Below are positions 1-64,000 of a stretch of DNA of 64,000 nucleotides, piece by piece. Position numbers and translations under genes: made by a program. Where the stretch lies: positions 744,001-808,000 of the forward strand of contig NZ_FNKY01000001.1 of the NCBI RefSeq assembly GCF_900103165.1, read 5' to 3'. Origin of the DNA: Nitrosospira multiformis (GTDB lineage Bacteria; Pseudomonadota; Gammaproteobacteria; Burkholderiales; Nitrosomonadaceae). The notes beneath the pieces are model-generated. The model was not told the DNA's origin, did no database searches, and saw only the letters and a list, made by a program, of their open reading frames with translations. The stretch's first letter is position 1, and every line of letters starts with the position of its first letter.

Positions 1-92
1 GCTAAATCAGGATCAACACTACGCTCGACCCGAACCTCCCGCAAGCGGACGGACGGTTAGCCAACGCGCGTAAGGTGTAGGACGTAATAAAA

Positions 93-128
93 GCTGTAGG
101 GCGACAATAAGCAAAGCGCATTGCGCCG
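93..128. repeat. REP-like repeat, left copy (inverted relative to 469-504)
   Basis: This stretch is the reverse complement of 469-504 with only a few mismatches. It has the look of the GTAGGGCG...CGCATTGCGCC repeats that accompany REP-associated tyrosine transposases. The two copies face each other across about 340 bp that hold a decayed gene, and the transposase gene lies just to the right. Confidence 0.75.
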
Positions 129-261
129 GATGAAGTTTTCGGCAACCGTTCCTTGAAAGCCATTCTTTCGAAAGCTATAGTTCAAGTGACCAAAGATTTT
201 GAGGTGCCAGGAGAAGCAGGTTCATGAAAATATTATCGAAAGAAGATTTAAAAACACTCCG

Positions 262-436
262 ATGGATAAAAAGCTGGAACTGATGGATCTCTTCTTATCG
301 GAGAGCCTTGGGCAGGATCGGATCCCCCGTATCTCCAGAGGTTGAGTATGAAGTCAAGTCTCGCCTCAAAACCTTTTCTCAGGACAAAGTAGCATCAGTC
401 GCCTGGAAGGAGGCGAAACGGCGATTGATACATTGA
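262..436 (+). pseudogene. Frameshifted addiction-module component (PF09720-like)
   Basis: Two short reading-frame pieces join into one small protein. The first, from the ATG at 262, reads MDKKLELMDLFLSESLGQD and then runs into a stop. The second, in another frame, reads PVSPEVEYEVKSRL through VAWKEAKRRLIH and ends at the TGA at 434-436. The leading helix and the closing W-x-E-x(2)-RL pattern resemble the small putative addiction module proteins often paired with RelE-type toxins. A frameshift near 330 breaks the gene, and no partner toxin is visible. It sits between two inverted REP-like repeats, so mobile-element activity may have damaged it. The family call rests on a short motif only. Confidence 0.45.
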
Positions 437-468
437 AATCATGCTTGCCGCATTCAACGACCTCATAC

Positions 469-504
469 GGCGCAATGCGCTTTGCTTATTGGCGCCCTAC
501 GGCT
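469..504. repeat. REP-like repeat, right copy
   Basis: GGCGCAATGCGC...GCGCCCTACGGC, the inverted partner of 93-128. It ends about 40 bp before the start of the REP-associated transposase gene at 543. That is the usual position for REP sequences handled by such an enzyme. Confidence 0.75.
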
Positions 505-542
505 TTACGCTGGTTCAATAGAATTTTCTAGATGCTATTGCC

Positions 543-1073
543 ATGCCTGATTATCGACGCGCCTGGCAACCGGGCGGCACGTATTTCTTTACGGTCAATC
601 TGCTGCAACGGCAGGGTAATGACCTGCTGATCCGGCATATAGACCTGCTGCGTGAGGCGGTGAAGGTAGTACGTCAACGTCATCCTTTCATCATTCATGG
701 TTGGGTAGTATTGCCGGAACATCTCCACTGTGTCATTGAACTTCCACCCAATGACGCCGACTTCGCGACCCGCTGGCGATTGATCAAAATTGCATTTTCC
801 AAGGCATTACCCATTACGGAACGGCGCTCACGGGTTCGCATGGCGCGCGGTGAACGGGGCATATGGCAACGCCGTTATTGGGAGCATTTGATTCGTGATG
901 ACGCGGATTTTTGTGCGCATATGGATTATGTTCATATCAATCCGCTCAAGCACGGCTTGGTTAAACGAGTGAGTGAGTGGCCATATTCGACTTTTCATCA
1001 ATTGGTTAAGAAGGGTGTTTATCCGGCGAATTGGGCAGGGGGTGATGAAGACAGGCTTGAATATGAAGATTGA
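543..1073 (+). CDS. REP-associated tyrosine transposase (IS200-like, RAYT)
   Basis: A 176-residue single-domain Y1 transposase. It begins YRRAWQPGGTYFFTVNL, typical of the family, and carries the HUH metal-binding motif in LPEHLHCVIELP (residues about 58-69). The conserved stretch IWQRRYWEHLIRDDADF follows, then YVHINPLKHGLV with the region that holds the catalytic tyrosine. The C-terminal WPYSTFHQLVKKGVYPANW is also family-typical. RAYTs cut and join single-stranded REP hairpins. They are usually single-copy, vertically kept genes rather than parts of active insertion sequences. The reading frame is intact and the ATG at 543 gives a normal-length protein. The REP-like repeats just upstream fit this role. 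Confidence 0.9.
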   Translation: MPDYRRAWQPGGTYFFTVNLLQRQGNDLLIRHIDLLREAVKVVRQRHPFIIHGWVVLPEHLHCVIELPPNDADFATRWRLIKIAFSKALPITERRSRVRMARGERGIWQRRYWEHLIRDDADFCAHMDYVHINPLKHGLVKRVSEWPYSTFHQLVKKGVYPANWAGGDEDRLEYED

Positions 1074-1099
1074 CATAGGCATACTACTAATGTCTTGGG

Positions 1100-4000
1100 T
1101 TAATGAAAATCCCGGCTCTCCACCCTGAGATCACCCAGCAAATGACTATGGTCTACCAGCCGCTTGGCAATCAGATGTTTGACTTCACCTTCACATTGCC
1201 ATACGCCATACACCGTCAAAAGCTTTGAGTTCAATAGCTCGCGGCGTTGTTTTAGTACGAGCAGGTTCCAAACCACAACATTTATTATTCCGGTCTCATC
1301 TTCCAGCGTTACGAATACGACGCCGCTGGCAGTTCCGGGGCGTTGCCGGCATGTCACGATGCCGGTCGTCCGCACCAGTCGCCCGGTCGGGTAATTATCC
1401 AGCTCGATTGCCGAGCGCAAGTTCATTCTGGCCAGTTTCGGCCGCAGCAAGGCGAGTGGATGCCTGCGCAGGGTGAGTTCCATGCTGGCGTAATCAGAAA
1501 CAATTTCTTCTCCTTCAGGCGCAGCAGCAATGGCGTGCAATGTCTCTTTTACCGGAGCATCTCGCATCAGATCCGATTGCTTGATATGTGAGGCGGCCCC
1601 CCATAGGGCTTCGCGCCGGTGGCCTGCCAAAGTTCGTAAGGCATCTGCGCTGGCGAGGGCGCGTATTTCAATAGCATTCAGAGAGGCGCGGTTCGCCAGA
1701 TCGATCGTGCTTTCAAAAGAAGCGGTTTTTCTTGCCTCAACGATGCGCATGGCGGCTTTCAAGCCGATTCCTTTCACCCTGCTCAAGCCCAGTCGCACAT
1801 TGGGTGGGGCGGGTCGAGAAGCCTTGGTCATTTGCTCTTCAAGTGTGCAATCCCACCCGCTGATTGTTACGTCCACCGGCTTGATTTGAACGCCATGCCG
1901 TTGCGCATCCTGGATCAGTTGCGAGGCGCCATAAAACCCCATCGGCAAGCTGTTGAGCATCGCGCACAGGAATGCGGCGGGCTCGTGACATTTAAGCCAG
2001 GACGATACATACACCAGCAGTGCAAAGCTGGCGGCGTGAGATTCCGGAAATCCGTATTCGCCGAACCCCTCGATCTGCCGGAAGATCCGCTCGGCAAATT
2101 CCCGGTCATAACCCCGGTCGACCATGCCGTTGATCAAGCGCGCATGAAAAGAGCCGAGCCCCCCTTTTCTTTTCCAGGCGGCCATGGAACGCCGTAGCTG
2201 GTCCGCCTCGCCTGGACTGAAGCCAGCGGCCAGGATTGCTATTTGCATGACTTGTTCCTGGAAGATGGGGATACCGAGTGTGCGCTCCAAGGCGGTTTCG
2301 ATTTCATCGCTTGGATAACTCACGGGTTCCAGCTTTTGGCGGCGGCGCAGATAAGGATGCACCATGCCGCCTTGAATCGGCCCGGGTCGGACGATGGCAA
2401 CTTCTACTACCAAGTCATAGAAAGTTCGTGGCCTCAAGCGCGGCAACATTGACATCTGTGCACGGGATTCGATCTGGAAGACGCCAATGGTGTCGGCTTT
2501 GCAGATCATGTCGTAGGTTTTTTCATCTTCCGCCGGAATATCCTGCATCTGGAATGGGAGGCCGCGCCGGGCGGAAACCAGATCGAGTGTGCGGCGGATC
2601 GCCGATAGCATGCCCAGCGCGAGCACATCAATTTTCATCAGCCCCACCGCTGCAAGGTCGTCCTTGTCCCACTGGATGATGCGTCGATCCGGCATGGCGG
2701 CGTTTTCGATGGGCACGATGCGGCACAATTTGTCGCGCGAGATGACGAAGCCGCCTACATGTTGGGACAAATGACGCGGAAACCCGTATAGGACCGGAAT
2801 CAATTGCATCAGCTTCCGGATAACCGGGCTGTCGGGATCGAAGCCATTCTCGGCCAGTCGATTACGAATGTCCGAGGTTTTATCCCACCAGGCCAAAGAA
2901 GCGGATAGCCGCTTGATGCGCTCAATATCAAGCCCCAGCGCCTTGCCGATATCCTGAATCGCCGAACGGGTGCGGTAGGTGATGACCGTGGCGGCGATGG
3001 CGGCACGATCGTGGCCGTATTTCCGGTAGATATACTGGATCACTTCTTCCCGGCGCTGGTGCTCGAAATCGACATCGATATCGGGCGGCTCATTGCGTTC
3101 CCTGGAAATAAACCGCTCGAACAGCAAATTGCTGCGTTCCGGGTCGATCTCGGTAATACCCAGGCAATAGCAGACCGCGGAATTGGCTGCCGAGCCGCGC
3201 CCCTGGCAAAGAATGCCCTCCGACCGGGCGAACCTTACGATATCGTACACCGTTAAAAAGTAGGGTTCATACTCAAGCTCGGCGATCAATTGCAACTCCT
3301 GCTCGATCTGCTTTTCGACCTTGATCGAAGTGCCGTTGGGAAAACGTCTTGCCATGCCCTCCTCGACCATTCGCCGCAGATAATCCGTATAGGTTTCACC
3401 CGCCCTGGCATCCATACCAGTTAATTCCTCGGGATACTCATAGCGCAGCTCATCCAGCGAAAAAGTGCAGCGTTTTGCCACTGCAATGGTCTCTTGCAGG
3501 AGTTCCGGCGGGTAGAGTTGGCTCAATTGCGAACGGGTGCGCAAGTGCTGCTCCGCATTGGGCTGCAATGCATAACCGCATTCGCACAGCGGCTTGCCGA
3601 GGTGGATGGCGGTCATCGTATCCTGCAGGGGCTTGCGGGAAGGGGCATGCATATGCACATCGCCGGCGGCTACCAGAGGCATTCCCATAGCCTTCGCAGA
3701 CTGCCGGATTTTCTCGAATAGCAGGCTTTCGTCCGCATGTAACAACAACTCGACAGCAGTCCAGCAGCGCCCGGGGAAAAGGCGCAGCACCCAACGCATG
3801 TCATCCATGAGGGAATCGCCTTCCTGGTGCGGGCGGGGGATCAGCAACATCAGGCAATCCGGAAGCAAAGCCAGATGGGGAGCTTCAGCGCAGGTTTCGA
3901 AATCCGAGCGGCCTATGCGATAAGTCCCCTTCTCGGCACGTTGCCTTGCCAATGTTATCAATTCGCACAGATTACCGTAGCCGTTCCGGTTCATCGCGAG

Positions 4001-4294
4001 GCAAACAAGCCGTAATCCATCCTCCAGAATGAACTGGCTGCCTATCAAAAGATGCAGGCCGGTTTTCTTAGCCTCCGCATGCGCTCTTACGACGCCGGCC
4101 ATGGAACATTCGTCCGTAATGGCCAATGCGGTATAGCCTAAAGTCACTGCACGTTTCACCAGTTCTTCCGGAAAGGAAGCGCCCTGCAGGAAGCTGAAGC
4201 TGGAATAGCAATGCAGTTCAGCGTAGGCAGGAATTGAGGAGTCTATGCTAGACAAATACTGGATAGCCTGGCCCCGGGATGTAGGCAAAGTCAT
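1100..4294 (-). CDS. dnaE2: Error-prone DNA polymerase DnaE2 (ImuC)
   Basis: A 1064-residue C-family DNA polymerase alpha subunit of the DnaE2/ImuC type, used for translesion synthesis in the SOS response. The N-terminal PHP domain starts at AELHCYSSFSFLQG (about residue 25). The palm aspartates lie in PDIDVDF (404-410). HVGGFVIS marks the finger region, and an OB-fold sits near the C-terminus (GIVTCRQRPG... DETGIINVVVWN). Length is normal for DnaE2 and shorter than replicative DnaE. It is the last gene of lexA-imuA-imuB-dnaE2 and starts 3 bp after imuB, so translation is likely coupled. Family knowledge: ImuB bridges ImuC to the beta clamp with help from ImuA. No frameshift or missing active-site residue is seen. 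Confidence 0.95.
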   Translation of the reverse strand: MTLPTSRGQAIQYLSSIDSSIPAYAELHCYSSFSFLQGASFPEELVKRAVTLGYTALAITDECSMAGVVRAHAEAKKTGLHLLIGSQFILEDGLRLVCLAMNRNGYGNLCELITLARQRAEKGTYRIGRSDFETCAEAPHLALLPDCLMLLIPRPHQEGDSLMDDMRWVLRLFPGRCWTAVELLLHADESLLFEKIRQSAKAMGMPLVAAGDVHMHAPSRKPLQDTMTAIHLGKPLCECGYALQPNAEQHLRTRSQLSQLYPPELLQETIAVAKRCTFSLDELRYEYPEELTGMDARAGETYTDYLRRMVEEGMARRFPNGTSIKVEKQIEQELQLIAELEYEPYFLTVYDIVRFARSEGILCQGRGSAANSAVCYCLGITEIDPERSNLLFERFISRERNEPPDIDVDFEHQRREEVIQYIYRKYGHDRAAIAATVITYRTRSAIQDIGKALGLDIERIKRLSASLAWWDKTSDIRNRLAENGFDPDSPVIRKLMQLIPVLYGFPRHLSQHVGGFVISRDKLCRIVPIENAAMPDRRIIQWDKDDLAAVGLMKIDVLALGMLSAIRRTLDLVSARRGLPFQMQDIPAEDEKTYDMICKADTIGVFQIESRAQMSMLPRLRPRTFYDLVVEVAIVRPGPIQGGMVHPYLRRRQKLEPVSYPSDEIETALERTLGIPIFQEQVMQIAILAAGFSPGEADQLRRSMAAWKRKGGLGSFHARLINGMVDRGYDREFAERIFRQIEGFGEYGFPESHAASFALLVYVSSWLKCHEPAAFLCAMLNSLPMGFYGASQLIQDAQRHGVQIKPVDVTISGWDCTLEEQMTKASRPAPPNVRLGLSRVKGIGLKAAMRIVEARKTASFESTIDLANRASLNAIEIRALASADALRTLAGHRREALWGAASHIKQSDLMRDAPVKETLHAIAAAPEGEEIVSDYASMELTLRRHPLALLRPKLARMNLRSAIELDNYPTGRLVRTTGIVTCRQRPGTASGVVFVTLEDETGIINVVVWNLLVLKQRRELLNSKLLTVYGVWQCEGEVKHLIAKRLVDHSHLLGDLRVESRDFH

Positions 4295-4297
4295 GAT

Positions 4298-5818
4298 TTA
4301 TCCAAAAAGCCCCTGCAAATACCAGCCATTGCCATTGTTTCCTGTTGCCGGGTTATGTTCGCAGTAGATCCATAACAATTGGCCGAGCGCATTTTCCGCA
4401 ATAAAATAATCGCGGGCGATCGGCGCATCATCCCACCAGCCTGCTTCGATTCGCTCCGGTCCCGCAATCAATTTCAATGGCGAACCATAAACCGGTTGGT
4501 AACGTTGCAACTTCAATTGCAGTGGCGCTGCCATTAACCATGCCGGACGGACCAAGGGACAAGCGGATGCCGATGGAGTTGCTTTTCGGCATGAAGCATG
4601 ACTTTCCTTGCTCATTTCCAAAGGCCGAGACCTTTGGCTGTATTCCGGCCGATGGTCGGAGATAGGATTCAAACCGGTGATGGCTTGCGGCCCGAGGCGG
4701 GAAGAAACTTTTTCGATAAACCGGTTCAGTGAAGTTGCCTCCGATTGCGAGGTGGGAAACAGCTCCAGATGAGGACTTGTCCCAGCCGTTATCTGATCCG
4801 CTATCAGCCCCAGTCCGCAAACCGGGGCCACTATTTCTATGCGTTCCAGCCGTTCACGCAACAAGAGCATCAGGTGCTCCGCGTCGTCGCTTTGTTCGGA
4901 AAGTTTTATGTGGAGTGGCGTGGATTTATGCGGCTGCCGCAGCGAATATTCGTGATGAAAAATGAATGAGAATTCCAGGACTGCGGCATGACGCAAAGAC
5001 AGCCAGCCGCACATTTGCCCGATCATTCTCTGCACGGGAACCCATATCAACTCGACACTTTCAACCTGTGCCATTAATTCCATTCTTTGTTGAAAATATT
5101 CCGGTACCTCAAGCCACTGTTGCGGATCTGGCGAGTCGCCGCAGGCACGATCCAGTTCTGTCAGCAAATCCGGACCAAACCGGCGTGCCAGGCCGCCGCG
5201 AGGCAGTTGCCGTAAATCAGCCAATGTCTTGCAGCCTATGCCGCGAATGACTTCAAGATAAGGCTGGACCGATTCCAGTAAATAAATGGGCAGGGAATCC
5301 AGCAACGATCGGAACCTGGAGCCCGCGCCATTGATGACGGTTTTCAGCGGGGCGGATTGCGCAAGCAGCCATGCCCCCTTGGCGGTGGGGGCAATCCCCA
5401 CGCAGAGCTGCAAGCCTTGCGCGGCCACTGCCTGGTTGAGTAGCCGGCATAATTTTTTCAAGCCACCAAACAACTTCAGGCTCTTGGAAACTTCAGCGAT
5501 CAGGCCGCTGCCTTGCATGACAATATGGGGCGTGAAACGAAACGCGGCATACGCAGCTTCCCGCAATGCTTGCATTTCTTCATGCGGATCATGTTCCACC
5601 ACTACCAGACCGGGAAAAAGAGACAACGCAGTGGCCAGAGGCTGGTGCGCCGCAACTCCCCACTGTTGTGCCGGCTTATTGGCTTGCCGGATGTAAACCT
5701 GATTTCCCTTGTGAATCGTTGCCGCCATTGCGGGAATCAATGCCGCAGGAAATCGGCGCTCGATCCAGTCAAGCGATAGTGTCGGGCAATGGAGGGCGAT
5801 CCACAACATTGCATTCAC
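4298..5818 (-). CDS. imuB: Y-family polymerase-like protein ImuB
   Basis: A 506-residue inactive Y-family polymerase homologue. Opening residues LWIALHCPTLSLDWIERR and the segment VEHDPHEEMQALREAAYAAFRFTPHI match ImuB. The acidic residues that Y-family enzymes use for catalysis are not evident, as expected for ImuB, which acts as an adaptor to the beta clamp and DnaE2. The frame opens with GTG at 5818, giving a GTGA overlap with the imuA stop. An ATG three codons on, at 5809, is the alternative start. It is the third gene of the SOS mutagenesis cassette and would be co-transcribed from the lexA promoter. Confidence 0.92.
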   Translation of the reverse strand: MNAMLWIALHCPTLSLDWIERRFPAALIPAMAATIHKGNQVYIRQANKPAQQWGVAAHQPLATALSLFPGLVVVEHDPHEEMQALREAAYAAFRFTPHIVMQGSGLIAEVSKSLKLFGGLKKLCRLLNQAVAAQGLQLCVGIAPTAKGAWLLAQSAPLKTVINGAGSRFRSLLDSLPIYLLESVQPYLEVIRGIGCKTLADLRQLPRGGLARRFGPDLLTELDRACGDSPDPQQWLEVPEYFQQRMELMAQVESVELIWVPVQRMIGQMCGWLSLRHAAVLEFSFIFHHEYSLRQPHKSTPLHIKLSEQSDDAEHLMLLLRERLERIEIVAPVCGLGLIADQITAGTSPHLELFPTSQSEATSLNRFIEKVSSRLGPQAITGLNPISDHRPEYSQRSRPLEMSKESHASCRKATPSASACPLVRPAWLMAAPLQLKLQRYQPVYGSPLKLIAGPERIEAGWWDDAPIARDYFIAENALGQLLWIYCEHNPATGNNGNGWYLQGLFG

Positions 5819-6525
5819 GCATGAGCTAAGGTGGCTGAAGAAGTCATGAAGCGGGGGAAAGGTCTGGCGGGCAGGGTGATGTAAATGGGCAAGTCAGTCG
5901 GGTTGCCCCTGCGCTTCAGCAAGCGCACGGAAAGCATATGCTGTCGTACTGAACCGAGCAATATTCTTAGCGAGGCTGCGGAGGGTTCGAATTGTGCGCC
6001 CGCCGGCCTGAATAAAAAAATCAGGCTGGCGGCAGTCCGCGCAATAATTTGAAGCCTGCGCGTCATTGGCTGGTTTATGCCGGGCAGCCAGCCGATGACA
6101 GCCCCAAAGGCGGCACTTTTGATGCCTTGCTCGAGCACCCATAACCGCTCGGCCGGTCTGTCAACGCTGACCATCACAATGCGCCGGCTATCGATATTCA
6201 GATTTTCCCACGCATGCATATAGGGAATATGAGGCGGCCCCACCAATAGAATATGCCTGCCATTCCGGGTGACTTGCTCAAGCGAGGGACTCAATAATGT
6301 TATTTCTCCCAGCCCTTCCGCCGGCAACAACAATTCCGTCAGACTGTGAAGCGACCATCCTTTTCCCGGCAACGCTTTATCCAGTTCATTGAAGCCACTG
6401 GAAATGACCTGATCAGGTGCAAACCCTGATGGGTCGCCCCGCCATATCCGGTCCCGGAATCGGGTTTCGATTTGTAAAAGCGATAGCGGTGCCAAGGGTA
6501 AGGATGGAGAAGCAAGCGTTGGCAT
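5815..6525 (-). CDS. imuA: Translesion synthesis-associated protein ImuA
   Basis: A 236-residue RecA/SulA-like protein. The segment FNELDKALPGKGWSLHSLTELL matches the start of the ImuA fold, followed by a degenerate Walker-like region (ILLVGPPHIPYMHAW) and QIIARTAASLIFLFRP. ImuA works with ImuB and DnaE2 in damage-induced mutagenesis. It starts at an ATG 19 bp after the lexA stop, and its stop overlaps the imuB start by 4 bp, so the four genes form a tight operon. ImuA sequences vary between species, so the name rests partly on gene order. Confidence 0.9.
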   Translation of the reverse strand: MPTLASPSLPLAPLSLLQIETRFRDRIWRGDPSGFAPDQVISSGFNELDKALPGKGWSLHSLTELLLPAEGLGEITLLSPSLEQVTRNGRHILLVGPPHIPYMHAWENLNIDSRRIVMVSVDRPAERLWVLEQGIKSAAFGAVIGWLPGINQPMTRRLQIIARTAASLIFLFRPAGAQFEPSAASLRILLGSVRQHMLSVRLLKRRGNPTDLPIYITLPARPFPRFMTSSATLAHA

Positions 6526-6544
6526 GGCTAAGGGTGTTCATCTA

Positions 6545-7168
6545 TCAACGATTGGAACCAAGGGGATATCCGGAAGTACGGGCTTTTCGAATGAGGCCCA
6601 CATACAACCCATAGATTTCCAGTCCCTGCTCAGGCCGGATGGGCGGATAGTCCCGGGCTCGGCTATGGTTGCGCGCTTCGAGGTAATAACCTCTTGTATC
6701 CTTGGCCAGGACTTTGAGCGTGAATTCGTTATCCACGATTGCCAATACTACTTGACCGGATGAAGGGGAATTGCCGCGTTCGATAATCACCATATCGCCC
6801 TCGAATATTCCCAGATCAATCATCGAATCGCCTTTCACGGGAAACAGGATGGTTTGGGAAGGTTTCTCGATAAGATAATCATCAATGCGCAGCAATTCAG
6901 GCTGGACGTCGGCGGCCTGTTGAGGCATTCCTGCCCGTACCGCATGTCCGACTGTTCGCTCGAAAAAGCGGGGTCCGGGACGTGACCGGCCACCTGGCGC
7001 ATTTTCGAGAAAGCCTTCTTCCTTCAAACGCTGAACGATCTGATGTGTCCAGGAACGCGCCTTTCCGTTCCAAAGCGCAGACAATTCGGTTATTGAAGGG
7101 ATAACGCTTTCCCTGGCATAGTAATCCTGCAGTTTGCCAAGATAAGAGGAAATATCGAGCTGTTGCAT
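6545..7168 (-). CDS. lexA: LexA-type SOS repressor heading the imu cassette
   Basis: A 207-residue self-cleaving repressor. The N-terminal winged-helix part includes SVIPSITELSALWNGKARSWTHQIVQRLKEEGFL. The cleavage site is Ala79-Gly80 (VRAGMP), the catalytic serine is Ser115 in KGDSMIDLG, and the general-base lysine is Lys152 in EFTLKVL. The ATG at 7168 is preferred; an in-frame TTG at 7177 would add three residues. The recognition-helix region (ALWNGKARSW) differs from the enteric LexA pattern, so it may read a different SOS box. The palindrome AGAACA-NN-TGTTCT at 7206-7219 lies about 40 bp upstream and is the likely autoregulatory operator for the whole cassette. Many proteobacteria carry such a cassette-linked LexA; whether a second LexA exists cannot be seen here. 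Confidence 0.93.
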   Translation of the reverse strand: MQQLDISSYLGKLQDYYARESVIPSITELSALWNGKARSWTHQIVQRLKEEGFLENAPGGRSRPGPRFFERTVGHAVRAGMPQQAADVQPELLRIDDYLIEKPSQTILFPVKGDSMIDLGIFEGDMVIIERGNSPSSGQVVLAIVDNEFTLKVLAKDTRGYYLEARNHSRARDYPPIRPEQGLEIYGLYVGLIRKARTSGYPLGSNR

Positions 7169-7205
7169 AATAATCAAGTATGAAGAACGATCGCTTTTAT
7201 TATAG

Positions 7206-7219
7206 AGAACAACTGTTCT
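7206..7219. promoter_or_regulatory. Putative LexA operator
   Basis: AGAACAACTGTTCT is a palindrome with 6-bp arms and a 2-bp centre. It lies just upstream of lexA (start 7168) and in the expected place for an autoregulatory SOS box. It does not match the E. coli CTGT-N8-ACAG box as a whole. It is closer to the AGAAC-N4-GTTCT style of box. Confidence 0.65.
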
Positions 7220-7254
7220 GTATTCAAGCGAACTGAAACGCTGACTATCTATCC

Positions 7255-7370
7255 GGCGGAAATACCCCGAATCTCGTCACTCGGGGCCTGACCCGGAATC
7301 CGGTTCAAGCCGGCAGTAGCGCGTTTTGAACGCCGCTGGATACCGGCTTCCGCCGGTATGATGCCTGTAT
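7255..7370. repeat. Intergenic dispersed repeat
   Basis: This holds GACCCGGAATCCGG followed by GATACCGGCTTCCGCCGGTATGA, with internal inverted pairs (CCGGAATCCGG; TACCGGC...GCCGGTA). It resembles the common proteobacterial repeats that read as ...PAEAGIQ when translated. A related copy is at 38890-38950. The 65-codon open frame across it is an artefact. Confidence 0.55.
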
Positions 7371-7404
7371 TGTTTGCCCACCGGATCAATAGTGTGTTGC
7401 CAGT

Positions 7405-7437
7405 ATCAAAGAAAACGGCCATCAACTGATGGCCGTT
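7405..7437 (-). terminator. Rho-independent terminator of the oxidase operon
   Basis: Read on the minus strand, an 11-bp perfect stem (AACGGCCATCA/TGATGGCCGTT, 7414-7437) with a 2-base gap is followed by TTTCTTTG. It lies 25 bp past the stop of the 929-residue oxidase gene. Confidence 0.85.
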
Positions 7438-7461
7438 ACCTGACAACGAGGTTTTAGAGAA

Positions 7462-10251
7462 TTATTGACCAGGGTTTTGTTGTGCGGGTGTCAACTGTCC
7501 CTTCCATTCTTCAGGCAGGTTCTTGACCCAGGTATTGTATACATTGGGGATAGCAAGAACCCCTTGACCACCGTAACCCGGCAGGCTGCTGATGCGATCA
7601 TCAGTGGGGGTGCTACTATCGCCTACCAGGGAAACCCTGCCCGCTATTTTGGCGTCGGACGGATTGCCGTCATTGTTGGGGTCGGCGTCAACCACGATAA
7701 GTTCATTGGAGAACTTGCTCGTAACATAGGCATAGTATCCCCCGCCTTTTTTGGCCCCAAAATTCGCCCCATGGCAACCTGGATCGCAGGGCAACATCTT
7801 AACCACCTTATCGGTTTTCGTATCAATGACAATTATCGACGGAGTGCCCATATTCGCGACCACTACGGCGCTGCCATCGGGGGAAACGGGTAACTGGACG
7901 GGAAGTACGCCAACGGTGGCCTGTCCGTCTCCATCGCGGTCCACTATAGTGCCGTCAATGGGATCGTAATCCGCGATCAGGTTGATGGTTTTTTCCAGAG
8001 TTCCATCCTTGTTGATGACACTCACGCTATGATGCAGCAGATTGGCCGCATAGAATTTGCTGGAGTCCGGCATCATGCCGATAGCGATGGGGTGAGCCCC
8101 TGGGGCAGAGTTTCCTGTGGGCGTTCTTTCCAGGACGGTTCCGCTGTCGGTGCTGTAGAATCCTACATCACCGGTAAAGATGTTGGGGGTAATGATCTTA
8201 CTCCCATCTCCGCTGATCCAATGCCCATGGGGATTGGTAGCAAGCTGACCGGATTTTTGCGTGGGAATCATCTTGCTGACTTCAGTTGTTCCCGCCAGGA
8301 TGATGGACATGCCATCTTCGCCGTTATTGCTGACCGTGATATCTTCGTTATCAGGGCGAGTCATGACATGAGCGGGCGCCTCGCCCACCTGGATGTTCTT
8401 GATCAAAGCTCCCGTCTTTTTATTGATCATCGTAAGTTTATTGTCGAACCATTGGGTCTGGTAAACAATCGATTGATCTTTGTTGGTCCACATATTGTGG
8501 GGGTTGTTCATATTGATCTGTGGCAGCGAGATCTTGCGAACAATCTTCCAGGTGGTTGTGTCGATGGCGGTAATGGTTCCGGGCTTGGTCTTGCCAGCGG
8601 TTTTTTCAAATTGAGTATCAACCCACACTTCACCCACGCCGGGGATTGACGGAGGCACAGGTGCCGATAAGACCGTATTATTGCCATATCTGGCGATTAA
8701 AACCTCCGATAGATTGGCGACCGCTCCGCCAGTGATGCGGACGGGAACACTGGGGTAGGTCAATTTCCAGGGCGTGGGAGGCGTATAATTTTGCCAGTTG
8801 TTAGGGGCGGTGGCGATAAAGAAGATCCTCAACAGCCGGGTGGCAAGATCGCTGCTGGTAGGTAGATTTTTCACGCCAGTCGCCAGGTCGATAGTTTCTC
8901 CGAGGTCAAGTCCTTCAGTTTCCGGATCATCCACTATTACCGCAGCAAACATGTAAGGATGCACCTTGCAGGTGAATACGTACAAACCCGGTGTTGTCAG
9001 CTTGACGAGGCCACCGCCTTTGTAGGCCCTGCTCTGGTCAAAGGGCATGGAGGCATGTTTTGTATGGTCGGTTCCGCGTCCTCTGCTTTTACCTTTACCG
9101 TGATGGGGGTGATTCCCATCGCCTGCCTCGCTTGGCCATAACAGGCTGGTCATGGTGTGGACCGTGTTGGTTTCCGCCATGATGAAATTAACGCTGCTGC
9201 CAGGGGGAATCACTTCCAGGGACCGGGTGCTGCCGGTAATGCCGAAAATGGTTTCGCTCCGGGCGCTCCGGTACCAGCTTCCCGGCTCATCCGAGATCAC
9301 GAAAGTGACGAGGCCGGGGTCAGTGCTTGTGCTTCCGTAAATGGCACCATAGGGGGAGGCGCCAGCGATGCTGTGACCCATTCCCTTATTATGACCTTTA
9401 GTGGCGTCGACTCTAAAAGTGCTGTGCATGCCCGCTTCCATGTGGGAAAACAGATGGCAGTGGTACTGCCAGTTACCGGCACCGACGCCAGTGCCGGCTT
9501 TAACGGTGAAAGTATGGCTGTCGGAAACGTCGTCCATTAACTTGGTATCGATTACGCTTGTGGTTCCGGGTTCCAGCCAGCGATGCGCATGCAGGTGAAA
9601 GGTGTGTCCGGGCCCAACTGACAGGATATGAAATCTGACGATGTCATCCTCGACAGCCCCGAGAATCGGGTTGGTCCACAGGGGTGTTTGTGTTCCGGCT
9701 TTGGATATTTCTGTTGCCCAGAAGGTCGAGCCGACCATAAACAGCACATACTGCTTGTCCAGTTGTCCCGCTTTGACCGATTTGAGGGCGCCATTGTCGT
9801 CGACATACCGTTCTACATTCCCATCCGTTCTATCGACCACAATAGCGCCAAACAAGCCAAGTAATTCCTGTCCATCGCCGTAGTAGGGATAGGCGCCGGT
9901 TTTGGTGGCGGTGAAGGTATAGCTCAGTGTTCCTCCATTCGGGGCCGCCTTCGCGGCGCTGCCGGTTGAGAGACCGGGCACCTTGAAACCTGCCGGTTTA
10001 TCCGTATTGTTGGTGACCGTGACACTGACGGTATCGCCCTGTTTTACGAAAAGGGTGGGTCCCGGGATAACCGCCTGACCATCCCCTCTTTTATAGCCAT
10101 ACTGGCCGTTGGGTAACACCTCCGCCGACAGCGCGAGGTCATGATTTGCCGCCTGGGCCATGGGTGGAGCCAGTAGCAGCATGGCCGCGAGCAGCGCGCA
10201 TGCTGTCCCTATCGCCGCGGGTATTTTCAGTCCAAAGATATTTTTGCTCAT
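7462..10251 (-). CDS. Multicopper oxidase-like protein with cupredoxin domain and beta-propeller
   Basis: A 929-residue exported protein with a signal peptide (about 1-34, cut after AQA). Domain 1 (about 45-140) has the cupredoxin outline but no copper histidines: where HxHG and HxH belong it reads AGFKVPGLSTG and AYPYYGDGQELLGLFG. Domain 2 (about 160-282) is intact, with His216/219/221 (HTFHLHAH) and His264-Cys265-His266...His270...Met275 (YHCHLFSHMEAGM). A third cupredoxin domain has His365 and a Cys428-x2-His431-x2-Met434 motif. From about 500 to the end the sequence looks like a YVTN-type beta-propeller (ISLPQINMNNPHNMW, GHWISGDGSKIITPN, VSPDGSAVVVANMG). It is the second gene of a pair, 34 bp after the smaller oxidase, and has its own terminator. 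Alone it lacks half the trinuclear-site ligands; the neighbour supplies the matching half. The substrate is unknown. Confidence 0.85.
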   Translation of the reverse strand: MSKNIFGLKIPAAIGTACALLAAMLLLAPPMAQAANHDLALSAEVLPNGQYGYKRGDGQAVIPGPTLFVKQGDTVSVTVTNNTDKPAGFKVPGLSTGSAAKAAPNGGTLSYTFTATKTGAYPYYGDGQELLGLFGAIVVDRTDGNVERYVDDNGALKSVKAGQLDKQYVLFMVGSTFWATEISKAGTQTPLWTNPILGAVEDDIVRFHILSVGPGHTFHLHAHRWLEPGTTSVIDTKLMDDVSDSHTFTVKAGTGVGAGNWQYHCHLFSHMEAGMHSTFRVDATKGHNKGMGHSIAGASPYGAIYGSTSTDPGLVTFVISDEPGSWYRSARSETIFGITGSTRSLEVIPPGSSVNFIMAETNTVHTMTSLLWPSEAGDGNHPHHGKGKSRGRGTDHTKHASMPFDQSRAYKGGGLVKLTTPGLYVFTCKVHPYMFAAVIVDDPETEGLDLGETIDLATGVKNLPTSSDLATRLLRIFFIATAPNNWQNYTPPTPWKLTYPSVPVRITGGAVANLSEVLIARYGNNTVLSAPVPPSIPGVGEVWVDTQFEKTAGKTKPGTITAIDTTTWKIVRKISLPQINMNNPHNMWTNKDQSIVYQTQWFDNKLTMINKKTGALIKNIQVGEAPAHVMTRPDNEDITVSNNGEDGMSIILAGTTEVSKMIPTQKSGQLATNPHGHWISGDGSKIITPNIFTGDVGFYSTDSGTVLERTPTGNSAPGAHPIAIGMMPDSSKFYAANLLHHSVSVINKDGTLEKTINLIADYDPIDGTIVDRDGDGQATVGVLPVQLPVSPDGSAVVVANMGTPSIIVIDTKTDKVVKMLPCDPGCHGANFGAKKGGGYYAYVTSKFSNELIVVDADPNNDGNPSDAKIAGRVSLVGDSSTPTDDRISSLPGYGGQGVLAIPNVYNTWVKNLPEEWKGQLTPAQQNPGQ

Positions 10252-10285
10252 TTAGTTTTATCCTCTTGATCTATCTGCCTGTTCA

Positions 10286-11338
10286 TTAAGGAGCGCCGCT
10301 CGTGACATTGAAGCTGCCCCTCATGCCCATTAATTTGCGCGAAAAATTCGCGTTCATATAGTTCGCGCTGCCTAAGGCCTTGATGGTAAAAGCGTGATTC
10401 TCAAGAGGGCCGATATCTTTCGCGACAATCAATTTTGTCGTTCCGGGATCGACCCACTGATAGCCTTCGAGCTGAAATCGATTCAGATAGGTGCCCATGG
10501 CGATAAGATGGAACCTCACATTGTCACCCCCTTTCGCGGTCAGAATAGGGTTGACCCCAAGCGGGATTTGTTGCTTGCTGGCGCCGTCTATTTCCATTCC
10601 CCAGAAAGCATCGTCAGCCAGGTAAAGCACATAGTCTTTTTTAATACTACTAACGGGTAAGCTTGAGATGCTGCTGCCATTGCTTGCGGTCACTGAGCCC
10701 GATGCCGGATTAACTATGACGGTACCAAAAAGCCCCCTGTCTTCGGAGCCGTTGTGGGTTTCAAAATTGTGATCGTGGTACGGCCAGGTGCCGGCGGTGC
10801 CCGGCGCCACGTCCCAGAGATAGGTATAGAAGCGTCCGCCGTGATCAGGATAGGCGCCCTCATCTTCAACCTTGTTGATAATCTTGAGGGTGCCATCGCT
10901 CAAGATGGTGTAATGCACACCGTGCACATGGACGCTGATTTGCTGATCAGGGCTGACGGTAACGCCGTTGCGGATGGTAAGTCTGACCTTGTCGCCTTCC
11001 GTGAGAACTATCGTCGGTCCGGGAATGGTGGCCTGCGTACTGTATCGGGAAGTAATGTTAACGCCATCAACCTGATGCTCGACCATGCGGTAGGCAAGCA
11101 AACCGTCTTCTGTTTCTTCCGCGATCATTTCAATGTGGTGCTTAGCACCATTCTTTTTATCGGAATCGCGTTCGGCCCCGATGCTTTCCGCGGAAGATAG
11201 AAAAAACATCCCAAGAGACAGGATAAGCGCAATCCCTGGCTTGATGAACAAGCACCCAAATCGCCGTACGATTGGAGAGTATTGAGTTTGATCAGAAGCT
11301 GTAAAACCCCCCACAGCATAGCTATGTTGATACTTCAT
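10286..11338 (-). CDS. Two-domain multicopper oxidase-like protein, domain 2 degenerate
   Basis: A 350-residue protein with a long N-terminal region and a hydrophobic export signal (about 31-54). Domain 1 keeps both copper motifs: His137/139/142 (VHVHGVHY) and His188/190/195 (WPYHDHNFETH), followed by RGLFGTVIV. Domain 2 keeps the fold markers (VRFHLIAMG, GYQWVDPGTT, LMGMRGSF) but not the ligands. NRFQLEGYQW replaces HTFHLHAHRW, and YMNANFSRKLMGM replaces YHCHLFSHMEAGM. Thus His, Cys, His and His become Met, Asn, Ala and Arg. An SD-like AGAGGAG precedes the ATG at 11338. It is the first gene of the pair with the 929-residue protein, which has the opposite pattern of loss. It would be inactive alone by family rules. 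A joint enzyme is an inference. Confidence 0.85.
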   Translation of the reverse strand: MKYQHSYAVGGFTASDQTQYSPIVRRFGCLFIKPGIALILSLGMFFLSSAESIGAERDSDKKNGAKHHIEMIAEETEDGLLAYRMVEHQVDGVNITSRYSTQATIPGPTIVLTEGDKVRLTIRNGVTVSPDQQISVHVHGVHYTILSDGTLKIINKVEDEGAYPDHGGRFYTYLWDVAPGTAGTWPYHDHNFETHNGSEDRGLFGTVIVNPASGSVTASNGSSISSLPVSSIKKDYVLYLADDAFWGMEIDGASKQQIPLGVNPILTAKGGDNVRFHLIAMGTYLNRFQLEGYQWVDPGTTKLIVAKDIGPLENHAFTIKALGSANYMNANFSRKLMGMRGSFNVTSGAP

Positions 11339-11710
11339 TATCGCGAGGCTCCTCTAGGTTATGGCTTGGTCTTGGTAAAGTGAAGTACGGATTACGCGAT
11401 TTGAGCCACGTCATATCGAGTCGTCAGACTGCAATCAAAACGTTCATGGCTCAATGGATAGGTCTCAATAACTGGGTATTGCCCGCATTCGGGTACGAGT
11501 CGCGGTGAAAAGGGTTATCCGTTTCACTTCGATGTCATTATTCCTGACGCTGCGGATTATGAATTAAGACCTGTTCGGGCACTACGGGAGTGTTGTCCTT
11601 ATTTGGATAAGGATGTGTACCTTGTTTTTATCTGAAATCGGTACATTTGCACCAGATGGCGCGAGGGCTCGGAATTGCCGGGCAAGAGAATGGATGCTGC
11701 CCGCAATCAG
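11339..11710. other. Intergenic region upstream of the oxidase pair
   Basis: 372 bp between the response regulator gene and the oxidase pair, all read on the minus strand. It must hold the oxidase promoter. No clear -35/-10 pair, operator palindrome or coding frame could be picked out by eye. Confidence 0.5.
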
Positions 11711-12433
11711 TTATAAACGGCTTGCGGGAGACTCAGATCGAGCGCATGTCACACTGAACTGATGATGGTGGAGTTTGGCAAACATGAAAAGATCAAAGCG
11801 GTTCGTGATCTCCAATTTGCTGAAAATAGACGTCAGATGGTTCCGCAGGGTCTGTTCGCTAATATCCAGCGTGCGCGCGATTTTCTTGTTTGAAGCGCCT
11901 GCCTCATTCGCGAAAGCATTGACGATCATGCGTTCTTTGCGCGTAAGCGCAATGATTTTCCCCGTGACGGGGTCGACAGGTGTTTTTTGACCCGCACGTA
12001 AAAAGTTGATAAAGACACGTCCGGTAGTCCGCCGGTCAAGCCACAGCTCGCCATCGTGAACCTTCTGGATGGCCTTGAGGATGGTTTGCGTAGGCTCCTT
12101 TTTGTACACGACGCCCCGTGCGCCATTGAACAAAGCCACGTCGATAGCGGTCTGGTCGTGAATCTCGGTAAAGATGATGATGTGAAAATGTCTTTCCCGC
12201 AACAAATCGGGGATAAGGTCCACGCCCTTTTCTCCGCCAAGGTCAAGGTCGAGTAAAACTATATCGGGTCGACTCTCTCTGGCCAGCCGCCTGGCGTCCG
12301 CGCCATTGGTCGCCTTGCCGGCGATTTCCATGCGCGGAGACTCGCTGTTTATGAGTTTTTCCAGTCCCCATAGAACAATCTGATGACTGTCGATCAGCAG
12401 GACGCGGATGGGTATGTGAGAGGAGGGGTACAT
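11711..12433 (-). CDS. NarL/FixJ-type response regulator
   Basis: A 240-residue regulator. The receiver domain (about 8-125) has the acidic pocket at LLIDSHQ, the likely phosphoacceptor Asp62 in IVLLDLDLGG, and the conserved lysine in VVYKKEP. The LuxR-type helix-turn-helix (about 160-225) reads LTRKERMIVNAFANEAGASNKKIA and then ISEQTLRNHLTSIFSKLEI. No sensor kinase is adjacent. It lies upstream of the two oxidase genes on the same strand with a 372-bp gap, so control of those genes is possible but not shown. It is divergent from the secretion operon that starts at 12846 and could act there instead. Confidence 0.9.
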   Translation of the reverse strand: MYPSSHIPIRVLLIDSHQIVLWGLEKLINSESPRMEIAGKATNGADARRLARESRPDIVLLDLDLGGEKGVDLIPDLLRERHFHIIIFTEIHDQTAIDVALFNGARGVVYKKEPTQTILKAIQKVHDGELWLDRRTTGRVFINFLRAGQKTPVDPVTGKIIALTRKERMIVNAFANEAGASNKKIARTLDISEQTLRNHLTSIFSKLEITNRFDLFMFAKLHHHQFSVTCARSESPASRL

Positions 12434-12845
12434 GAATTAGTGTTCTGCCAACCTCTGGAATTGTAAAAAAAGCATAGTACGGTTTTATTGATTATGCAAC
12501 TCAACCAGCGTGGCCCGCGGAGAGAAAATAAACGCTTCGCTTGACCATATTCGCACAGATTGTTTTATCTTGATACTGCTTGCGACATTATGTGGAGGCA
12601 TATATGATTCGCACAAATTCATCTATGAACTAGCCTGAGTCCTGTAGCGAGTCCCCCCGAGAAGTGAAGGTAAGTGTGAAAAAAACATTTACAGATCATG
12701 ATGCTATACGAAAAAATAGGCGATTAACCGCTGGATTCAGGTTCAGGCATTTCATCCATCTCGTCGACTCTGGTAATCTTTTTGTCATGTGAGACCCATA
12801 CACTCTGTACCATGCAAGTCTATGAACAGATCAAGAAATACTAAA
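12434..12845. other. Divergent intergenic region
   Basis: About 410 bp between the response regulator (minus) and the secretion operon (plus). It is more AT-rich than its surroundings and should hold both promoters. No convincing operator, RNA gene or coding frame was seen. Confidence 0.45.
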
Positions 12846-13280
12846 ATGAGATATTGGAGTATCCGGCGCCGTGCACAAGCGGAAAATGGATTCACGCTAC
12901 TTGAGTTGCTGGTCGTCATGGTCATCATTGGACTGCTGGCCGGTTATGTGGCGCCCAAGTATTTTTCCCAAGTGGGCAAGTCCGAAGTCAAAGCAGCTCA
13001 GGCGCAAATCGATGCCATAGAAAAGGCGCTGGATCAGTATCGCCTGGATATCGGCCGCTACCCCGCCACCGAGCAAGGGTTGGCCGCACTGGTGACACGT
13101 CCGGGCAATGAACTGAGATGGCAGGGGCCTTATCTGAAAAAGGCAGTACCGCCTGATCCATGGGGGCGGCCATATATTTATAAAAATCCGGGCGAACGCT
13201 CGGAGTTCGATTTGTACTCCCAGGGCAAGGACGGCCAGCCTGGCGGGACGGGCGACGCGGCGGATATCACGAACTGGTAG
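12846..13280 (+). CDS. gspG: Type II secretion major pseudopilin GspG
   Basis: A 144-residue pseudopilin. The prepilin peptidase site is NG/FTLLELLVVMVIIGLL with the needed Glu at +5, followed by the hydrophobic N-helix. The C-terminal half carries the GspG pattern: IDAIEKALDQYRLDIGRYPATEQGL, PPDPWGRPYIY and FDLYSQGKDGQPGG, the last being part of the calcium-binding loop of this family. The start is uncertain: ATG 12846 gives a short leader, while ATG 12822 and GTG 12789 are in frame. It opens the operon and lies 6 bp ahead of gspF. GspG subunits polymerise into the periplasmic pseudopilus. Confidence 0.93.
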   Translation: MRYWSIRRRAQAENGFTLLELLVVMVIIGLLAGYVAPKYFSQVGKSEVKAAQAQIDAIEKALDQYRLDIGRYPATEQGLAALVTRPGNELRWQGPYLKKAVPPDPWGRPYIYKNPGERSEFDLYSQGKDGQPGGTGDAADITNW

Positions 13281-13286
13281 ACTGAG

Positions 13287-14471
13287 ATGCGTTACGAAGT
13301 GAAAGCTGTGCTTACCGGAAAAGGCACGGTATTCCTCGAACTCGATGCGGAGAACGAGGATGACGCTCGTCTCCAGGTAACGTCGCAGGGCGGCATGGTT
13401 TTGAATGTGCGCCGAAGGCTTACTGGCTGGATGCCAAAATCCCGGCTGCGTTTTCCGCTGGCGCATTTCAGCCAGGAGTTATTGTCCCTGCTGGAAGCGG
13501 GACTCAGCCTGGTGGAGAGTATCGAGACGCTATTGGATAAAGAGCAGGATACCGCCGTGCGAAAAGTTATCGAGGGTCTGCTGGCGCGGCTCTATGAAGG
13601 CATCACTTTATCGCGCGCACTGGAGCTATATCCTCAAGCATTTCCCCCCCTGTATGTCGCGACTGCGCGGGCCAGCGAGCGCACCGGCGATCTGCCCGAA
13701 GCGCTGACGCGTTTCATCAGCTATCAGACGCAGATGGATCTGGTCCGCAAGAAACTGATCGGCGCTTCCATTTATCCGGTTCTTTTGCTGGTGATCGGGC
13801 TGCTGGTGGCAATGTTTCTGCTGGTTTTTGTCGTACCGAAGTTCAGCGCCATTTATGAGGACATGGGCTCCGACCTGCCCTGGCTTTCCGTCATGCTGAT
13901 TGAATGGGGGCATTTCGTGCATGAACAGGGCGAACTATTGGCAGTCACCGGTACGGCCGCGCTTGGCGTTGTTATTTACGGCATAACGCGGCCATTGTTC
14001 AGAGTGTGGCTGGCTCAGCAATTATGGCGTATCCCCGCTATTGGAGAACGTATGCGGGTTTATCAGCTTGCCCGTTTCTATCGGACGCTGGGCATGTTGT
14101 TGCGCGGCGGCATTCCGATAACAAAAGCGCTGGAAATGGTCAGCGGCCTGCTGGAGCCGCATTTCCGGCCCAGGGTGAAGGCGGCTGCCGCTCGCATAAG
14201 CGAGGGAAAAACAATCTCCAGCGCGATGGAAGCAGAGGGGCTGACCACTGCGGTTGGCGATCGCATGCTGCGGGTCGGAGAAAGAACCGGTCTCATGGGA
14301 GAAATGATGGAGCGCATCGGCAACTTTCACGATGAAGAAATTGCACGCTGGGTCGAGTGGATGACGAAGCTGATCGAACCCTTGCTCATGGCAGTGATTG
14401 GCGGCGTGATCGGTGGAATTATCATACTCATGTATATGCCGATATTCCAGTTGGCGGGAAGCGTCAATTGA
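13287..14471 (+). CDS. gspF: Type II secretion inner-membrane platform protein GspF
   Basis: A 394-residue polytopic platform protein with two T2SSF domains. FSQELLSLLEAGLSLVESIETLL opens the first. YQLARFYRTLGMLLRGGIPITKALEMV opens the second. Three hydrophobic segments are visible near 165-190, 210-230 and 365-390. MRYEVKAVLTGKG at the start is the usual short N-terminal domain. GspF connects the GspE ATPase to pseudopilus assembly. Its stop overlaps the likely TTG start of gspE. Confidence 0.94.
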   Translation: MRYEVKAVLTGKGTVFLELDAENEDDARLQVTSQGGMVLNVRRRLTGWMPKSRLRFPLAHFSQELLSLLEAGLSLVESIETLLDKEQDTAVRKVIEGLLARLYEGITLSRALELYPQAFPPLYVATARASERTGDLPEALTRFISYQTQMDLVRKKLIGASIYPVLLLVIGLLVAMFLLVFVVPKFSAIYEDMGSDLPWLSVMLIEWGHFVHEQGELLAVTGTAALGVVIYGITRPLFRVWLAQQLWRIPAIGERMRVYQLARFYRTLGMLLRGGIPITKALEMVSGLLEPHFRPRVKAAAARISEGKTISSAMEAEGLTTAVGDRMLRVGERTGLMGEMMERIGNFHDEEIARWVEWMTKLIEPLLMAVIGGVIGGIIILMYMPIFQLAGSVN

Positions 14472-16246
14472 GTCAATTGGCTGAAGCCGCCGTACCGTTA
14501 CCGTTGGCTGCAACGCTGCCGGTGGATGTGCTTTCCGAAAATATGGCTGACGCGGCGCGTGATCTCGCGTTCCCCTCGGCTGCAACGCCGCTGGTGGATG
14601 CGCGTCGGCTTGAGCAGGCGCGCGGAGAGGCTTTGATCCAAGGCGTTTCAGTGATGGCGGTTCTGGAAGAAACCTGCGGCCTTGCGCCCGATCAGCTGAT
14701 TGCGGAACTCGGCCGTCTATTCCGGATGCCCGTATTGACGATGGAAGGTTTGCGGGCATTTCATCCTGCGTTTGAGACATTGTCTTTTAATGAGGCGGTT
14801 ACACGGGAATGTGTATTGCTCCGGCGGGAGAAACAATACGTTCTTGCCGTGGGCAATCCATTCTCGCCTAACCTGAGATCGTGGGCGGAAGACCGGTTTG
14901 ATGTCGCGGCAGCATGGCATCTGGTGCATCCCGCCGACCTGGCCGCTTTTTTTGCGCTGCAGGAAAAGACAATGCGCGCAATGGATAGTGTGCTCCCCGC
15001 AACGGAACGCGGGACCACGAAGGCGGGTGAGGAAGATCTTTCACTCAAGACGATTAATGAAGGCAGCAGCCCGGTGGTGCGGCTGGTGCATTCCACGCTG
15101 TATGACGCCCATAAGTCGCAGGCAAGCGATATTCACCTCGAAATGGTGACGGGCGCACTATCGATCAAATACCGGATCGATGGTGTGCTGAGCCTGATCG
15201 GTGTGGTGCAGGGCCCAGACCTGGCCGAGCAAGTGATTTCCCGGATCAAGGTGATGTCCGATCTGGACATTGCCGAACGCCGCGTACCGCAGGATGGCCG
15301 TTTCAAGATCTCGATCCAGGGACGGGAGATCGATTTCCGCGTTTCGATCATGCCGAGTATTTTTGGCGAGGATGCTGTGCTGCGCATTCTCGACCGGCAG
15401 GCGCTTGCCGACCATGTCGAGGGACTGACATTGAACCATCTTGGTTTCAATCAGGCTGCCATAGCGAGTTTCCGCCGTCTCAGTTCCGAACCGTATGGCA
15501 TGTTGCTGGTTACCGGTCCTACCGGCAGCGGTAAGACTACAACACTGTACGCCGCAATTTCGGAAGTCAATGATGGGCAGGACAAAATTATCACTATAGA
15601 GGACCCAATCGAATACCAGCTACCCGGTGTGCTGCAGATTCCGGTCAACGAAAAAAAGGGGCTGACTTTTGTACGTGGTTTGCGCTCGATTTTGCGGCAC
15701 GATCCGGACAAAATCATGGTTGGCGAAATCCGTGACCCCGAAACGGCGCAGATCGCCATACAAGCGGCGTTGACGGGCCATCTTGTATTTACCACGGTGC
15801 ATGCCAATAACGTGTTCGACGTCATTGGCCGCTTCTCGCATATGGGGGTGGACCCCTATAGTTTTGTCTCCGCCTTGAACGGAATCGCCGCGCAACGGCT
15901 GATTCGTCTGCTTTGCTCACATTGCGCGGTGGAAGAACGGCCGGACGAGCAACTGATCACGGAATCCGGCATTACTTCCGAGCAAGCCGGCGAATTCCGG
16001 TTCCGCGTCGGCAAAGGTTGCGGCCAGTGCCGGGGGAGCGGTTACCGTGGGCGAAATGCAATCGCGGAAATGCTGGTATTGAACGATGAAATCCGTGAAC
16101 TCATCATAGCGCGGGAGCCCATACGCCGGATAAAAGAGGCGGCGCGGCGCGGCGGTACCCGTTTCCTGCGTGAAGCGGCGCTGGAGATGGTGAAAACCGG
16201 GCAAACAAGTCTGCAGGAGGCCAATCGTGTCACCATTGTGGCGTGA
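14468..16246 (+). CDS. gspE: Type II secretion ATPase GspE
   Basis: A 592-residue secretion ATPase. An N-terminal T2SSE_N domain precedes the ATPase core, which has Walker A GPTGSGKTTT near residue 350, an Asp box (IITIEDPIEYQ), Walker B IMVGEIRDPETA and the His box LVFTTVHANN. A zinc-binding four-cysteine module (CSHC...CGQC) follows. The TTG at 14468 is preferred because it overlaps the gspF stop (TTGA) and has a GGGAAG-like ribosome site 5-10 bp upstream. The first in-frame ATG after this point is 14543. The open frame reaches back to 14357 inside gspF, but that part reads as a shadow. It powers pseudopilus assembly at the cytoplasmic face of the inner membrane. Confidence 0.93.
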   Translation: MSQLAEAAVPLPLAATLPVDVLSENMADAARDLAFPSAATPLVDARRLEQARGEALIQGVSVMAVLEETCGLAPDQLIAELGRLFRMPVLTMEGLRAFHPAFETLSFNEAVTRECVLLRREKQYVLAVGNPFSPNLRSWAEDRFDVAAAWHLVHPADLAAFFALQEKTMRAMDSVLPATERGTTKAGEEDLSLKTINEGSSPVVRLVHSTLYDAHKSQASDIHLEMVTGALSIKYRIDGVLSLIGVVQGPDLAEQVISRIKVMSDLDIAERRVPQDGRFKISIQGREIDFRVSIMPSIFGEDAVLRILDRQALADHVEGLTLNHLGFNQAAIASFRRLSSEPYGMLLVTGPTGSGKTTTLYAAISEVNDGQDKIITIEDPIEYQLPGVLQIPVNEKKGLTFVRGLRSILRHDPDKIMVGEIRDPETAQIAIQAALTGHLVFTTVHANNVFDVIGRFSHMGVDPYSFVSALNGIAAQRLIRLLCSHCAVEERPDEQLITESGITSEQAGEFRFRVGKGCGQCRGSGYRGRNAIAEMLVLNDEIRELIIAREPIRRIKEAARRGGTRFLREAALEMVKTGQTSLQEANRVTIVA

Positions 16247-17051
16247 TCAGATGCGGATTTTTTTCGCGCCGGGCCGGGTCGAGCTGGTGCGTTCTTGCCG
16301 CGGAATAAAGCCGGTGCAGGCTGCCAGGCTGGCGGCGGCTTGCGAGCGCGATCCGGATTCGCCTGCCTGGGAGCAGCCGCTTAGGCAATTGGATCAGATG
16401 ATCAGGGATGCCGCCGGCGTGGATATGACCATCACGATTTCCAACGACTTTGTGCGATACGCGGTGGTATCACCGCAAGCACAAATCCTGACTCCCGCCG
16501 AGTTGTACGCCTACGCGGCTTTTCACATGCGTGAGGTGTACGGAGAGAGAGCCGGGGCATGGACACTGAGCATGAGTGCCTGGGACCCATGCAACGGGGG
16601 CGTCTGCGCTGCGATAGAAAGTACCCTGCTTCAACGATTGAACGAACTCGCAACGCAACGCAAAGTCAGGTTAAAAAGTATAGTGCCGTACCTGTCGGGC
16701 GCCTTCGATCAATGGTGCAAACGATTCAAGGGGGACCGGATATGGTTTGCTCTCATGGAAACCGGGCGCCTTTGCCTCGTCTCGTTATCGAACGGCGTCT
16801 GGCAGGGGATACGCAACCAGCGTATGTTGCATAACGCGGAAGACGAGCTGCTTGCTGCGCTGGATCAGGAAGCGATATTGTTTTCAGCGCGCAAGGAAAC
16901 CGTCGAGCAGGTCTATCTATTTGCGCCGGAGCATCCGGAATTGGCATTACCGGGAGATTGCGGCTGGCGGATTATTCCATTGCAGACCGAGAGTATGCCT
17001 GCACCGCCGCACTATCCGCTCGCTGTCGCGGCTCCAGACGGGAAAAGCTGA
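16227..17051 (+). CDS. Secretion operon protein, position of PilM/GspL
   Basis: A 274-residue protein without a recognised motif. It starts at GTG 16227 with a GGAGG ribosome site 6 bp upstream, overlapping the end of gspE by 20 bp. It has no signal peptide or membrane segment, so it is likely cytoplasmic. Its place between the ATPase and the PilN/PilO-like genes is where PilM or the cytoplasmic domain of GspL is found in related systems. ITISNDFVRYAVV and the strand-rich middle fit an actin-like fold loosely. The function is inferred from position only. Confidence 0.6.
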   Translation: MSPLWRDQMRIFFAPGRVELVRSCRGIKPVQAARLAAACERDPDSPAWEQPLRQLDQMIRDAAGVDMTITISNDFVRYAVVSPQAQILTPAELYAYAAFHMREVYGERAGAWTLSMSAWDPCNGGVCAAIESTLLQRLNELATQRKVRLKSIVPYLSGAFDQWCKRFKGDRIWFALMETGRLCLVSLSNGVWQGIRNQRMLHNAEDELLAALDQEAILFSARKETVEQVYLFAPEHPELALPGDCGWRIIPLQTESMPAPPHYPLAVAAPDGKS

Positions 17052-17587
17052 TGCGTAGCCTGGGTCTGAAATTTCCTGACGGCGGGCAGGAAGCACGAAG
17101 TGCCGGATACATCATGCTGGCGCTGGGTATGCTTGCTTTAGCCGGTGTGCTCTATCAATATCAAGGGGCAACGGACGAAGTGGCCTACTGGGATTTGCGC
17201 ATCGCCTCAATGGATGCACGGACGGGAAGGAAGACGAAGCCACTGGTTTCTCCAGCACAGGGAGGAGGGGAAATAAAGCAGGAAATTAGAAGAGCCAACG
17301 CGGTGCTGAGCGAGATCGACTTGCCGTGGGGTGCGCTCTTTGATTCTGTCGAATATGCAACAAGTCCCGAGGTGGCTCTGCTGGCGTTCCAGCCGGATGC
17401 CGCCGGCCGAACGATGCGAATGGGAGGTGAAGCAAAGAGTATGGCGGCACTGCTTGACTTCGTCAGCGCCCTGGAGCGCGAACCGGTCCTCAAGGATGCC
17501 TATCTGCTTAAGTATGAAATCAAGCAGGACGATCCGCAGCGGCCGATTATTTTTTCTGTTATGGCATCATGGATCGAAGCGTCCTGA
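17051..17587 (+). CDS. PilN-like inner-membrane protein of the secretion operon
   Basis: A 178-residue bitopic protein: short cytoplasmic start, one membrane helix (YIMLALGMLALAGVLYQY, about 21-38), then a periplasmic part. The ATG at 17051 overlaps the preceding stop as TGATG, and the 93-bp in-frame extension upstream is dismissed. Size, topology and order match PilN/GspL C-terminal-domain proteins, which link the cytoplasmic ring to the periplasmic frame. Sequence identity is not obvious by eye. Confidence 0.65.
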   Translation: MRSLGLKFPDGGQEARSAGYIMLALGMLALAGVLYQYQGATDEVAYWDLRIASMDARTGRKTKPLVSPAQGGGEIKQEIRRANAVLSEIDLPWGALFDSVEYATSPEVALLAFQPDAAGRTMRMGGEAKSMAALLDFVSALEREPVLKDAYLLKYEIKQDDPQRPIIFSVMASWIEAS

Positions 17588-18138
17588 CAAATACATTGCT
17601 GCGGGTACGCTGGCAAACGGAGCGGCTTGGCAGTGCTGGAAAAATCGGCTTCGGGCTGCTGGTTTTCTCGGTTGTGTTTTTCTTTTCGGCGGTATTGCCG
17701 CGCCAGGCCGAGTCAAGCGCACTCATGGAGAAAGCCGAAATGATGCGATTGCATTTCCGGGCGGAACCGGTGCGTGTGTCAGGCAGAAAAATGCAAAGCG
17801 ATCAAGGACTGGGGGATTTCTATGCTTTTTTCCCGAATATTGATTCATCACCGTTCTGGATCAAGGAACTGGTGCAGGTTGCGGAAGCAGCCAACGTGGA
17901 GATCAGCGGTAGCGAGTATCGTATGGTGCGCGACAAGGGATGGAAGCTTGCGCGCTATGAAATGATGCTGCCGGTTCGGGGCGGTTATCCGCAAATACGC
18001 GCTTTTATCGCCGATGCCTTGCGCGTTGTTCCCGCCATCGCGCTCGTGGATATTGTGATCAAACGTGAAGGCGTGGAGTCCGATTTGCTCGAAGCGAGTC
18101 TCAAGTTTCATCTTTATTTGAACGAAGGCAAGAGATGA
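17569..18138 (+). CDS. PilO/GspM-like inner-membrane protein
   Basis: A 189-residue bitopic protein with one helix (IGFGLLVFSVVFFFSAVL, about 26-43) and a periplasmic domain containing MMLPVRGGYPQIRAFIADALRVVPAIALVDIVIKRE in part. That region resembles the ferredoxin-like fold of PilO and GspM. It overlaps the previous gene by 19 bp and the next by 4 bp (ATGA), so the genes are translationally coupled. It is expected to pair with the PilN-like product. Confidence 0.68.
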   Translation: MDRSVLTNTLLRVRWQTERLGSAGKIGFGLLVFSVVFFFSAVLPRQAESSALMEKAEMMRLHFRAEPVRVSGRKMQSDQGLGDFYAFFPNIDSSPFWIKELVQVAEAANVEISGSEYRMVRDKGWKLARYEMMLPVRGGYPQIRAFIADALRVVPAIALVDIVIKREGVESDLLEASLKFHLYLNEGKR

Positions 18139-18650
18139 AGACAACAGGACGGGGGCGCGTAGTGTGGCTGGGAGGCGCGTTGTTGGCGACACTTCTCGCT
18201 ACCCAGTGGGTGAGCGGTGGAGATGGAGGCACGGATCCGGTAGCCGCCGTTCCCGAACAAAAGGCGCAAAGGGAGATAACAGGGGAGATGAAGGATTTGC
18301 GTGCCGCCGAAGATGACACCGCGCAACTGGAACTGGAGCGGCTGGAACGCAGAAAATTCAGTGCACAGGCGGGCGACCTTTTTAGCCGTCAATCGTGGAT
18401 ACCGCCCCCTCCCCCCGCGAAACCCCAGCCGCCCTCCCCGCCGCCCCTTATGTTCAAATATCTCGGCAAGGTGACCGAAGGGGATCAAACACAGGTCTTT
18501 CTCGCTTTGGCTGAACGCAACTATGTCGTCAAAGTGGGAGATAAAATAGATAACCAATATCGAGTGGATGAGGTGACCGATCACGCCATCACCCTGACTT
18601 ATATACCGCTCAATGCCAAGCAGGTGCTTTCGACAGGCGGCGGAGTATAA
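18135..18650 (+). CDS. PilP/GspC-like periplasmic linker protein
   Basis: A 171-residue protein with one N-terminal membrane helix, a charged helix, a proline-rich spacer (PPPPPAKPQPPSPPP, about 92-106) and a compact C-terminal domain (MFKYLGKVTEGDQTQVFLALAERNYVVKVGDKI in part). This domain resembles the HR domain of GspC and PilP, which contacts the secretin N-domains. It lies directly before the secretin gene, the usual place for such a linker. Confidence 0.7.
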   Translation: MKTTGRGRVVWLGGALLATLLATQWVSGGDGGTDPVAAVPEQKAQREITGEMKDLRAAEDDTAQLELERLERRKFSAQAGDLFSRQSWIPPPPPAKPQPPSPPPLMFKYLGKVTEGDQTQVFLALAERNYVVKVGDKIDNQYRVDEVTDHAITLTYIPLNAKQVLSTGGGV

Positions 18651-18661
18651 AGAAACCCGTG

Positions 18662-20929
18662 ATGAAAACTGGAAGGTATATTTTGATCGTGATGATCCCG
18701 GCCATATTTGCCGGATGCGCGACAAATAAGGATTTTGACGAGGGCAAGCAGCTTATTGCCCAAGGCAAGATGGATACCGGCCTGGCAAGCCTGGAAAAGG
18801 CGGCACGCGAAGAACCGGACAATCTGGAGATTCGCGCGGTGCTCGCGCGTCAGCGCGAGGCGGTAGCGGGACGCTTGCTCATCGAGGCCCAGAATGCCCG
18901 GTCCTCGGGCGATCTCGATGCCGCGGAGCAGAAATTTCGCCAAGTACTTGAAGTGAATCAGCGCAATGAACGTGCGCAGGTGGGTTTGGCGGCCATCGAC
19001 ATGGACCGCCGTCATATCGAGGCGTTGAAGCAGGCGGAAGCATTGCTTGAGCGCAATGACTATCCCGCCGCCGAAGCCGGGATCCGGTCGGTATTGCAGG
19101 AAAATCCGATGCAAGGGGATGCCCGCCGGCTGATAAGACAGCTTACCGAACTTCAGTTGCGAGACGGGGCGTCCATGGAGCCCACCTTGTTAAAAACAGG
19201 TTTCAAGCAACCGATTACCCTCGAGTTTCGCGATACCGGTTTGAAATCGATATTCGAAATCATGGCGCGTACCGCAGGAATCAACTTTGTATTCGACAAG
19301 GACGTCAAGCAGGATACCAAAACCACCGTTTTTTTGCGTAATACCCATATTGAGGATGTGTTCAAGCTGCTGCTCATGACAAATCAGCTGACACACAAAG
19401 TGCTGAACGAAAATTCAGTATTGATTTATCCCAATACGCCCGCCAAGCAGAAGGAATACCAGGACCTGGCGGTACGCAGTTTCTATGTCGCGAACGTGGA
19501 TGTGAAACAAATGGTCGCCATGGTCAAGGGTCTGGTCAAAACCAAGGATATCCATGTGGACGAGGCGCTAAACCTCTTCGTCATGAAAGACACGCCGGAC
19601 GCGATTCGACTCGTCGAGCGGCTGGTTACATTGAATGATCTGGCCGATCCCGAAGTCATGCTGGAAGTCGAGGTACTGGAAATCGGACGTAATAAACTGC
19701 AAAATCTTGGTTTACAGTACCCCGACAAGATCAATGTGAACATGCTCACCGCGGGCGGTGTGGCCGCCGGCATTCCTGCAACCTGGACGATTAATAGCAC
19801 CGGGATCAACGACCTCGGCTGGAGCGCCGAGGGATTAACCGGATTTATTGCCAATCCCGCAGTGATCGTCAACCTCAAGCAGCAGGATGGGATCATCAAT
19901 GTCCTCGCCAATCCACGCATTCGTGTCAAGAACCGCGAGAAAGCAAAAATTCTCATTGGCGACAAGGTTCCCGTCGTGACCACGACCGCCACCGCCAATG
20001 TCGGTGTGGCCTCATCGGTGAGTTATCTTGACGTGGGGCTCAAGCTGGATGTCGAATCCACGGTTTCGCTTCAGGATGAGGTATCCATGAAGGTCAGTCT
20101 CGAAGTCAGCAATATTGTCAAGGAAGTGCCCGTGACCGGGGGTGGGCTCGCCTATCAGGTGGGCACCCGTACCGCGGCGACCACGCTGATGCTGAGGGAT
20201 GGTGAAACCCAGGTTCTGGCGGGATTGATCAGCGACGATGAGCGCATCACCATCACCAAGGTTCCCGGGTTGGGGGATTTGCCCTGGATTGGTAAATTAT
20301 TTTCGAGTCAGAGTCTTACACGCAACAAGACCGAGATCGCGCTGTTGATAACGCCACGTATTCTGCGCAATATTTCACGGCGGACAAAAACAGATAGTGA
20401 GTTCCATTTTGGCACAGAGAACACTGCGGGCATGCTGCCGGTAAGGATCAGCAAGGTTGCGGCGCGATCGCTGGCGATATCATCCACGCCCACGGGAGGC
20501 GTGGCGGCGACTCAGAGGGATTTTCTGCGCCCTCCTCTCGATGAGTCTCGGCCGGTCCGTGAGGCCGCCGCGGCCGCCCCTCAAGTCGCGCCGGCGGTGC
20601 TATCTTTGAACGTGCCGGAACAGGTTGCGCCTGGCAAGGATTTCACCGTTAGCGTGAATCTTGCCGGTGCGGAAAACCTGCCCGCCGCCGACCTGGAACT
20701 GGATTACGACGCGGCCCAGCTTGAAGTGCTGGATGAGGGAGAAAAATCCGGGACACGCCAGTTGAAACTGGGCAAGGGCGGGGGGATGGCGAGTCTGACG
20801 TTCAAGATCATTGCGCAAAAATCGGGCACGGCTCAGGTCAGTGTCAGGAGCGTTACATTTCAGGGAGACAGCGAGGGTGCGCCACCCGAAGTTAAATTAC
20901 CCCCTGCGGCGAATATCGAGATCCGTTGA
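18662..20929 (+). CDS. gspD: Lipoprotein secretin GspD with C-terminal cohesin-like domain
   Basis: A 755-residue outer-membrane secretin. A lipobox IFAGC lies near residue 19, so it should be lipidated and may reach the outer membrane without a separate pilotin. TPR-like helices follow (about 25-165), then an STN/N0-type domain (ITLEFRDTGLKSIFEIM), N1 (FYVANVDVKQMVAMV) and the secretin core with GDKVPVVTTTAT and VPGLGDLPWIGKLF. After the core a linker leads to a cohesin-like beta domain (about 645-755: VPEQVAPGKDFTVSVNLAG, LELDYDAAQLEV). ATG 18662 is used; a GTG lies one codon before. Secretins of this build occur in betaproteobacterial type II-like operons. What the cohesin-like tail binds is unknown. 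Confidence 0.9.
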   Translation: MKTGRYILIVMIPAIFAGCATNKDFDEGKQLIAQGKMDTGLASLEKAAREEPDNLEIRAVLARQREAVAGRLLIEAQNARSSGDLDAAEQKFRQVLEVNQRNERAQVGLAAIDMDRRHIEALKQAEALLERNDYPAAEAGIRSVLQENPMQGDARRLIRQLTELQLRDGASMEPTLLKTGFKQPITLEFRDTGLKSIFEIMARTAGINFVFDKDVKQDTKTTVFLRNTHIEDVFKLLLMTNQLTHKVLNENSVLIYPNTPAKQKEYQDLAVRSFYVANVDVKQMVAMVKGLVKTKDIHVDEALNLFVMKDTPDAIRLVERLVTLNDLADPEVMLEVEVLEIGRNKLQNLGLQYPDKINVNMLTAGGVAAGIPATWTINSTGINDLGWSAEGLTGFIANPAVIVNLKQQDGIINVLANPRIRVKNREKAKILIGDKVPVVTTTATANVGVASSVSYLDVGLKLDVESTVSLQDEVSMKVSLEVSNIVKEVPVTGGGLAYQVGTRTAATTLMLRDGETQVLAGLISDDERITITKVPGLGDLPWIGKLFSSQSLTRNKTEIALLITPRILRNISRRTKTDSEFHFGTENTAGMLPVRISKVAARSLAISSTPTGGVAATQRDFLRPPLDESRPVREAAAAAPQVAPAVLSLNVPEQVAPGKDFTVSVNLAGAENLPAADLELDYDAAQLEVLDEGEKSGTRQLKLGKGGGMASLTFKIIAQKSGTAQVSVRSVTFQGDSEGAPPEVKLPPAANIEIR

Positions 20930-20933
20930 GTGC

Positions 20934-21434
20934 ATGGCGAAAATAATTCCGGCCGTAGGCCCAGCGGGAAACGGTGGTTTTTCCCTGGTCGAGTTGACAG
21001 TCGTGATGGCCATCATGGCGGTTCTGGTCTCCTCGGCCATGCCGTTGTATGAACTCACTGCGCAGCGCGAGAAAGAAAAAGAATTGAGGGTGGGACTAAG
21101 GCAGATCCGGGAAGCGCTCGATGCTTATAAAAGGGCGGTGAATGACGGGCGCATCGCTAGAAAAGCGGACGAATCGGACTATCCGCGCAAACTGGAAGAT
21201 CTGGTCGCCGGGGTACCCGATGCCAAGGATCCGGAAAAGCGCAAGATCTATTTTTTGCGGCGACTGCCTCGTGATCCCATGTCCACCGACCCGGCGCTGC
21301 CGGATGCCGAAACCTGGGGCAAGCGTTCTTATGAAAGCCCGCCGGACAATCCGCAGGAGGGTAACGATGTTTTTGATGTGTACTCCCGTTCGCAACAGAT
21401 TGGCTTGAATGGCATTGCTTACGACAGGTGGTGA
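20934..21434 (+). CDS. GspG-like pseudopilin
   Basis: A 166-residue pseudopilin with cleavage site GG/FSLVELTVVMAIMAVL and Glu at +5. The hydrophobic helix is followed by YELTAQREKEKELRVGLRQIREALDAYK in part, FLRRLPRDPM and FDVYSRSQQIGLNGIAYDRW, a pattern of minor GspG-type proteins. ATG 20934 follows the gspD stop by a few bases; the 41-codon extension upstream lies inside gspD and is ignored. It is probably a minor subunit of the pseudopilus. Confidence 0.85.
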   Translation: MAKIIPAVGPAGNGGFSLVELTVVMAIMAVLVSSAMPLYELTAQREKEKELRVGLRQIREALDAYKRAVNDGRIARKADESDYPRKLEDLVAGVPDAKDPEKRKIYFLRRLPRDPMSTDPALPDAETWGKRSYESPPDNPQEGNDVFDVYSRSQQIGLNGIAYDRW

Positions 21435-21437
21435 GAG

Positions 21438-21884
21438 ATGCGCAAAGCTTATTCCGCCTTCACTTTGAGAATCAGGCAAAGTGCCGGAAAAGCCGGCAGG
21501 TTTTCGGCAAAGAATTGGGGGTACTCCGGCTTTACCCTGATCGAATTACTGGTCGTAATGGCTATCATTGCAACCTTATTAAGTATTGTGGTGCCCCGGT
21601 ATTTTAATTCGCTCGACAGATCCAAAGAAGTGGTGCTGCGGCAGGATCTCCACGTCATGCGCGATGCGATTGATAAATTTTATAGTGATACCGGAAAATA
21701 CCCGAGCGAACTGAACGAATTGGTGGAGAAGCGATATTTGCGCGCTATTCCGGTCGACCCGCTGACGGAAAGCGCGGCAACATGGGTTGCCGTGCCTCCC
21801 CCCCGTGATGGCGGAGGGGTTTATGACGTGCGTAGCGGTTCACCTGAGCAGGCAAAAGATGGCACACTTTACGAGGCGTGGTAA
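21438..21884 (+). CDS. GspG-like pseudopilin
   Basis: A 148-residue pseudopilin with a long leader (about 31 residues) before the cleavage site SG/FTLIELLVVMAIIATL, with Glu at +5. The rest reads LRQDLHVMRDAIDKFYSDTGKYPSEL in part, then RYLRAIPVDPLTESAATW, typical of small GspG-type proteins. It starts 3 bp after the previous gene. The long leader could mean a later start, but no better ATG lies before the helix. Confidence 0.85.
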   Translation: MRKAYSAFTLRIRQSAGKAGRFSAKNWGYSGFTLIELLVVMAIIATLLSIVVPRYFNSLDRSKEVVLRQDLHVMRDAIDKFYSDTGKYPSELNELVEKRYLRAIPVDPLTESAATWVAVPPPRDGGGVYDVRSGSPEQAKDGTLYEAW

Positions 21885-21900
21885 AAAAGGGATCTGAGGC

Positions 21901-22551
21901 ATGGGTGCGGAAAGAGGATTCACCTATATCTGGATACTCTTCACCGTCGCGCTGGCAGGTATTGTTCTGGCTGCCGCGGGACAACTATGGCAAACCGAAG
22001 CGCGACGGGAAAAAGAAGTGGAGCTTATGTTCGTGGGAGAACAGTTCAGACAGGCGATCGGGTCATACTACGAGAGTTCTCCGGGCATGCCCAAGCGTTT
22101 TCCGGATTCGGAGCAGAAATTGCTTTTCGATGACCGTTTCCCGATACCCAAACGGCATTTGCGCAAAATCTATTTCGATCCCATGACGGGCAGAGCAGAG
22201 TGGGGATTGATCAGAAAGCCCGGCATCGGAATTGTCGGAGTCCATAGTTTTTCGACCCGGAAACCATTTAAACGGGCAAATTTTCACGAGCGTTATGCGA
22301 AGTTCGCCGACGCAGCGAGTTATCAGGACTGGGCGTTCGTCTATACGCCGGGAGAGGCTGGCGGCATTCCGCAGCAACCGGGATCACAACCCCAATCTCC
22401 GTCTCCATCCAAGTCTCAGCCTTCACCTCAATCGCAACCCAAACCCCCATTCCAGCCGCAATCCTCGGCGCAACCGGAAGCATCACCCCCTTCACCCTCA
22501 CCTGATCCATCGGCCGCGGCGGGTTCAGTTTCCCCGCCGCCCGCTTACTGA
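21901..22551 (+). CDS. Atypical pseudopilin with proline-rich tail
   Basis: A 216-residue protein with leader MGAERG followed by FTYIWILFTVALAGIVLAAAG. The Glu normally found at +5 of pseudopilins is absent (Trp here). In known systems the tip pseudopilin GspK lacks this Glu, so this protein may cap the pseudopilus. The middle contains FDPMTGRAEWGLI and YQDWAFVYTP, shared by minor pseudopilins. The last 60 residues are low-complexity Pro/Ser/Gln (QPQSPSPSKSQPSPQSQP). It is the last gene of the operon. Confidence 0.75.
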   Translation: MGAERGFTYIWILFTVALAGIVLAAAGQLWQTEARREKEVELMFVGEQFRQAIGSYYESSPGMPKRFPDSEQKLLFDDRFPIPKRHLRKIYFDPMTGRAEWGLIRKPGIGIVGVHSFSTRKPFKRANFHERYAKFADAASYQDWAFVYTPGEAGGIPQQPGSQPQSPSPSKSQPSPQSQPKPPFQPQSSAQPEASPPSPSPDPSAAAGSVSPPPAY

Positions 22552-22580
22552 ACCCACAGCAACTATTCCTCGCAACGGCA

Positions 22581-22608
22581 AGGGATGTCCCGACCGCGTT
22601 ACATCCCT
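22581..22608 (+). terminator. Possible operon-end hairpin
   Basis: AGGGATGT and ACATCCCT form an 8-bp stem with a 12-base loop 30 bp after the last secretion gene. There is no clear T-run, so it may be only a weak or Rho-assisted stop. The remaining sequence to 22900 shows no gene. Confidence 0.4.
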
Positions 22609-22900
22609 ATGCGGTGCCGTCCCACTACAGGATCGCGCCATTCCGTTGTTGTATCTTGCCCGATTCAGGTTGAACGATCTTTTGACTCCGGATCTGCGCC
22701 GCGGCGCCATGAATGCCCGTATGCCGTCTGACATGATCCTTTCTGCCTGCATCATATTCACGAATTTGACACACGACCTTAATGATTCTGTCATCCAGAG
22801 CGCTGAAAATAGCCGGGCTCCGAAGTTGAGTAAGAATACAACTTTACCGATGTTGTGGCCGGGTATGCGACACAAATAAAATCAAGGCATAAGAGGCATC

Positions 22901-23671
22901 ATGGGGGGAACCATTACTCTCACGGAACGAGAAATGGAATATCTGTTCCGGATCATCGACTCATCAACCTGTATTTTCCGGCGCCATCAATTCTTCCTCT
23001 GGTCACAAGGCGAGCTACAAAGCCTTTTGCCGCACGGCATGCTCATATGCGTGTTCGATGAGGGGTCCGGCCAATCGATCAGCATCGAAAAATTCAGCCG
23101 TACTGAAATAAGCGAGATTCTGTTTTCCGAGCTTTGCCGGCCGGATGGGGGCATCGTATTCCGTGTCATGTCGGCATGGAGCGCGGGCAAGAACCAGCCA
23201 TTTCTACTTTGCCCTAATAATCCCAATGGCATTGCCTACAAGCATTTTGTGAATGATCTCAAGCGCGGTAATCTGGAGCGCGTCGCGGCGCACGGAATGT
23301 TCGATGCCAATGGCCGGACGAGCAGTCTGTTTGCCTTTACGCAAATTTCCGGTGTGTTAACCGAGCGCCACGCATACTTTCTCGAACTGCTGGCGCCTCA
23401 TATGCATATGGCACTGGTACGAATGCTATTCCATGAACGGCATCACCAGCCCGGCGCCATGGTGGAAAAAAGCAGAAAACTCATCACGGACCGGGAGACG
23501 GAAGTTCTGCGCTATGTGCAGATGGGAAAGAGCAATCTTGAAATCGGGAGTTTGCTCAAAATCAGCCCCCTTACCGTTAAAAACCATATTCAAAAAATCC
23601 TGCGCAAATTGAATGTCAACAACCGGGCGCATGCGGTGGCCAAGGCGATGGCGTTGAAGATCACGCTCTAG
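22901..23671 (+). CDS. epsA: EpsA-type LuxR-family regulator (PEP-CTERM/exopolysaccharide associated)
   Basis: A 256-residue regulator with an N-terminal sensing region (LTEREMEYLFRIIDSSTCIFRRHQFF in part, then a GAF-like span to about 180) and a C-terminal LuxR helix-turn-helix (LITDRETEVLRYVQMGKSN, then ISPLTVKNHIQKILRKLNVNNRAHAVAKA). The overall pattern matches the EpsA regulators found with exosortase/PEP-CTERM and exopolysaccharide genes. The N-terminal part lacks a phosphoacceptor receiver domain. A ribosome site AAGAGG precedes the ATG. It is upstream of a riboswitch-led PEP-CTERM gene, but no exosortase gene is in this window. Confidence 0.82.
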   Translation: MGGTITLTEREMEYLFRIIDSSTCIFRRHQFFLWSQGELQSLLPHGMLICVFDEGSGQSISIEKFSRTEISEILFSELCRPDGGIVFRVMSAWSAGKNQPFLLCPNNPNGIAYKHFVNDLKRGNLERVAAHGMFDANGRTSSLFAFTQISGVLTERHAYFLELLAPHMHMALVRMLFHERHHQPGAMVEKSRKLITDRETEVLRYVQMGKSNLEIGSLLKISPLTVKNHIQKILRKLNVNNRAHAVAKAMALKITL

Positions 23672-23951
23672 CCGCTAGCGAGTCGTTGAGACATCCGGAC
23701 ACGAGCGGCTGCGTAGTCCGAACGCCTTATGAAAAATTCATCGACCTATCTATTTAACGTCACATCGGGTCTTTAACCTAAGAGGGCAGCATGAAAAAGG
23801 ATTGATATGGATCAGGTGTCGTTCCGGTACGGAAAAATGAACAGGAAGGACTACAGAAACTACGGTCGAGCTTCATAAGCGCTTAACCATCACTGCATAT
23901 AGTGGCAAGGGTCCGGCAGAAAGTGCAAGCACTTCACGCCAGACGGGAACA

Positions 23952-24026
23952 AAGCCAAACCCGTTGCGAGGCGGGGACGGAAAGCCGCGGGCCTAAGCGT
24001 TAGCGGAGGTAGCCGGGTTGCTCCAG
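23952..24026 (+). promoter_or_regulatory. Cyclic di-GMP-I (GEMM) riboswitch
   Basis: The core elements appear in order: GCCAAACCCG, a GCGA tetraloop-type P2 stem (CCGTT GCGA GGCGG), GGGACGGAAAGCC, GCGGGCCTAAGCG, then the GGAGGTAGCCGGGTTGC tail that closes P1 and contacts the ligand. These match the class I c-di-GMP aptamer. It is followed by a GGCTGA/TCAGCC hairpin (24030-24066) that could be the expression platform. The PEP-CTERM gene starts at 24121, in the same direction. Confidence 0.88.
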
Positions 24027-24120
24027 GATGGCTGATCAGATGGGCCACGAGCCGCATGGGTCAGCCGGTTGAAATCGGATATCAGGCGCAACTCATTTAA
24101 CTTTTTAGGGAGTATCAGTA

Positions 24121-25002
24121 ATGAAAATGAACTTCAAGCTTAAGGCACTCGCGGTCGCCGCCATCATGGCAGCCTCGGCGCCGGCTTTTGCCGCTATCGA
24201 CGGTGGCGTGACCGGCAACGGTGAACTCCTGCTCAACGTACGCTATTACGGTGGCGATTCCGCTACCACCGGTGGGGATGATATCTCGGCCTTGTTCGAT
24301 CTGGGCTTAAAAATGAACGATGCGCTCGCCGCGAACAGCAGCCTGACCGGCCTTACTGGAACGTGGAACCTTAACTCCGGTGCCTACGGCGCTTCCTGGA
24401 ATCAGCTGGTGAGTTTTGTCGGTGCGGCTAACGTAGGTCAAATCGAATTCAATGTGATTGCGCTGGATGACACCGACCGGAATATCGGCGGCGGTTCGCG
24501 TTATTTGACCACGGGCAGCGTGGATGCCTGGCCAAGTCAAGGGAATACGAATGTGAAAGCATTTAACGGCATGGATTCGTATGTCAACGCTAATAACAGC
24601 CGCGGCACCCATGCCACCGATGCCAACGGTGCCAGTGTTGCCATGCCGACGGATGCAGTCAGCACTTTCTTTGGCGCAATTGGTAGTGGTGTGCCGTCGC
24701 AGGGGGACAATTGGTTGACGAAGACCAGCGTCGACACCACCCAGGTGTTGGGCTCCGAGCAGAACTTCTGGTTCCTGACGACTTCCTCCGCTTCCAATCT
24801 TGCCCAGGCCACCAAGACTCCTTTCGGTGTTGATCTGAATCACGACGGCGTTATTGGCGCGGGCGAATTCACAAAAATTACGTTGAGTGATGCCGGTATC
24901 CTCAGCATCACCAGCCCGGTGCCGGAAGCCGATACTTGGGCCATGCTGCTGGCTGGGCTCGGCATGCTCGGCGCGATGGTCCGCCGCCGGACAGGCGCCT
25001 GA
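24121..25002 (+). CDS. PEP-CTERM sorting domain protein
   Basis: A 293-residue exported protein. The signal peptide ends near PAFA/AIDGG (about 25). The body is Gly/Asn/Ser-rich without a known fold. The C-terminus carries VPEADTWAMLLAGLGMLGAMVRRRTGA: PEP motif (here PEA), membrane helix and Arg cluster, the exosortase sorting signal. Family knowledge: exosortases such as XrtA/XrtB process these proteins at the inner membrane for surface display or biofilm matrix. The leader contains a c-di-GMP riboswitch, so expression should follow the sessile/motile signal. A segment DLNHDGVIGAGEF looks like an EF-hand or dockerin-type calcium loop. Confidence 0.88.
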   Translation: MKMNFKLKALAVAAIMAASAPAFAAIDGGVTGNGELLLNVRYYGGDSATTGGDDISALFDLGLKMNDALAANSSLTGLTGTWNLNSGAYGASWNQLVSFVGAANVGQIEFNVIALDDTDRNIGGGSRYLTTGSVDAWPSQGNTNVKAFNGMDSYVNANNSRGTHATDANGASVAMPTDAVSTFFGAIGSGVPSQGDNWLTKTSVDTTQVLGSEQNFWFLTTSSASNLAQATKTPFGVDLNHDGVIGAGEFTKITLSDAGILSITSPVPEADTWAMLLAGLGMLGAMVRRRTGA

Positions 25003-25098
25003 AACCACCGCCACTCGCTTCTTCGATCCGCTTCCGCCTCCCTTTGGGGAGGTGGGACAGGAACAAATACGCTATCAACCAGTTAAAAGGATATCGAG

Positions 25099-26583
25099 AT
25101 GAAAATGAAACTGAGTAAAATCGCGCTGGCCATGGCGGCGCTGGGCACGGTCCCGGCCGCGTTCGCCCTCACCCCCGCACAGATTGCTGCCGGCCCCACT
25201 ACCTACGTATGGTTGTCCGGTGCGTCCGCCCCCAGCAATGCCGTATTCCGCAGTGTGATGTCGCTCTGCAATGGCCTGGCCGGCAACGGCGGCGCCAATG
25301 ACGCCCACATGTACCTGGAAAGCACCGGCACCGAGCCCGGCAAGAGCAGCGGCGACCGGGTCGCCTATGCCTGCACCATGAGTGCCGCCGCCGGTTCGCT
25401 GGCGGGCAAGAAAGTGGTGGTGTACCACACAGTTGAAGCAGGTTCCTTCAACGCCTACGCCCCGCATCTGAGCATGGCGGGCGAGCCCAATCCCAATGGT
25501 TACCTGCCGGGCAATATCAAACGCGTCAATAATCTGGCATTGCTGGGCGCTGCCGGTAAATGCGCCGCAGGCGCTGCCGGCAGCACCAACGTCGTCCTGA
25601 ACGGTGTGTCCTATGCCATCGGCCGTTACAACAACTGTAGCGACACGGTTACCAAGACCTTCACCACCACGCTCAAAGGCGATGCCTCGGGTCTTCCCGG
25701 CCAGAGCTATCCCGATGGCGGTTTTTCCGACACCGAGTACACGATCAACAAGCAGAACCTGGAGATCGGACGGGATCTGGCCGCAATCGGTAGCGAGGTG
25801 GCAACCAACATCGGCCAGACCTTCGGCGTGGCGGTAAGCTACCCGCTGTACCTCCAGCTGCAAAAGAATGACGTGGCCGACGGTTTGCTGGCCGCGACGT
25901 GCGACGATGGCACGCCCACCGCCCCTAATCTCACCCCTGCCTGCCAGCCGAGCATGCCCGTCCAGCGCTATACCGCTGTTGCCGGCCAAGCTACGATTGG
26001 CAGCGTGGACGGCAGCATCTTCGGTGGACCTGCCGGTTCCGTGGTCAACCTGGCGCGCCGCGTGCCTACCTCCGGTACCCAGTCCGCTTCCAATATACGC
26101 TTCCTGGCCAAGCCTTGCGCCCCGGGCGCGCTGGAACCGGCGCGTGCCACCGACGGCACGTCTACCGCGGTTGTGACCGAGCAGTCCAGCACCGGCGGCG
26201 TGAAAACCGCACTGAACACGGCAACCGGCGCGGGCCAATTCGCCCTGGGTGTGGTATCCATGGAAAACACCCCAGCGCCCACCGCCACAGCGGATCGCTG
26301 GGCTTTCGTCAAACTGAATCGTGTATCCCCCAACTCCGATGCCCAGCAGCGCGAGGAAGCGATGGATGGGTCTTACGACTTCTGGTATGAAATGGCGGCG
26401 TTTACCGCCGGCGGTTCGGTCAGTCCTGCCAGCGCCAGTGGCGCCGCACTGATCGCGGCAGTCACCGGTACCCTGGGGGAGAGCGATCTGAAGGGCATCT
26501 TCGCTACACCGGTGGCCGGTTCCAGCGGCCCCACCTCCAAGGGTGCGCGTCTTGGCAACTCCTGCCAGCCTGCGGTCCAGTAG
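25099..26583 (+). CDS. Secreted protein, weakly like phosphate-type substrate-binding proteins
   Basis: A 494-residue protein with a clear signal peptide (MKMKLSKIALAMAALGTVPAAFA). The opening TYVWLSGASAPSNAVFRSVM recalls the ligand loop of periplasmic phosphate/sulfate-binding folds. Several Cys residues suggest disulfides. There is no PEP-CTERM tail and no membrane anchor. Length and composition fit an extracellular or periplasmic protein. It has an AAAGGAT ribosome site, lies 96 bp after the PEP-CTERM gene and is closed by a strong terminator before tpsB. No function is assigned; the fold comparison is tentative. Confidence 0.6.
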   Translation: MKMKLSKIALAMAALGTVPAAFALTPAQIAAGPTTYVWLSGASAPSNAVFRSVMSLCNGLAGNGGANDAHMYLESTGTEPGKSSGDRVAYACTMSAAAGSLAGKKVVVYHTVEAGSFNAYAPHLSMAGEPNPNGYLPGNIKRVNNLALLGAAGKCAAGAAGSTNVVLNGVSYAIGRYNNCSDTVTKTFTTTLKGDASGLPGQSYPDGGFSDTEYTINKQNLEIGRDLAAIGSEVATNIGQTFGVAVSYPLYLQLQKNDVADGLLAATCDDGTPTAPNLTPACQPSMPVQRYTAVAGQATIGSVDGSIFGGPAGSVVNLARRVPTSGTQSASNIRFLAKPCAPGALEPARATDGTSTAVVTEQSSTGGVKTALNTATGAGQFALGVVSMENTPAPTATADRWAFVKLNRVSPNSDAQQREEAMDGSYDFWYEMAAFTAGGSVSPASASGAALIAAVTGTLGESDLKGIFATPVAGSSGPTSKGARLGNSCQPAVQ

Positions 26584-26631
26584 TAATCGCGTTTGACAGG
26601 CGGTGCAATGCCGCCGGTAGAGGTAGTGTTC

Positions 26632-26661
26632 GGGACAACCCTTTCGAGGGTTGTCCCATTT
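26632..26661 (+). terminator. Strong Rho-independent terminator
   Basis: GGGACAACCCT-TTCG-AGGGTTGTCCC forms an 11-bp perfect stem with a four-base loop, followed by ATTTGT. It ends the 25099-26583 transcript and makes a tpsB start upstream of 26660 unlikely. Confidence 0.85.
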
Positions 26662-26697
26662 GTACATATGGAAGCCGGGTGGTCAAAGTGGGTTTGG

Positions 26698-28431
26698 ATG
26701 TTGCGAATGATTAGGGAACCGCTGAATCAGTCTCCAATTTTGCTGGCAGGCGGTAAGCCTTGGCACAGGGGGACCGGCTACGTCCCCAGTTTTCTTTGGG
26801 GTGGGCGGCGTGATTCTACCGCTCTTGCGAGCGGTGCGCGCCGTGGAGGGCTGATTCAGCGGTTCCTTCGTAATGCGCTGCGTACGGGATACCTGGCGTA
26901 TCTGGTTTGCCTGATGGGATGGATGCCCGCATCCCACGCGCAAGATGCGCGATTCGATATATTTGAATATCGGGTCCAGGGTGCGACATTGTTGCCTGTC
27001 ACGATGATAGAGCAAGCGGTTTATCCCTACATGGGCGAGAAAAAATCCTTGGAGGAGGTGGAGCAGGCGCGTGATGCGCTGGAACGCGCCTATCATGACT
27101 CGGGCTATCTCACGGTTCTGGTGAGCATTCCACAGCAAAAAGTCCAAGATGGAGTTGTCAACCTGACAGTCACCGAAGCGCCGGTGAAACGCCTGCGTGT
27201 GGTCGATTCGCGCTATTTCAGCCCGGCTGATATCAAAGCCGCGGTACCGGAGCTGGCGGAGGGGAACGTGCCGAACTTCACTGAGATGCAGAAACAGCTT
27301 GCATCCCTGAATCGCACAGCCGATCGCGGGGTCACCCCGGTTTTAAGGGCGGGTAAAACGCCCGGCACGGTGGAAGTCGATCTGAAAGTGAAGGATCAGT
27401 TGCCATTGCACGGCAGCATAGAGCTGAACAGCCGGCAGATTCCGAATACGACACTGACGCGGCTCAGTGCGAATGTAAGCTGGGACAATCTGTGGCACAA
27501 GCAGCACAGTCTCGGGGTGACCGCACTCATTACGCCGCAGAACCCCGACCAGAGCAAGGTGATTTCAGGCAACTACACCATGCCCATGGCGTTTGGTGGC
27601 TTTCTCGCCTTGTATAGCGTCTATTCCGCGTCCGACGTGGCGTCGGTGGGCGCGCTCAATGTGCTGGGCAATGGCTTGATAGTCGGGGGGCGCTACATCC
27701 TGCCGCTGCCGGGAGGTCAAACATTCTTCCATACCGCAACGCTGGGGGTGGACTACAAGGATTTTGGCCAGGCAGTGAATCTTCTTGACGGCGGCAGCTT
27801 TAATACGCCCATCAGCTATCTGCCCTTTACCGTGGGGTGGGACGGTACCTGGGTAGGAGAAAGGCGTAATACCAAACTTGGACTATCGCTGAATTTCCAT
27901 GTGCGCGGGCTGGTCGGGGATGAAGCGGAATTTGCCAACAAGCGGTTCAAGGCACACTCCAATTACATGTTTCTGCGCGGTAATTTTTCCCATACCGAAA
28001 CTTTCCGCCAAGGATGGGGTTTGTATGGGCGCGCCAGCTGGCAGATCGCGGACCAACCGCTTATCAATAATGAGCAGTCCATCGTCGGCGGGATAAGTAC
28101 CGTGCGCGGCTATTTCGAAGTCGCGGCTTTGGGTGACGACAGTGCCACGGGAGGGCTGGAAGCTTTTACGCCCAATTATGCGAAGCATCTGACCACCGCG
28201 CTGGAAGAATTCCATCTGCTGGCTTTCATAGACGGAGGTTATGTGCGGGTGAAGCAACCATTGCCCGGCCAGATCGACCATTTCAATCTGCTCGGTACCG
28301 GAACGGGTTTGCGCCTCAAGGCCCGGCACGGTTTTACGGCTGAATTCAGCTGGGCGGTGGCGCTGGAAGATGTGAACAGAACGAAAGCAGGGGATAAGCG
28401 TGTGCATTTTCTGGTGCGGCAGGCGTGGTGA
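26698..28431 (+). CDS. TpsB two-partner secretion transporter (ShlB/FhaC family)
   Basis: An outer-membrane transporter of the Omp85/TpsB class. The mature part begins after HAQDARFDIFEYRVQGATLLP, leading POTRA_2 (YLTVLVSIPQQKVQDGVVNLTVTEA in part). A second POTRA/linker follows, then the 16-strand barrel with GSIELNSRQIPNTTLTRLSANVSWDN in part and the lid-loop-type motif SIVGGISTVRGYFEVAALGD. The end LVRQAW is typical of an outer-membrane strand. The start is unclear. The signal-like helix (LRTGYLAYLVCLMGWMPASHA) comes about 60 codons into the frame, and a 152-bp inverted-repeat element fills the space before it. ATG 26698 is given; ATG 26707 or a non-ATG start near 26870 are alternatives. 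It should export the TpsA protein encoded next. Confidence 0.85.
   Translation: MLRMIREPLNQSPILLAGGKPWHRGTGYVPSFLWGGRRDSTALASGARRGGLIQRFLRNALRTGYLAYLVCLMGWMPASHAQDARFDIFEYRVQGATLLPVTMIEQAVYPYMGEKKSLEEVEQARDALERAYHDSGYLTVLVSIPQQKVQDGVVNLTVTEAPVKRLRVVDSRYFSPADIKAAVPELAEGNVPNFTEMQKQLASLNRTADRGVTPVLRAGKTPGTVEVDLKVKDQLPLHGSIELNSRQIPNTTLTRLSANVSWDNLWHKQHSLGVTALITPQNPDQSKVISGNYTMPMAFGGFLALYSVYSASDVASVGALNVLGNGLIVGGRYILPLPGGQTFFHTATLGVDYKDFGQAVNLLDGGSFNTPISYLPFTVGWDGTWVGERRNTKLGLSLNFHVRGLVGDEAEFANKRFKAHSNYMFLRGNFSHTETFRQGWGLYGRASWQIADQPLINNEQSIVGGISTVRGYFEVAALGDDSATGGLEAFTPNYAKHLTTALEEFHLLAFIDGGYVRVKQPLPGQIDHFNLLGTGTGLRLKARHGFTAEFSWAVALEDVNRTKAGDKRVHFLVRQAW
26715..26866. mobile_element. Small inverted-repeat (MITE-like) element at the 5' end of tpsB
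   Basis: GGAACCGCTGAATCAG (26715-26730) and its exact reverse complement CTGATTCAGCGGTTCC (26851-26866) bound a 152-bp segment with internal hairpins such as ACCGCTC-TTGC-GAGCGGT. The span lies exactly where a TpsB signal-peptide start is expected. No transposase gene is inside, and target duplications are not obvious. Confidence 0.55.
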
Positions 28432-28553
28432 TGCCGATTGAGACAAAGTTTATTTTTGTCATCGTATGACCGATATCGAAGCCGTATTCAGAAAACCGGC
28501 ATAAGCGCGCAAGACACTGCATTCGGCCGGATTACAAAAAAAGCGGGGAGAAT

Positions 28554-31500
28554 ATGAATCGCAAACTATACAGACTAATTTTCAGCACCGGCCTGAGCAT
28601 GCTGGTACCCGCGGCGGAAACCGTACGCAGCCGTGGCAAGGCGGGAAGTGGCGCCGCGCTGCTGACAGGGTTGTTACTGGCAGAGTTACTGCTGAGTGCG
28701 TCGGCGCAGGCCGAGTTGCCCGTGCCTTGTGCGGGCGGCAGTTGCGGCGGCGGGATACCGGATTTCGTCACCGCCGGGCAGGCAAATTATCATGTCCATG
28801 ACCACCAGGCCATTGTTAACCAGGTGGGCGACAAGGCCATTCTCAATTGGGAAAGTTTTAATGTCAGCCCCGGCCATTCGGTGCAGTTCCAGCAGGTAGA
28901 GAGCCTCGCCGCACAGAATCTGGTGCAGGGCGCGAACTTCACCACGCTCAACCGCGTCTGGGACAATGATCCCAGCGTGATCGCCGGCATCCTCAGCCAG
29001 GCAGTTGGGCAGAATGCAAATATCATCCTGGTCAACACCAATGGCATCGCTTTCATGGGTTCCTCGCAGGTGAACCTCGGCAGCTTCACCGCCAGCAGTC
29101 TGGATATTGCCGACAGCTTCATCCTTAATTCCTTCCTGACCACGCAGAAGACGACCCCGCAATTTGAGGGCACGGGTGGTTTCATCAAGGTGTTCGAGGG
29201 CGCACGCATCACGGCGGGCAGCCAGGGCCGGGTGATGCTGATCGCGCCGACAGTGATCAATAAAGGCACGGTGGCAGCGCCCGACGGACAGGTGATCGCG
29301 GCGGCGGGCACCAGGGTGTTTTTGCGTTCGGCTTCGGCTGAACCCAAAGATGTCAATGTGCGCGGCCTGCTGGTGGAAGTGGACAGCCCGGCCGGCCTCG
29401 CTGATTTCGAAACGGCCAACACTGGTGTCAAGGATGGCAAGCTGGATGGCCAGACCGTGGCACTGAAAGAGTCTGCCTTGGACAAGCTCGGCCATGTCAC
29501 CAATCTGGGCGAGCTGAGCACGCCGCGCGGCAACGTCACCATGGTGGGATATGCGGTCAACCAGCAGGGCATCGCACGGGCGACGACCTCGGTAATTGCC
29601 AATGGCTCGGTGTACCTGCTGGCGAAGGATGCGGCAACGGGGCAGGACAATTCCACGCGTGGTGGCCGCGCGGTACTCGGCGCCGGCAGCCTGACCGAGG
29701 TATTGCCGGACGTATCCGACTCTACTGGCGTGCTGGATGGGCTGACCGGCACCGGACTGGTACTCTCCTCCCAGGTGAAAGTGGTGGGGCAGGATGTGCG
29801 GATGGAGGGCGGCGCGGCGATCAATGCGCCGGCGGGTGAAGTGAATTTCATCGCTGTGGACAATCCCAGCTTGCTATTTACCAATGATCCGGTCACGCAG
29901 ATGTTTGATGCGCCCGTCTCTGATGCTGCCCGTGTTCATATTGCCAGCGGTGCGCGCATCAATGTGGCCGGATTGGAAAATGTGGCTGTTTCCACGGCGC
30001 GCAATGGGGTGGAAGTCGAACTGCGGGGGGATGAGCTGAAAGACTCTCCGGTCAATCGCGACGGCCCGCTTCGCAGTCAGAAGGTTTTTGTCGATATCAA
30101 TCGTGCCCTGGCCAACGCTAACGCGGGTAAACCCACGCTCATCGCCAAGGACAGTCTGCAATCCTATCAGGCGCGCCTGGAACGGAGCGTGGCCGAACGC
30201 TCGACCGAGGGGGGGACTGTGCGTGTAAGCTCTCAGGGCGAGGCCATCATCGAATCCGGCGCGGTGATTGACCTGTCGGGCGGCAGCCTGAATTATACTC
30301 CGGCCAGCGTGCCTACCACGCTGCTCATGTCCCGTGGCGTATTGACCGACATCGCCAATGCCCGCGCTGATGTGCGTTATGACGGCATTGCCACCCGCTA
30401 TGTGCAGGACTTCGGCCGCTGGAACATAAAAGAGGTGATCGACCTGGGGCAGAGCTTCAACTATGACCCCGGCTATGCCGAGGGCAAGAATGCCGGCGCA
30501 CTGGAAGTTATCGGTCTGCGGGCGAGCGTGATGCAGGCTGATATTCAGGGCCGCACCATCGTTGGCGAAGTACAGCGCGACCTTGGCATCATGCCTGCTG
30601 GCGCGCGTTTGAGGGTGGGCTACGACCCAGTGGCTGCTCCCCTTCTCGGGGGAAGTATTGAATTCAAACTTAACCAGTTGGTCGAGTTGAGCAGCAGCGG
30701 CGCCCTCCTGCCGGCGGGATTCAAGTTTGGCGATGCGTTATCATCCGATCTCATCAATACCCTAAGCCTCAATCCCGCATTGCTAGGCAAGGATAAAGTT
30801 GCCAACCTGGAAGTTTTCAGTAACAAGGCGGTGGCAGTGCGTGAAGTTCTGCGTGTCCCGCAGGGAGGCAGCGTGCATATCACGGCGGAGGGTATATCGG
30901 TCGGCGCCGATATCGAGGCCCCAAGCGGCTCGATTGTGCTCGATGCACATAGAAACGAGCTACCCGGTCGCTCACCAGATCCATTAAATGTTGTGGTGGC
31001 CGATGGCGTGGTGCTGTCGGCACGAGGGGCCTGGGTGAATGAATTACGCGGCGTGCCGACGGGTTCGGGCGAGGTCGCACTGGTGCATGGCGGTAAAATC
31101 ATGCTTACCGCGGTTGACAATGTTGCGCTGGGACAAAACACGCTGCTGGATGTCACTGGCGGCGGCCGGCTCAGGGTCGATGGCCGCGGCAGTGTCATCG
31201 CCGGCGATGGCGGCGAGATCAGCCTGTCGGGCCACGCAGTGTCGGGTGTCACCGAGGAGAATATGCATGGCTACGGCATCGGCAAAGGTGGCATGCTGAC
31301 TGTTTTCAGCAATAAAATCCGGATCGGCGGCACGCCGGACAGCACTGCCGGCACGGTCAACCTGGGCGCCGGATTTTTTGAGCGTGGCGGGTTTGCCGAT
31401 GTCAATCTTGCGGGGATTGACAATGTGACCTTATCCGAGGGTGTCCGGATCAAGCCGGCTGTCCTTAGCCTGGAATTGCAGCCTGACTATACCCTGCGCT

Positions 31501-34500
31501 CCAGCGGCGGCAGGGTGGAGGATTTTACCCGCCAGGTAAAGCTGGATGACCTGGTGCGCCAACCAGCGAATTTGAGCCTGACGGCAAAAAATACCGCGGA
31601 TGGGACGGGTGATTTGTCGATCGGCACGGGCGCACGCATCGAGGCCGATCCCAGGGCAAACATCACGCTGTCGGCCGGGCGCCTGCTGGATATACAAGGG
31701 AGCATCAGCGCGCCCGGCGGCAGCATTGCGGCGACGCTCGATCATGACCAGAGCTTTGATTTCAATGCAAGCAATAGTCTGTGGCTGGGCAAGCAGGCGG
31801 TTCTCGATGTATCAGGCGCAGCGCTGACTTTTCTTGACAACAATCGCCTTACACAGGGCGAAGTGCTGAATGGTGGCACCGTTGCTTTGAATGCACAATA
31901 TGGCTATGTTGTGGCTGAGGCGGGTTCGAGTATCAAGATGGCGGGGGCTGCGCCGGTACGGCTGGATATTCTGAATGAGGCGGGGGGGCTGGGGCAGTGG
32001 GTGGGCAGCGACGCGGGTTCGCTCGGTATTATCGCACGCGAGGGAATTCTGCTGGACGGGACCCTGCTGGCGCAGGCGGGTGGTGTATTCAATCGCGGTG
32101 GAACGTTTGACCTTGTTCTGGGACTTGAAGATGTGGGTGATGCGCTCACTAAAGGCTTTCCACTTGGAGAGCGCGTGCTGAGTCTGGCACCGGCAGTGGC
32201 GCCGCTGGCAGGCGGACTGGCTCCGGGCGCCGCCATCCCCGGCGGGTTGAACGGGCAGGCAAAGGTTGGCACTACAGCGCTGGAAACGGCAGGTTTCGAT
32301 CGCATCACACTCAAAAGCCGCGACGCTATCCGGCTGGAAGACAATCTGAATCTGGGCGCCAATCGGGCATTATCATTGAAAGAGGTAGTGCTCGACGCGC
32401 CGCGTATCGAAACGGCGGGAGGGAATGCCGCACTGAAGGCGGAGACCCTGCGATTGGGAAATTACGACATAAACCGTGTGGATGTGGTCAACACGCCGGT
32501 TGCCGGCAGCGGCACACTCAAGGCGGCTGCACAATTGCTGGAACTCGCGGGCAACCTGACCCTGACCGGCATGGCACGCGCCGAACTGAACGGCACCCAG
32601 GAAGTCAGGCTGTCGGGGGTAAGCAGCGGCGGCTTGCCGCGTCCGACAGGCACGCTCGCGAGCGCGTCCGATCTGCTTTTCAGCGGTGCGGTGATCGCCC
32701 CCACAACCTATAGCCAGATCAACATCCAGGCGCCGGGGCAAACGGTTGCATTCAGCCGCAATACCCTGCCGCCATCACTGCCGCTATCCGCCCTGGGCAG
32801 CCTTACGGTTACGGCCGCGAATATCGTGCAGGACGGCAATGTGTGGGCGCCGTTCGGCCAACTCGCTTTCAACGCCACCGATACCTTGACGTTCAAGGAA
32901 GGCAGCCTGACCTCGATCTCCGCCACGCCCGGCAGCCTGATTTCGTTTGGCATGCTGGTGAATGGCCGCAGCTGGGTGTACAGGCCCGACTCGAACGAAA
33001 TCCCGCAGTCTGGCTTGACCGAAAAATCCATACGCACCCAGGCGGCGAATATCGACATGCAGGCTGGCGCAACTCTGGATCTCGCCGGCGGCGGCGACTT
33101 GCAGGCCTACGAGTTCAGCGTGGGTCCAGGGGGGTCGCGCGATATCCTGAACGATGCCCATACCTATGCCATCCTGCCGGGCTATGCGAGCGGATTCGCC
33201 CCAGGCGACAGGCAGGAGAGCACTGGTTTCGACCGCGCGGCGGGGGATGCCGTGTATCTCTCCGGCATACCGGGTCTGCCGGCAGGTGTGTACACCTTGC
33301 TGCCCGCGCACTATGCACTGCTGCCCGGCGCGTATGCGGTAAGGCTGCACACGGACGTGCATAACCTGTTGCCGGGTCAGGCTTACAGCAGGCAGGATGG
33401 CACCCAGGTCGTGCCGGGTTATGTCACGGACAGCCGGGCACCGGTAGGGGGGCCGCGTGACGCCTTGTGGAGCGGATTTGAAGTGCTGACCCGTGAGCAG
33501 GTTTTGCAGCGGTCGGAAATTACGCTGACCCGTGCTTCGGACTTTTTCGCCGCCAACCCTGTTCGCCCGCAGGACGGTGGGCTTCTCTCCATCGATACCG
33601 CGGGCGGGCTGCAGCTGGATGCCCTTTTCAAACTGGGCGCGGCCGGGGGCGGCCGGGGGGCGGCGGTGGATATCAGCGCGTTTAAAATCGCCATCACCAA
33701 CGGCACGTCGTCCGGAACGCAGGGAATCGATCCGCTGGCCACGCGTATCGCGGCCAGCACGCTCAACGCCATGGGTGCGGCCAGCCTGTTCCTGGGTGGC
33801 ACGCGCAGCCTCGCCCTGGGTAGCGCCAGCACACTCCTCACGGTTAATGCCGAGGAGGTGATATTGGCCAACGACGCCAATCACGCCCTGAAGGGCGACG
33901 AAATCATCCTGGCGGCGAAGGATACCCTGACGCTGAAAGCCGGTAGCGCTATCGAGACGCAAGACCCTACGCCCGGTGCGGGGGGCGATGCGAATAACAC
34001 AAATCGCTACGAAACCGCCGGCAATGGCGCCCTGGTACGGGTCGCGTCAACGTCCGCCAGCTTTTCGCGTACCGGTAGCCCGGATCGCAGCGTGGGTACG
34101 CTGGCGGGTGAAACCGGCAGCACGATCCGTTCGGCAAATTCGATCACGCTGGACGCCACACTGCAGAATGCGTTTACGGGCACCACCCTTTTTGCTGACG
34201 ATAAGGGTAATCCGGTCGCCGGAAATTTGACAATAGGCGCGACCCGCGTCAATTTTGGCAATGCGTCGGCGGGTGCCGAAGGCCTGATATTCAGCCAGGC
34301 GGAACTGGACAGCCTGAACAGCCTGAATTCGTTGACGCTGACAAGTTACACCACCTTTGATCTGTATGGCGATGTCAGCGTGGGCGGTGTGAATGCCGAG
34401 GGCAAGCCGACTCTGCAAGCCTTGAATCTGTCGGGTGCCGGGCTGGCCGGGCTGAACAACGGCGGTAAAACCGCAAATCTGCGCGCAACCAGCATCGTAC

Positions 34501-37500
34501 TCTCCAACCCGGCGGCAGCGGTATTCACCGCCGGTAGCACACCCAGCAACGGCGTACTGGCGATCCAGGCGGACAAACTGGTGCTGGGCGAAGGCGCCAA
34601 AGCCATCCAGGGATTTTCCCAGGTCGACATCCGCGCCAATGAACTCATCGGGCGCGGCTCGGGCAGCACCGATATCGCCGCCGCAACTGCAAACCTGAAT
34701 GTCGCGCGCCTCAGTGGCGAGCTGGGGGCCAACCAGACCCTGACCACAACCGGCTCGCTCAGCGTAGCCGACACGGCGGCAGACCGTGCGCTCGCGCCAG
34801 TGACTGCGCTGGGGGCGAGATGGGCGCTGTCGGGCACGGATTTGATGTTCGATACCGAGGCCATCTTGCCCTCGGGGCAGCTCCAACTGACAGCGACGTC
34901 CGGCAATCTTACGCTGGGCGCGAACGCGGTAGCGAGCGCTGCCGGACGTTCGGTGGCTTTTTTCGACGTCGAGCGCGCCTCGCCCGGCGGTACCGTCGAG
35001 CTGGCCAGCGATAACGGAAACGTGGTGGTGCAAACCGGCGCCCAGGTGAATGTCTCCGCGTCGCCGGGCGGCGACGCGGGCAAGGTGATCGTGCGCGCAG
35101 CCAATGGTACGGCGGACATAGCAGCCGGCAGTTTGCAGGGCGCGGCCCTGGCGAATGCTGGCGGCGTCCGGGGCGAGGGCGGGCGCTTCGACCTGGATGT
35201 GGCTGCGCTGACCGACTTCTCCGCGCTGAACACGGCGCTCAACCAGGGCGTATTCGATGGCGCGAGGACGCTGCGTGTGCGCACCGGCGATGTCAGCCTG
35301 GCTGCAACCGATACGGTCAAGGCCAAGGACATCCATATTGCCGTGGATGGCGGCAAGCTCGATGTCGCGGGGCATGTCGATGCCTCGGGTGGCGATGCGG
35401 GCAACATCCGTCTTTATGCAAAGAACGATGTAACGGTGCTGGCAAGTGCAAAGCTGGATGCCTACGCCACCGGCAATGGTAAGCATGGCGGTGAAGTGGA
35501 AATCGGCACCACCGCAGGGAGGCTGAATCTCGCTGCGGGCAGTACCCTGGACGTGCATGGAGGTAGTGGCGCCCAGGCGAGCGAGGGAGGAGAGGTGTTG
35601 CTGCGCGCACCCCGCACCGGCGGCGGCGCAGGCAGCGACGTGGCGGTGGGCAGCATCAACAGCAACATCAGCGGTGCTCGATCAGTAGTGGTCGAAGCGG
35701 TCAAGGTCTACGACAATATTACCACCCTTACCGGTAGCGGTGCGAGCAGCGGCACGACGCTGAGCCTGGATACGGTGAACACCGACAACACCAGCTTCGC
35801 GTCTCACGCTGCCGCGATAACCTCGCGGCTGGGCAAGGCCGGCGATCCTGTCTTCCATGTGCGCACCGGGGTTGAAGTGCGTTCGGCCGGAGACCTCGCG
35901 CTCAGCAATAACTGGAATCTCGCCGCCCGCCCCGCGGGGGAAGAGCCGGGCATGCTGACCCTGCGGGCGGCGGGCAACCTCAATCTCGATAACAATCTGT
36001 CGGATGGATTTAATGTGGCGACGCCATTCAGCAGCGGCACCACGCCGGCTACGCTGTTGCCTGGTGATTCCTGGGGTTACCGGCTGGTTGCGGGAGCGGA
36101 TGCCGAGGCGGCCAATCCGCTGGCGGTCAGGGCGGGCAGCGGTGACGTCACGTTGGCGGCAGGCAAGCTCGTGCGCACCGGCACCGGTGACATCCGCATT
36201 GCGGCGGGGCGCGATATCAGGCTGGCTGACGAAAAAGCGGTGATTTATACCGCAGGCCGGATTGCTGATTTGGCTAATGGGTTTGTCGTACCCGCCAATG
36301 CGCAGTTCAGCCAGGGCGGCGGCGACGTGAGCCTGGCGGCGGCAGGCGATATCGTGGGCATACCGTCGAAACAGCTCTATTCCAACTGGCTGTTTCGCCA
36401 GGGAAAGTTGAATGATGCCACTGGCGAATATACGCTCCAGCCTGCCTGGTGGGTGCGTTTCGACCAGTTCCAGCAGGGGATCGGTGCGCTGGGCGGCGGC
36501 AATGTCACGCTCACTGCCGGCGGTAAGGTGGAAAACGTTTCCGCCAGTACGCCGACGCAGGCGCGCATGATGGCGACTGCGCCGGATGCCGGTCAACTGG
36601 TGAAAACCGGCGGCGGTGATGTGCGGGTGGAGACCGGTGGCGATTTGCTGGGTGGCCAATATTATGCCGACCGTGGCGGCTTGGTACTGAAGGCGGGTGG
36701 CAAGGTGGACAGCGGGCAAGATGTGAGCGGTAGTCCACTTTACACCATCCTGGCGCTGGGTGACGCGCAGGCGCGGGTGCAGGCGCAGGGCGATGTCAAT
36801 ATCCACACGGTGCTGAATCCGCATCTGGTAGTTCAGTCATCTGGCAACAGTGCGGTGTTTAATATTAACAATGCAAACAATCCTGGCTGGAGCCTGTTTT
36901 CGACTTACGGCGCGGACAGCGGCGTGGATATGCAAAGCCTGGATGGCAAGGTGGCGCTTCACAATGGTGGAGGGGGAAGTACGGATATTGCGAGTAACCA
37001 GGGAGCTTACAGTAAAAACCAAGGTCCCAATGGCCCAGGGCTCAACTTCGGCATCTCCGGTAGCAGATGGCGACCGACGCTGCTTTCCCTTCTGCCGCCC
37101 AACCTGTCAGCCACGGCGTTTCAGAATGACATTTTCCTGAACGACGGTAACACCGACATCGTGTTAAGTCCCTCGGCGCGCGCGCAGTTGACGTTGCTGG
37201 CGGCAAATTCGATCAATATTCCCGCGAGTATAGTCATGAGCGACCGGGATCCTGCGCTGATACCGGATGCGATCAGGCCCGGCACAGAATACACCCAGTT
37301 TCCGACTACTCAACTGAGGCCCGAAGATGTTGTCCTTACTCATGCCGCCGTTCCCGTCCATACTGGTGATACCCAGCCGGCACGGGTCTACGCGGTGGCG
37401 GGGGATATCCGGGGCAACCAGGAGGGGCCTCCCAACCTGGACTTGGCCAAGGCAGTTCGGGTACGTGCGGGTCAGGATGTGCGCGATGTGGGCATTCTGG

Positions 37501-38825
37501 CGCAGCACGCCAATGCCGGCGATCTCAGCCAGGTGGTGGCGGGCAGGGATGTGGCCTTTATTTCGGGAAACGCCCGGACAGATAACGCCAAAATCTGGGT
37601 GGGTGGCCTGGGACGGCTGGAGGTGACCGCGGGACGTAATATCGACCTTGGAACATCGGCGGGCATCGTCAGCCGGGGCGACCTCGACAATGCCGAACTG
37701 CCCAGGGGCGGTGCCGATATTCATGTGGCGGCAGGGGTGGGTGCGCAGGGAATCGACTATACCGGCGCCGTTGACCGGCTGGCCGCCGAATTGGAAAAAG
37801 CAGGTAGCAACCCGGATGATGCCTTGCTATGGCAGGCACGCTGGCTGGTGGGGAACGCCGATTTGAACGGCGCCGATGCACTGGCGGCGGTCCAGGCGGT
37901 TCAGGCACTGGATGCGGATACCCAGCGCGGCATGGTGCGCGAGATGGTCTATACCGCCTTGCTGGTCACCGGTCGCGACACGAACAATCCTAACAGTCCG
38001 TTCGCGGGAGATTTTGAACGTGGCTATGCGACGCTGGATCTGGTGTTTCCGGGGATGCGCGAGAAGAATGACGATGGCAGCTTCAAGAATTACCAAGGGG
38101 AGATCAACCTGTTCGCCAGCCGCATCAAGACCGAGCGTGGCGGCAATATCGAATTCATGGTGCCTGGCGGCGACCTGATCGTCGGTCTCAGCAATACGCC
38201 GGCAGTGCTGGTGGATACCGGCAATGATGTCCTGGGTATGCTCACGGTGGCCGACGGTAATGTGCGTGGATTCACCCGCAACAATATCCTGGTCAATCAG
38301 TCGCGCATTCTGACCGTGGGCGGGGGGGATGTGCTGCTGTGGTCGAGCGAGGGCGATATCGACGCCGGCAAAGGCAAGAAGACGGCGACCGCGGTGCCGC
38401 CGCCGATCATCAAGGTGGATTCGCAGGGCAACGTGACGCAGGAATTGCAGGGCGCCGCTTCCGGCAGCGGGATCGGTGCGCTTTCCAGCGGCGGCAAGGT
38501 CGCGGGCGACATCGACCTGATCGCACCCAAGGGAACAGTGAATGCGGGCGACGCCGGCATCCGGGCGAACAACCTCAATATCGCCGCTTCGGTCGTGCTG
38601 GGCGCGGACAATATTGCCGTGGCCGGGACTTCCACCGGCACCCCGGTAGCGGATGCCAGCGCGGTCAGTGCCACTACCTCGGGCGCTGCTTCGCAAGGAG
38701 ATGATGTATCCAAGGCGACGGCGGCTTTGTCTCAGAATCTGTCGGATGCCGCACGGACTGCCGACGCGATGAGAAAAATCAAACCCACCTTTATTTCAGC
38801 CGAGGTGATCGGGCGCGGGGAATAG
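28554..38825 (+). CDS. Giant filamentous haemagglutinin family TpsA exoprotein
   Basis: A 3423-residue exoprotein. It has a long signal region ending near SASAQA (about 53), then a TPS domain (about 60-300) with NYHVHDHQAIVNQVGDKAILNW in part and the NTNGIAFMGSSQVNLGSFTASSLDI region that carries the usual N-x-NGI motif. Thousands of residues of beta-helix-forming repeats rich in Gly, Ala, Asp and Thr follow. The last third resembles DUF3739 (GGDVRVETGGDLLGGQY, AGRNIDLGTSAGIVSRGDLDN in part), and the protein ends FISAEVIGRGE. The adjacent TpsB is its expected transporter. Its likely role is adhesion or aggregation. The frame is open over 10 kb without a break. No C-terminal toxin domain of the CdiA kind was recognised. 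Confidence 0.9.
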   Translation: MNRKLYRLIFSTGLSMLVPAAETVRSRGKAGSGAALLTGLLLAELLLSASAQAELPVPCAGGSCGGGIPDFVTAGQANYHVHDHQAIVNQVGDKAILNWESFNVSPGHSVQFQQVESLAAQNLVQGANFTTLNRVWDNDPSVIAGILSQAVGQNANIILVNTNGIAFMGSSQVNLGSFTASSLDIADSFILNSFLTTQKTTPQFEGTGGFIKVFEGARITAGSQGRVMLIAPTVINKGTVAAPDGQVIAAAGTRVFLRSASAEPKDVNVRGLLVEVDSPAGLADFETANTGVKDGKLDGQTVALKESALDKLGHVTNLGELSTPRGNVTMVGYAVNQQGIARATTSVIANGSVYLLAKDAATGQDNSTRGGRAVLGAGSLTEVLPDVSDSTGVLDGLTGTGLVLSSQVKVVGQDVRMEGGAAINAPAGEVNFIAVDNPSLLFTNDPVTQMFDAPVSDAARVHIASGARINVAGLENVAVSTARNGVEVELRGDELKDSPVNRDGPLRSQKVFVDINRALANANAGKPTLIAKDSLQSYQARLERSVAERSTEGGTVRVSSQGEAIIESGAVIDLSGGSLNYTPASVPTTLLMSRGVLTDIANARADVRYDGIATRYVQDFGRWNIKEVIDLGQSFNYDPGYAEGKNAGALEVIGLRASVMQADIQGRTIVGEVQRDLGIMPAGARLRVGYDPVAAPLLGGSIEFKLNQLVELSSSGALLPAGFKFGDALSSDLINTLSLNPALLGKDKVANLEVFSNKAVAVREVLRVPQGGSVHITAEGISVGADIEAPSGSIVLDAHRNELPGRSPDPLNVVVADGVVLSARGAWVNELRGVPTGSGEVALVHGGKIMLTAVDNVALGQNTLLDVTGGGRLRVDGRGSVIAGDGGEISLSGHAVSGVTEENMHGYGIGKGGMLTVFSNKIRIGGTPDSTAGTVNLGAGFFERGGFADVNLAGIDNVTLSEGVRIKPAVLSLELQPDYTLRSSGGRVEDFTRQVKLDDLVRQPANLSLTAKNTADGTGDLSIGTGARIEADPRANITLSAGRLLDIQGSISAPGGSIAATLDHDQSFDFNASNSLWLGKQAVLDVSGAALTFLDNNRLTQGEVLNGGTVALNAQYGYVVAEAGSSIKMAGAAPVRLDILNEAGGLGQWVGSDAGSLGIIAREGILLDGTLLAQAGGVFNRGGTFDLVLGLEDVGDALTKGFPLGERVLSLAPAVAPLAGGLAPGAAIPGGLNGQAKVGTTALETAGFDRITLKSRDAIRLEDNLNLGANRALSLKEVVLDAPRIETAGGNAALKAETLRLGNYDINRVDVVNTPVAGSGTLKAAAQLLELAGNLTLTGMARAELNGTQEVRLSGVSSGGLPRPTGTLASASDLLFSGAVIAPTTYSQINIQAPGQTVAFSRNTLPPSLPLSALGSLTVTAANIVQDGNVWAPFGQLAFNATDTLTFKEGSLTSISATPGSLISFGMLVNGRSWVYRPDSNEIPQSGLTEKSIRTQAANIDMQAGATLDLAGGGDLQAYEFSVGPGGSRDILNDAHTYAILPGYASGFAPGDRQESTGFDRAAGDAVYLSGIPGLPAGVYTLLPAHYALLPGAYAVRLHTDVHNLLPGQAYSRQDGTQVVPGYVTDSRAPVGGPRDALWSGFEVLTREQVLQRSEITLTRASDFFAANPVRPQDGGLLSIDTAGGLQLDALFKLGAAGGGRGAAVDISAFKIAITNGTSSGTQGIDPLATRIAASTLNAMGAASLFLGGTRSLALGSASTLLTVNAEEVILANDANHALKGDEIILAAKDTLTLKAGSAIETQDPTPGAGGDANNTNRYETAGNGALVRVASTSASFSRTGSPDRSVGTLAGETGSTIRSANSITLDATLQNAFTGTTLFADDKGNPVAGNLTIGATRVNFGNASAGAEGLIFSQAELDSLNSLNSLTLTSYTTFDLYGDVSVGGVNAEGKPTLQALNLSGAGLAGLNNGGKTANLRATSIVLSNPAAAVFTAGSTPSNGVLAIQADKLVLGEGAKAIQGFSQVDIRANELIGRGSGSTDIAAATANLNVARLSGELGANQTLTTTGSLSVADTAADRALAPVTALGARWALSGTDLMFDTEAILPSGQLQLTATSGNLTLGANAVASAAGRSVAFFDVERASPGGTVELASDNGNVVVQTGAQVNVSASPGGDAGKVIVRAANGTADIAAGSLQGAALANAGGVRGEGGRFDLDVAALTDFSALNTALNQGVFDGARTLRVRTGDVSLAATDTVKAKDIHIAVDGGKLDVAGHVDASGGDAGNIRLYAKNDVTVLASAKLDAYATGNGKHGGEVEIGTTAGRLNLAAGSTLDVHGGSGAQASEGGEVLLRAPRTGGGAGSDVAVGSINSNISGARSVVVEAVKVYDNITTLTGSGASSGTTLSLDTVNTDNTSFASHAAAITSRLGKAGDPVFHVRTGVEVRSAGDLALSNNWNLAARPAGEEPGMLTLRAAGNLNLDNNLSDGFNVATPFSSGTTPATLLPGDSWGYRLVAGADAEAANPLAVRAGSGDVTLAAGKLVRTGTGDIRIAAGRDIRLADEKAVIYTAGRIADLANGFVVPANAQFSQGGGDVSLAAAGDIVGIPSKQLYSNWLFRQGKLNDATGEYTLQPAWWVRFDQFQQGIGALGGGNVTLTAGGKVENVSASTPTQARMMATAPDAGQLVKTGGGDVRVETGGDLLGGQYYADRGGLVLKAGGKVDSGQDVSGSPLYTILALGDAQARVQAQGDVNIHTVLNPHLVVQSSGNSAVFNINNANNPGWSLFSTYGADSGVDMQSLDGKVALHNGGGGSTDIASNQGAYSKNQGPNGPGLNFGISGSRWRPTLLSLLPPNLSATAFQNDIFLNDGNTDIVLSPSARAQLTLLAANSINIPASIVMSDRDPALIPDAIRPGTEYTQFPTTQLRPEDVVLTHAAVPVHTGDTQPARVYAVAGDIRGNQEGPPNLDLAKAVRVRAGQDVRDVGILAQHANAGDLSQVVAGRDVAFISGNARTDNAKIWVGGLGRLEVTAGRNIDLGTSAGIVSRGDLDNAELPRGGADIHVAAGVGAQGIDYTGAVDRLAAELEKAGSNPDDALLWQARWLVGNADLNGADALAAVQAVQALDADTQRGMVREMVYTALLVTGRDTNNPNSPFAGDFERGYATLDLVFPGMREKNDDGSFKNYQGEINLFASRIKTERGGNIEFMVPGGDLIVGLSNTPAVLVDTGNDVLGMLTVADGNVRGFTRNNILVNQSRILTVGGGDVLLWSSEGDIDAGKGKKTATAVPPPIIKVDSQGNVTQELQGAASGSGIGALSSGGKVAGDIDLIAPKGTVNAGDAGIRANNLNIAASVVLGADNIAVAGTSTGTPVADASAVSATTSGAASQGDDVSKATAALSQNLSDAARTADAMRKIKPTFISAEVIGRGE

Positions 38826-38846
38826 AAGGAATAGGGATAGTATGGA

Positions 38847-38879
38847 ACGCGCTGCTGCCTTGGAAAATCGGCAGCGCGT
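38847..38879 (+). terminator. Hairpin after tpsA
   Basis: ACGCGCTGC and GCAGCGCGT form a 9-bp perfect stem about 20 bp after the tpsA stop. A pyrimidine-rich stretch (CACCGCCTCTTTC) follows but there is no clean T-run. Confidence 0.5.
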
Positions 38880-38889
38880 CACCGCCTCT

Positions 38890-38950
38890 TTCATTATTCC
38901 GGGCTTGACCCTGAATCCAGCCTGAACCTTTATCGGCTTCCGCCGTAGAG
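38890..38950. repeat. Intergenic dispersed repeat, second copy
   Basis: CCGGGCTTGACCCTGAATCCAG followed by TCGGCTTCCGCC matches the layout of the repeat at 7255-7370. It lies between the convergent ends of tpsA and the PEP-CTERM gene. Confidence 0.45.
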
Positions 38951-39005
38951 CGAATTCGCCAAGACAGAAAGCCTTAGCGAATCATCGCTAATGGAGGACG
39001 AGTGG

Positions 39006-39650
39006 TCAACCGGCGGATTCCGGGTTATTGCTGCTTATTGCGGTCTTACGGCGGCGAGCTGTCCAACCTACAAGGCCCAATCCCGCCAGGAGCATGGCGT
39101 ATGCCTCCGGTTCCGGGATCGGAGTTGCAAATGTCACGTCGTCGACCACCAGCCCTTGCCCGCTGAACGAAATCGAGCGAATGTCGGCGCTCGTCCGCGT
39201 GATGCCGAAGAAGCTCCCTGAATTGAGGCCATCCGGTGTATCCATACTAACGGTATGAGACTCAATGATTTGGTGGTTATCGCCCAAAATACTGATGACT
39301 ACGGGGCTGCCGTCGTAGCTGTTAAGAAAGGCTCCCGCGGCTTGGGTCAGTCCATTGACGAAGGTGAAATTAAGCGTGCCGATAATATCCGTGCCAGCAA
39401 AATGATTGCCCGCGCCCCATATGCCATTGCTCCCCAGATCGGCGATATACGCGCCCAGGATGGAGTTCGGGGTGCCGGTGAAGCTTACGCCGGGTGCGAC
39501 GATCTCCGGGCCGCTGGTGATAAGGCCGTCAAAATTCTCGAAATCGATGCTTTGCGGATCAAGGATATCGGTGGCGCTTGAGGTGAGTGCGGCATGAGCC
39601 GGCAGGGCAAGGCTCATGGTGCAGGCTATGAACAGGGCTTTCAGCTTCAT
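39006..39650 (-). CDS. PEP-CTERM sorting domain protein
   Basis: A 214-residue exported protein with signal peptide MKLKALFIACTMSLALPAHA. The body (about 22-180) is a beta-rich domain with IDFENFDGLITSGPEIV and GVSFTGTPNS, a pattern shared by many PEP-CTERM proteins. The C-terminus reads PIPEPEAYAMLLAGLGLVGWTARRRK, a full PEP-helix-Arg exosortase signal. It is converging with tpsA and downstream of phoX on the same strand, 63 bp away. No riboswitch is seen in its leader, unlike the other PEP-CTERM gene here. Confidence 0.88.
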   Translation of the reverse strand: MKLKALFIACTMSLALPAHAALTSSATDILDPQSIDFENFDGLITSGPEIVAPGVSFTGTPNSILGAYIADLGSNGIWGAGNHFAGTDIIGTLNFTFVNGLTQAAGAFLNSYDGSPVVISILGDNHQIIESHTVSMDTPDGLNSGSFFGITRTSADIRSISFSGQGLVVDDVTFATPIPEPEAYAMLLAGLGLVGWTARRRKTAISSNNPESAG

Positions 39651-39713
39651 GAGGTTTCTTCCTTTATCGAGACGCGATGATTTTAGCCATTGCGGGGTGA
39701 ATTAAACGGCTGC

Positions 39714-41807
39714 TCAAGTGCCAATCACGCCGCCGCCGTCCTTGGTGATGACCACCACCGCGGAGCGTGGCTTGAATGCGGATGGAGAGCCGCTGGCCGT
39801 GGTCGGGCCATTGATACCGCTATCGGGCCAGGTGGAGTTCTCGGTGTAATGGGTCTGCCAATCCTCGCCAGGGTGCTGGATGCCGATGAGCAGGGTTTTG
39901 CCATCCGGGGTATGGGTGACGCCGGTGACTTCGCAGTTTTTCGGCGCGGTGAGAAACCGGCGGGTTTCTCCAGTAGAGGGGTCGGCGCATAGCATCACGT
40001 TTCCGCCGATGTTGGCCCAGTCGCCGGTCGCATTGCCAATCTGGTCGGTCTCGATCCACAAGCGGCCGTCCTGGTCGAACCAGAGGCCATCCGGGGCGCC
40101 ATAGTCGTCACCGATTATGTTCCCCCTGTGGTGAGGCTGCGAGGCAAGCTTGTCGCCGCATTCGACAAAAATATCCCACTCGAAATCCGTAGCGTCGACC
40201 TTACCCATGCTTTCGCGCCAACGAATGATGTGGCCATAGCGGTTGTCCGGTCTCGGATTCGCGGCGTCCACCGGCGGCCGGGCGCTGCCCGCGCCGGTGG
40301 TGCCGTCCGGATTGTTGCCGGAGGGAGGGCTGCTGCCACGGCGGTTGTTGTTGGTGAGGGTCATGTAGACTTCGCGCGTGACGGGATGAGAGGCTATCCA
40401 CTCCGGACGGTCCATCATGGTGGCGCCCAGGCGATCGGCGGCCTGGCGGGTCTTGATCAGCACTTCGGCCTGGTCGGCAAAGCCGTTTTCCGGTACCAGG
40501 CCATTCTGGCCCCACGTAAGCGGCAGCCAGAGGCCGCTGCCGCCGGCGTCGAACCGGGCGACGAAAAGCGTGCCGGAATCCAGCAGATCGCGATTGGCGG
40601 CGCGGTTCGTGGGGTTGTATTTATTGGCGCAGACAAACTTATAGAGATACTCATTGCGCTCATCGTCACCCATGTATATGGCGACTGTGTTGTCGGCGCC
40701 CACCACGCTCCAGGCGTTTTCATGCTTGATGCGGCCCAGCGCGGTGCGCTTGATGGGAGTGCTTTTTGGGTTCCAGGGGTCGATTTCCACCACCCAGCCG
40801 AAACGATGCGGCTCATTCGGGTTGAGGTCGGCGCGGAAGCGCTGATCGACCTCGTGCCAGCGGTAGCCGGAGCCTCCCTTGGCTACGCCGTAGCGTGCCT
40901 GGCCGGCAAGAATCTGCTGTTTCTGTTGCGGGTCCGATACGCCGACCGCATCCCCGGTCTCATTGGAGAAATAGCCATTCCAGTTTTCCTCGCAGGTGAG
41001 GTAGGTGTCCCAGGGGGTATAGCCGTTGGAGCAGTTATTCAGCGTACCGAGCACTTTCGTGCCGCTGGGGTCGGCGGCAGTCTTCATCAAATCGTGGCCG
41101 GCGGCCGGACCGCTGAGCTTGCAGGGAGTGTTGCCGGTGATGCGCCGGTTAAAGGCGGAGGGACGCTTGACTTCCCAGATGCCGTCTTTTTTCCATATCT
41201 CGACCACGCTTATGCCATGCGCGGCCTGCTGGGCGCGTATCATGTCAAGGGTGATGGCAGCGGCCGCGTAGCCGGATGCGGGAGTGATATTATTGACCAG
41301 GGGAGGATCGACGTACTCATGGTTGGTTACCAGCAGACCGCGAGTATTGGCGATGCCGGCTGCGCCCGTGGCGGGGAAAGGGAACAGGTGCATGCCGTCG
41401 ATATGGGCGCCGAAAGTATGCAACTGTATCGCTTCGGTCATCGCGCCCGAAGAGTCCCAATGCGGCGCATCGGTGAGGGAATCGCCCCAGGCGGCCAGTA
41501 CCCGGGCAGTGTAGCCGGCGGGTACGGTGACCCTGTCATCCCCCGCCGAAAGATATAAATTGGCGGGCACCGAACTGAAGCCGATGCCGTTCAGAGGGGC
41601 GGGTGCCGCATAGGCATACTTGACCAGGCCATCGAACAAAGAACCGCCGAATGCGGCCATCGCCGTGATGCCCAGGGAACCTTGAAGGAAGGTCCGGCGC
41701 GATAGTTTGCGCGCTTCGATCAGATCATGGAGGGACGGGTTGTTGGATTCGTTACTGCTGGTACGGCAGGGATTTGTTTTTCTATCGGGGTGCAGGGCGC
41801 TGCTCAT
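39714..41807 (-). CDS. phoX: PhoX-family alkaline phosphatase (Tat-exported)
   Basis: A PhoX-type phosphatase of about 697 residues. The Tat signal SRRTFLQG with a following hydrophobic stretch lies near residues 36-60. PhoX motifs include LLVTNHEYVDP, LTCEENWNGYF, FGWVVEIDPWNP, KHENAWSVVG, DDERNEYLYKFV and DGLWFDQDGRLWIETDQ, which hold calcium and iron ligands in the family. It removes phosphate from organic monoesters in the periplasm. Two adjacent ATGs are at 41810 and 41807; AAGGAG spacing favours 41807. It lies upstream of a PEP-CTERM gene and downstream of a glycerophosphodiesterase gene, suggesting phosphorus scavenging. No Pho box was confidently seen. Confidence 0.92.
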   Translation of the reverse strand: MSSALHPDRKTNPCRTSSNESNNPSLHDLIEARKLSRRTFLQGSLGITAMAAFGGSLFDGLVKYAYAAPAPLNGIGFSSVPANLYLSAGDDRVTVPAGYTARVLAAWGDSLTDAPHWDSSGAMTEAIQLHTFGAHIDGMHLFPFPATGAAGIANTRGLLVTNHEYVDPPLVNNITPASGYAAAAITLDMIRAQQAAHGISVVEIWKKDGIWEVKRPSAFNRRITGNTPCKLSGPAAGHDLMKTAADPSGTKVLGTLNNCSNGYTPWDTYLTCEENWNGYFSNETGDAVGVSDPQQKQQILAGQARYGVAKGGSGYRWHEVDQRFRADLNPNEPHRFGWVVEIDPWNPKSTPIKRTALGRIKHENAWSVVGADNTVAIYMGDDERNEYLYKFVCANKYNPTNRAANRDLLDSGTLFVARFDAGGSGLWLPLTWGQNGLVPENGFADQAEVLIKTRQAADRLGATMMDRPEWIASHPVTREVYMTLTNNNRRGSSPPSGNNPDGTTGAGSARPPVDAANPRPDNRYGHIIRWRESMGKVDATDFEWDIFVECGDKLASQPHHRGNIIGDDYGAPDGLWFDQDGRLWIETDQIGNATGDWANIGGNVMLCADPSTGETRRFLTAPKNCEVTGVTHTPDGKTLLIGIQHPGEDWQTHYTENSTWPDSGINGPTTASGSPSAFKPRSAVVVITKDGGGVIGT

Positions 41808-41810
41808 CAT

Positions 41811-42187
41811 ATCTCCTTGCAGGTGTCAGGGGTGTTCGGTGAGTGGCTTGAATTGAACCCACAGTTGTTCTACATGGGTTTATTTTCATATTTTCGTGTT
41901 ACAAATGTTGTATTGCCATATCGGCTAATGGGCTAATCTTGTTCTGGACAGATCGAACGCCCCGTAGCGGTAGCAGGTCGGATTAGGTCAGTATAATCCG
42001 GCAAAAGGCTTCAGACGGGCCTGCCAGATTGCGGTATTCAGTCTTTTTGACCTTGCCGGATCCGCTACCCTAAGTACCCCCTAAGTACTCTGAGGCCGGC
42101 CTACCAGTAACCCTCCGCCCCGCGCAACGGCGCCATTTCGCGCCGTTGCGCCTTACTCCGTACCCTGAAAGCCGCGGGATCCGGGAA
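41811..42187. other. Intergenic region with a long GC hairpin
   Basis: 377 bp between phoX and the phosphodiesterase gene, both minus. It contains a perfect 12-bp stem GCGCAACGGCGC/GCGCCGTTGCGC (42122-42151, 6-base loop) just past the phosphodiesterase stop. This probably ends that transcript although no T-run follows. A tandem CTAAGTA pair sits at about 42070-42090. The phoX promoter should be near 41850-41950. Confidence 0.55.
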
Positions 42188-43495
42188 TTATTTGAGTTTC
42201 ATGCAGTTGGCATAGTAACTCACGGTGGCGGCCCAATCGCTGAATATGCCGCGAATGCCGACATCCCTGGCCAGAACGTCCAGCACTTTCATCATGTCGC
42301 CTTCGCGCTTGATGGCGGAATCAAAAGTCTGATAATAAAAGTCGTTGTTGCCATCAGCCAGAATGCCGGAACGCTCCAGGGTCCAGGTGATAATGTCGAG
42401 TCCAGCGGCCTTGGCGTGACGGGCATATCGGGAGGCCACAATGTTGCCGTTGCCATCGATATCCAGCAGCGCAAACATGGGTGGGGCGACGATATTGATG
42501 CCCTCGGCCTTGTAGGCGGCCAATTGCGCGGCATTGGGCAGTTCAGCTACGATATTGGCGTCGTCAAGGTAAACCGCCTGTTTGCCGAACTGCGGTTCGT
42601 TGGCGATCCAATAGCGCACGTCGCGAATGTCGAAGGACTGGGCATACACATTCCGGGGCTTGACGTTCGCCGCCTTGTATTCGTCAATCATCTGTTGAGC
42701 ATAGTGCGCCTGCGTATAGTCGCCCACACCATCACCATCGCTGTCATAAGGCATCGTCACGCTGGCATTTTTGAGTTCGGGCGTCATTTTCACGCCCAGC
42801 GTCTTGAATAGCTGGATACTCTCCTTGTGGGTAAGCAGGGTGCCGCTGGTGGGACCGGCATACAGGTCCGTGCGCCAGTTGGGTGTGCCGCCCAGATACT
42901 CCGCAACGCTTGTCGCAGCGGGGTTAAAGGCATCCATTTTGCCTTTAAGGCTCTTGAATTCCTCCACAGTGATATCGCTGGTGCAACACTGTGCCGAAGC
43001 CTCCTGAATAATGTTTCCGGCGGCATCCACCTGCGCTGGTGTGAATGGCCTGGTGCATTTTTCAGCCAGTGGTGTAGCAAGAATATTGGTGGTGGTGTGC
43101 AGATCGCACTGCGAATGGCGGCAAACCAGTTCCTTGTCCTTGGTGAAGGTCACGTCGCACTCCACAATACCCGCCCCCATGCGAGCGGCCGCTTCGTAAG
43201 ATTCTTTCGTATGTTCCGGAAACTGCAAAGCGGCACCCCTGTGGCCAATGGAGAAATCGGTCTTACGGAACGGGCCATCGCCGCAATGTTTGAGTCTGTT
43301 CTTGAGAGCGCTGGGCTCCATGTCATTGACGAGGAAGAAAGGACGCGGACCGAGCTGGATATTCATACTGTTTCTCGATTCGCCATCATCCCCATCTTCA
43401 TCGTGCCGGTTTGCGGAAGAGGCAATGTCGATGATGGATAGCGTAGCCAGCAGGGCAAAAGCCGCCAGTGCGAAAGCTGAATTTTTGGCAGACAT
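42188..43495 (-). CDS. Glycerophosphodiester phosphodiesterase (GlpQ-like)
   Basis: A 435-residue exported GDPD enzyme. The signal peptide (about 1-28) is followed by an acidic stretch. The catalytic motif [15 protein letters not shown] provides the first active-site histidine and the Glu, and [18 protein letters not shown] holds the metal ligands and the second His. [11 protein letters not shown] and [12 protein letters not shown] complete the TIM-barrel pattern. It cleaves glycerophosphodiesters to glycerol-3-phosphate and an alcohol in the periplasm. It is longer than typical GlpQ because of an insertion with paired cysteines (QCCTSD). With PhoX next to it, the pair could release phosphate from phospholipid debris. 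Confidence 0.92.
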
Positions 43496-44065
43496 GTCGG
43501 GCTCCCGGTAAATAAAAACTGTGGTAGTGACATTTACGATCGATGGTAGGCTCTGACGCTACCTGCTTTCTTTTTCATTTTGACGTGGCTGTTGTTAATC
43601 CAAACGGATCAAAGCGAGAAAATCGTACCCCAAAAAAACCTGCCTGTAACAGCGGGAAATATCTGAACAAGTCCGGCCTGGACGTAGCCCGCAAGCGGGG
43701 AATAAAAGCCGGAGCCAACACCAAAGAAATTCTTTCTGCCCCTCTCGCAGGGGCAAAATCCCCCGGACAAAAATCTCCATTTCGATGGGACGACAGTCGC
43801 CAGTTCAATGCAAATTCTAATGGGCTGGCTCATCGTCCTATGTTACAAAACCCTATCGATATTGCAGGCTAAGCCTGAGTCAAACAGACTAGACGCGATT
43901 AGTCGGGTTCCTGCCCGCGATGGCCGTGGATATTACTTCTCCAACCTTAAACGCGTTCCGTCGTCCAGGGAACAGTCATGATGCGTTCGGATCATTATCG
44001 CTACTAATGTCTGTAATCTGGGACGCGCATAATCCTCGCTCGTTTATACCCAGGTTGATAGACCC
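43496..44065. other. Intergenic region between divergent genes
   Basis: About 570 bp between the phosphodiesterase (minus) and the ExbB-like operon (plus). A GCCCCT-CTCGC-AGGGGC hairpin lies near 43738-43754. Short open frames here lack ribosome sites and family signs. Promoters for both directions are expected but were not resolved. Confidence 0.45.
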
Positions 44066-45724
44066 ATGCGTGTCGTTACGTTCCTGCTTGCGTTTGCTTT
44101 ATGCACCGTTTCTTTATCCAGTCACGCTTGGTGGAATGACGAATGGACCGGCCGCAAGAAAATCACACTGACCAATCCAGCGGGTGAAGTCGCGGATGCG
44201 CCGGTACTGATCCGCTTGCACACGGGAAACTTTGATTTTTTCTCGGCCAATGATAACGGCAGCGACCTGCGTCTGATCGCCGGAGATGACAAGACCGAAC
44301 TGAAATTCCATTTTGAGAAATGGGATGTAGGGAATGAGTTGGCGCTGGTATGGGTTAACGTGCCTAAATTGTTATCGCAGACAGAAATATTCCTTTATTT
44401 CGGTAACGAGAAGGCGACCTCCGCAGCGAATCCGAAAGCCACTTACGATGCCGCCAGCGTCGTCTATCATTTTGCGGAGCCGGACGGAAATCCCCAGGAC
44501 AGCGGAGTAAACAGCCTGCATGCGGTGCAGTCCTCCGTCCAGCGGGTAGCCGCCTCCTTCTCGAACGGTGGTGCCGGATTTAACGGGTCACAAAGCATCA
44601 CGCTTCCCGCCGTGAATGCAAGCAGCGGATTCAGTTTCGCCGTATGGATCAAGCCAGCTTCGCTGGATGGTGTCATCGTTCAATCCGATGGTCTGCGCGT
44701 CTCATTGGAAGGCGGCATGGTCAAGGTGCAATCGGGCGCGTCAAGCCTGGTGTCCAGCACGGCGGTGAGCCTGGGTAAATGGCATCACCTCGGGTTAACG
44801 GTATCGAATGCGCTACGCATATATGTGGACGGTAAGCCGGCGGGCGAAGCGCCGGGCGCGGTATTGCCAACCGGCGGCGCAACGCTGGGGACTGGATTTC
44901 GGGGTGAGATGGACGAGTTGCAGGTGTCGGGCGTGGCGCGCAATGCTGACTGGATTGCGGTGCAGGCCGCGCAGGGACAGGACGGTAAACTGGTCACCCT
45001 GGGCGAGGATGAGGCGGGCGAAGGCGGTGAAGAAGCCTCGCACCTGGGCATTATCCTCAAATCATTGACAGTGGATGGGTGGGTTGCGATCGGTTTCCTG
45101 GCGATCATGCTAATGATCGCCATATGGGTGATGTACAGCAAGGCTGTCTACATTAACCGGGTGGATAAGTCCAATCACCGCTTTATGACCAAATTCCGCG
45201 AACTATCGACCGATCTCGCGGTGATAGACAAAGCCAAGGGGTTGGGAAAAGAGTTCGAACATTCGTCGATCTACCGTATTTATCATATTGGCGCAGTTGA
45301 ATTGGCGCATCGCTTCGATGATACCGATGCGACCCATATTGACAAGTCGCTGTCGCCGCAATCGCTTAATGCGATTCGCGCCAGCCTGGACGCCGGGCTG
45401 GTGGAAGAAATTCAGCGCATGAACAAATTCATGGTACTGCTCACCATCGCCATCTCCGGCGGGCCCTTCATCGGCCTGCTGGGCACGGTAATGGGGGTCA
45501 TGATCACGTTTGCGGCGATTGCGGCCGCTGGTGATGTCAATGTCAACGCCATTGCGCCCGGCATCGCGGCGGCCCTGGCGGCGACGGTGGCGGGGATGGG
45601 GGTAGCGATCCCCTCACTGTTTGGCTATAACTACCTGGCTTCACGCATCAAGGCCATCGTATCGAGAATGCATATTTTTGTCGATGAGTTTATTACCAAG
45701 CTTGCCGAAAATTACAGCCGCTGA
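44066..45724 (+). CDS. ExbB/TolQ-type proton channel fused to DUF2341 and LamG domains
   Basis: A 552-residue inner-membrane protein with signal peptide MRVVTFLLAFALCTVSLSSHA. A DUF2341 domain follows (about 22-115, WWNDEWTGRKKITL...). A LamG/concanavalin-like domain comes next (about 125-290, GFSFAVWIKPASLDG, LGKWHHLGLTVSNALRIYVDG in part). A membrane helix sits near 335-358. The MotA/TolQ/ExbB channel is at about 400-550, with FMVLLTIAISGGPFIGLLGT and IAPGIAAALAATVAGMGVAI in its helices. ExbB pairs with ExbD to use the proton gradient. ExbD and a TonB-like gene follow at once. The large periplasmic lectin-like part is not found in ordinary ExbB and could sense or bind a carbohydrate or surface ligand. 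Confidence 0.9.
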   Translation: MRVVTFLLAFALCTVSLSSHAWWNDEWTGRKKITLTNPAGEVADAPVLIRLHTGNFDFFSANDNGSDLRLIAGDDKTELKFHFEKWDVGNELALVWVNVPKLLSQTEIFLYFGNEKATSAANPKATYDAASVVYHFAEPDGNPQDSGVNSLHAVQSSVQRVAASFSNGGAGFNGSQSITLPAVNASSGFSFAVWIKPASLDGVIVQSDGLRVSLEGGMVKVQSGASSLVSSTAVSLGKWHHLGLTVSNALRIYVDGKPAGEAPGAVLPTGGATLGTGFRGEMDELQVSGVARNADWIAVQAAQGQDGKLVTLGEDEAGEGGEEASHLGIILKSLTVDGWVAIGFLAIMLMIAIWVMYSKAVYINRVDKSNHRFMTKFRELSTDLAVIDKAKGLGKEFEHSSIYRIYHIGAVELAHRFDDTDATHIDKSLSPQSLNAIRASLDAGLVEEIQRMNKFMVLLTIAISGGPFIGLLGTVMGVMITFAAIAAAGDVNVNAIAPGIAAALAATVAGMGVAIPSLFGYNYLASRIKAIVSRMHIFVDEFITKLAENYSR

Positions 45725-45735
45725 CAGGGAATGGC

Positions 45736-46140
45736 ATGAAGGTACAGGAAGACAACGAGCTTTACGACGAGATCAATGTGGTGCCCATGCTGGATCTCGC
45801 CTACGTGTTGCTGGTGATTTTCATTATCATGACGACGGCATCGGTACAGGGTATAAAAGTCAACCTGCCCAAAGCCAGCAGTTCCCCCAGTCTGGCTAAA
45901 CCGCAAACCAAAGCGATCACGATCAACGAAAGCGGGCAAATATTTCTGGATGCTTATCCCGTGACGCTGGACGAGCTTCGAACCCGCCTGGGTCAATTGA
46001 AAGCGGCTAATCCAGAATTGCCGGTCGTAGTCAAGGGGGATACGGTAGTGCAGTACGGCAAGGTGATGGATGTACTTGAATTACTGGGTCAGCTGGATAT
46101 CACGCAGTTGGGCTTGGTAACCCAGCGCCTGGTGAAATAA
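45736..46140 (+). CDS. exbD: ExbD/TolR-family biopolymer transport protein
   Basis: A 134-residue protein with a short cytoplasmic start, one membrane helix carrying the proton-site Asp (INVVPMLDLAYVLLVIFIIM) and a periplasmic domain (KAITINESGQIFLDAYPVTLDEL in part, then LPVVVKGDTVVQYGKVMDVLE). These are the marks of ExbD. It is 11 bp after the ExbB-like gene and 4 bp ahead of the TonB-like gene. It completes the proton-driven motor. Confidence 0.93.
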   Translation: MKVQEDNELYDEINVVPMLDLAYVLLVIFIIMTTASVQGIKVNLPKASSSPSLAKPQTKAITINESGQIFLDAYPVTLDELRTRLGQLKAANPELPVVVKGDTVVQYGKVMDVLELLGQLDITQLGLVTQRLVK

Positions 46141-46144
46141 TGCC

Positions 46145-46813
46145 ATGGAAGACCCCAAGGAAGAGAAAAAACCAGCCTCCTGGAGGCGTTGGGCAGGTGT
46201 TGCGGTTTGTGCAGTTGTCCTGGTCGGATCGGGACTGTGGTTGAAACATTTTCTGGGCGACGATACGCCGCACAAAAAGCCGTCGCTTCAGCAGATTACT
46301 TTGATCAAACCGCCGCCTCCCCCGCCGCCACCGGAAAAACCGCCGGAACCGGTGGTGAAGGAAGAAATAAAGCTGGCCGAACCTGAGCCAGAGCCGATGG
46401 ATCAGGCCGATGAGCCGCCGCCGGGGCCGGATCTGGGTGTCGATGCCGAGGGAACAGGCGCGGGTGACGGATTTGGGCTCGTAGGGAGGAAAGGCGGGGC
46501 GGATCTTATCGGCGGCTCCAGAGGAAACCCTTGGGCCTGGTATGACGCCATAGTGAACGACGCGGTGAACTCCGCTTTTCAGGATGCGCTGGCGCGTGAG
46601 AACGCGCTCAAAGACAAGACTTACAGGGTGGTGGTGAAAGTATGGATTGACCTTAACGGGAAGGTATCACGAATAGCGGTGGTTGATAAAACAGGTGATC
46701 CGAAAGTCGATGAATTGATCCAGGATGTGCTGAAGAACCTGCGGGCCCTGCGTGAGAATCCACCCGCCGACATGCCACAACCGTTGAAGATACGCGTGAC
46801 CTCGCGTGCCTGA
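46145..46813 (+). CDS. TonB-like energy transducer
   Basis: A 222-residue protein. A cytoplasmic start is followed by a helix (AGVAVCAVVLVGSGLWL, about 18-34), a Pro/Glu-rich spacer (KPPPPPPPPEKPPEPVVKEE, about 58-77) and a C-terminal TonB-type domain (about 150-222) with VVVKVWIDLNGKVSRIAVVDKTGDPKVDEL in part. It would carry motor energy across the periplasm to an outer-membrane partner. The next gene encodes a porin-like protein, not a usual TonB-dependent receptor. Confidence 0.85.
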   Translation: MEDPKEEKKPASWRRWAGVAVCAVVLVGSGLWLKHFLGDDTPHKKPSLQQITLIKPPPPPPPPEKPPEPVVKEEIKLAEPEPEPMDQADEPPPGPDLGVDAEGTGAGDGFGLVGRKGGADLIGGSRGNPWAWYDAIVNDAVNSAFQDALARENALKDKTYRVVVKVWIDLNGKVSRIAVVDKTGDPKVDELIQDVLKNLRALRENPPADMPQPLKIRVTSRA

Positions 46814-46837
46814 TTTTGTATAAGAAAAAAAATTATA

Positions 46838-48538
46838 ATGAATATACGATTGATACTCACTTTTGCCGCCATGACAGCGATATTTGCGGGCGGTGTGCAC
46901 GCAAAACCCGATGAGCGCGAGAAGGTTGAAGTTCTGTATGAAACCACCTTGAATCTGATCCGGTTGCTGGTGGAGCAAGGCGTGATCAAGCAGGAAGTGG
47001 CCGACGAAATGATTAAAAAGGCGGAACTGAAGGCAAGGGCTTCCCTGCAGCAAGCACAGGGGGCCGCGCAACCGGCCACTGGCGAGCCGAAAAAAGGTGA
47101 GGTACGGGTTCCTTACATACCCGAGCATGTCAAAAAGGAAATTCGCGATGAGTTACGCCAAGAAGTGGTGGGTCAGGCCAAGCAGGAACGCTGGGGCGAC
47201 GTGAATGCGGTTCCCGAGTGGGTTAACCGTTTTACGATGGAAGGAGATATACGGCTGCGCGAACAAGCCGACTTCTACGGCAGCAACAACGCTCCCGCAG
47301 CCAATTTTCAGGCGAACGGCCAGAATATCGACAATACCACCGAGGACAGCTATCATCGGGAACGGGTGCGCTTCCGGCTCGGCATCAACGCCAACGTCAC
47401 CCGCGGAGTGGATCTTGGGTTGCGCCTAACCACCGGTAATGTCAATGATCCGCCGCTAACCGGAGATGTATTGGGCCCCCCCCCGATATCCATAGGATCG
47501 CCGGTCTCTACCCTGCAGACATTTGGGACTTTTAACAGCAAATTCGCCGTGGTGCTGGATCAGGTTTACCTCAAACTCACGCCCTTAGATTGGGTTACGG
47601 TCAGTGCCGGACGTATTCCCAATCCTTTCTTTGTCGGCACAGTCGGAAATATCTACACGGGGACACTCAGGACTGGGCCACATACCGTACCCACGGCCGG
47701 AGTCGTACACACCGATCTGTTATGGGACGTTGACCTGAACTTTGAAGGGCTGGCGATCAATCTTCACCCTTGGCTGAAAGAGGAAAGGACCATCAAGCCG
47801 TTCCTCAACGCCGGGGTATTTCCATTGCAGCAAATCAATCAGAGCGAGACCGTCAAGGCCAAGGACAAATGGTTCTTCGGGGCTCAGGCCGGATTGGAGT
47901 GGGCACCCGAGAATACCGACACCAAGTTCAGGCTGGGAGCCGCCTATTATGACTACCGCAATATTAACGGCGTCCGCAACCCGAACTTTGGCGATACTCT
48001 GTTCAATCAGAGCGCCCCGCTGTTCAGGCAAAAAGGTAACAGTCTTTTCAACATCGACAACGATGGTGACCCCACCACTAATCTATGGGCTTTGGCGGCC
48101 GATTACCGGCTTGCCAACTTGACCATGGTGGCTGACTATTCCAGATTCAAGCCCATCCATGTTATTGGCACTGCGGACTACGTACGCAACGTGGGTTATG
48201 ACGAGAATAAAATTTTTGCCCGCACTGGGCAGAACATCAAGCCGGAGATCGATGCTTATCAGCTCCGTCTCACCGTTGGTTACCCAGTAATCGCGGAGCG
48301 GCACCAGTGGCAGGTTTTCGGATTTTATCGCCGCTCCGAGCGGGATTCGATGCTGGATGCCTTCACTGATTCCAACTATCTCATGGGCGGAACCAACCAC
48401 AAGGGCTACACTATCCAGGGCCTGTACGGCGTGGCGCATAACACCTGGCTTGGCCTCCGCTATATGTCATACGATCAAGTCAGCGGCTTGCCTCTGTCCA
48501 TCGATTCGATCAATCTGGACCTGAATGCCCGGTTCTGA
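46838..48538 (+). CDS. Putative outer-membrane porin with N-terminal coiled coil (Porin_5-like)
   Basis: A 566-residue protein with signal peptide (MNIRLILTFAAMTAIFAGGVHA), then a helical region (about 25-125: EVLYETTLNLIRLLVEQGVI, YIPEHVKKEIRDELRQEV) and a beta-barrel domain beginning at RFTMEGDIRLREQADFYG. The barrel shows alternating strands such as VTVSAGRIPNPFF and WQVFGFYRRSERDSML, ending in SINLDLNARF with a C-terminal Phe. The pattern resembles putative porins of PF16930. It is in one operon with ExbB, ExbD and TonB-like genes. No plug domain is seen. Whether TonB contacts it is an open question. Confidence 0.78.
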   Translation: MNIRLILTFAAMTAIFAGGVHAKPDEREKVEVLYETTLNLIRLLVEQGVIKQEVADEMIKKAELKARASLQQAQGAAQPATGEPKKGEVRVPYIPEHVKKEIRDELRQEVVGQAKQERWGDVNAVPEWVNRFTMEGDIRLREQADFYGSNNAPAANFQANGQNIDNTTEDSYHRERVRFRLGINANVTRGVDLGLRLTTGNVNDPPLTGDVLGPPPISIGSPVSTLQTFGTFNSKFAVVLDQVYLKLTPLDWVTVSAGRIPNPFFVGTVGNIYTGTLRTGPHTVPTAGVVHTDLLWDVDLNFEGLAINLHPWLKEERTIKPFLNAGVFPLQQINQSETVKAKDKWFFGAQAGLEWAPENTDTKFRLGAAYYDYRNINGVRNPNFGDTLFNQSAPLFRQKGNSLFNIDNDGDPTTNLWALAADYRLANLTMVADYSRFKPIHVIGTADYVRNVGYDENKIFARTGQNIKPEIDAYQLRLTVGYPVIAERHQWQVFGFYRRSERDSMLDAFTDSNYLMGGTNHKGYTIQGLYGVAHNTWLGLRYMSYDQVSGLPLSIDSINLDLNARF

Positions 48539-48707
48539 CTTTCTGAGCGGGAGTGGGGCCGCGAGTTTCCGGCTGGCAGGGAAATGCGGGATCCAAAAGG
48601 TGTGCTTACCACGCACGTATCGTGGTGGTGGGTTCAACGCCCATACCGTTTCCTGTGAGAGACATTAATTGGATAAAAAAACTCTGCTGACAATCGAAAG
48701 CTTTTGC

Positions 48708-49361
48708 ATGAATAACCGTAAGAAAATGATTCCACGATGGTTGTGCCAAGGAATCGCCGTCGTATTGCTGGCGGGAGCCTTGTCCCCCCCTTCCCTGGCT
48801 GCAAGCGCCGCCGGCAATGCGGATCAAAAAAAAGAGCGGCAGGCATTACGCCGCATGCAGCAGCAATTGAACGAGGTACAGCAGCAGAAATCGGCATTGG
48901 ATCAGGAAAAAACAGTGCTGGAAGAAACACTGAAAAAAACCAGTAACGAAACGGAATCCCACAAACGATCTGCGGCGAGCGCGGCGGCCAAAGCGTCCCG
49001 GCTTGAGCGGGATATCGAAGCGGCGAACAAGGAAACAGCCGAATTGCGCACCCAGCTTGATGGAGCGGGCAAGCGGAATGAAGAACTGTCCGGTCAACGC
49101 AAACAATTGGAACAGGATCTGAAGAATATGACAGCTGCTCTTACAAAACAGAATGAGCAAACAAAACTTTGCGAAACGCATAACGGCGAGCTTTATCGGA
49201 TAGGCCGGGAACTGTCCGATTGGTATACCAGCAAAGGCGCCGTAAACGCCATACTGGAGGCGGAGCCATTTACAGCGATGAAACGCGTCGAAATGGAAAA
49301 CCTGCTTGAAACCTATCGGGACAAGATTGAGGGTCAGCGTCTAGAACGTTCCATTCATTAA
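48708..49361 (+). CDS. Exported coiled-coil protein
   Basis: A 217-residue protein. The ATG at 48708 gives a good signal peptide (MNNRKKMIPRWLCQGIAVVLLAGALSP in part, cut near LAA). An in-frame TTG at 48669 is less likely. The mature part is a continuous coiled coil with LRRMQQQLNEVQQQKSALDQEK and LERDIEAANKETAELRTQLDG in part, then a short globular end (CETHNGELYRIGRELSDWY, AEPFTAMKRVEMENLLETYRDKI in part). No family is recognised. It is the last gene of the motor cluster and could bridge the periplasm. Confidence 0.75.
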   Translation: MNNRKKMIPRWLCQGIAVVLLAGALSPPSLAASAAGNADQKKERQALRRMQQQLNEVQQQKSALDQEKTVLEETLKKTSNETESHKRSAASAAAKASRLERDIEAANKETAELRTQLDGAGKRNEELSGQRKQLEQDLKNMTAALTKQNEQTKLCETHNGELYRIGRELSDWYTSKGAVNAILEAEPFTAMKRVEMENLLETYRDKIEGQRLERSIH

Positions 49362-49390
49362 GGATGCTTCGGGTAATCCCTGTGCCTTTC

Positions 49391-49426
49391 CCGGGGGGGC
49401 TTGCCGGGGTTTGAAGCCTCCCCCCT
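49391..49426 (+). terminator. GC-rich hairpin after the coiled-coil gene
   Basis: GGGGGGGCTT pairs with AAGCCTCCCCCC, allowing one bulge, about 30 bp past the stop. A short pyrimidine tail (TTACCTTC) follows. It is a likely transcription stop of the motor operon. Confidence 0.55.
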
Positions 49427-49655
49427 TACCTTCATCCTGTCCCATCTGCCCGGACACCGGGTAATGAGAGATTCACAATCTCTTTCTCGAGCGGATTATT
49501 TTTTAATCTTCTGAATCTTCAAATGATACGCTGCTGCGGTGTTGGCGACCGGTCACAATTGCGCCGGGCCCTCTTTTACTTGTGCAGCGTACCAGTTACT
49601 TTTTTTGGCTTTGGTTTTGGCCTTGGTTTTGGCGTGCTGTTCGGAAGAAAGGTGG

Positions 49656-49934
49656 TCAGTTTGATGCTTTTAAAGCATCAGATAAGAGGAGGCGAATGGC
49701 GGTCACCGTGTTCTCTACACCCATGTCAAAATGCTCTGAAATATTTGAGTCCAAACACTCCACTCGAATAAGTTCCACTTCTTTCTCAAAATCATTTCGC
49801 AAGTTTTTCCGTTTATCGGTTGGCAACGAATTTATGAAGCAAATCAGTAAACAAAGCATAGCGAAATTCTCGCCTTTTGCTTCGCTCAGTCTTGCCAAGG
49901 CATCCCTTAAGGTTTCCAAAGTGTCCCCCTCCAT
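49656..49934 (-). CDS. Small hypothetical protein
   Basis: A 92-residue protein from the ATG at 49934 (a GTG at 49982 would add 16 residues). It reads as a mixed helical protein (TLETLRDALARLSEAKGENFAMLCLLICF in part, then NDFEKEVELIRVECL). No domain is recognised. The opposite strand is also open here (49582-49968), but its product is Ser/Phe/Lys-rich and looks like a shadow. The 376 bp between this gene and the sensor kinase hold a palindrome at 50192-50207. Confidence 0.45.
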   Translation of the reverse strand: MEGDTLETLRDALARLSEAKGENFAMLCLLICFINSLPTDKRKNLRNDFEKEVELIRVECLDSNISEHFDMGVENTVTAIRLLLSDALKASN

Positions 49935-50191
49935 AATGAGACAACGTGCGCTTGGGAAAGTCGCGTGATAGCTCTTCGGCACTCGTCTATAAGATAAATA
50001 AGATCATACTCGAAACATTATTTTCTGACCGTGAGCAATAAGATCACCTAAGAGCTTAGCAACTATGCGATTAGTTTCTACAGTCATCTCCAACCCGAAG
50101 TGGTGTGTACTATTGATTTCAAACCATAGTGTTTCAAAAGCCACCATGGTGGATTATGGGGAGGGAATTCTGACGTGAAGATGGCGAAATT

Positions 50192-50207
50192 ATTACAAAT
50201 CTGTAAT
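50192..50207. promoter_or_regulatory. Palindrome ATTACA-N4-TGTAAT
   Basis: ATTACA AATC TGTAAT is a perfect 6-bp inverted repeat 104 bp beyond the end of the CusS-type kinase gene. Its form recalls operators of OmpR-type metal regulators. It could serve the small minus-strand gene at 49656-49934 or another start not seen. Confidence 0.35.
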
Positions 50208-50310
50208 GTTCGGGGAAGGGCTGTACACACCCCATAGTGATATGGAGAATGCTTTGCGAAGCCGGGGGTATGAGCCCTGCTTGTCCGTCGGATAAAGCTA
50301 TGACGTACGG

Positions 50311-51762
50311 TTATGCTGGAAAGAAAAGCCGCACTGCCGTGCCTTCGCCGATGACGCTCTGTACAGTGATGTTACCGCCATGCAGGCCGATAATCGATTT
50401 GACGATAGCCAGTCCGAGTCCCGCGCCCTCTGCTTCCCCGTTACGCGAAGGGTTGATGCGGTAAAAACGGTCGAATATTTTTGGCAGATGTTCCTGGGCA
50501 ATGCCTATGCCACTATCGCGGCAGATGATCCCGGTTCCTCGCTCCTGGCTGGAATCTATGGAAAAAATGATGGAACCACCATCAGGGGTGTGATATAGGG
50601 CGTTGGCAAGCAGATTACTGATGGCTCTCTGGAAAAGATCTGGATCGACTTTAGTCGTTGCATCTCCTTCGCACAGTACCCTGATACTTTTCTCCGTGGA
50701 CACCGCCTCATAAAATACGATTATTTTCTCGATTTCCGTGCGCGCGTTAATGAGCGAAAGTGCAATCACGGCCTGCTCGCTGTCTGCTCTAGCCAAGAAC
50801 AGCAGGCTGTCCAGCATCCGTGACATGCGGTCGTATTCTTCCAGACTGGATGCGAGTATTTCGCGATACTCATGGGCCTCGCGCGGCTTGGATAAAGCCA
50901 CTTCCGCTTCGCCGCGCAAATTATTGAGCGGGGTGCGCAACTCGTGCGCCAAATCGGCGGAGAATTGCGAAAGACGATTAAATGAATCCTCCAGTCGGCC
51001 AAGCATGCTGTCCAATGCTCGTGTCAGTAAAGCCAGTTCCCGGGGCCATGGTGCGCTATTGAGACGTTCGTGCAGTTGGCTGGCAGTAATGCGTTCCGCG
51101 GCACCGGTAATATCCGCAAGTGGTTTCATGCTGCGTTGCGTAATCAGAATACCGATGATCACGGATACTAGAATACCAACCAATAATATGTCGAATAAAT
51201 AATACTCATACCGGGTGATCAGCAGCTCCTCTTCTGTCTCATCCAGGGCTACCTGGATTTGCCGCCGGGAGCCGCTGAGGGAATTGTCTTCTGCCCATGT
51301 GGCGATCAGCCAATAGGTTTTATTGGTGTCGGAGCGCCATCTTTTTGCCTTTGGGGGGCGCGTCTCGGGAGAAGGAAATGCGCTGGTGGGGATTTCCTGT
51401 TTCATACCACGGGACTCGTGCAGCGTACGACCGGATTCGTCTAATATCCGGCTATGCGTGAGATGCTGGGATCCGGCGAATGCGATGTTTTCCTCGGTGA
51501 TCTCGCGCTCCAGTACCTGAGTATCTCCCGGCTGTTCCCGCAAAATAGTCTCAAGAATGTTAAGTCGACTGCGCAGAAAATGCTCATCCTCCTGTTCCAA
51601 CGTCGTGATAAGAACCCAGTACAGGAACCCCGAGGTGAAGAAGAGCATGGCAGAAGCCGATAGTGCATACAGCCATGCCAGCTTCCGGGAAATCGATCCG
51701 TGCGTGGAGCCGGTATTCGACTGAAAGAGATTATCGGTTCTCAAGCACGTACCCCACACCAC
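50311..51762 (-). CDS. Sensor histidine kinase, CusS/heavy-metal type
   Basis: A 483-residue membrane kinase. It has two membrane helices (about 27-52 and 190-212), a periplasmic domain between them and a HAMP linker ([16 protein letters not shown]). The phospho-acceptor is the His of [19 protein letters not shown], followed by N box [13 protein letters not shown] and G boxes [21 protein letters not shown] and [12 protein letters not shown]. The pattern [19 protein letters not shown] is typical of CusS/CopS-type sensors. The frame begins at GTG 51762, overlapping the regulator gene by 32 bp; a later start is possible. Cognate metal efflux genes are not in the window, so copper sensing is only inferred. 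Confidence 0.9.
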
Positions 51763-52405
51763 GAATGGTATGGATCAATTTCTGCTCGAAAGGATCATCG
51801 ACCTTGCTGCGCAACCGGCGTATCGCCACGTCAATGACGTTGGTATCACTGTCGAAATTGATGTCCCAGACCATCTCGGCAATCAGTGTGCGGGATAATA
51901 CCTCTCCCGTGCGCCGCATTAGCAGCGATAGAAGTGCAAATTCCTTGGGGGTAAGGTCGAGGCGGCTCCCATTGCGTGTGACTTTTTGGCGTCCAAGCAC
52001 TATTTCCAGATCGGCAATTTTCAGGATTTCACTATACAGGACCGGCGTGCGCCTCAGTAGCCGACGAACTCTTGCCAGCAGTTCGGAAAAAGCAAATGGT
52101 TTTATCAGGTAATCGTCGGCACCGAGCTCCAGTCCTTTTACCCGGTCGCTCACAGTATCCCGGGCAGTCAGGAAAAGTACGGGTGTCCGCTTGTCTTCCT
52201 TGCAGCGCAGCACCGAAAGTATAGACCAGCCATCCCGCTCCGGCAGCATTACGTCCAGGATAATGAGGTCATAGTCTATGTCAAGCGCAAGAAGCAGACC
52301 TTCATCACCATCCTCGGAAGTGTCGACAACATACCCAGCTTCAGACAATCCCTTCTTAAGAAAGGAAGCGGTTTTTTTTTCGTCTTCGATAATTAAAATA
52401 TGCAT
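51731..52405 (-). CDS. OmpR/CusR-type response regulator
   Basis: A 224-residue regulator. The receiver domain has the acidic pair in IIEDEKK, phosphoacceptor Asp51 ([14 protein letters not shown]) and Lys in [10 protein letters not shown]. The winged-helix domain reads [30 protein letters not shown] in part, [18 protein letters not shown] and [12 protein letters not shown]. This is the CusR/CopR subgroup pattern. It is the first gene of a two-gene minus-strand operon with the kinase and is divergent from trpG. Its binding site was not located with confidence. Confidence 0.93.
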
Positions 52406-52861
52406 TGATATAATTAACGTATAAGCACCTTACGATCACATTCATTGAGAAGGTTTTTTCTGGTATCAGAAATTTTGTAGAGCTTAGACAATAGTTTATA
52501 CCAGAGCGTGGTAGAGCATAAATTAGATCGAATTTAACCGTACTTTTGTTGCTGGATCAAGCAAATGGGGTGATATCAGCCTACGTAGGGCCGGGATTAA
52601 ATACTCCCGTCTACCCAAGGAGAACGACTTGTCCTGTTAAGAGATTCAAACCGTTTCGAATCGAGAATCATCTGCGTTGGAAGCCGCTAAAAATAACCAC
52701 GGCCAGATCCCCATCTGGAACTTCTGGTATATTCTAAAACTAACTAGGAGATAATGACGTATTTGGCTTTGGGTCAAAGCCAGCGGTATCTCAAGAAAAA
52801 GCGGGTAATGAGGAACTGACATTGGTTTCTGGACGAATAAAATCAAATAGATAGCGGTGAT
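52406..52861. other. Divergent intergenic region before trpG
   Basis: 456 bp, AT-rich close to the regulator gene. No trpE, leader peptide with tandem Trp codons or attenuator hairpin could be recognised. A 63-codon open frame at 52546-52737 has no support. Confidence 0.45.
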
Positions 52862-53425
52862 ATGCTGTTGATGATCGATAATTACGATTCCTTTACTTAC
52901 AACCTGGTGCAATATTTTGGTGAGCTGGGCGAGGAAGTGAGGGTGTTTCGCAACGATGAAATCACGCCTGATGAAGTTGCACGGTTAAGGCCCGCGCGCA
53001 TTGTCATTTCGCCCGGCCCTTGTACGCCCAGCAAGGCGGGGATATCGATACCGCTGATTGAACTTTACAATAGCCAGGTTCCCATACTGGGGGTCTGCCT
53101 CGGCCATCAAAGCATAGGCCAGGCATTTGGTGGCAAGATCGTTCATGCCAGAAAACTCATGCATGGCAAAACTTCGCCCATTTTCCACAAAGGCACAGGT
53201 ATGTTTCGAGATCTGCCGAGTCCGTTTACGGCGACGCGTTATCATTCCCTTGTCATTGAACGTGAAAGTCTTCCGGATTGTCTTGAAATCACTGCCTGGA
53301 CGGAGGATGGCGAAATCATGGGCGTACGCCATAAGACTCTGGCGGTTGAAGGTCTCCAGTTTCATCCGGAATCCATCCTGACCGAGCACGGACACAAATT
53401 GCTGAAAAACTTTCTGAATCAGTGA
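52862..53425 (+). CDS. trpG: Anthranilate synthase component II (glutamine amidotransferase)
   Basis: A 187-residue class I glutamine amidotransferase. The start [23 protein letters not shown] is the family signature. Catalytic Cys79 lies in GVCLGHQ, and His168 and Glu170 in LQFHPESI. It supplies ammonia to TrpE for anthranilate synthesis and may also serve PabB for aminodeoxychorismate. It opens trpG-trpD-trpC. The trpE partner is not next to it, unlike the usual order. Length is normal and no motif is damaged. Confidence 0.95.
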
Positions 53426-53501
53426 GAGCCATGTCTCCGCATCTGGCTGTGCGCTTCAAACGCCGCACAATCCACCCTGGCCAGCCCTTGGATTCGGGAT
53501 C

Positions 53502-54545
53502 ATGAGCCCGCAGGAGGCGCTGACGCGCATTATCGAGCACCGCGAAATATTTCATGACGAGATGCTTTCGCTCATGCGTCAGATCATGCGGGGAGAGTTG
53601 TCGCCAGTGCTCATCGCGGCCATTATCACCGGACTGCGGGTGAAGAAAGAAACCATCGGCGAAATTACCGCCGCGGCACAGGTAATGCGCGAATTTGCCA
53701 CCCGGGTAGAGGTGGCGGATCATCGGTATCTTGTGGATACATGCGGAACCGGCGGGGATGCCGCGCATACTTTCAATATTTCCACCACCGCCGCTTTTGT
53801 CGCCGCCGCTGCTGGAGCGCGTGTCGCCAAACACGGCGGGCGCTCCGTATCCAGCAAATCGGGAAGCGCCGATGTGCTTGAGGCCTTGGGCGTCAACCTT
53901 GATCAGACACCCGGACAAATAGCGGAGGATATAAGGGAAATCGGTCTCGGCTTCATGTTCGCTCCCAATTTTCATAGTGCGATGAAGCATGCCGCGCCGG
54001 TGCGGCGAGATCTGGGGGTGCGCACATTGTTCAACATCCTGGGGCCATTGACCAATCCCGCCGGGGCGAAAAATCAGGTGCTGGGTGTATTTCATCCCGA
54101 TCTTGTCGGTATTCTCGCGCGGGTGTTGCAGCGCCTGGGCAGTGATCATGTAATGGTGGTCCATGGCGGGAACGGGCAAGGCGGTCTGGATGAAATCACC
54201 ATAGCGGGTGAGACTCGTATCGGTGAACTCAGGCGCGGTGAGGTGACCGAATATACTGTCAAACCGGAGGACTTCGGTTTGAAGGCGGCCGCGATTGAAA
54301 CGATACAGGCGCAAGACAGCGTACAATCCAGGGAAATGTTGATATCGGTGCTGGATAATCAACCAGGCCCCGCGCTTGATGTTGTGCTGCTCAATGCGGG
54401 GGCGGCGATTTATGTCGCAGGGGTGGCGAAATCGCTGGTGCAGGGTGTGGAAAAAGCTCGCGCCGCGATAGAAAGCGGTGCGGCCAAGGCAAAGCTGCGG
54501 GAGCTGATCAAGTTCTCAAATCGGAATAGCGTCTTGCCAGGTTAG
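53502..54545 (+). CDS. trpD: Anthranilate phosphoribosyltransferase
   Basis: A 347-residue enzyme that joins anthranilate to PRPP, the second step of tryptophan synthesis. Motifs include the PRPP loop [39 protein letters not shown] in part, [23 protein letters not shown] in part, and the Mg-binding GLDEITI. It starts at ATG 53502, 76 bp after trpG, and ends 2 bp before trpC. The length is standard. Nothing unusual is seen. Confidence 0.97.
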
Positions 54546-54547
54546 TC

Positions 54548-55381
54548 ATGTCCAATATTCTGCAAGAGATTCTGACCGTCAAAGTACAGGAAATTGCCGC
54601 AGCAAGAGCGATCAAACCGCTATCCGCGATGCGTCAGGAAGCGGAAGCGGCCCCGCCGCCGCGTGACTTCACGGGAGCGATCCGCGCTAGAATTGCCGCC
54701 GGCCTGCCCGCGGTCATTGCGGAAATCAAGAAAGCCAGCCCTAGCCGGGGCGTGCTGCGTGAGCGCTTCGATCCTGCCACGATCGCCGCGAGTTACGCGT
54801 CGCATGGCGCAGCCTGCCTGTCGGTGTTGACCGACAGGCAATTTTTTGGCGGTGGCACGGAATACCTCAAGCAGGCCCGGGCCGCTTGCAACCTGCCGGT
54901 GCTGCGCAAAGATTTTATGCTGGACGAATATCAGGTGATCGAAGCCCGTGCGATGGGAGCGGACTGCATTCTGATCATTGTCGCGGTGTTTTGCATGCCT
55001 TCGTCTTTGACCGGACAACGCCGCTCAGAAAACGAAATCGTTGCGGGAATGCGCAAGCTCGAATCGCTTGCCCGGGAATTGGGCATGGGGGTATTGATTG
55101 AAGTTCACGATCGTGTGGAACTGGAACTCGCGTTACAGTTATATTCCCCCCTGATTGGCATCAACAACCGTAACTTGCGCACGTTCGAGACACAGCTGGA
55201 TACTACGCTGCAAATGCTTGAGCATATTCCGCCGGCGCGTATCGTGATTACCGAAAGCGGGATTCACGCGCCGGCCGATGTGATATTGATGCGTAATCAC
55301 CAAGTTGATGCTTTCCTGGTGGGTGAAGCGTTCATGCGCGCCGATGATCCGGGGGTTGAACTGGAACGATTATTCGTGTAG
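54548..55381 (+). CDS. trpC: Indole-3-glycerol phosphate synthase
   Basis: A 277-residue TIM-barrel enzyme that closes the indole ring. Motifs are [23 protein letters not shown] in part (first catalytic Lys), [40 protein letters not shown] and [13 protein letters not shown]. Compared with usual TrpC the protein is about 14 residues long between ADCILIIVA and [12 protein letters not shown] ([20 protein letters not shown]), a surface-loop insertion that leaves the frame and catalytic residues intact. It is the third gene of the trp operon. Confidence 0.96.
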
Positions 55382-55650
55382 GGTTTAAGTCATTGAAAAT
55401 GGCCGAACAGGCCTTCTTCTCTAGGTGTATGCGTTGTGAATCGCGGTATAATCAATTTTGTTGCAAAAAAGCAACACAAGTTTCTCCCGTATTCCGAAAG
55501 TTTCTTGATTTCCTTGCTACGCGTTGTTGCTTTGGGCACAATCTCTCTCAACCTTCTCACTTTGAGAGGTCCAAGTAGCGGGACGCACTTTACCGAAAAT
55601 AGGGTCGGTGAGATGGCCCCACCGTTTCAACTTTAAAGGAGATTTTCCAC

Positions 55651-56904
55651 ATGAAAAAGAAACTGATTGCACTGGCTGTCGCCGGGGCACTCGCAGCCCC
55701 GGTGGTTGCATCCGCTCAGGGGACGAATGTCACGATATTTGGCCGGGTGCAAGCTGAATATAGCCTGGTCGATTTTTCCGGTTCGCCCAGCCAGGGATCG
55801 TTGCAGGACAATTCCCGTTCGTCACGTTGGGGTCTGCATATCACCGAAGATCTGGGCAATGGGTTTAAGGCCAATGCCCGTTTGGAACAGGGCTTGAATG
55901 CCGGTTCCGGTTCGGCTACCACCCCGCGTGAGCAATGGGTTGGTCTTTCCAGCAATCAATGGGGCGATATCAAATTCGGCCGTGTTCAGTCTCCATTCAA
56001 GGACTTCGCGGGCGGCATGACGATTGATCCGTTTGCCTACACCACACTGCAAGCCGGCGGTTCCGGCGGCACCATGACTGCAAGCGCCAATGGTATGGGT
56101 TCCGGTGCGAATACGTTCGTCAACAGCGCGATCCGTTACGATTCCGCTAACATAGAAGGTTTCTCCTTCTCAGGTTTATTGATGCCCGGCGACGCAAATA
56201 CGCTTAATCCTCTCCAACAGGGCGGCATTTTCTCCGGCATAGCCCCCGGCGGCTTGGGTAGCAATGGTAATACCGGCGGTAGAAATGGCGAATTCGATGG
56301 CCAGGCCGCTGCCAAATACCATATGGATTACATGGGCATGGGTTTTGATATATTCGGTGGCTATTCCAGGGACAATGCCAACCAGACACAGAAGGCCATA
56401 GGTTTGAAGACCGAAGAAGTATGGCGTGTTGGTGCCTCTTGGGCTTTCGAAAACTTCAAGCTTAGCGGTCAATATGAAGACATCAACAATGCTATTGGCG
56501 CCGCAACCTGTAGCACTGCTGCTTCCCTGACGGCTAATCCGCTGGATGCTCCTGGAGCCGGTTCAGGACAATGTAATTCCGCCATGAACGCCGGTGGGGA
56601 CGGAAATATCTGGTTTGCCAGTGCCCAATACAGATGGGGTAATACTACTTTAGTGGCTCAAGGCGGTATGACCAAGGCACATGCGGGTGGCATCAATTCA
56701 GCAGCGAAACGCAGCGCTGACAGCTTTACGGTAGGTGCCATCCACAACCTGAGCAAGCGCACCAGTATTTTCGGTGGCTATCAGCACGTGTATGTGACTA
56801 ACCCCAACGCTGCGTCAGCAAATGATATCGGTGGTATGGTGGCTCCCAGCTATGCAACGGGTAGCCGCGCTACCTACACGGTTGGTGTTCGTCACAACTT
56901 TTAA
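55651..56904 (+). CDS. General porin (Gram-negative porin family)
   Basis: A 417-residue outer-membrane porin of the betaproteobacterial type. The signal peptide is MKKKLIALAVAGALAAPVVASAQ. The first strand NVTIFGRVQAEYSLVDF and the constriction-loop region REQWVGLSSNQWGDIKFGRVQSPFKDF in part are typical. It ends TYTVGVRHNF with the C-terminal Phe used for assembly. An AAAGGAG ribosome site precedes the ATG, and a strong terminator follows. A long leader (55382-55650) may hold its promoter. Two cysteines (ATCSTA, GQCNS) lie in an external-loop-like insertion. The substrate cannot be told from sequence. Confidence 0.92.
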   Translation: MKKKLIALAVAGALAAPVVASAQGTNVTIFGRVQAEYSLVDFSGSPSQGSLQDNSRSSRWGLHITEDLGNGFKANARLEQGLNAGSGSATTPREQWVGLSSNQWGDIKFGRVQSPFKDFAGGMTIDPFAYTTLQAGGSGGTMTASANGMGSGANTFVNSAIRYDSANIEGFSFSGLLMPGDANTLNPLQQGGIFSGIAPGGLGSNGNTGGRNGEFDGQAAAKYHMDYMGMGFDIFGGYSRDNANQTQKAIGLKTEEVWRVGASWAFENFKLSGQYEDINNAIGAATCSTAASLTANPLDAPGAGSGQCNSAMNAGGDGNIWFASAQYRWGNTTLVAQGGMTKAHAGGINSAAKRSADSFTVGAIHNLSKRTSIFGGYQHVYVTNPNAASANDIGGMVAPSYATGSRATYTVGVRHNF

Positions 56905-56923
56905 TTGAATCAAATCAGTTGAA

Positions 56924-56952
56924 ATGGGGCGCTTCGGCGCCCCATTTTTTTG
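56924..56952 (+). terminator. Rho-independent terminator of the porin gene
   Basis: ATGGGGCGC-TTCG-GCGCCCCAT, a 9-bp stem with a TTCG loop, followed directly by TTTTTTT. It lies 20 bp after the stop. The rest of the gap up to 57226 shows no gene. Confidence 0.93.
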
Positions 56953-57226
56953 GCCGGATTTGTGATGAAATATGCTGTGCGGGAACTTCCGGACCAAGGC
57001 ACAAACAAGACTCGTGCATTAACCCTAAAGTGGCTGTGTGTTTAGTTTATGAGCCATACGTGCTAATATACTGATGCAATAAAATGTCGCCAGGAAGTAA
57101 CAAAAAAGAGAGATGACATAGGCCGCCAGCGCAGTGTAAAAGATTTTATGAATTTTAGAATAATAAGAAAAGTGATTTCTGTGCGGCTATCAGTCAGTTT
57201 ATTGAAGTTTTTTGGAGGATTTACTG

Positions 57227-58336
57227 ATGGGAGTTCCTTTACGTCAACAGATAGCTGTCGGTAGCTATCTACTCAAGCAAAAGCTGAAAGGAGTAAAAAA
57301 ATATCCTTTGGTCCTGATGTTGGAGCCTTTGTTCCGCTGTAACCTGGCCTGTGCGGGTTGCGGCAAGATTGATTATCCGGAAGATGTTCTTGACCAGCGC
57401 CTTTCATTTGAGCAATGCATGCAGGCTGTTGATGAATGTGGCGCACCGATGGTATCGATTCCCGGTGGCGAACCACTGATACACAAGGAGATGCCACAAA
57501 TTATCGCGGGTATCATTGCCCGGAAGAAGTATGTGTATCTCTGCACGAATGCGCTTTTGTTGAAAAAAAGGATTGATGACTATACGCCGTCACCTTTTCT
57601 GACTTTCTCCATCCATCTGGATGGCATGAAAGAGAGACATGATGCCTCGGTTTGTCAGGACGGCGTTTTTGATCGTGCGGTTGAGGCAATCAAATTGTGC
57701 GTGGCAAAAGGATTTAGAGTTACCGTGAACTGTACCCTGTTTCAGGGTGAAACCCCGGAGGACGTTGCCGAATTCCTGGATTATGCCATGGAGCTAGGCA
57801 TTGAGGGCGCAACGATTGCACCGGGGTTCAGCTATGAACGTGCGCCGAAACAGGATATCTTTATTAAGGGACAAGATACCAAGAAACTATTTCGGGGTAT
57901 TTTTGAAATCGGCAAGAAGCGCGACTGGAAATTGAATCATTCCAAGCTTTATCTTGATTTTCTGGCCGGCAATCAGGATTACGAGTGCACCCCATGGGGT
58001 AATCCGACGCGTAACATATTCGGCTGGCAGAAACCCTGCTATTTATTACCGGATGAGGGATATGCGGCCAGTTTCCAGGAGTTGCTGGATGATACTCCCT
58101 GGGAGAAATACGGGAACAGCAGCAATCCCAAATGTGCGCAATGCATGGCTCACTGCGGTTACGAAGCGACGGCCGTTGAAGATACATTGCAGCATCCGCT
58201 GAAGGCATTGCTCGCCTCGCTCAAAGGTCCGAGAACGACCGGTCCAATGGTGGCCGAGCCTACACCTAAATGGGTAACCGAAGAACTGAAAGCTCGCAAA
58301 ACAATTGGCGGAATTCCTGTCAGGGTGGAGCGATAG
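57227..58336 (+). CDS. hpnH: Adenosyl-hopene transferase HpnH (radical SAM)
   Basis: A 369-residue radical SAM enzyme that adds the adenosyl group to diploptene, the first step of C35 hopanoid side-chain synthesis. The cluster motif is C38-x3-C42-x2-C45 (FRCNLACAGCGKIDYPEDVL). SIPGGEPLIHKEM is the GGEP SAM-binding motif. C-terminal cysteines (KCAQCMAHCGYEATA) fit the SPASM-like end of this family. GGAGG lies 8 bp before the ATG at 57227; a TTG at 57212 is less likely. It starts the hopanoid gene group. Confidence 0.95.
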   Translation: MGVPLRQQIAVGSYLLKQKLKGVKKYPLVLMLEPLFRCNLACAGCGKIDYPEDVLDQRLSFEQCMQAVDECGAPMVSIPGGEPLIHKEMPQIIAGIIARKKYVYLCTNALLLKKRIDDYTPSPFLTFSIHLDGMKERHDASVCQDGVFDRAVEAIKLCVAKGFRVTVNCTLFQGETPEDVAEFLDYAMELGIEGATIAPGFSYERAPKQDIFIKGQDTKKLFRGIFEIGKKRDWKLNHSKLYLDFLAGNQDYECTPWGNPTRNIFGWQKPCYLLPDEGYAASFQELLDDTPWEKYGNSSNPKCAQCMAHCGYEATAVEDTLQHPLKALLASLKGPRTTGPMVAEPTPKWVTEELKARKTIGGIPVRVER

Positions 58337-58517
58337 AAGATCCAGTCAGCGAGTTGGCGCGGAGCATTCACGTGGGTTCGGTGGCGTGTCAGAGCGCCAT
58401 CGAATTCGCGAGTTATTGCCAGCGTGTAGTTCCGGCGAGGAATTTCTCTGGGCCATGACAAGGATTTCGGTGCTTCGTTACAGCGCGGTCAGCACATTTG
58501 CGGTAAAGGTAGTCAAT

Positions 58518-59150
58518 ATGAAAGTCCTGCGTGCAATCAAGTCTGTATTGCAATTCCAGATAATAGTAGCGGCCATGCTGATGGTTACGCCCGTATCCTG
58601 GGCCGAGACGATGGATTCCGGCAGCCCGGAGCAGGTCGTCAGTCATCTGCACGAGTCCCTGATCAAGGCAATGCGCGAAGGCGCAAAACTCGGCTATCGA
58701 GGCCGTCTCGAACTTCTGACCCCCGTCATCAATCAAACTCACGATCTGGACTTTATCGCACGTACCACTTTGGGTCCCAACTGGACTCAGCTGAGTACCG
58801 CTCAGCAGCAGACTTTCACGGATGTTTTCCGGAAGCTCAGCATTGGCACCTATGCGGGGTGGTTTAAAAGTCATGAGGGTGAGCGTTTTGAATTTCTGGA
58901 GCGGCAGGTCATGCCGCGAGAGCAGATAATGGTGCGCAGCAGGCTCGTTCCATTGAAGGGCGAGCCTGTACGTTTCGACTATATTTTGCGTCAGGGGAAG
59001 GAGGGGTGGCGCATTGTCAATATCCTTGCCGACGGCGTCAGTGACCTTGCGCTCAAGCGTGTTGAATACCGTGCTATCCTTCAGCGTGACGGTTTTCAGA
59101 CGCTCATCGACATGCTCAAGAAAAAGATCGCCTTGACCGAAGAAGAATAA
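58518..59150 (+). CDS. hpnM: Hopanoid-associated MlaC/Ttg2D-family periplasmic protein HpnM
   Basis: A 210-residue exported protein. From ATG 58518 the signal peptide is MKVLRAIKSVLQFQIIVAAM in part, ending near SWAE; ATG 58455 is an alternative. The mature part matches the MlaC/ttg2D fold: GRLELLTPVINQTHDLDFIARTTLG in part, WTQLSTAQQQTFTDVFRKLSI, FDYILRQGKEGWRIVNILADGVSDLALKR in part. MlaC-type proteins ferry lipids across the periplasm. Between hpnH and hpnN the gene is known as hpnM. A hopanoid cargo is likely but not proven. Confidence 0.88.
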   Translation: MKVLRAIKSVLQFQIIVAAMLMVTPVSWAETMDSGSPEQVVSHLHESLIKAMREGAKLGYRGRLELLTPVINQTHDLDFIARTTLGPNWTQLSTAQQQTFTDVFRKLSIGTYAGWFKSHEGERFEFLERQVMPREQIMVRSRLVPLKGEPVRFDYILRQGKEGWRIVNILADGVSDLALKRVEYRAILQRDGFQTLIDMLKKKIALTEEE

Positions 59151-59199
59151 GAAAATCACGCAGCACCAAGGGCCGATCGCTCCAAATTCTTCCTGAAGG

Positions 59200-61866
59200 A
59201 TGACTATTTCCGCCAAAGCTTCTCACAGCCGCATCTATGATATTTTTGCGCGCTGGTCCACCATCTCCTACCGTTACGGCGCCTGGATTCTTTTTGGAGC
59301 GTTGTTGACCGCTGTGGCATCCAGCGTCTATGTTTCGCGTAACCTCGGCATGAATACCGATACCACAGACATGCTCTCCGAGCATCTGCCGTTTCGCGTC
59401 AACATGAAGCACTACAATAAAACCTTCCCGCAAGACATGGAAACTCTGCTGGTGGTGCTGGATGCGCCCACACCCGAGCAGGCCTATATGGCAGCAGACC
59501 GTCTTGTGGCGCGTTTAAAAGAGGACACCACAAACTTTCATGATGTCTATCCCCCAAACGTAAATGACTTCTTCGCGCGCAATGGCTTGCTCTATCAAAA
59601 CCTCCCGGAACTGGAGCAGATCACTGACAGTCTGGCCGCGGCACAGCCGTTAATAGCGCATATCGTCAGAGATCCCACCCTGCCCGCTTTTGTTTCTGTA
59701 CTTTCCGGTGCGGTGGACGAATTACGCAAGGGGCGCAGCATGGAGCTTCAACCTGTGCTAAGCGGGTTGAGTACGACTCTGGATGCGCGGCTCGCGAGTG
59801 CGCCCAGGGTGTTGTCATGGCAATCCCTATTCCATGGCGAACCCCAGAAAAGCAAATACCAGGAACTAATCGTCGTAAAACCGAGACTGGATTACACCCT
59901 GATGTTCCCGGCCGAGCAATCCATCGCAGCGCTGCATGCCGCCGCGAAAGATACTGGCGTAACGAAAGATGGGCCGGTGCGGTTGCGCATCACCGGTGAG
60001 GTAGCCCTGGCCGAAGAGGAGCTCAACAGTTCGCTTCGCGGGATGGAATATGCCGGGATGATTACATTTATCCTGGTGGCGGTGGTACTTTATTTCGCGA
60101 TGCGCACCGCTGGACTGATATTCAACGTGCTACTTTGCCTGACAATGGGTCTGATTCTCACCGCGGCCTTCGCTACTGCTGTAGTCGGTCACCTGAATCT
60201 GATTTCCATTGCTTTTGCGGTGTTATACATTGGTTTGGGGGCGGATTTTGCAATCCACTTTCTGCTGCGGTATCGCGAGGTTCTGGAAAATGGTCTTCCG
60301 CCCACAGAGGCCGCGCATATATCTGGCGGGGATGCAGGCGCCGCATTGACTGCGTGTACCATCACCAACGCCATTGGGTTCTACGCATTCATGCCCACCG
60401 ATTATAGCGGAGTAGCGGAGTTGGGGATCATCTCCGGTACCGGCATGATCATCAGTCTGCTGGTCACCCTTACTTTGGGGCCTGCCCTCCTGCGTTATCT
60501 GCCGAAACGGCCGCCAAAGACTTCCATCACAAAGGGTTCTGTCGGCAAAGTGCTCGAATGGTCATTAAAATGGCACAAGTTGACCTATGCCGCTACGGCA
60601 GTGGCAGCCATTGCCGCGATTGCTCTATTGCCCCAGGTAAGATTTGACTACAATCTGCTGAATATGCAAGATCAGACTGGGGAAGCGGTGCGGACTTTCC
60701 GGGAGCTTCTTGCGGATACCGACCATTCACCCTGGCACGCGGTTGTATTGGCCAAAGATCACCAGGAAACGAAACGCCTGGCGCAGCGATTGGCTGAGCT
60801 TCCCGAAGTGAGCAAGGTGATCACGATTCTCGATTTCGTGCCGGCGGAGCAAGAGGAGAAACTCCAGCTTGTCGAGGAAATGGCACTGACGATGGGACCG
60901 ATCTCGGTTTCAAGCAAGGCCCAGGCTACCGGGGAAGATACCTCGCTGCGGCAGCGAAAGGCGCTTGATGAACTGGCCGCCGCATTAGATCGATTCATAG
61001 CCGAGCGTCCTGGTCATCCCGCGTCTGGAACCGTACGAACCCTCAAGGCGTCTCTGACTTCGCTGTTCGTCCAGCTCGATGCAGCCAGCACAGACGAAAA
61101 ACGCAAGCTGCTGAATGCCATTGAGGAAGATCTGCTTGCGACGCTGCCTATTGCTTTGCGGAGTTTGCACACTGCCACGGAAGCCGCTCCATTTAAGGAA
61201 CAGGATCTGCCCGCATCGCTTGGGGGGCGCTGGCATAGCCAGTCAGGTGAATATCGGCTGGCGGTTTATCCTGCGGAAGATCTCAACGACAATGAGGCAT
61301 TGCGACGTTTTGTGCGGGCGGTTCAGGAAGTGGCGCCCAATGCAACCGGGGCACCCATAGTGAGTCTTGATGCAGGCGAGGCCGTCGTGAAGGCATTCGT
61401 TCAGGCGTTCTTGCTGGCGCTGCTGGGGATTGTCGTCGCATTGCTGATAATACTGCGCAGTGTGAAATACATGTTGCTCGTGCTGACCCCGCTTTTGTTA
61501 TCCAGTTTGTTCACCGCCGCATTCACCATCCTGTTGAATGTCCCATTCAATTTCGCCAATATTATCGCTCTGCCATTGTTGCTGGGTCTTGGTATCGACA
61601 GCAGTCTGCACATGGTGCACCGAAGTCTGAACAATGAAATGGTGAGCGAAGTTTTGATTCACACCAGTACCGCACGCGCCATTTTTTATAGCGCTCTGAC
61701 CGCTTTGGTGGATTTCGCAAGTCTTATGCTTTCATCGCACCAGGGCACCGCCAGTATTGGAATAATGCTGACGGTGGGACTGACTTTTACTTTGATCTGT
61801 ACACTCGTTATATTGCCGGCGATACTGCGTACCCCCGTCCGGAGCGCGAATTCCACTTCGCCGTAA
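59200..61866 (+). CDS. hpnN: Hopanoid transporter HpnN (RND/MMPL family)
   Basis: An 888-residue RND-type inner-membrane protein. One helix near 25-45 is followed by a periplasmic domain (about 50-280), a bundle of helices (about 285-440, with LYIGLGADFAIHFLLRYREV as the family motif), a second periplasmic domain (about 480-720) and a last bundle (about 725-885, with LPLLLGLGIDSSLHMVHR). In Rhodopseudomonas and Burkholderia HpnN moves hopanoids to the outer membrane. It lies 49 bp after hpnM. Confidence 0.94.
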   Translation: MTISAKASHSRIYDIFARWSTISYRYGAWILFGALLTAVASSVYVSRNLGMNTDTTDMLSEHLPFRVNMKHYNKTFPQDMETLLVVLDAPTPEQAYMAADRLVARLKEDTTNFHDVYPPNVNDFFARNGLLYQNLPELEQITDSLAAAQPLIAHIVRDPTLPAFVSVLSGAVDELRKGRSMELQPVLSGLSTTLDARLASAPRVLSWQSLFHGEPQKSKYQELIVVKPRLDYTLMFPAEQSIAALHAAAKDTGVTKDGPVRLRITGEVALAEEELNSSLRGMEYAGMITFILVAVVLYFAMRTAGLIFNVLLCLTMGLILTAAFATAVVGHLNLISIAFAVLYIGLGADFAIHFLLRYREVLENGLPPTEAAHISGGDAGAALTACTITNAIGFYAFMPTDYSGVAELGIISGTGMIISLLVTLTLGPALLRYLPKRPPKTSITKGSVGKVLEWSLKWHKLTYAATAVAAIAAIALLPQVRFDYNLLNMQDQTGEAVRTFRELLADTDHSPWHAVVLAKDHQETKRLAQRLAELPEVSKVITILDFVPAEQEEKLQLVEEMALTMGPISVSSKAQATGEDTSLRQRKALDELAAALDRFIAERPGHPASGTVRTLKASLTSLFVQLDAASTDEKRKLLNAIEEDLLATLPIALRSLHTATEAAPFKEQDLPASLGGRWHSQSGEYRLAVYPAEDLNDNEALRRFVRAVQEVAPNATGAPIVSLDAGEAVVKAFVQAFLLALLGIVVALLIILRSVKYMLLVLTPLLLSSLFTAAFTILLNVPFNFANIIALPLLLGLGIDSSLHMVHRSLNNEMVSEVLIHTSTARAIFYSALTALVDFASLMLSSHQGTASIGIMLTVGLTFTLICTLVILPAILRTPVRSANSTSP

Positions 61867-62229
61867 GGGCGGTCGGGGAGACATTTCTGTCATTGGCATA
61901 AGCCTTCTCCGGCGAACGTCGCATCCATGGAGTTATAATCCGGATGTTTTATGAATTGACGCGCATTCCCGCTGGTCTTTTGTTTCGTATGGAAATTTTG
62001 TTCAATCTGGCATATGAATAACTATGCCACTCAATTGCAAAATATCATTACAAAACAATTTTTATTAAATTTTAGCGTGAATTTAAGAAAAATCCGGGAA
62101 AGAAAGTTATGCGCCAATTTGACAATAATTGTTTATACTGCGCACCTTGAATTATTATGCTATGTTGCAAAAATGTTACTGCCCCGGGAGATTTACGATT
62201 AACAAGGTTGGTTTACGCCTTACTTGATT
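61867..62229. other. AT-rich intergenic region before mlaA
   Basis: 363 bp with a strongly AT-rich part at about 62010-62180, unlike the flanking genes. TTGACA near 62117 could be a -35 element of an mlaA promoter, but no well-spaced -10 is certain. No RNA gene or coding frame is supported. Confidence 0.4.
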
Positions 62230-63009
62230 ATGACGCATACACCGGCAACCATTCTATTACTAGTATGTGCGGTGCTGTTTACCGGTTGCGCCACCGTGCG
62301 TCCGAACGACACAGGCATGGATTCGATCGATCCCAACGAGAAAACCAATCGCAAGTTTTATGATTTCACCGATATGGTTGACCGGAACGTTCTGGCGCCG
62401 GTTGCCGATGTTTATATCAAGTATATTCCCAATCCCATGCAACGTTCGATCGGAAATTTCTATGACAATCTTGCATACCCGAACGTTATTCTGAATGCTT
62501 TTTTGCAGGGCAAGGGTCGCCAGGGACTCCAGGACAGTTTGCGTTTTGTGGTTAATACGACCATTGGACTGGGAGGACTTTTTGATATGGCAACGCCCAT
62601 GGGTCTGGTGCAGCACGACGAAGATTTTGGGCAGACGCTCGGCGTGTGGGGGGTTAATACAGGATCTTATCTGTTTGTTCCCCTGATTGGGCCCAGCAGC
62701 TATCGGGATGCGCCCGGCATTCCCGTAAGCGTTTTCAGCAATCTTTTATTTTATGCGGGGACTGTTGCCAGTACCGCCATTGTGGGGCCCGTCACCGTTC
62801 TGGGTATTATTGACAAGCGGGCGAGATTATCCGGTCCCATGCGCGTACGCGACCAGGCGGCGCTTGATCCTTATCTATTTGTACGTGAGGGGTTTTTACA
62901 ACAACGTAAGCATCTGATTTATGACGGTGATCCGCCACCGGAGGTCTACGATGACCCGATCGACGACGATCCCGCCCAGAATAAGCCTACGGTCAAGCCA
63001 TTACTCTGA
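62230..63009 (+). CDS. mlaA: VacJ/MlaA-family outer-membrane lipoprotein
   Basis: A 259-residue lipoprotein with lipobox LFTGC (Cys20 from ATG 62230; a TTG lies two codons upstream). MlaA signatures are NEKTNRKFYDFTDMVDRNVLAPVADVY in part, RSIGNFYDNLAYPNVILNAFLQG in part, FVVNTTIGLGGLFDMATPMGL in part and EDFGQTLGVWGV. MlaA pulls mislocalised phospholipids from the outer leaflet. Next to hpnM, hpnN and squalene-hopene cyclase it may serve lipid or hopanoid traffic. The acidic tail (DDPIDDDPAQN) is variable in the family. Confidence 0.94.
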   Translation: MTHTPATILLLVCAVLFTGCATVRPNDTGMDSIDPNEKTNRKFYDFTDMVDRNVLAPVADVYIKYIPNPMQRSIGNFYDNLAYPNVILNAFLQGKGRQGLQDSLRFVVNTTIGLGGLFDMATPMGLVQHDEDFGQTLGVWGVNTGSYLFVPLIGPSSYRDAPGIPVSVFSNLLFYAGTVASTAIVGPVTVLGIIDKRARLSGPMRVRDQAALDPYLFVREGFLQQRKHLIYDGDPPPEVYDDPIDDDPAQNKPTVKPLL

Positions 63010-63234
63010 AAATTAATTTCAAGCGAGTATAATAGAACATTAGATCGGCATCAGTTCTTTCTGCGATGTGGCAGGCATTCTGGAATGCCGGTTGTCGGCA
63101 GGTGGTAGCTCATGGTTCATTCGCAAGGGAAAACCGACCATGCAACCCACTTCCTGCATCGCCGGAGGTTACCATCGGGATTCAATGATGGATATGCCGA
63201 TGGATCCACGTAGTACGGTAATAGGTAAAAACGA

Positions 63235-64000
63235 ATGAAAAGATTGGAGCGTACCGCCAGATTGTCTTCGCAAGATAGATTCCTGAGTTCAACGGCGCTG
63301 GAAGATGGATTGACCGCGGCGCGCGAGGCCATGCTTTCCCTGCAGAAAGAGGATGGCCACTGGTGTTTTCCGTTGGAGGCGGACTGTACAATTCCGGCGG
63401 AGTATGTGCTAATGATGCATTTCATGGATGATGTGGACAGGGATCTCGAAGTCAGGCTCGCCCGATTCATCCGTGAAAAACAGGATCCCGCGCATGATGG
63501 CTGGCCGTTATACTACGGCGGCCATTTCGATCAAAGCTGTACGGTCAAAGCCTACTACGCCCTGAAGCTTGTGGGCGACTCTCCCGACGCGCCGCACATG
63601 ATACGCGCACGCGCAGCTATTCTGGAACATGGAGGCGCGGCACGGGCAAACGTATTTACGCGGATACTGCTTGCCATGTATGGCCAGATTCCCTGGCGTG
63701 GTGTTCCGTTTGTGCCGGTCGAGATCATATTGTTGCCTCGCTGGTTTCCGTTCCATTTAAGCAAAATCGCGTACTGGTCACGTGCCGTCACGGTACCGTT
63801 ATCCATTCTTTGCAGCTTGAAAGCGCGTGCCGCGAATCCGCGCAATATCCATATTCAAGAGCTGTTTACAGTGTCTCCGGAAAATGAACGGGGTTACTTT
63901 CCGGTACGCACCCGGCTGAATTGGCTATTTCTGATGATTGAGCGTATTGCCTCGCCATTCGAGCGATTTATTCCGTCTTTTCTGCGGCGCATCGCATTAA
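63235..64000 (+). CDS. shc: Squalene-hopene cyclase, 5' part (cut by window end)
   Basis: The first 255 codons of squalene-hopene cyclase (hpnF). The start MKRLERTARLSSQDRFL leads to LTAAREAMLSLQKEDGHWCF, then LEADCTIPAEYVLMMHFMDD and GGHFDQSCTVKAYYALKLVG, the usual N-terminal pattern with QW-type repeats. IQELFTVSPENERGYFP continues the match. The catalytic DXDDTA region lies beyond the window. The enzyme cyclises squalene to hopene at the inner membrane, the step before HpnH. An ATAGGTAAAA stretch precedes the ATG. The frame is open to the last base. Confidence 0.93.
   Translation, partial: MKRLERTARLSSQDRFLSSTALEDGLTAAREAMLSLQKEDGHWCFPLEADCTIPAEYVLMMHFMDDVDRDLEVRLARFIREKQDPAHDGWPLYYGGHFDQSCTVKAYYALKLVGDSPDAPHMIRARAAILEHGGAARANVFTRILLAMYGQIPWRGVPFVPVEIILLPRWFPFHLSKIAYWSRAVTVPLSILCSLKARAANPRNIHIQELFTVSPENERGYFPVRTRLNWLFLMIERIASPFERFIPSFLRRIAL

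What the first reader, a model, noticed from the sequence alone, without database searches (positions are those of the whole stretch)
7462..11338. Two adjacent oxidases with complementary loss of copper ligands
Seen: the 350-residue protein keeps HVHGVH and YHDHNFETH in domain 1, but in domain 2 NRFQLEGYQW and YMNANFSRKLMGM stand where His/Cys/His ligands belong. The 929-residue neighbour shows the reverse: domain 1 reads AGFKVPGLSTG and YPYYGDG, while domain 2 has HTFHLHAH and YHCHLFSHMEAGM. Known: in two-domain multicopper oxidases the trinuclear site is built between domain 1 of one subunit and domain 2 of the next. Inferred: the pair is a split, obligate hetero-oligomer (perhaps a 3+3 ring), with each partner giving one half-site.
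Basis: partly seen in the sequence, partly recalled or inferred. Interest (0 to 1): 0.88.

Follow-up and report, generated by a model that had tools for sequence, protein, structure and literature searches.

The report
Copper oxidase split between two proteins
Many ammonia-oxidising microbes carry two neighbouring genes that each kept only one half of a copper oxidase's oxygen-reducing centre, so the enzyme most likely works only when the two proteins come together.

Summary
Protein A (350 aa) keeps the four domain-1 His of a trinuclear copper site and lost its domain-2 ligands; protein B (929 aa) lost domain 1 and keeps the domain-2 ligands, type-1 copper included. In 80 A frames from 72 of 125 Nitrosomonadaceae genomes the four domain-1 His stand in 80 of 80 and the type-1 Cys in 0 of 80; 77 of 80 have a B frame directly downstream. 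Both are closest to type-B two-domain laccases, homotrimers whose trinuclear site lies between domain 1 of one subunit and domain 2 of the next.

B also holds a third cupredoxin with a full type-1 site and a propeller with conserved His.

Best reading: an obligate hetero-oligomer with the active site at the A-B interface. My searches listed no such enzyme. Contact, stoichiometry, substrate and activity are not shown; the structure test was inconclusive.

The parts
10286..11338 (-). Gene A, 350 aa, exported two-domain multicopper oxidase with live domain 1 and dead domain 2
   Evidence: ORF; Pfam Cu-oxidase_3; two-domain laccases as closest solved structures
10913..10930 (-). A domain 1 HVHGVH: first two trinuclear His (H137, H139)
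   Evidence: His in 80 of 80 A frames; coordinates
10754..10780 (-). A domain 1 YHDHNFETH: third and fourth trinuclear His (H188, H190)
   Evidence: His in 80 of 80 A frames; coordinates
10454..10483 (-). A domain 2 NRFQLEGYQW in place of HTFHxHxHRW: lost ligands
   Evidence: HxH columns are His in 0 of 79 and 0 of 78 covering rows; first type-1 His kept in 70 of 79
10322..10360 (-). A domain 2 YMNANFSRKLMGM in place of YHCHxxxHxxxGM: lost ligands
   Evidence: type-1 Cys in 0 of 80 (Asp in 68), second type-1 His in 0 of 80, Met kept in 76 of 80
7462..10251 (-). Gene B, 929 aa: dead domain 1, live domain 2, third cupredoxin, propeller
   Evidence: ORF; Pfam and NCBIfam; AlphaFold2 pLDDT 86.0, pTM 0.85
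9967..9993 (-). B domain 1 AGFKVPGLS in place of the HxHG motif: lost ligands
   Evidence: both columns His in 0 rows
9871..9891 (-). B domain 1 YPYYGDG in place of YHDH: lost ligands
   Evidence: Tyr124 column is His in 47 of 78 rows, the partner column in 0
9577..9606 (-). B domain 2 HTFHLHAHRW: type-1 His 216 and trinuclear His 219, 221
   Evidence: His in 78 of 79 covering rows at each position; the odd row is a frame-broken piece, L042
9427..9465 (-). B domain 2 YHCHLFSHMEAGM: trinuclear His 264, 266; type-1 Cys 265, His 270, Met 275
   Evidence: His in 79 of 80, Cys in 80 of 80, Met in 79 of 79 covering rows
8926..9363 (-). B third cupredoxin with an amicyanin-like type-1 site (H365; C428, H431, M434 in GLYVFTCKVHPYMF)
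   Evidence: 80 of 80 covering rows at each ligand; the Pfam Copper-bind match is below its cut-off, NCBIfam amicyanin match E 0.013 below cut-off
7465..8649 (-). B propeller (about residues 535-929) with conserved His 585, 628, 675, 677, 827, and 720, 741 mostly in bacterial B
   Evidence: Pfam Lactonase and YNCE over cut-off; five core His in 45 of 48 rows of the propeller set
11711..12433 (-). Upstream LuxR-type response regulator, probable regulator of the pair (inferred)
   Evidence: Response_reg and GerE; related genes in 44 of 75 loci, nearly all upstream on the same strand

Best explanation
A and B are the two obligate subunits of one exported multicopper oxidase. The trinuclear O2-reducing site is built at a subunit interface from domain 1 of A (four His) and domain 2 of B (four His); B's domain 2 also carries the type-1 copper that feeds it. 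Electrons enter through B, probably by way of its third cupredoxin (a second type-1 site) and a substrate or partner bound near the propeller. The dead domains (A domain 2, B domain 1) are kept as structural parts of the ring. In a three-subunit ring of the known type-B kind this allows exactly one trinuclear site, as in ceruloplasmin. The pair comes from complete two-domain oxidases that worked with, or were fused to, the cupredoxin-propeller protein: one copy is fused (B), one is free (A), and each lost the opposite half-site. Shown: ligand pattern, its conservation, adjacency, complete relatives, one clade of A. Inferred: physical assembly, stoichiometry, electron route, O2 as acceptor, order of duplication and fusion, substrate.
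For: Complementary loss in 80 A and 83 B frames and in 23 A and 24 B rows over bacteria and archaea against 23 of 23 rows with all 12 ligand columns filled in complete relatives and Streptomyces laccases. Adjacency 77 of 80; 60 of 66 split-A loci in named genomes have a B frame with oxidase and propeller parts. Closest solved structures are type-B two-domain laccases, whose trinuclear site is shared between neighbouring subunits (PMC13151041, passages). Live domains vary less than dead ones: mean column entropy 0.97 (A.D1) and 0.88 (B.D2) against 1.23 (A.D2) and 1.29 (B.D1). Complete precursors with the separate or fused cupredoxin-propeller. A one clade with all columns (100/99) and with motif columns masked (100/98). 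Tethered A+B model with pTM 0.82.
Against: No contact between A and B is shown; Foldseek of the tethered model does not match six-domain rings in chain order (TMq about 0.28). With motif columns masked, B is one clade in only 54% of bootstraps and A groups with the complete forms (96/96), B outside, so a simple tandem duplication is not established. One archaeal B has no A beside it (L246). Residual ligands remain in the dead domains. No copper, spectral or activity data exist here.
Confidence: 0.83

Rival explanations
1. The two proteins do not share a site. B is an electron-transfer or substrate-binding protein that uses its two type-1 coppers and the propeller; A is a copper-binding or copper-delivery protein that uses its four His; neither reduces O2.
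For: Both type-1 sites of B are complete, and cupredoxin-propeller proteins without oxidase domains exist in the same genomes, so that module can work without a trinuclear site. No contact is shown.
Against: B would not need its four trinuclear His, nor A its four, yet both sets are nearly invariant and exactly complementary; relatives have both sets in one chain.
Confidence: 0.1
2. Decaying paralogues: A and B are relics of a duplicated oxidase, kept by chance or for another role.
For: Dead domains keep some ligands, and some loci have broken frames (L042, L103, L107).
Against: Invariant half-sites over 72 genomes and two domains of life, adjacency in 77 of 80, live domains more conserved than dead ones.
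Confidence: 0.02
3. The assembly is a split oxidase as above, but A's domain 2 forms a further metal site of another kind (His, Asp, Met), so the ring has an extra, non-trinuclear centre.
For: In A the type-1 Cys is replaced by Asp in 68 of 80, with the first His kept in 70 of 79 and the Met in 76 of 80.
Against: In the window's own protein these positions are Asn, Asn and Met, and the other ligand positions vary freely.
Confidence: 0.1

Closest known systems
Type-B two-domain laccases (SLAC, Ssl1; PDB 9ix9, 8aip, 4w1t, 6yo5)
   Same: Two cupredoxin domains, type-1 copper in domain 2, ligand columns in register; fold match of B's oxidase part.
   Different: Known ones are homotrimers with both half-sites in each chain (PMC13151041, passages). 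Here the half-sites are on two proteins, and one carries a third cupredoxin and a propeller.
Ceruloplasmin and other six-domain rings
   Same: A ring of related domains that keeps one trinuclear site and lost the others (PMC3600357, passages).
   Different: Single chain; here separate genes. The tethered model does not match it in chain order.
Archaeal MCO3 (NFRAN_2029/2030) of PMC12448741
   Same: Two adjacent genes of one MCO type in a Nitrosocosmicus species; the split locus L243 has the ferredoxin and ABM neighbours reported there. I infer that they are this pair.
   Different: In the passages read they are called two copies of one oxidase type; ligand loss is not mentioned there. Their sequences were not compared.
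Nitrosopumilus maritimus MCO with C-terminal cupredoxin (PDB 9cck; title)
   Same: Nitrifier oxidase of MCO domains plus a cupredoxin; PMC12448741 cites MCO4a of this species as making HNO from hydroxylamine (passage).
   Different: Distant match to A (E 3e-5). That 9cck is MCO4a (Nmar_1354) is recalled, not checked; the absence of a propeller rests on its length of 409.
Lactonase-type nitrous-oxide reductase (NF052460) and hydrazine synthase beta (NF052340)
   Same: Propeller similarity: B 2.9e-08 and 4.5e-10; methanotroph partner protein 1.9e-16 and 4e-15.
   Different: Scores of 18 to 60 bits against cut-offs of 700 and 560; the third cupredoxin carries one Cys in a type-1 motif.

Membership tests
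Type-B two-domain multicopper oxidase | Two cupredoxin domains related to small laccases | tested here: met
Type-B two-domain multicopper oxidase | Type-1 copper ligands (His, Cys, His, Met) in domain 2 | tested here: met
   B: met. A: not met, type-1 Cys in 0 of 80
Type-B two-domain multicopper oxidase | Both trinuclear half-sites in one polypeptide | tested here: not met
   A lacks the D2 half, B the D1 half; met only by A and B together. So neither protein alone is filed as a member
Type-B two-domain multicopper oxidase | Homotrimer with the trinuclear site between subunits | not testable with these tools
   No multimer modelling and no coordinates; tethered model inconclusive
Six-domain ring (ceruloplasmin type) | Single chain of six domains | tested here: not met
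   Two genes with two and three cupredoxin domains
Lactonase-type nitrous-oxide reductase | NF052460 curated cut-off (700 bits) | tested here: not met
   32.7 bits for B, 59.6 for the methanotroph partner
Lactonase-type nitrous-oxide reductase | CuA cupredoxin with two Cys (recalled) | tested here: not met
   Third cupredoxin has one Cys in CxxHxxM; the feature itself is recalled for nitrous-oxide reductases at large
Archaeal MCO3 | Place in the published MCO tree | not tested
   Tree not held; only gene neighbours agree

The most novel reading that the evidence does not exclude
The A-B complex is an oxidase tied to ammonia and methane oxidation: the propeller with five near-invariant His binds a metal or a small nitrogen compound, and electrons from a reactive intermediate (NO, HNO or hydroxylamine) pass by way of the third cupredoxin and the D2 type-1 copper to O2 at the split trinuclear site. 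It would then be an enzyme for the step between hydroxylamine oxidation and nitrite whose owner is unsettled (recalled), shared by bacterial and archaeal ammonia oxidisers. Against it: the pair is missing from many ammonia oxidisers.
Probability: 0.1. Interest if true: 0.95.

Novelty: new variant of a known kind. Interest (0 to 1): 0.82.

Why it matters
It looks like a natural case of a symmetric homotrimeric enzyme turned into an obligate heteromer by complementary loss of half-sites, with complete relatives still alive for comparison. That makes the proposed route from two-domain oxidases to asymmetric rings such as ceruloplasmin directly testable. It would change annotation: many nitrifier proteins named multicopper oxidase would each be half an enzyme, and expression studies that treat two adjacent ones as two oxidases would be looking at one. 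Its range, mostly ammonia and methane oxidisers of both domains of life, points to a shared and uncharacterised copper chemistry.

Tried and rejected
Random decay or pseudogenes: rejected, the surviving half-sites are nearly invariant and the losses complementary.

Independent losses in several lineages: not favoured for A, which is one clade over bacteria and archaea with all columns (100/99) and with 49 motif columns masked (100/98). For B it is less sure: one clade with all columns (100/99), but in only 54% of bootstraps when masked, where B rows fall near the root on weak nodes (37/47, 40/74) beside a very long outgroup branch and A groups with the complete forms (96/96). The propeller tree puts bacterial B, archaeal B and the solo paralogues on one side (96, quick method without bootstraps), methanotroph and fused archaeal rows on the other.

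The tethered A+B model has pTM 0.82, but no coordinates are given. Foldseek aligns it to six-domain rings over about 1000 columns with TMq about 0.28 and rmsd about 21 A. This would fit an A.D1-B.D2 contact, which an alignment in chain order cannot show, or no ring at all: inconclusive. In the alignment used the last dozen residues of the unpaired A rows were misplaced onto B.

Lactonase-type nitrous-oxide reductase: rejected as family.

A core step of ammonia oxidation: weakened. By strong A match the pair is in 72 of 125 family genomes (after dropping 7 genomes with only weak matches, E 7e-13 to 3e-6) and in 10 of 23 genomes of the window's own genus. AMO-bearing genomes without it exist: G094, G096, G005, G007, G008. 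Complete forms are in 11 of 151 genomes sampled from the family of M. buryatense.

Literature: ten searches, listings capped at 10 to 30 papers; I saw no title or abstract start about a heteromeric or split two-domain oxidase. The library holds only open-licence papers; the 2009 crystal-structure paper of a two-domain oxidase was not held and Kerou 2016 was not looked up. So novelty in print is not proven.
Full report
What is there. Two genes lie on the minus strand, A (11338-10286, 350 aa) and, 34 nt downstream, B (10251-7462, 929 aa). Both begin with a hydrophobic stretch like an export signal (by eye; no signal-peptide tool was run). A is a two-domain multicopper oxidase. B starts with the same two domains, then has a third cupredoxin and a propeller (the third cupredoxin rests on its ligand motif and on matches below curated cut-offs). 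AlphaFold2 on 33 aligned sequences gives pLDDT 86.0 and pTM 0.85 for B, and Foldseek finds an archaeal YVTN propeller (1l0q) and Streptomyces small laccases. By sequence both are closest to type-B two-domain laccases, E 9e-25 for B and 2.6e-19 for A.

The ligand pattern. The quoted motifs are real and fall on the ligand columns of type-B oxidases. Type-B enzymes are homotrimers in which the trinuclear site is coordinated by domain 1 of one monomer and domain 2 of the next, with the type-1 copper in domain 2 (PMC13151041, passages). A keeps the four D1 His and lost D2; B lost D1 and keeps the four D2 His and the type-1 His, Cys, His and Met.

Conservation. A family-wide search found A relatives in 79 of 125 genomes at E<=1e-5. 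Seven have only weak matches (E 7e-13 to 3e-6), which leaves 72 genomes with 80 A frames, window included. I fetched those loci and three further pieces and aligned 80 A and 83 B frames. In A, D1 reads HHHH in 80 of 80; the type-1 Cys stands in 0 of 80 (Asp 68, Asn 8, Thr 2, His 1, Glu 1); the two D2 HxH columns are His in 0 of 79 and 0 of 78 covering rows. In B, 74 of 83 frames show all 8 D2, 4 D3 and 7 propeller ligands; of the nine others, seven are broken frames or contig-end pieces (two from L042, L083, two from L103, L107, L112), one lacks only H741 (L098) and one has a gap at 585 (L099). The B D1 HxH columns are His in 0 rows; one other D1 His column is His in 47 of 78. Live domains vary less than dead ones: mean column entropy 0.97 (A.D1) and 0.88 (B.D2) against 1.23 (A.D2) and 1.29 (B.D1) bits.

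Adjacency. 77 of 80 A frames have a B frame or B piece downstream on the same strand, overlapping or within 187 nt (in L042, L083 and L107 the B frame is broken). The three others are L108 (A at a contig end; a B lies on another contig of that genome, L109), L103 (frames broken, the B frame overlaps A) and L104 (a fragment, in a genome with another copy). In one search, B matches at E<=1e-30 occur in 87 of 125 genomes. Fifteen of these have no strong A; for 14 of the 15 the listed matches cover only the cupredoxin-propeller part (about residue 300 on) or pieces of it, and for one (G059) the place was not listed. Against strict pairing, one archaeal genome (G705) has a third B without A beside it (L246).

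Complete relatives. One scan of named genomes gave 99 relatives, of which the best 80 were kept, in 79 loci: 66 with split A and 13 with a complete oxidase. Of the 66, 60 have a B frame with oxidase and propeller parts; the six others are three broken B frames (L121, L153, L179), two contig ends (L134, L160) and the fragment above (L174). Of the 13 complete ones, 10 are followed by a separate cupredoxin-propeller gene; 11 are from methanotrophs or Gammaproteobacteria MAGs (one of them, L185, a Methylocystis with a second, propeller-linked copy, L258) and two from Nitrosopumilaceae MAGs. In the order of Nitrosopumilus 13 of 151 sampled genomes matched: six with the split pair or part of it (G680, G705, G722, G736, G792, G813), six with one frame of 880-1125 aa holding complete oxidase, cupredoxin and propeller (G697, G781, G793, G796, G808, G823), and G523 with a complete oxidase without propeller. 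Over 70 rows, all 12 ligand columns are filled in 23 of 23 complete-type rows (two Streptomyces laccases included); all four D1 His but never the type-1 Cys in 23 of 23 A rows; in 24 B rows the D1 HxH is lost in all, the first His of D1 HDH is kept in 6, and the D2 ligands are complete in 23, the last row being cut before the last two columns. The second type-1 His column of A is His in 3 of 6 archaeal rows.

Range. No strong match was found outside the family in 399 sampled genomes of the order (two weak ones, E 3.4e-11 and 1.6e-11), in 398 of the phylum (overlapping sample), or in 147 of the order of one gammaproteobacterial MAG, that MAG excepted. Most carriers have a copper monooxygenase: PF02461 in 9 of 11 bacterial genomes with complete forms and in the window's genome, archaeal AmoA in 13 of 14 archaeal genomes. 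Three MAGs named Nitrospirae, Chromatiales and Pseudomonadales carry split A but match neither family; their genes nest inside marine Nitrosomonas, so misbinned contigs or recent transfer are likely. Ammonia oxidisers without the pair are common.

Phylogeny. In a 70-row tree rooted on two Streptomyces laccases, A (23 rows) and B (24 rows) are each one clade across bacteria and archaea, 100/99. They broadly mirror each other, though archaeal A is one group (99/90) and archaeal B two. With 49 motif columns masked, A stays one clade (100/98); B does so in only 54% of bootstraps, and A then groups with the complete forms (96/96) with B outside. So one origin of A is well supported, while that of B rests partly on the motif columns, and I cannot say whether A and B are sisters by tandem duplication or come from a free and a fused complete oxidase. 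The propeller tree groups bacterial B, archaeal B and solo paralogues (96, quick method). The presence of the same pair in bacteria and archaea implies transfer of the pair; its direction is not shown.

Mechanism. By homology the only interface that can hold a trinuclear site is A domain 1 with B domain 2. A three-subunit ring containing both A and B has exactly one such interface in either mixture, which resembles ceruloplasmin, a ring that kept one of three ancestral sites (PMC3600357, passages). B's third cupredoxin has a complete type-1 site in 80 of 80 covering rows and in 47 of 48 rows of the wider propeller set; the propeller has His 585, 628, 675, 677 and 827 all present in 45 of 48 rows. 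I infer an electron path substrate, cupredoxin 3, D2 type-1 copper, trinuclear site, O2. The tethered A+B model (locus L122 read through one stop as Gly, 736 aa, 40 rows) has pTM 0.82, which suggests a confident placement of A against B, but I could not read which interface forms, and six-domain rings are not matched in chain order.

Function. The substrate is unknown. Archaeal relatives give hints: the locus L243 has a ferredoxin and an antibiotic-biosynthesis-monooxygenase gene beside the pair, the neighbours reported for NFRAN_2029/2030, two copies of MCO3 strongly upregulated in biofilm (PMC12448741, passages). I infer that these are A and B. In N. europaea Nm50 two MCO genes rise together (log2 6.16 and 6.14) late in phage infection (PMC13356812, passages), which would fit one operon, but the text gives no locus tags. 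A related response-regulator gene lies nearby, nearly always upstream on the same strand, in 44 of 75 loci. The patchy range argues for an accessory oxidase (stress, copper or reactive nitrogen) rather than a core step.

Verdict. Added here: complete single-chain relatives, the archaeal pairs, one clade of A, and the cupredoxin-propeller half of B. Open: contact, stoichiometry, substrate, activity.

Noticed in passing
L264-L273 (e.g. L266:6542-8392, L268:4394-6247): Solo proteins of about 600-650 aa, third cupredoxin plus propeller without oxidase domains, in many ammonia-oxidising bacteria, also in some without the pair.
   Followed up: partly
L070 and L072 (the same records as L147, L152): Two A-B pairs in tandem, A-B-A-B.
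   Followed up: no
window 10286-11338 and its relatives: In A the type-1 Cys of the dead domain 2 is Asp in 68 of 80 rows with His and Met mostly kept, perhaps another metal site.
   Followed up: partly
L263 (Methylocystis rosea plasmid NZ_CP044330.1): A complete oxidase sits on a plasmid typed as mobilizable, with a sigma factor upstream and a 613-aa hypothetical protein right after it, of the size of the propeller partner but not compared.
   Followed up: no
L160, L164, L172: Split A in MAGs named Nitrospirae, Chromatiales and Pseudomonadales that match neither AMO family and nest in marine Nitrosomonas: misbinning or transfer.
   Followed up: partly
L260:7176-9023: The methanotroph partner propeller matches lactonase-type nitrous-oxide reductase (1.9e-16) and hydrazine synthase beta (4e-15) far below their cut-offs.
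   Followed up: no
window 1100-7177: Directly downstream of the pair lie a peptidase S24 (LexA-like) gene and frames that look like ImuA, ImuB and DnaE2 (recalled, no family search), an SOS mutagenesis cassette.
   Followed up: no
PMC13356812 (passages): Two N. europaea MCO genes rise 6.16 and 6.14 log2 units late in phage infection; possibly this pair.
   Followed up: partly
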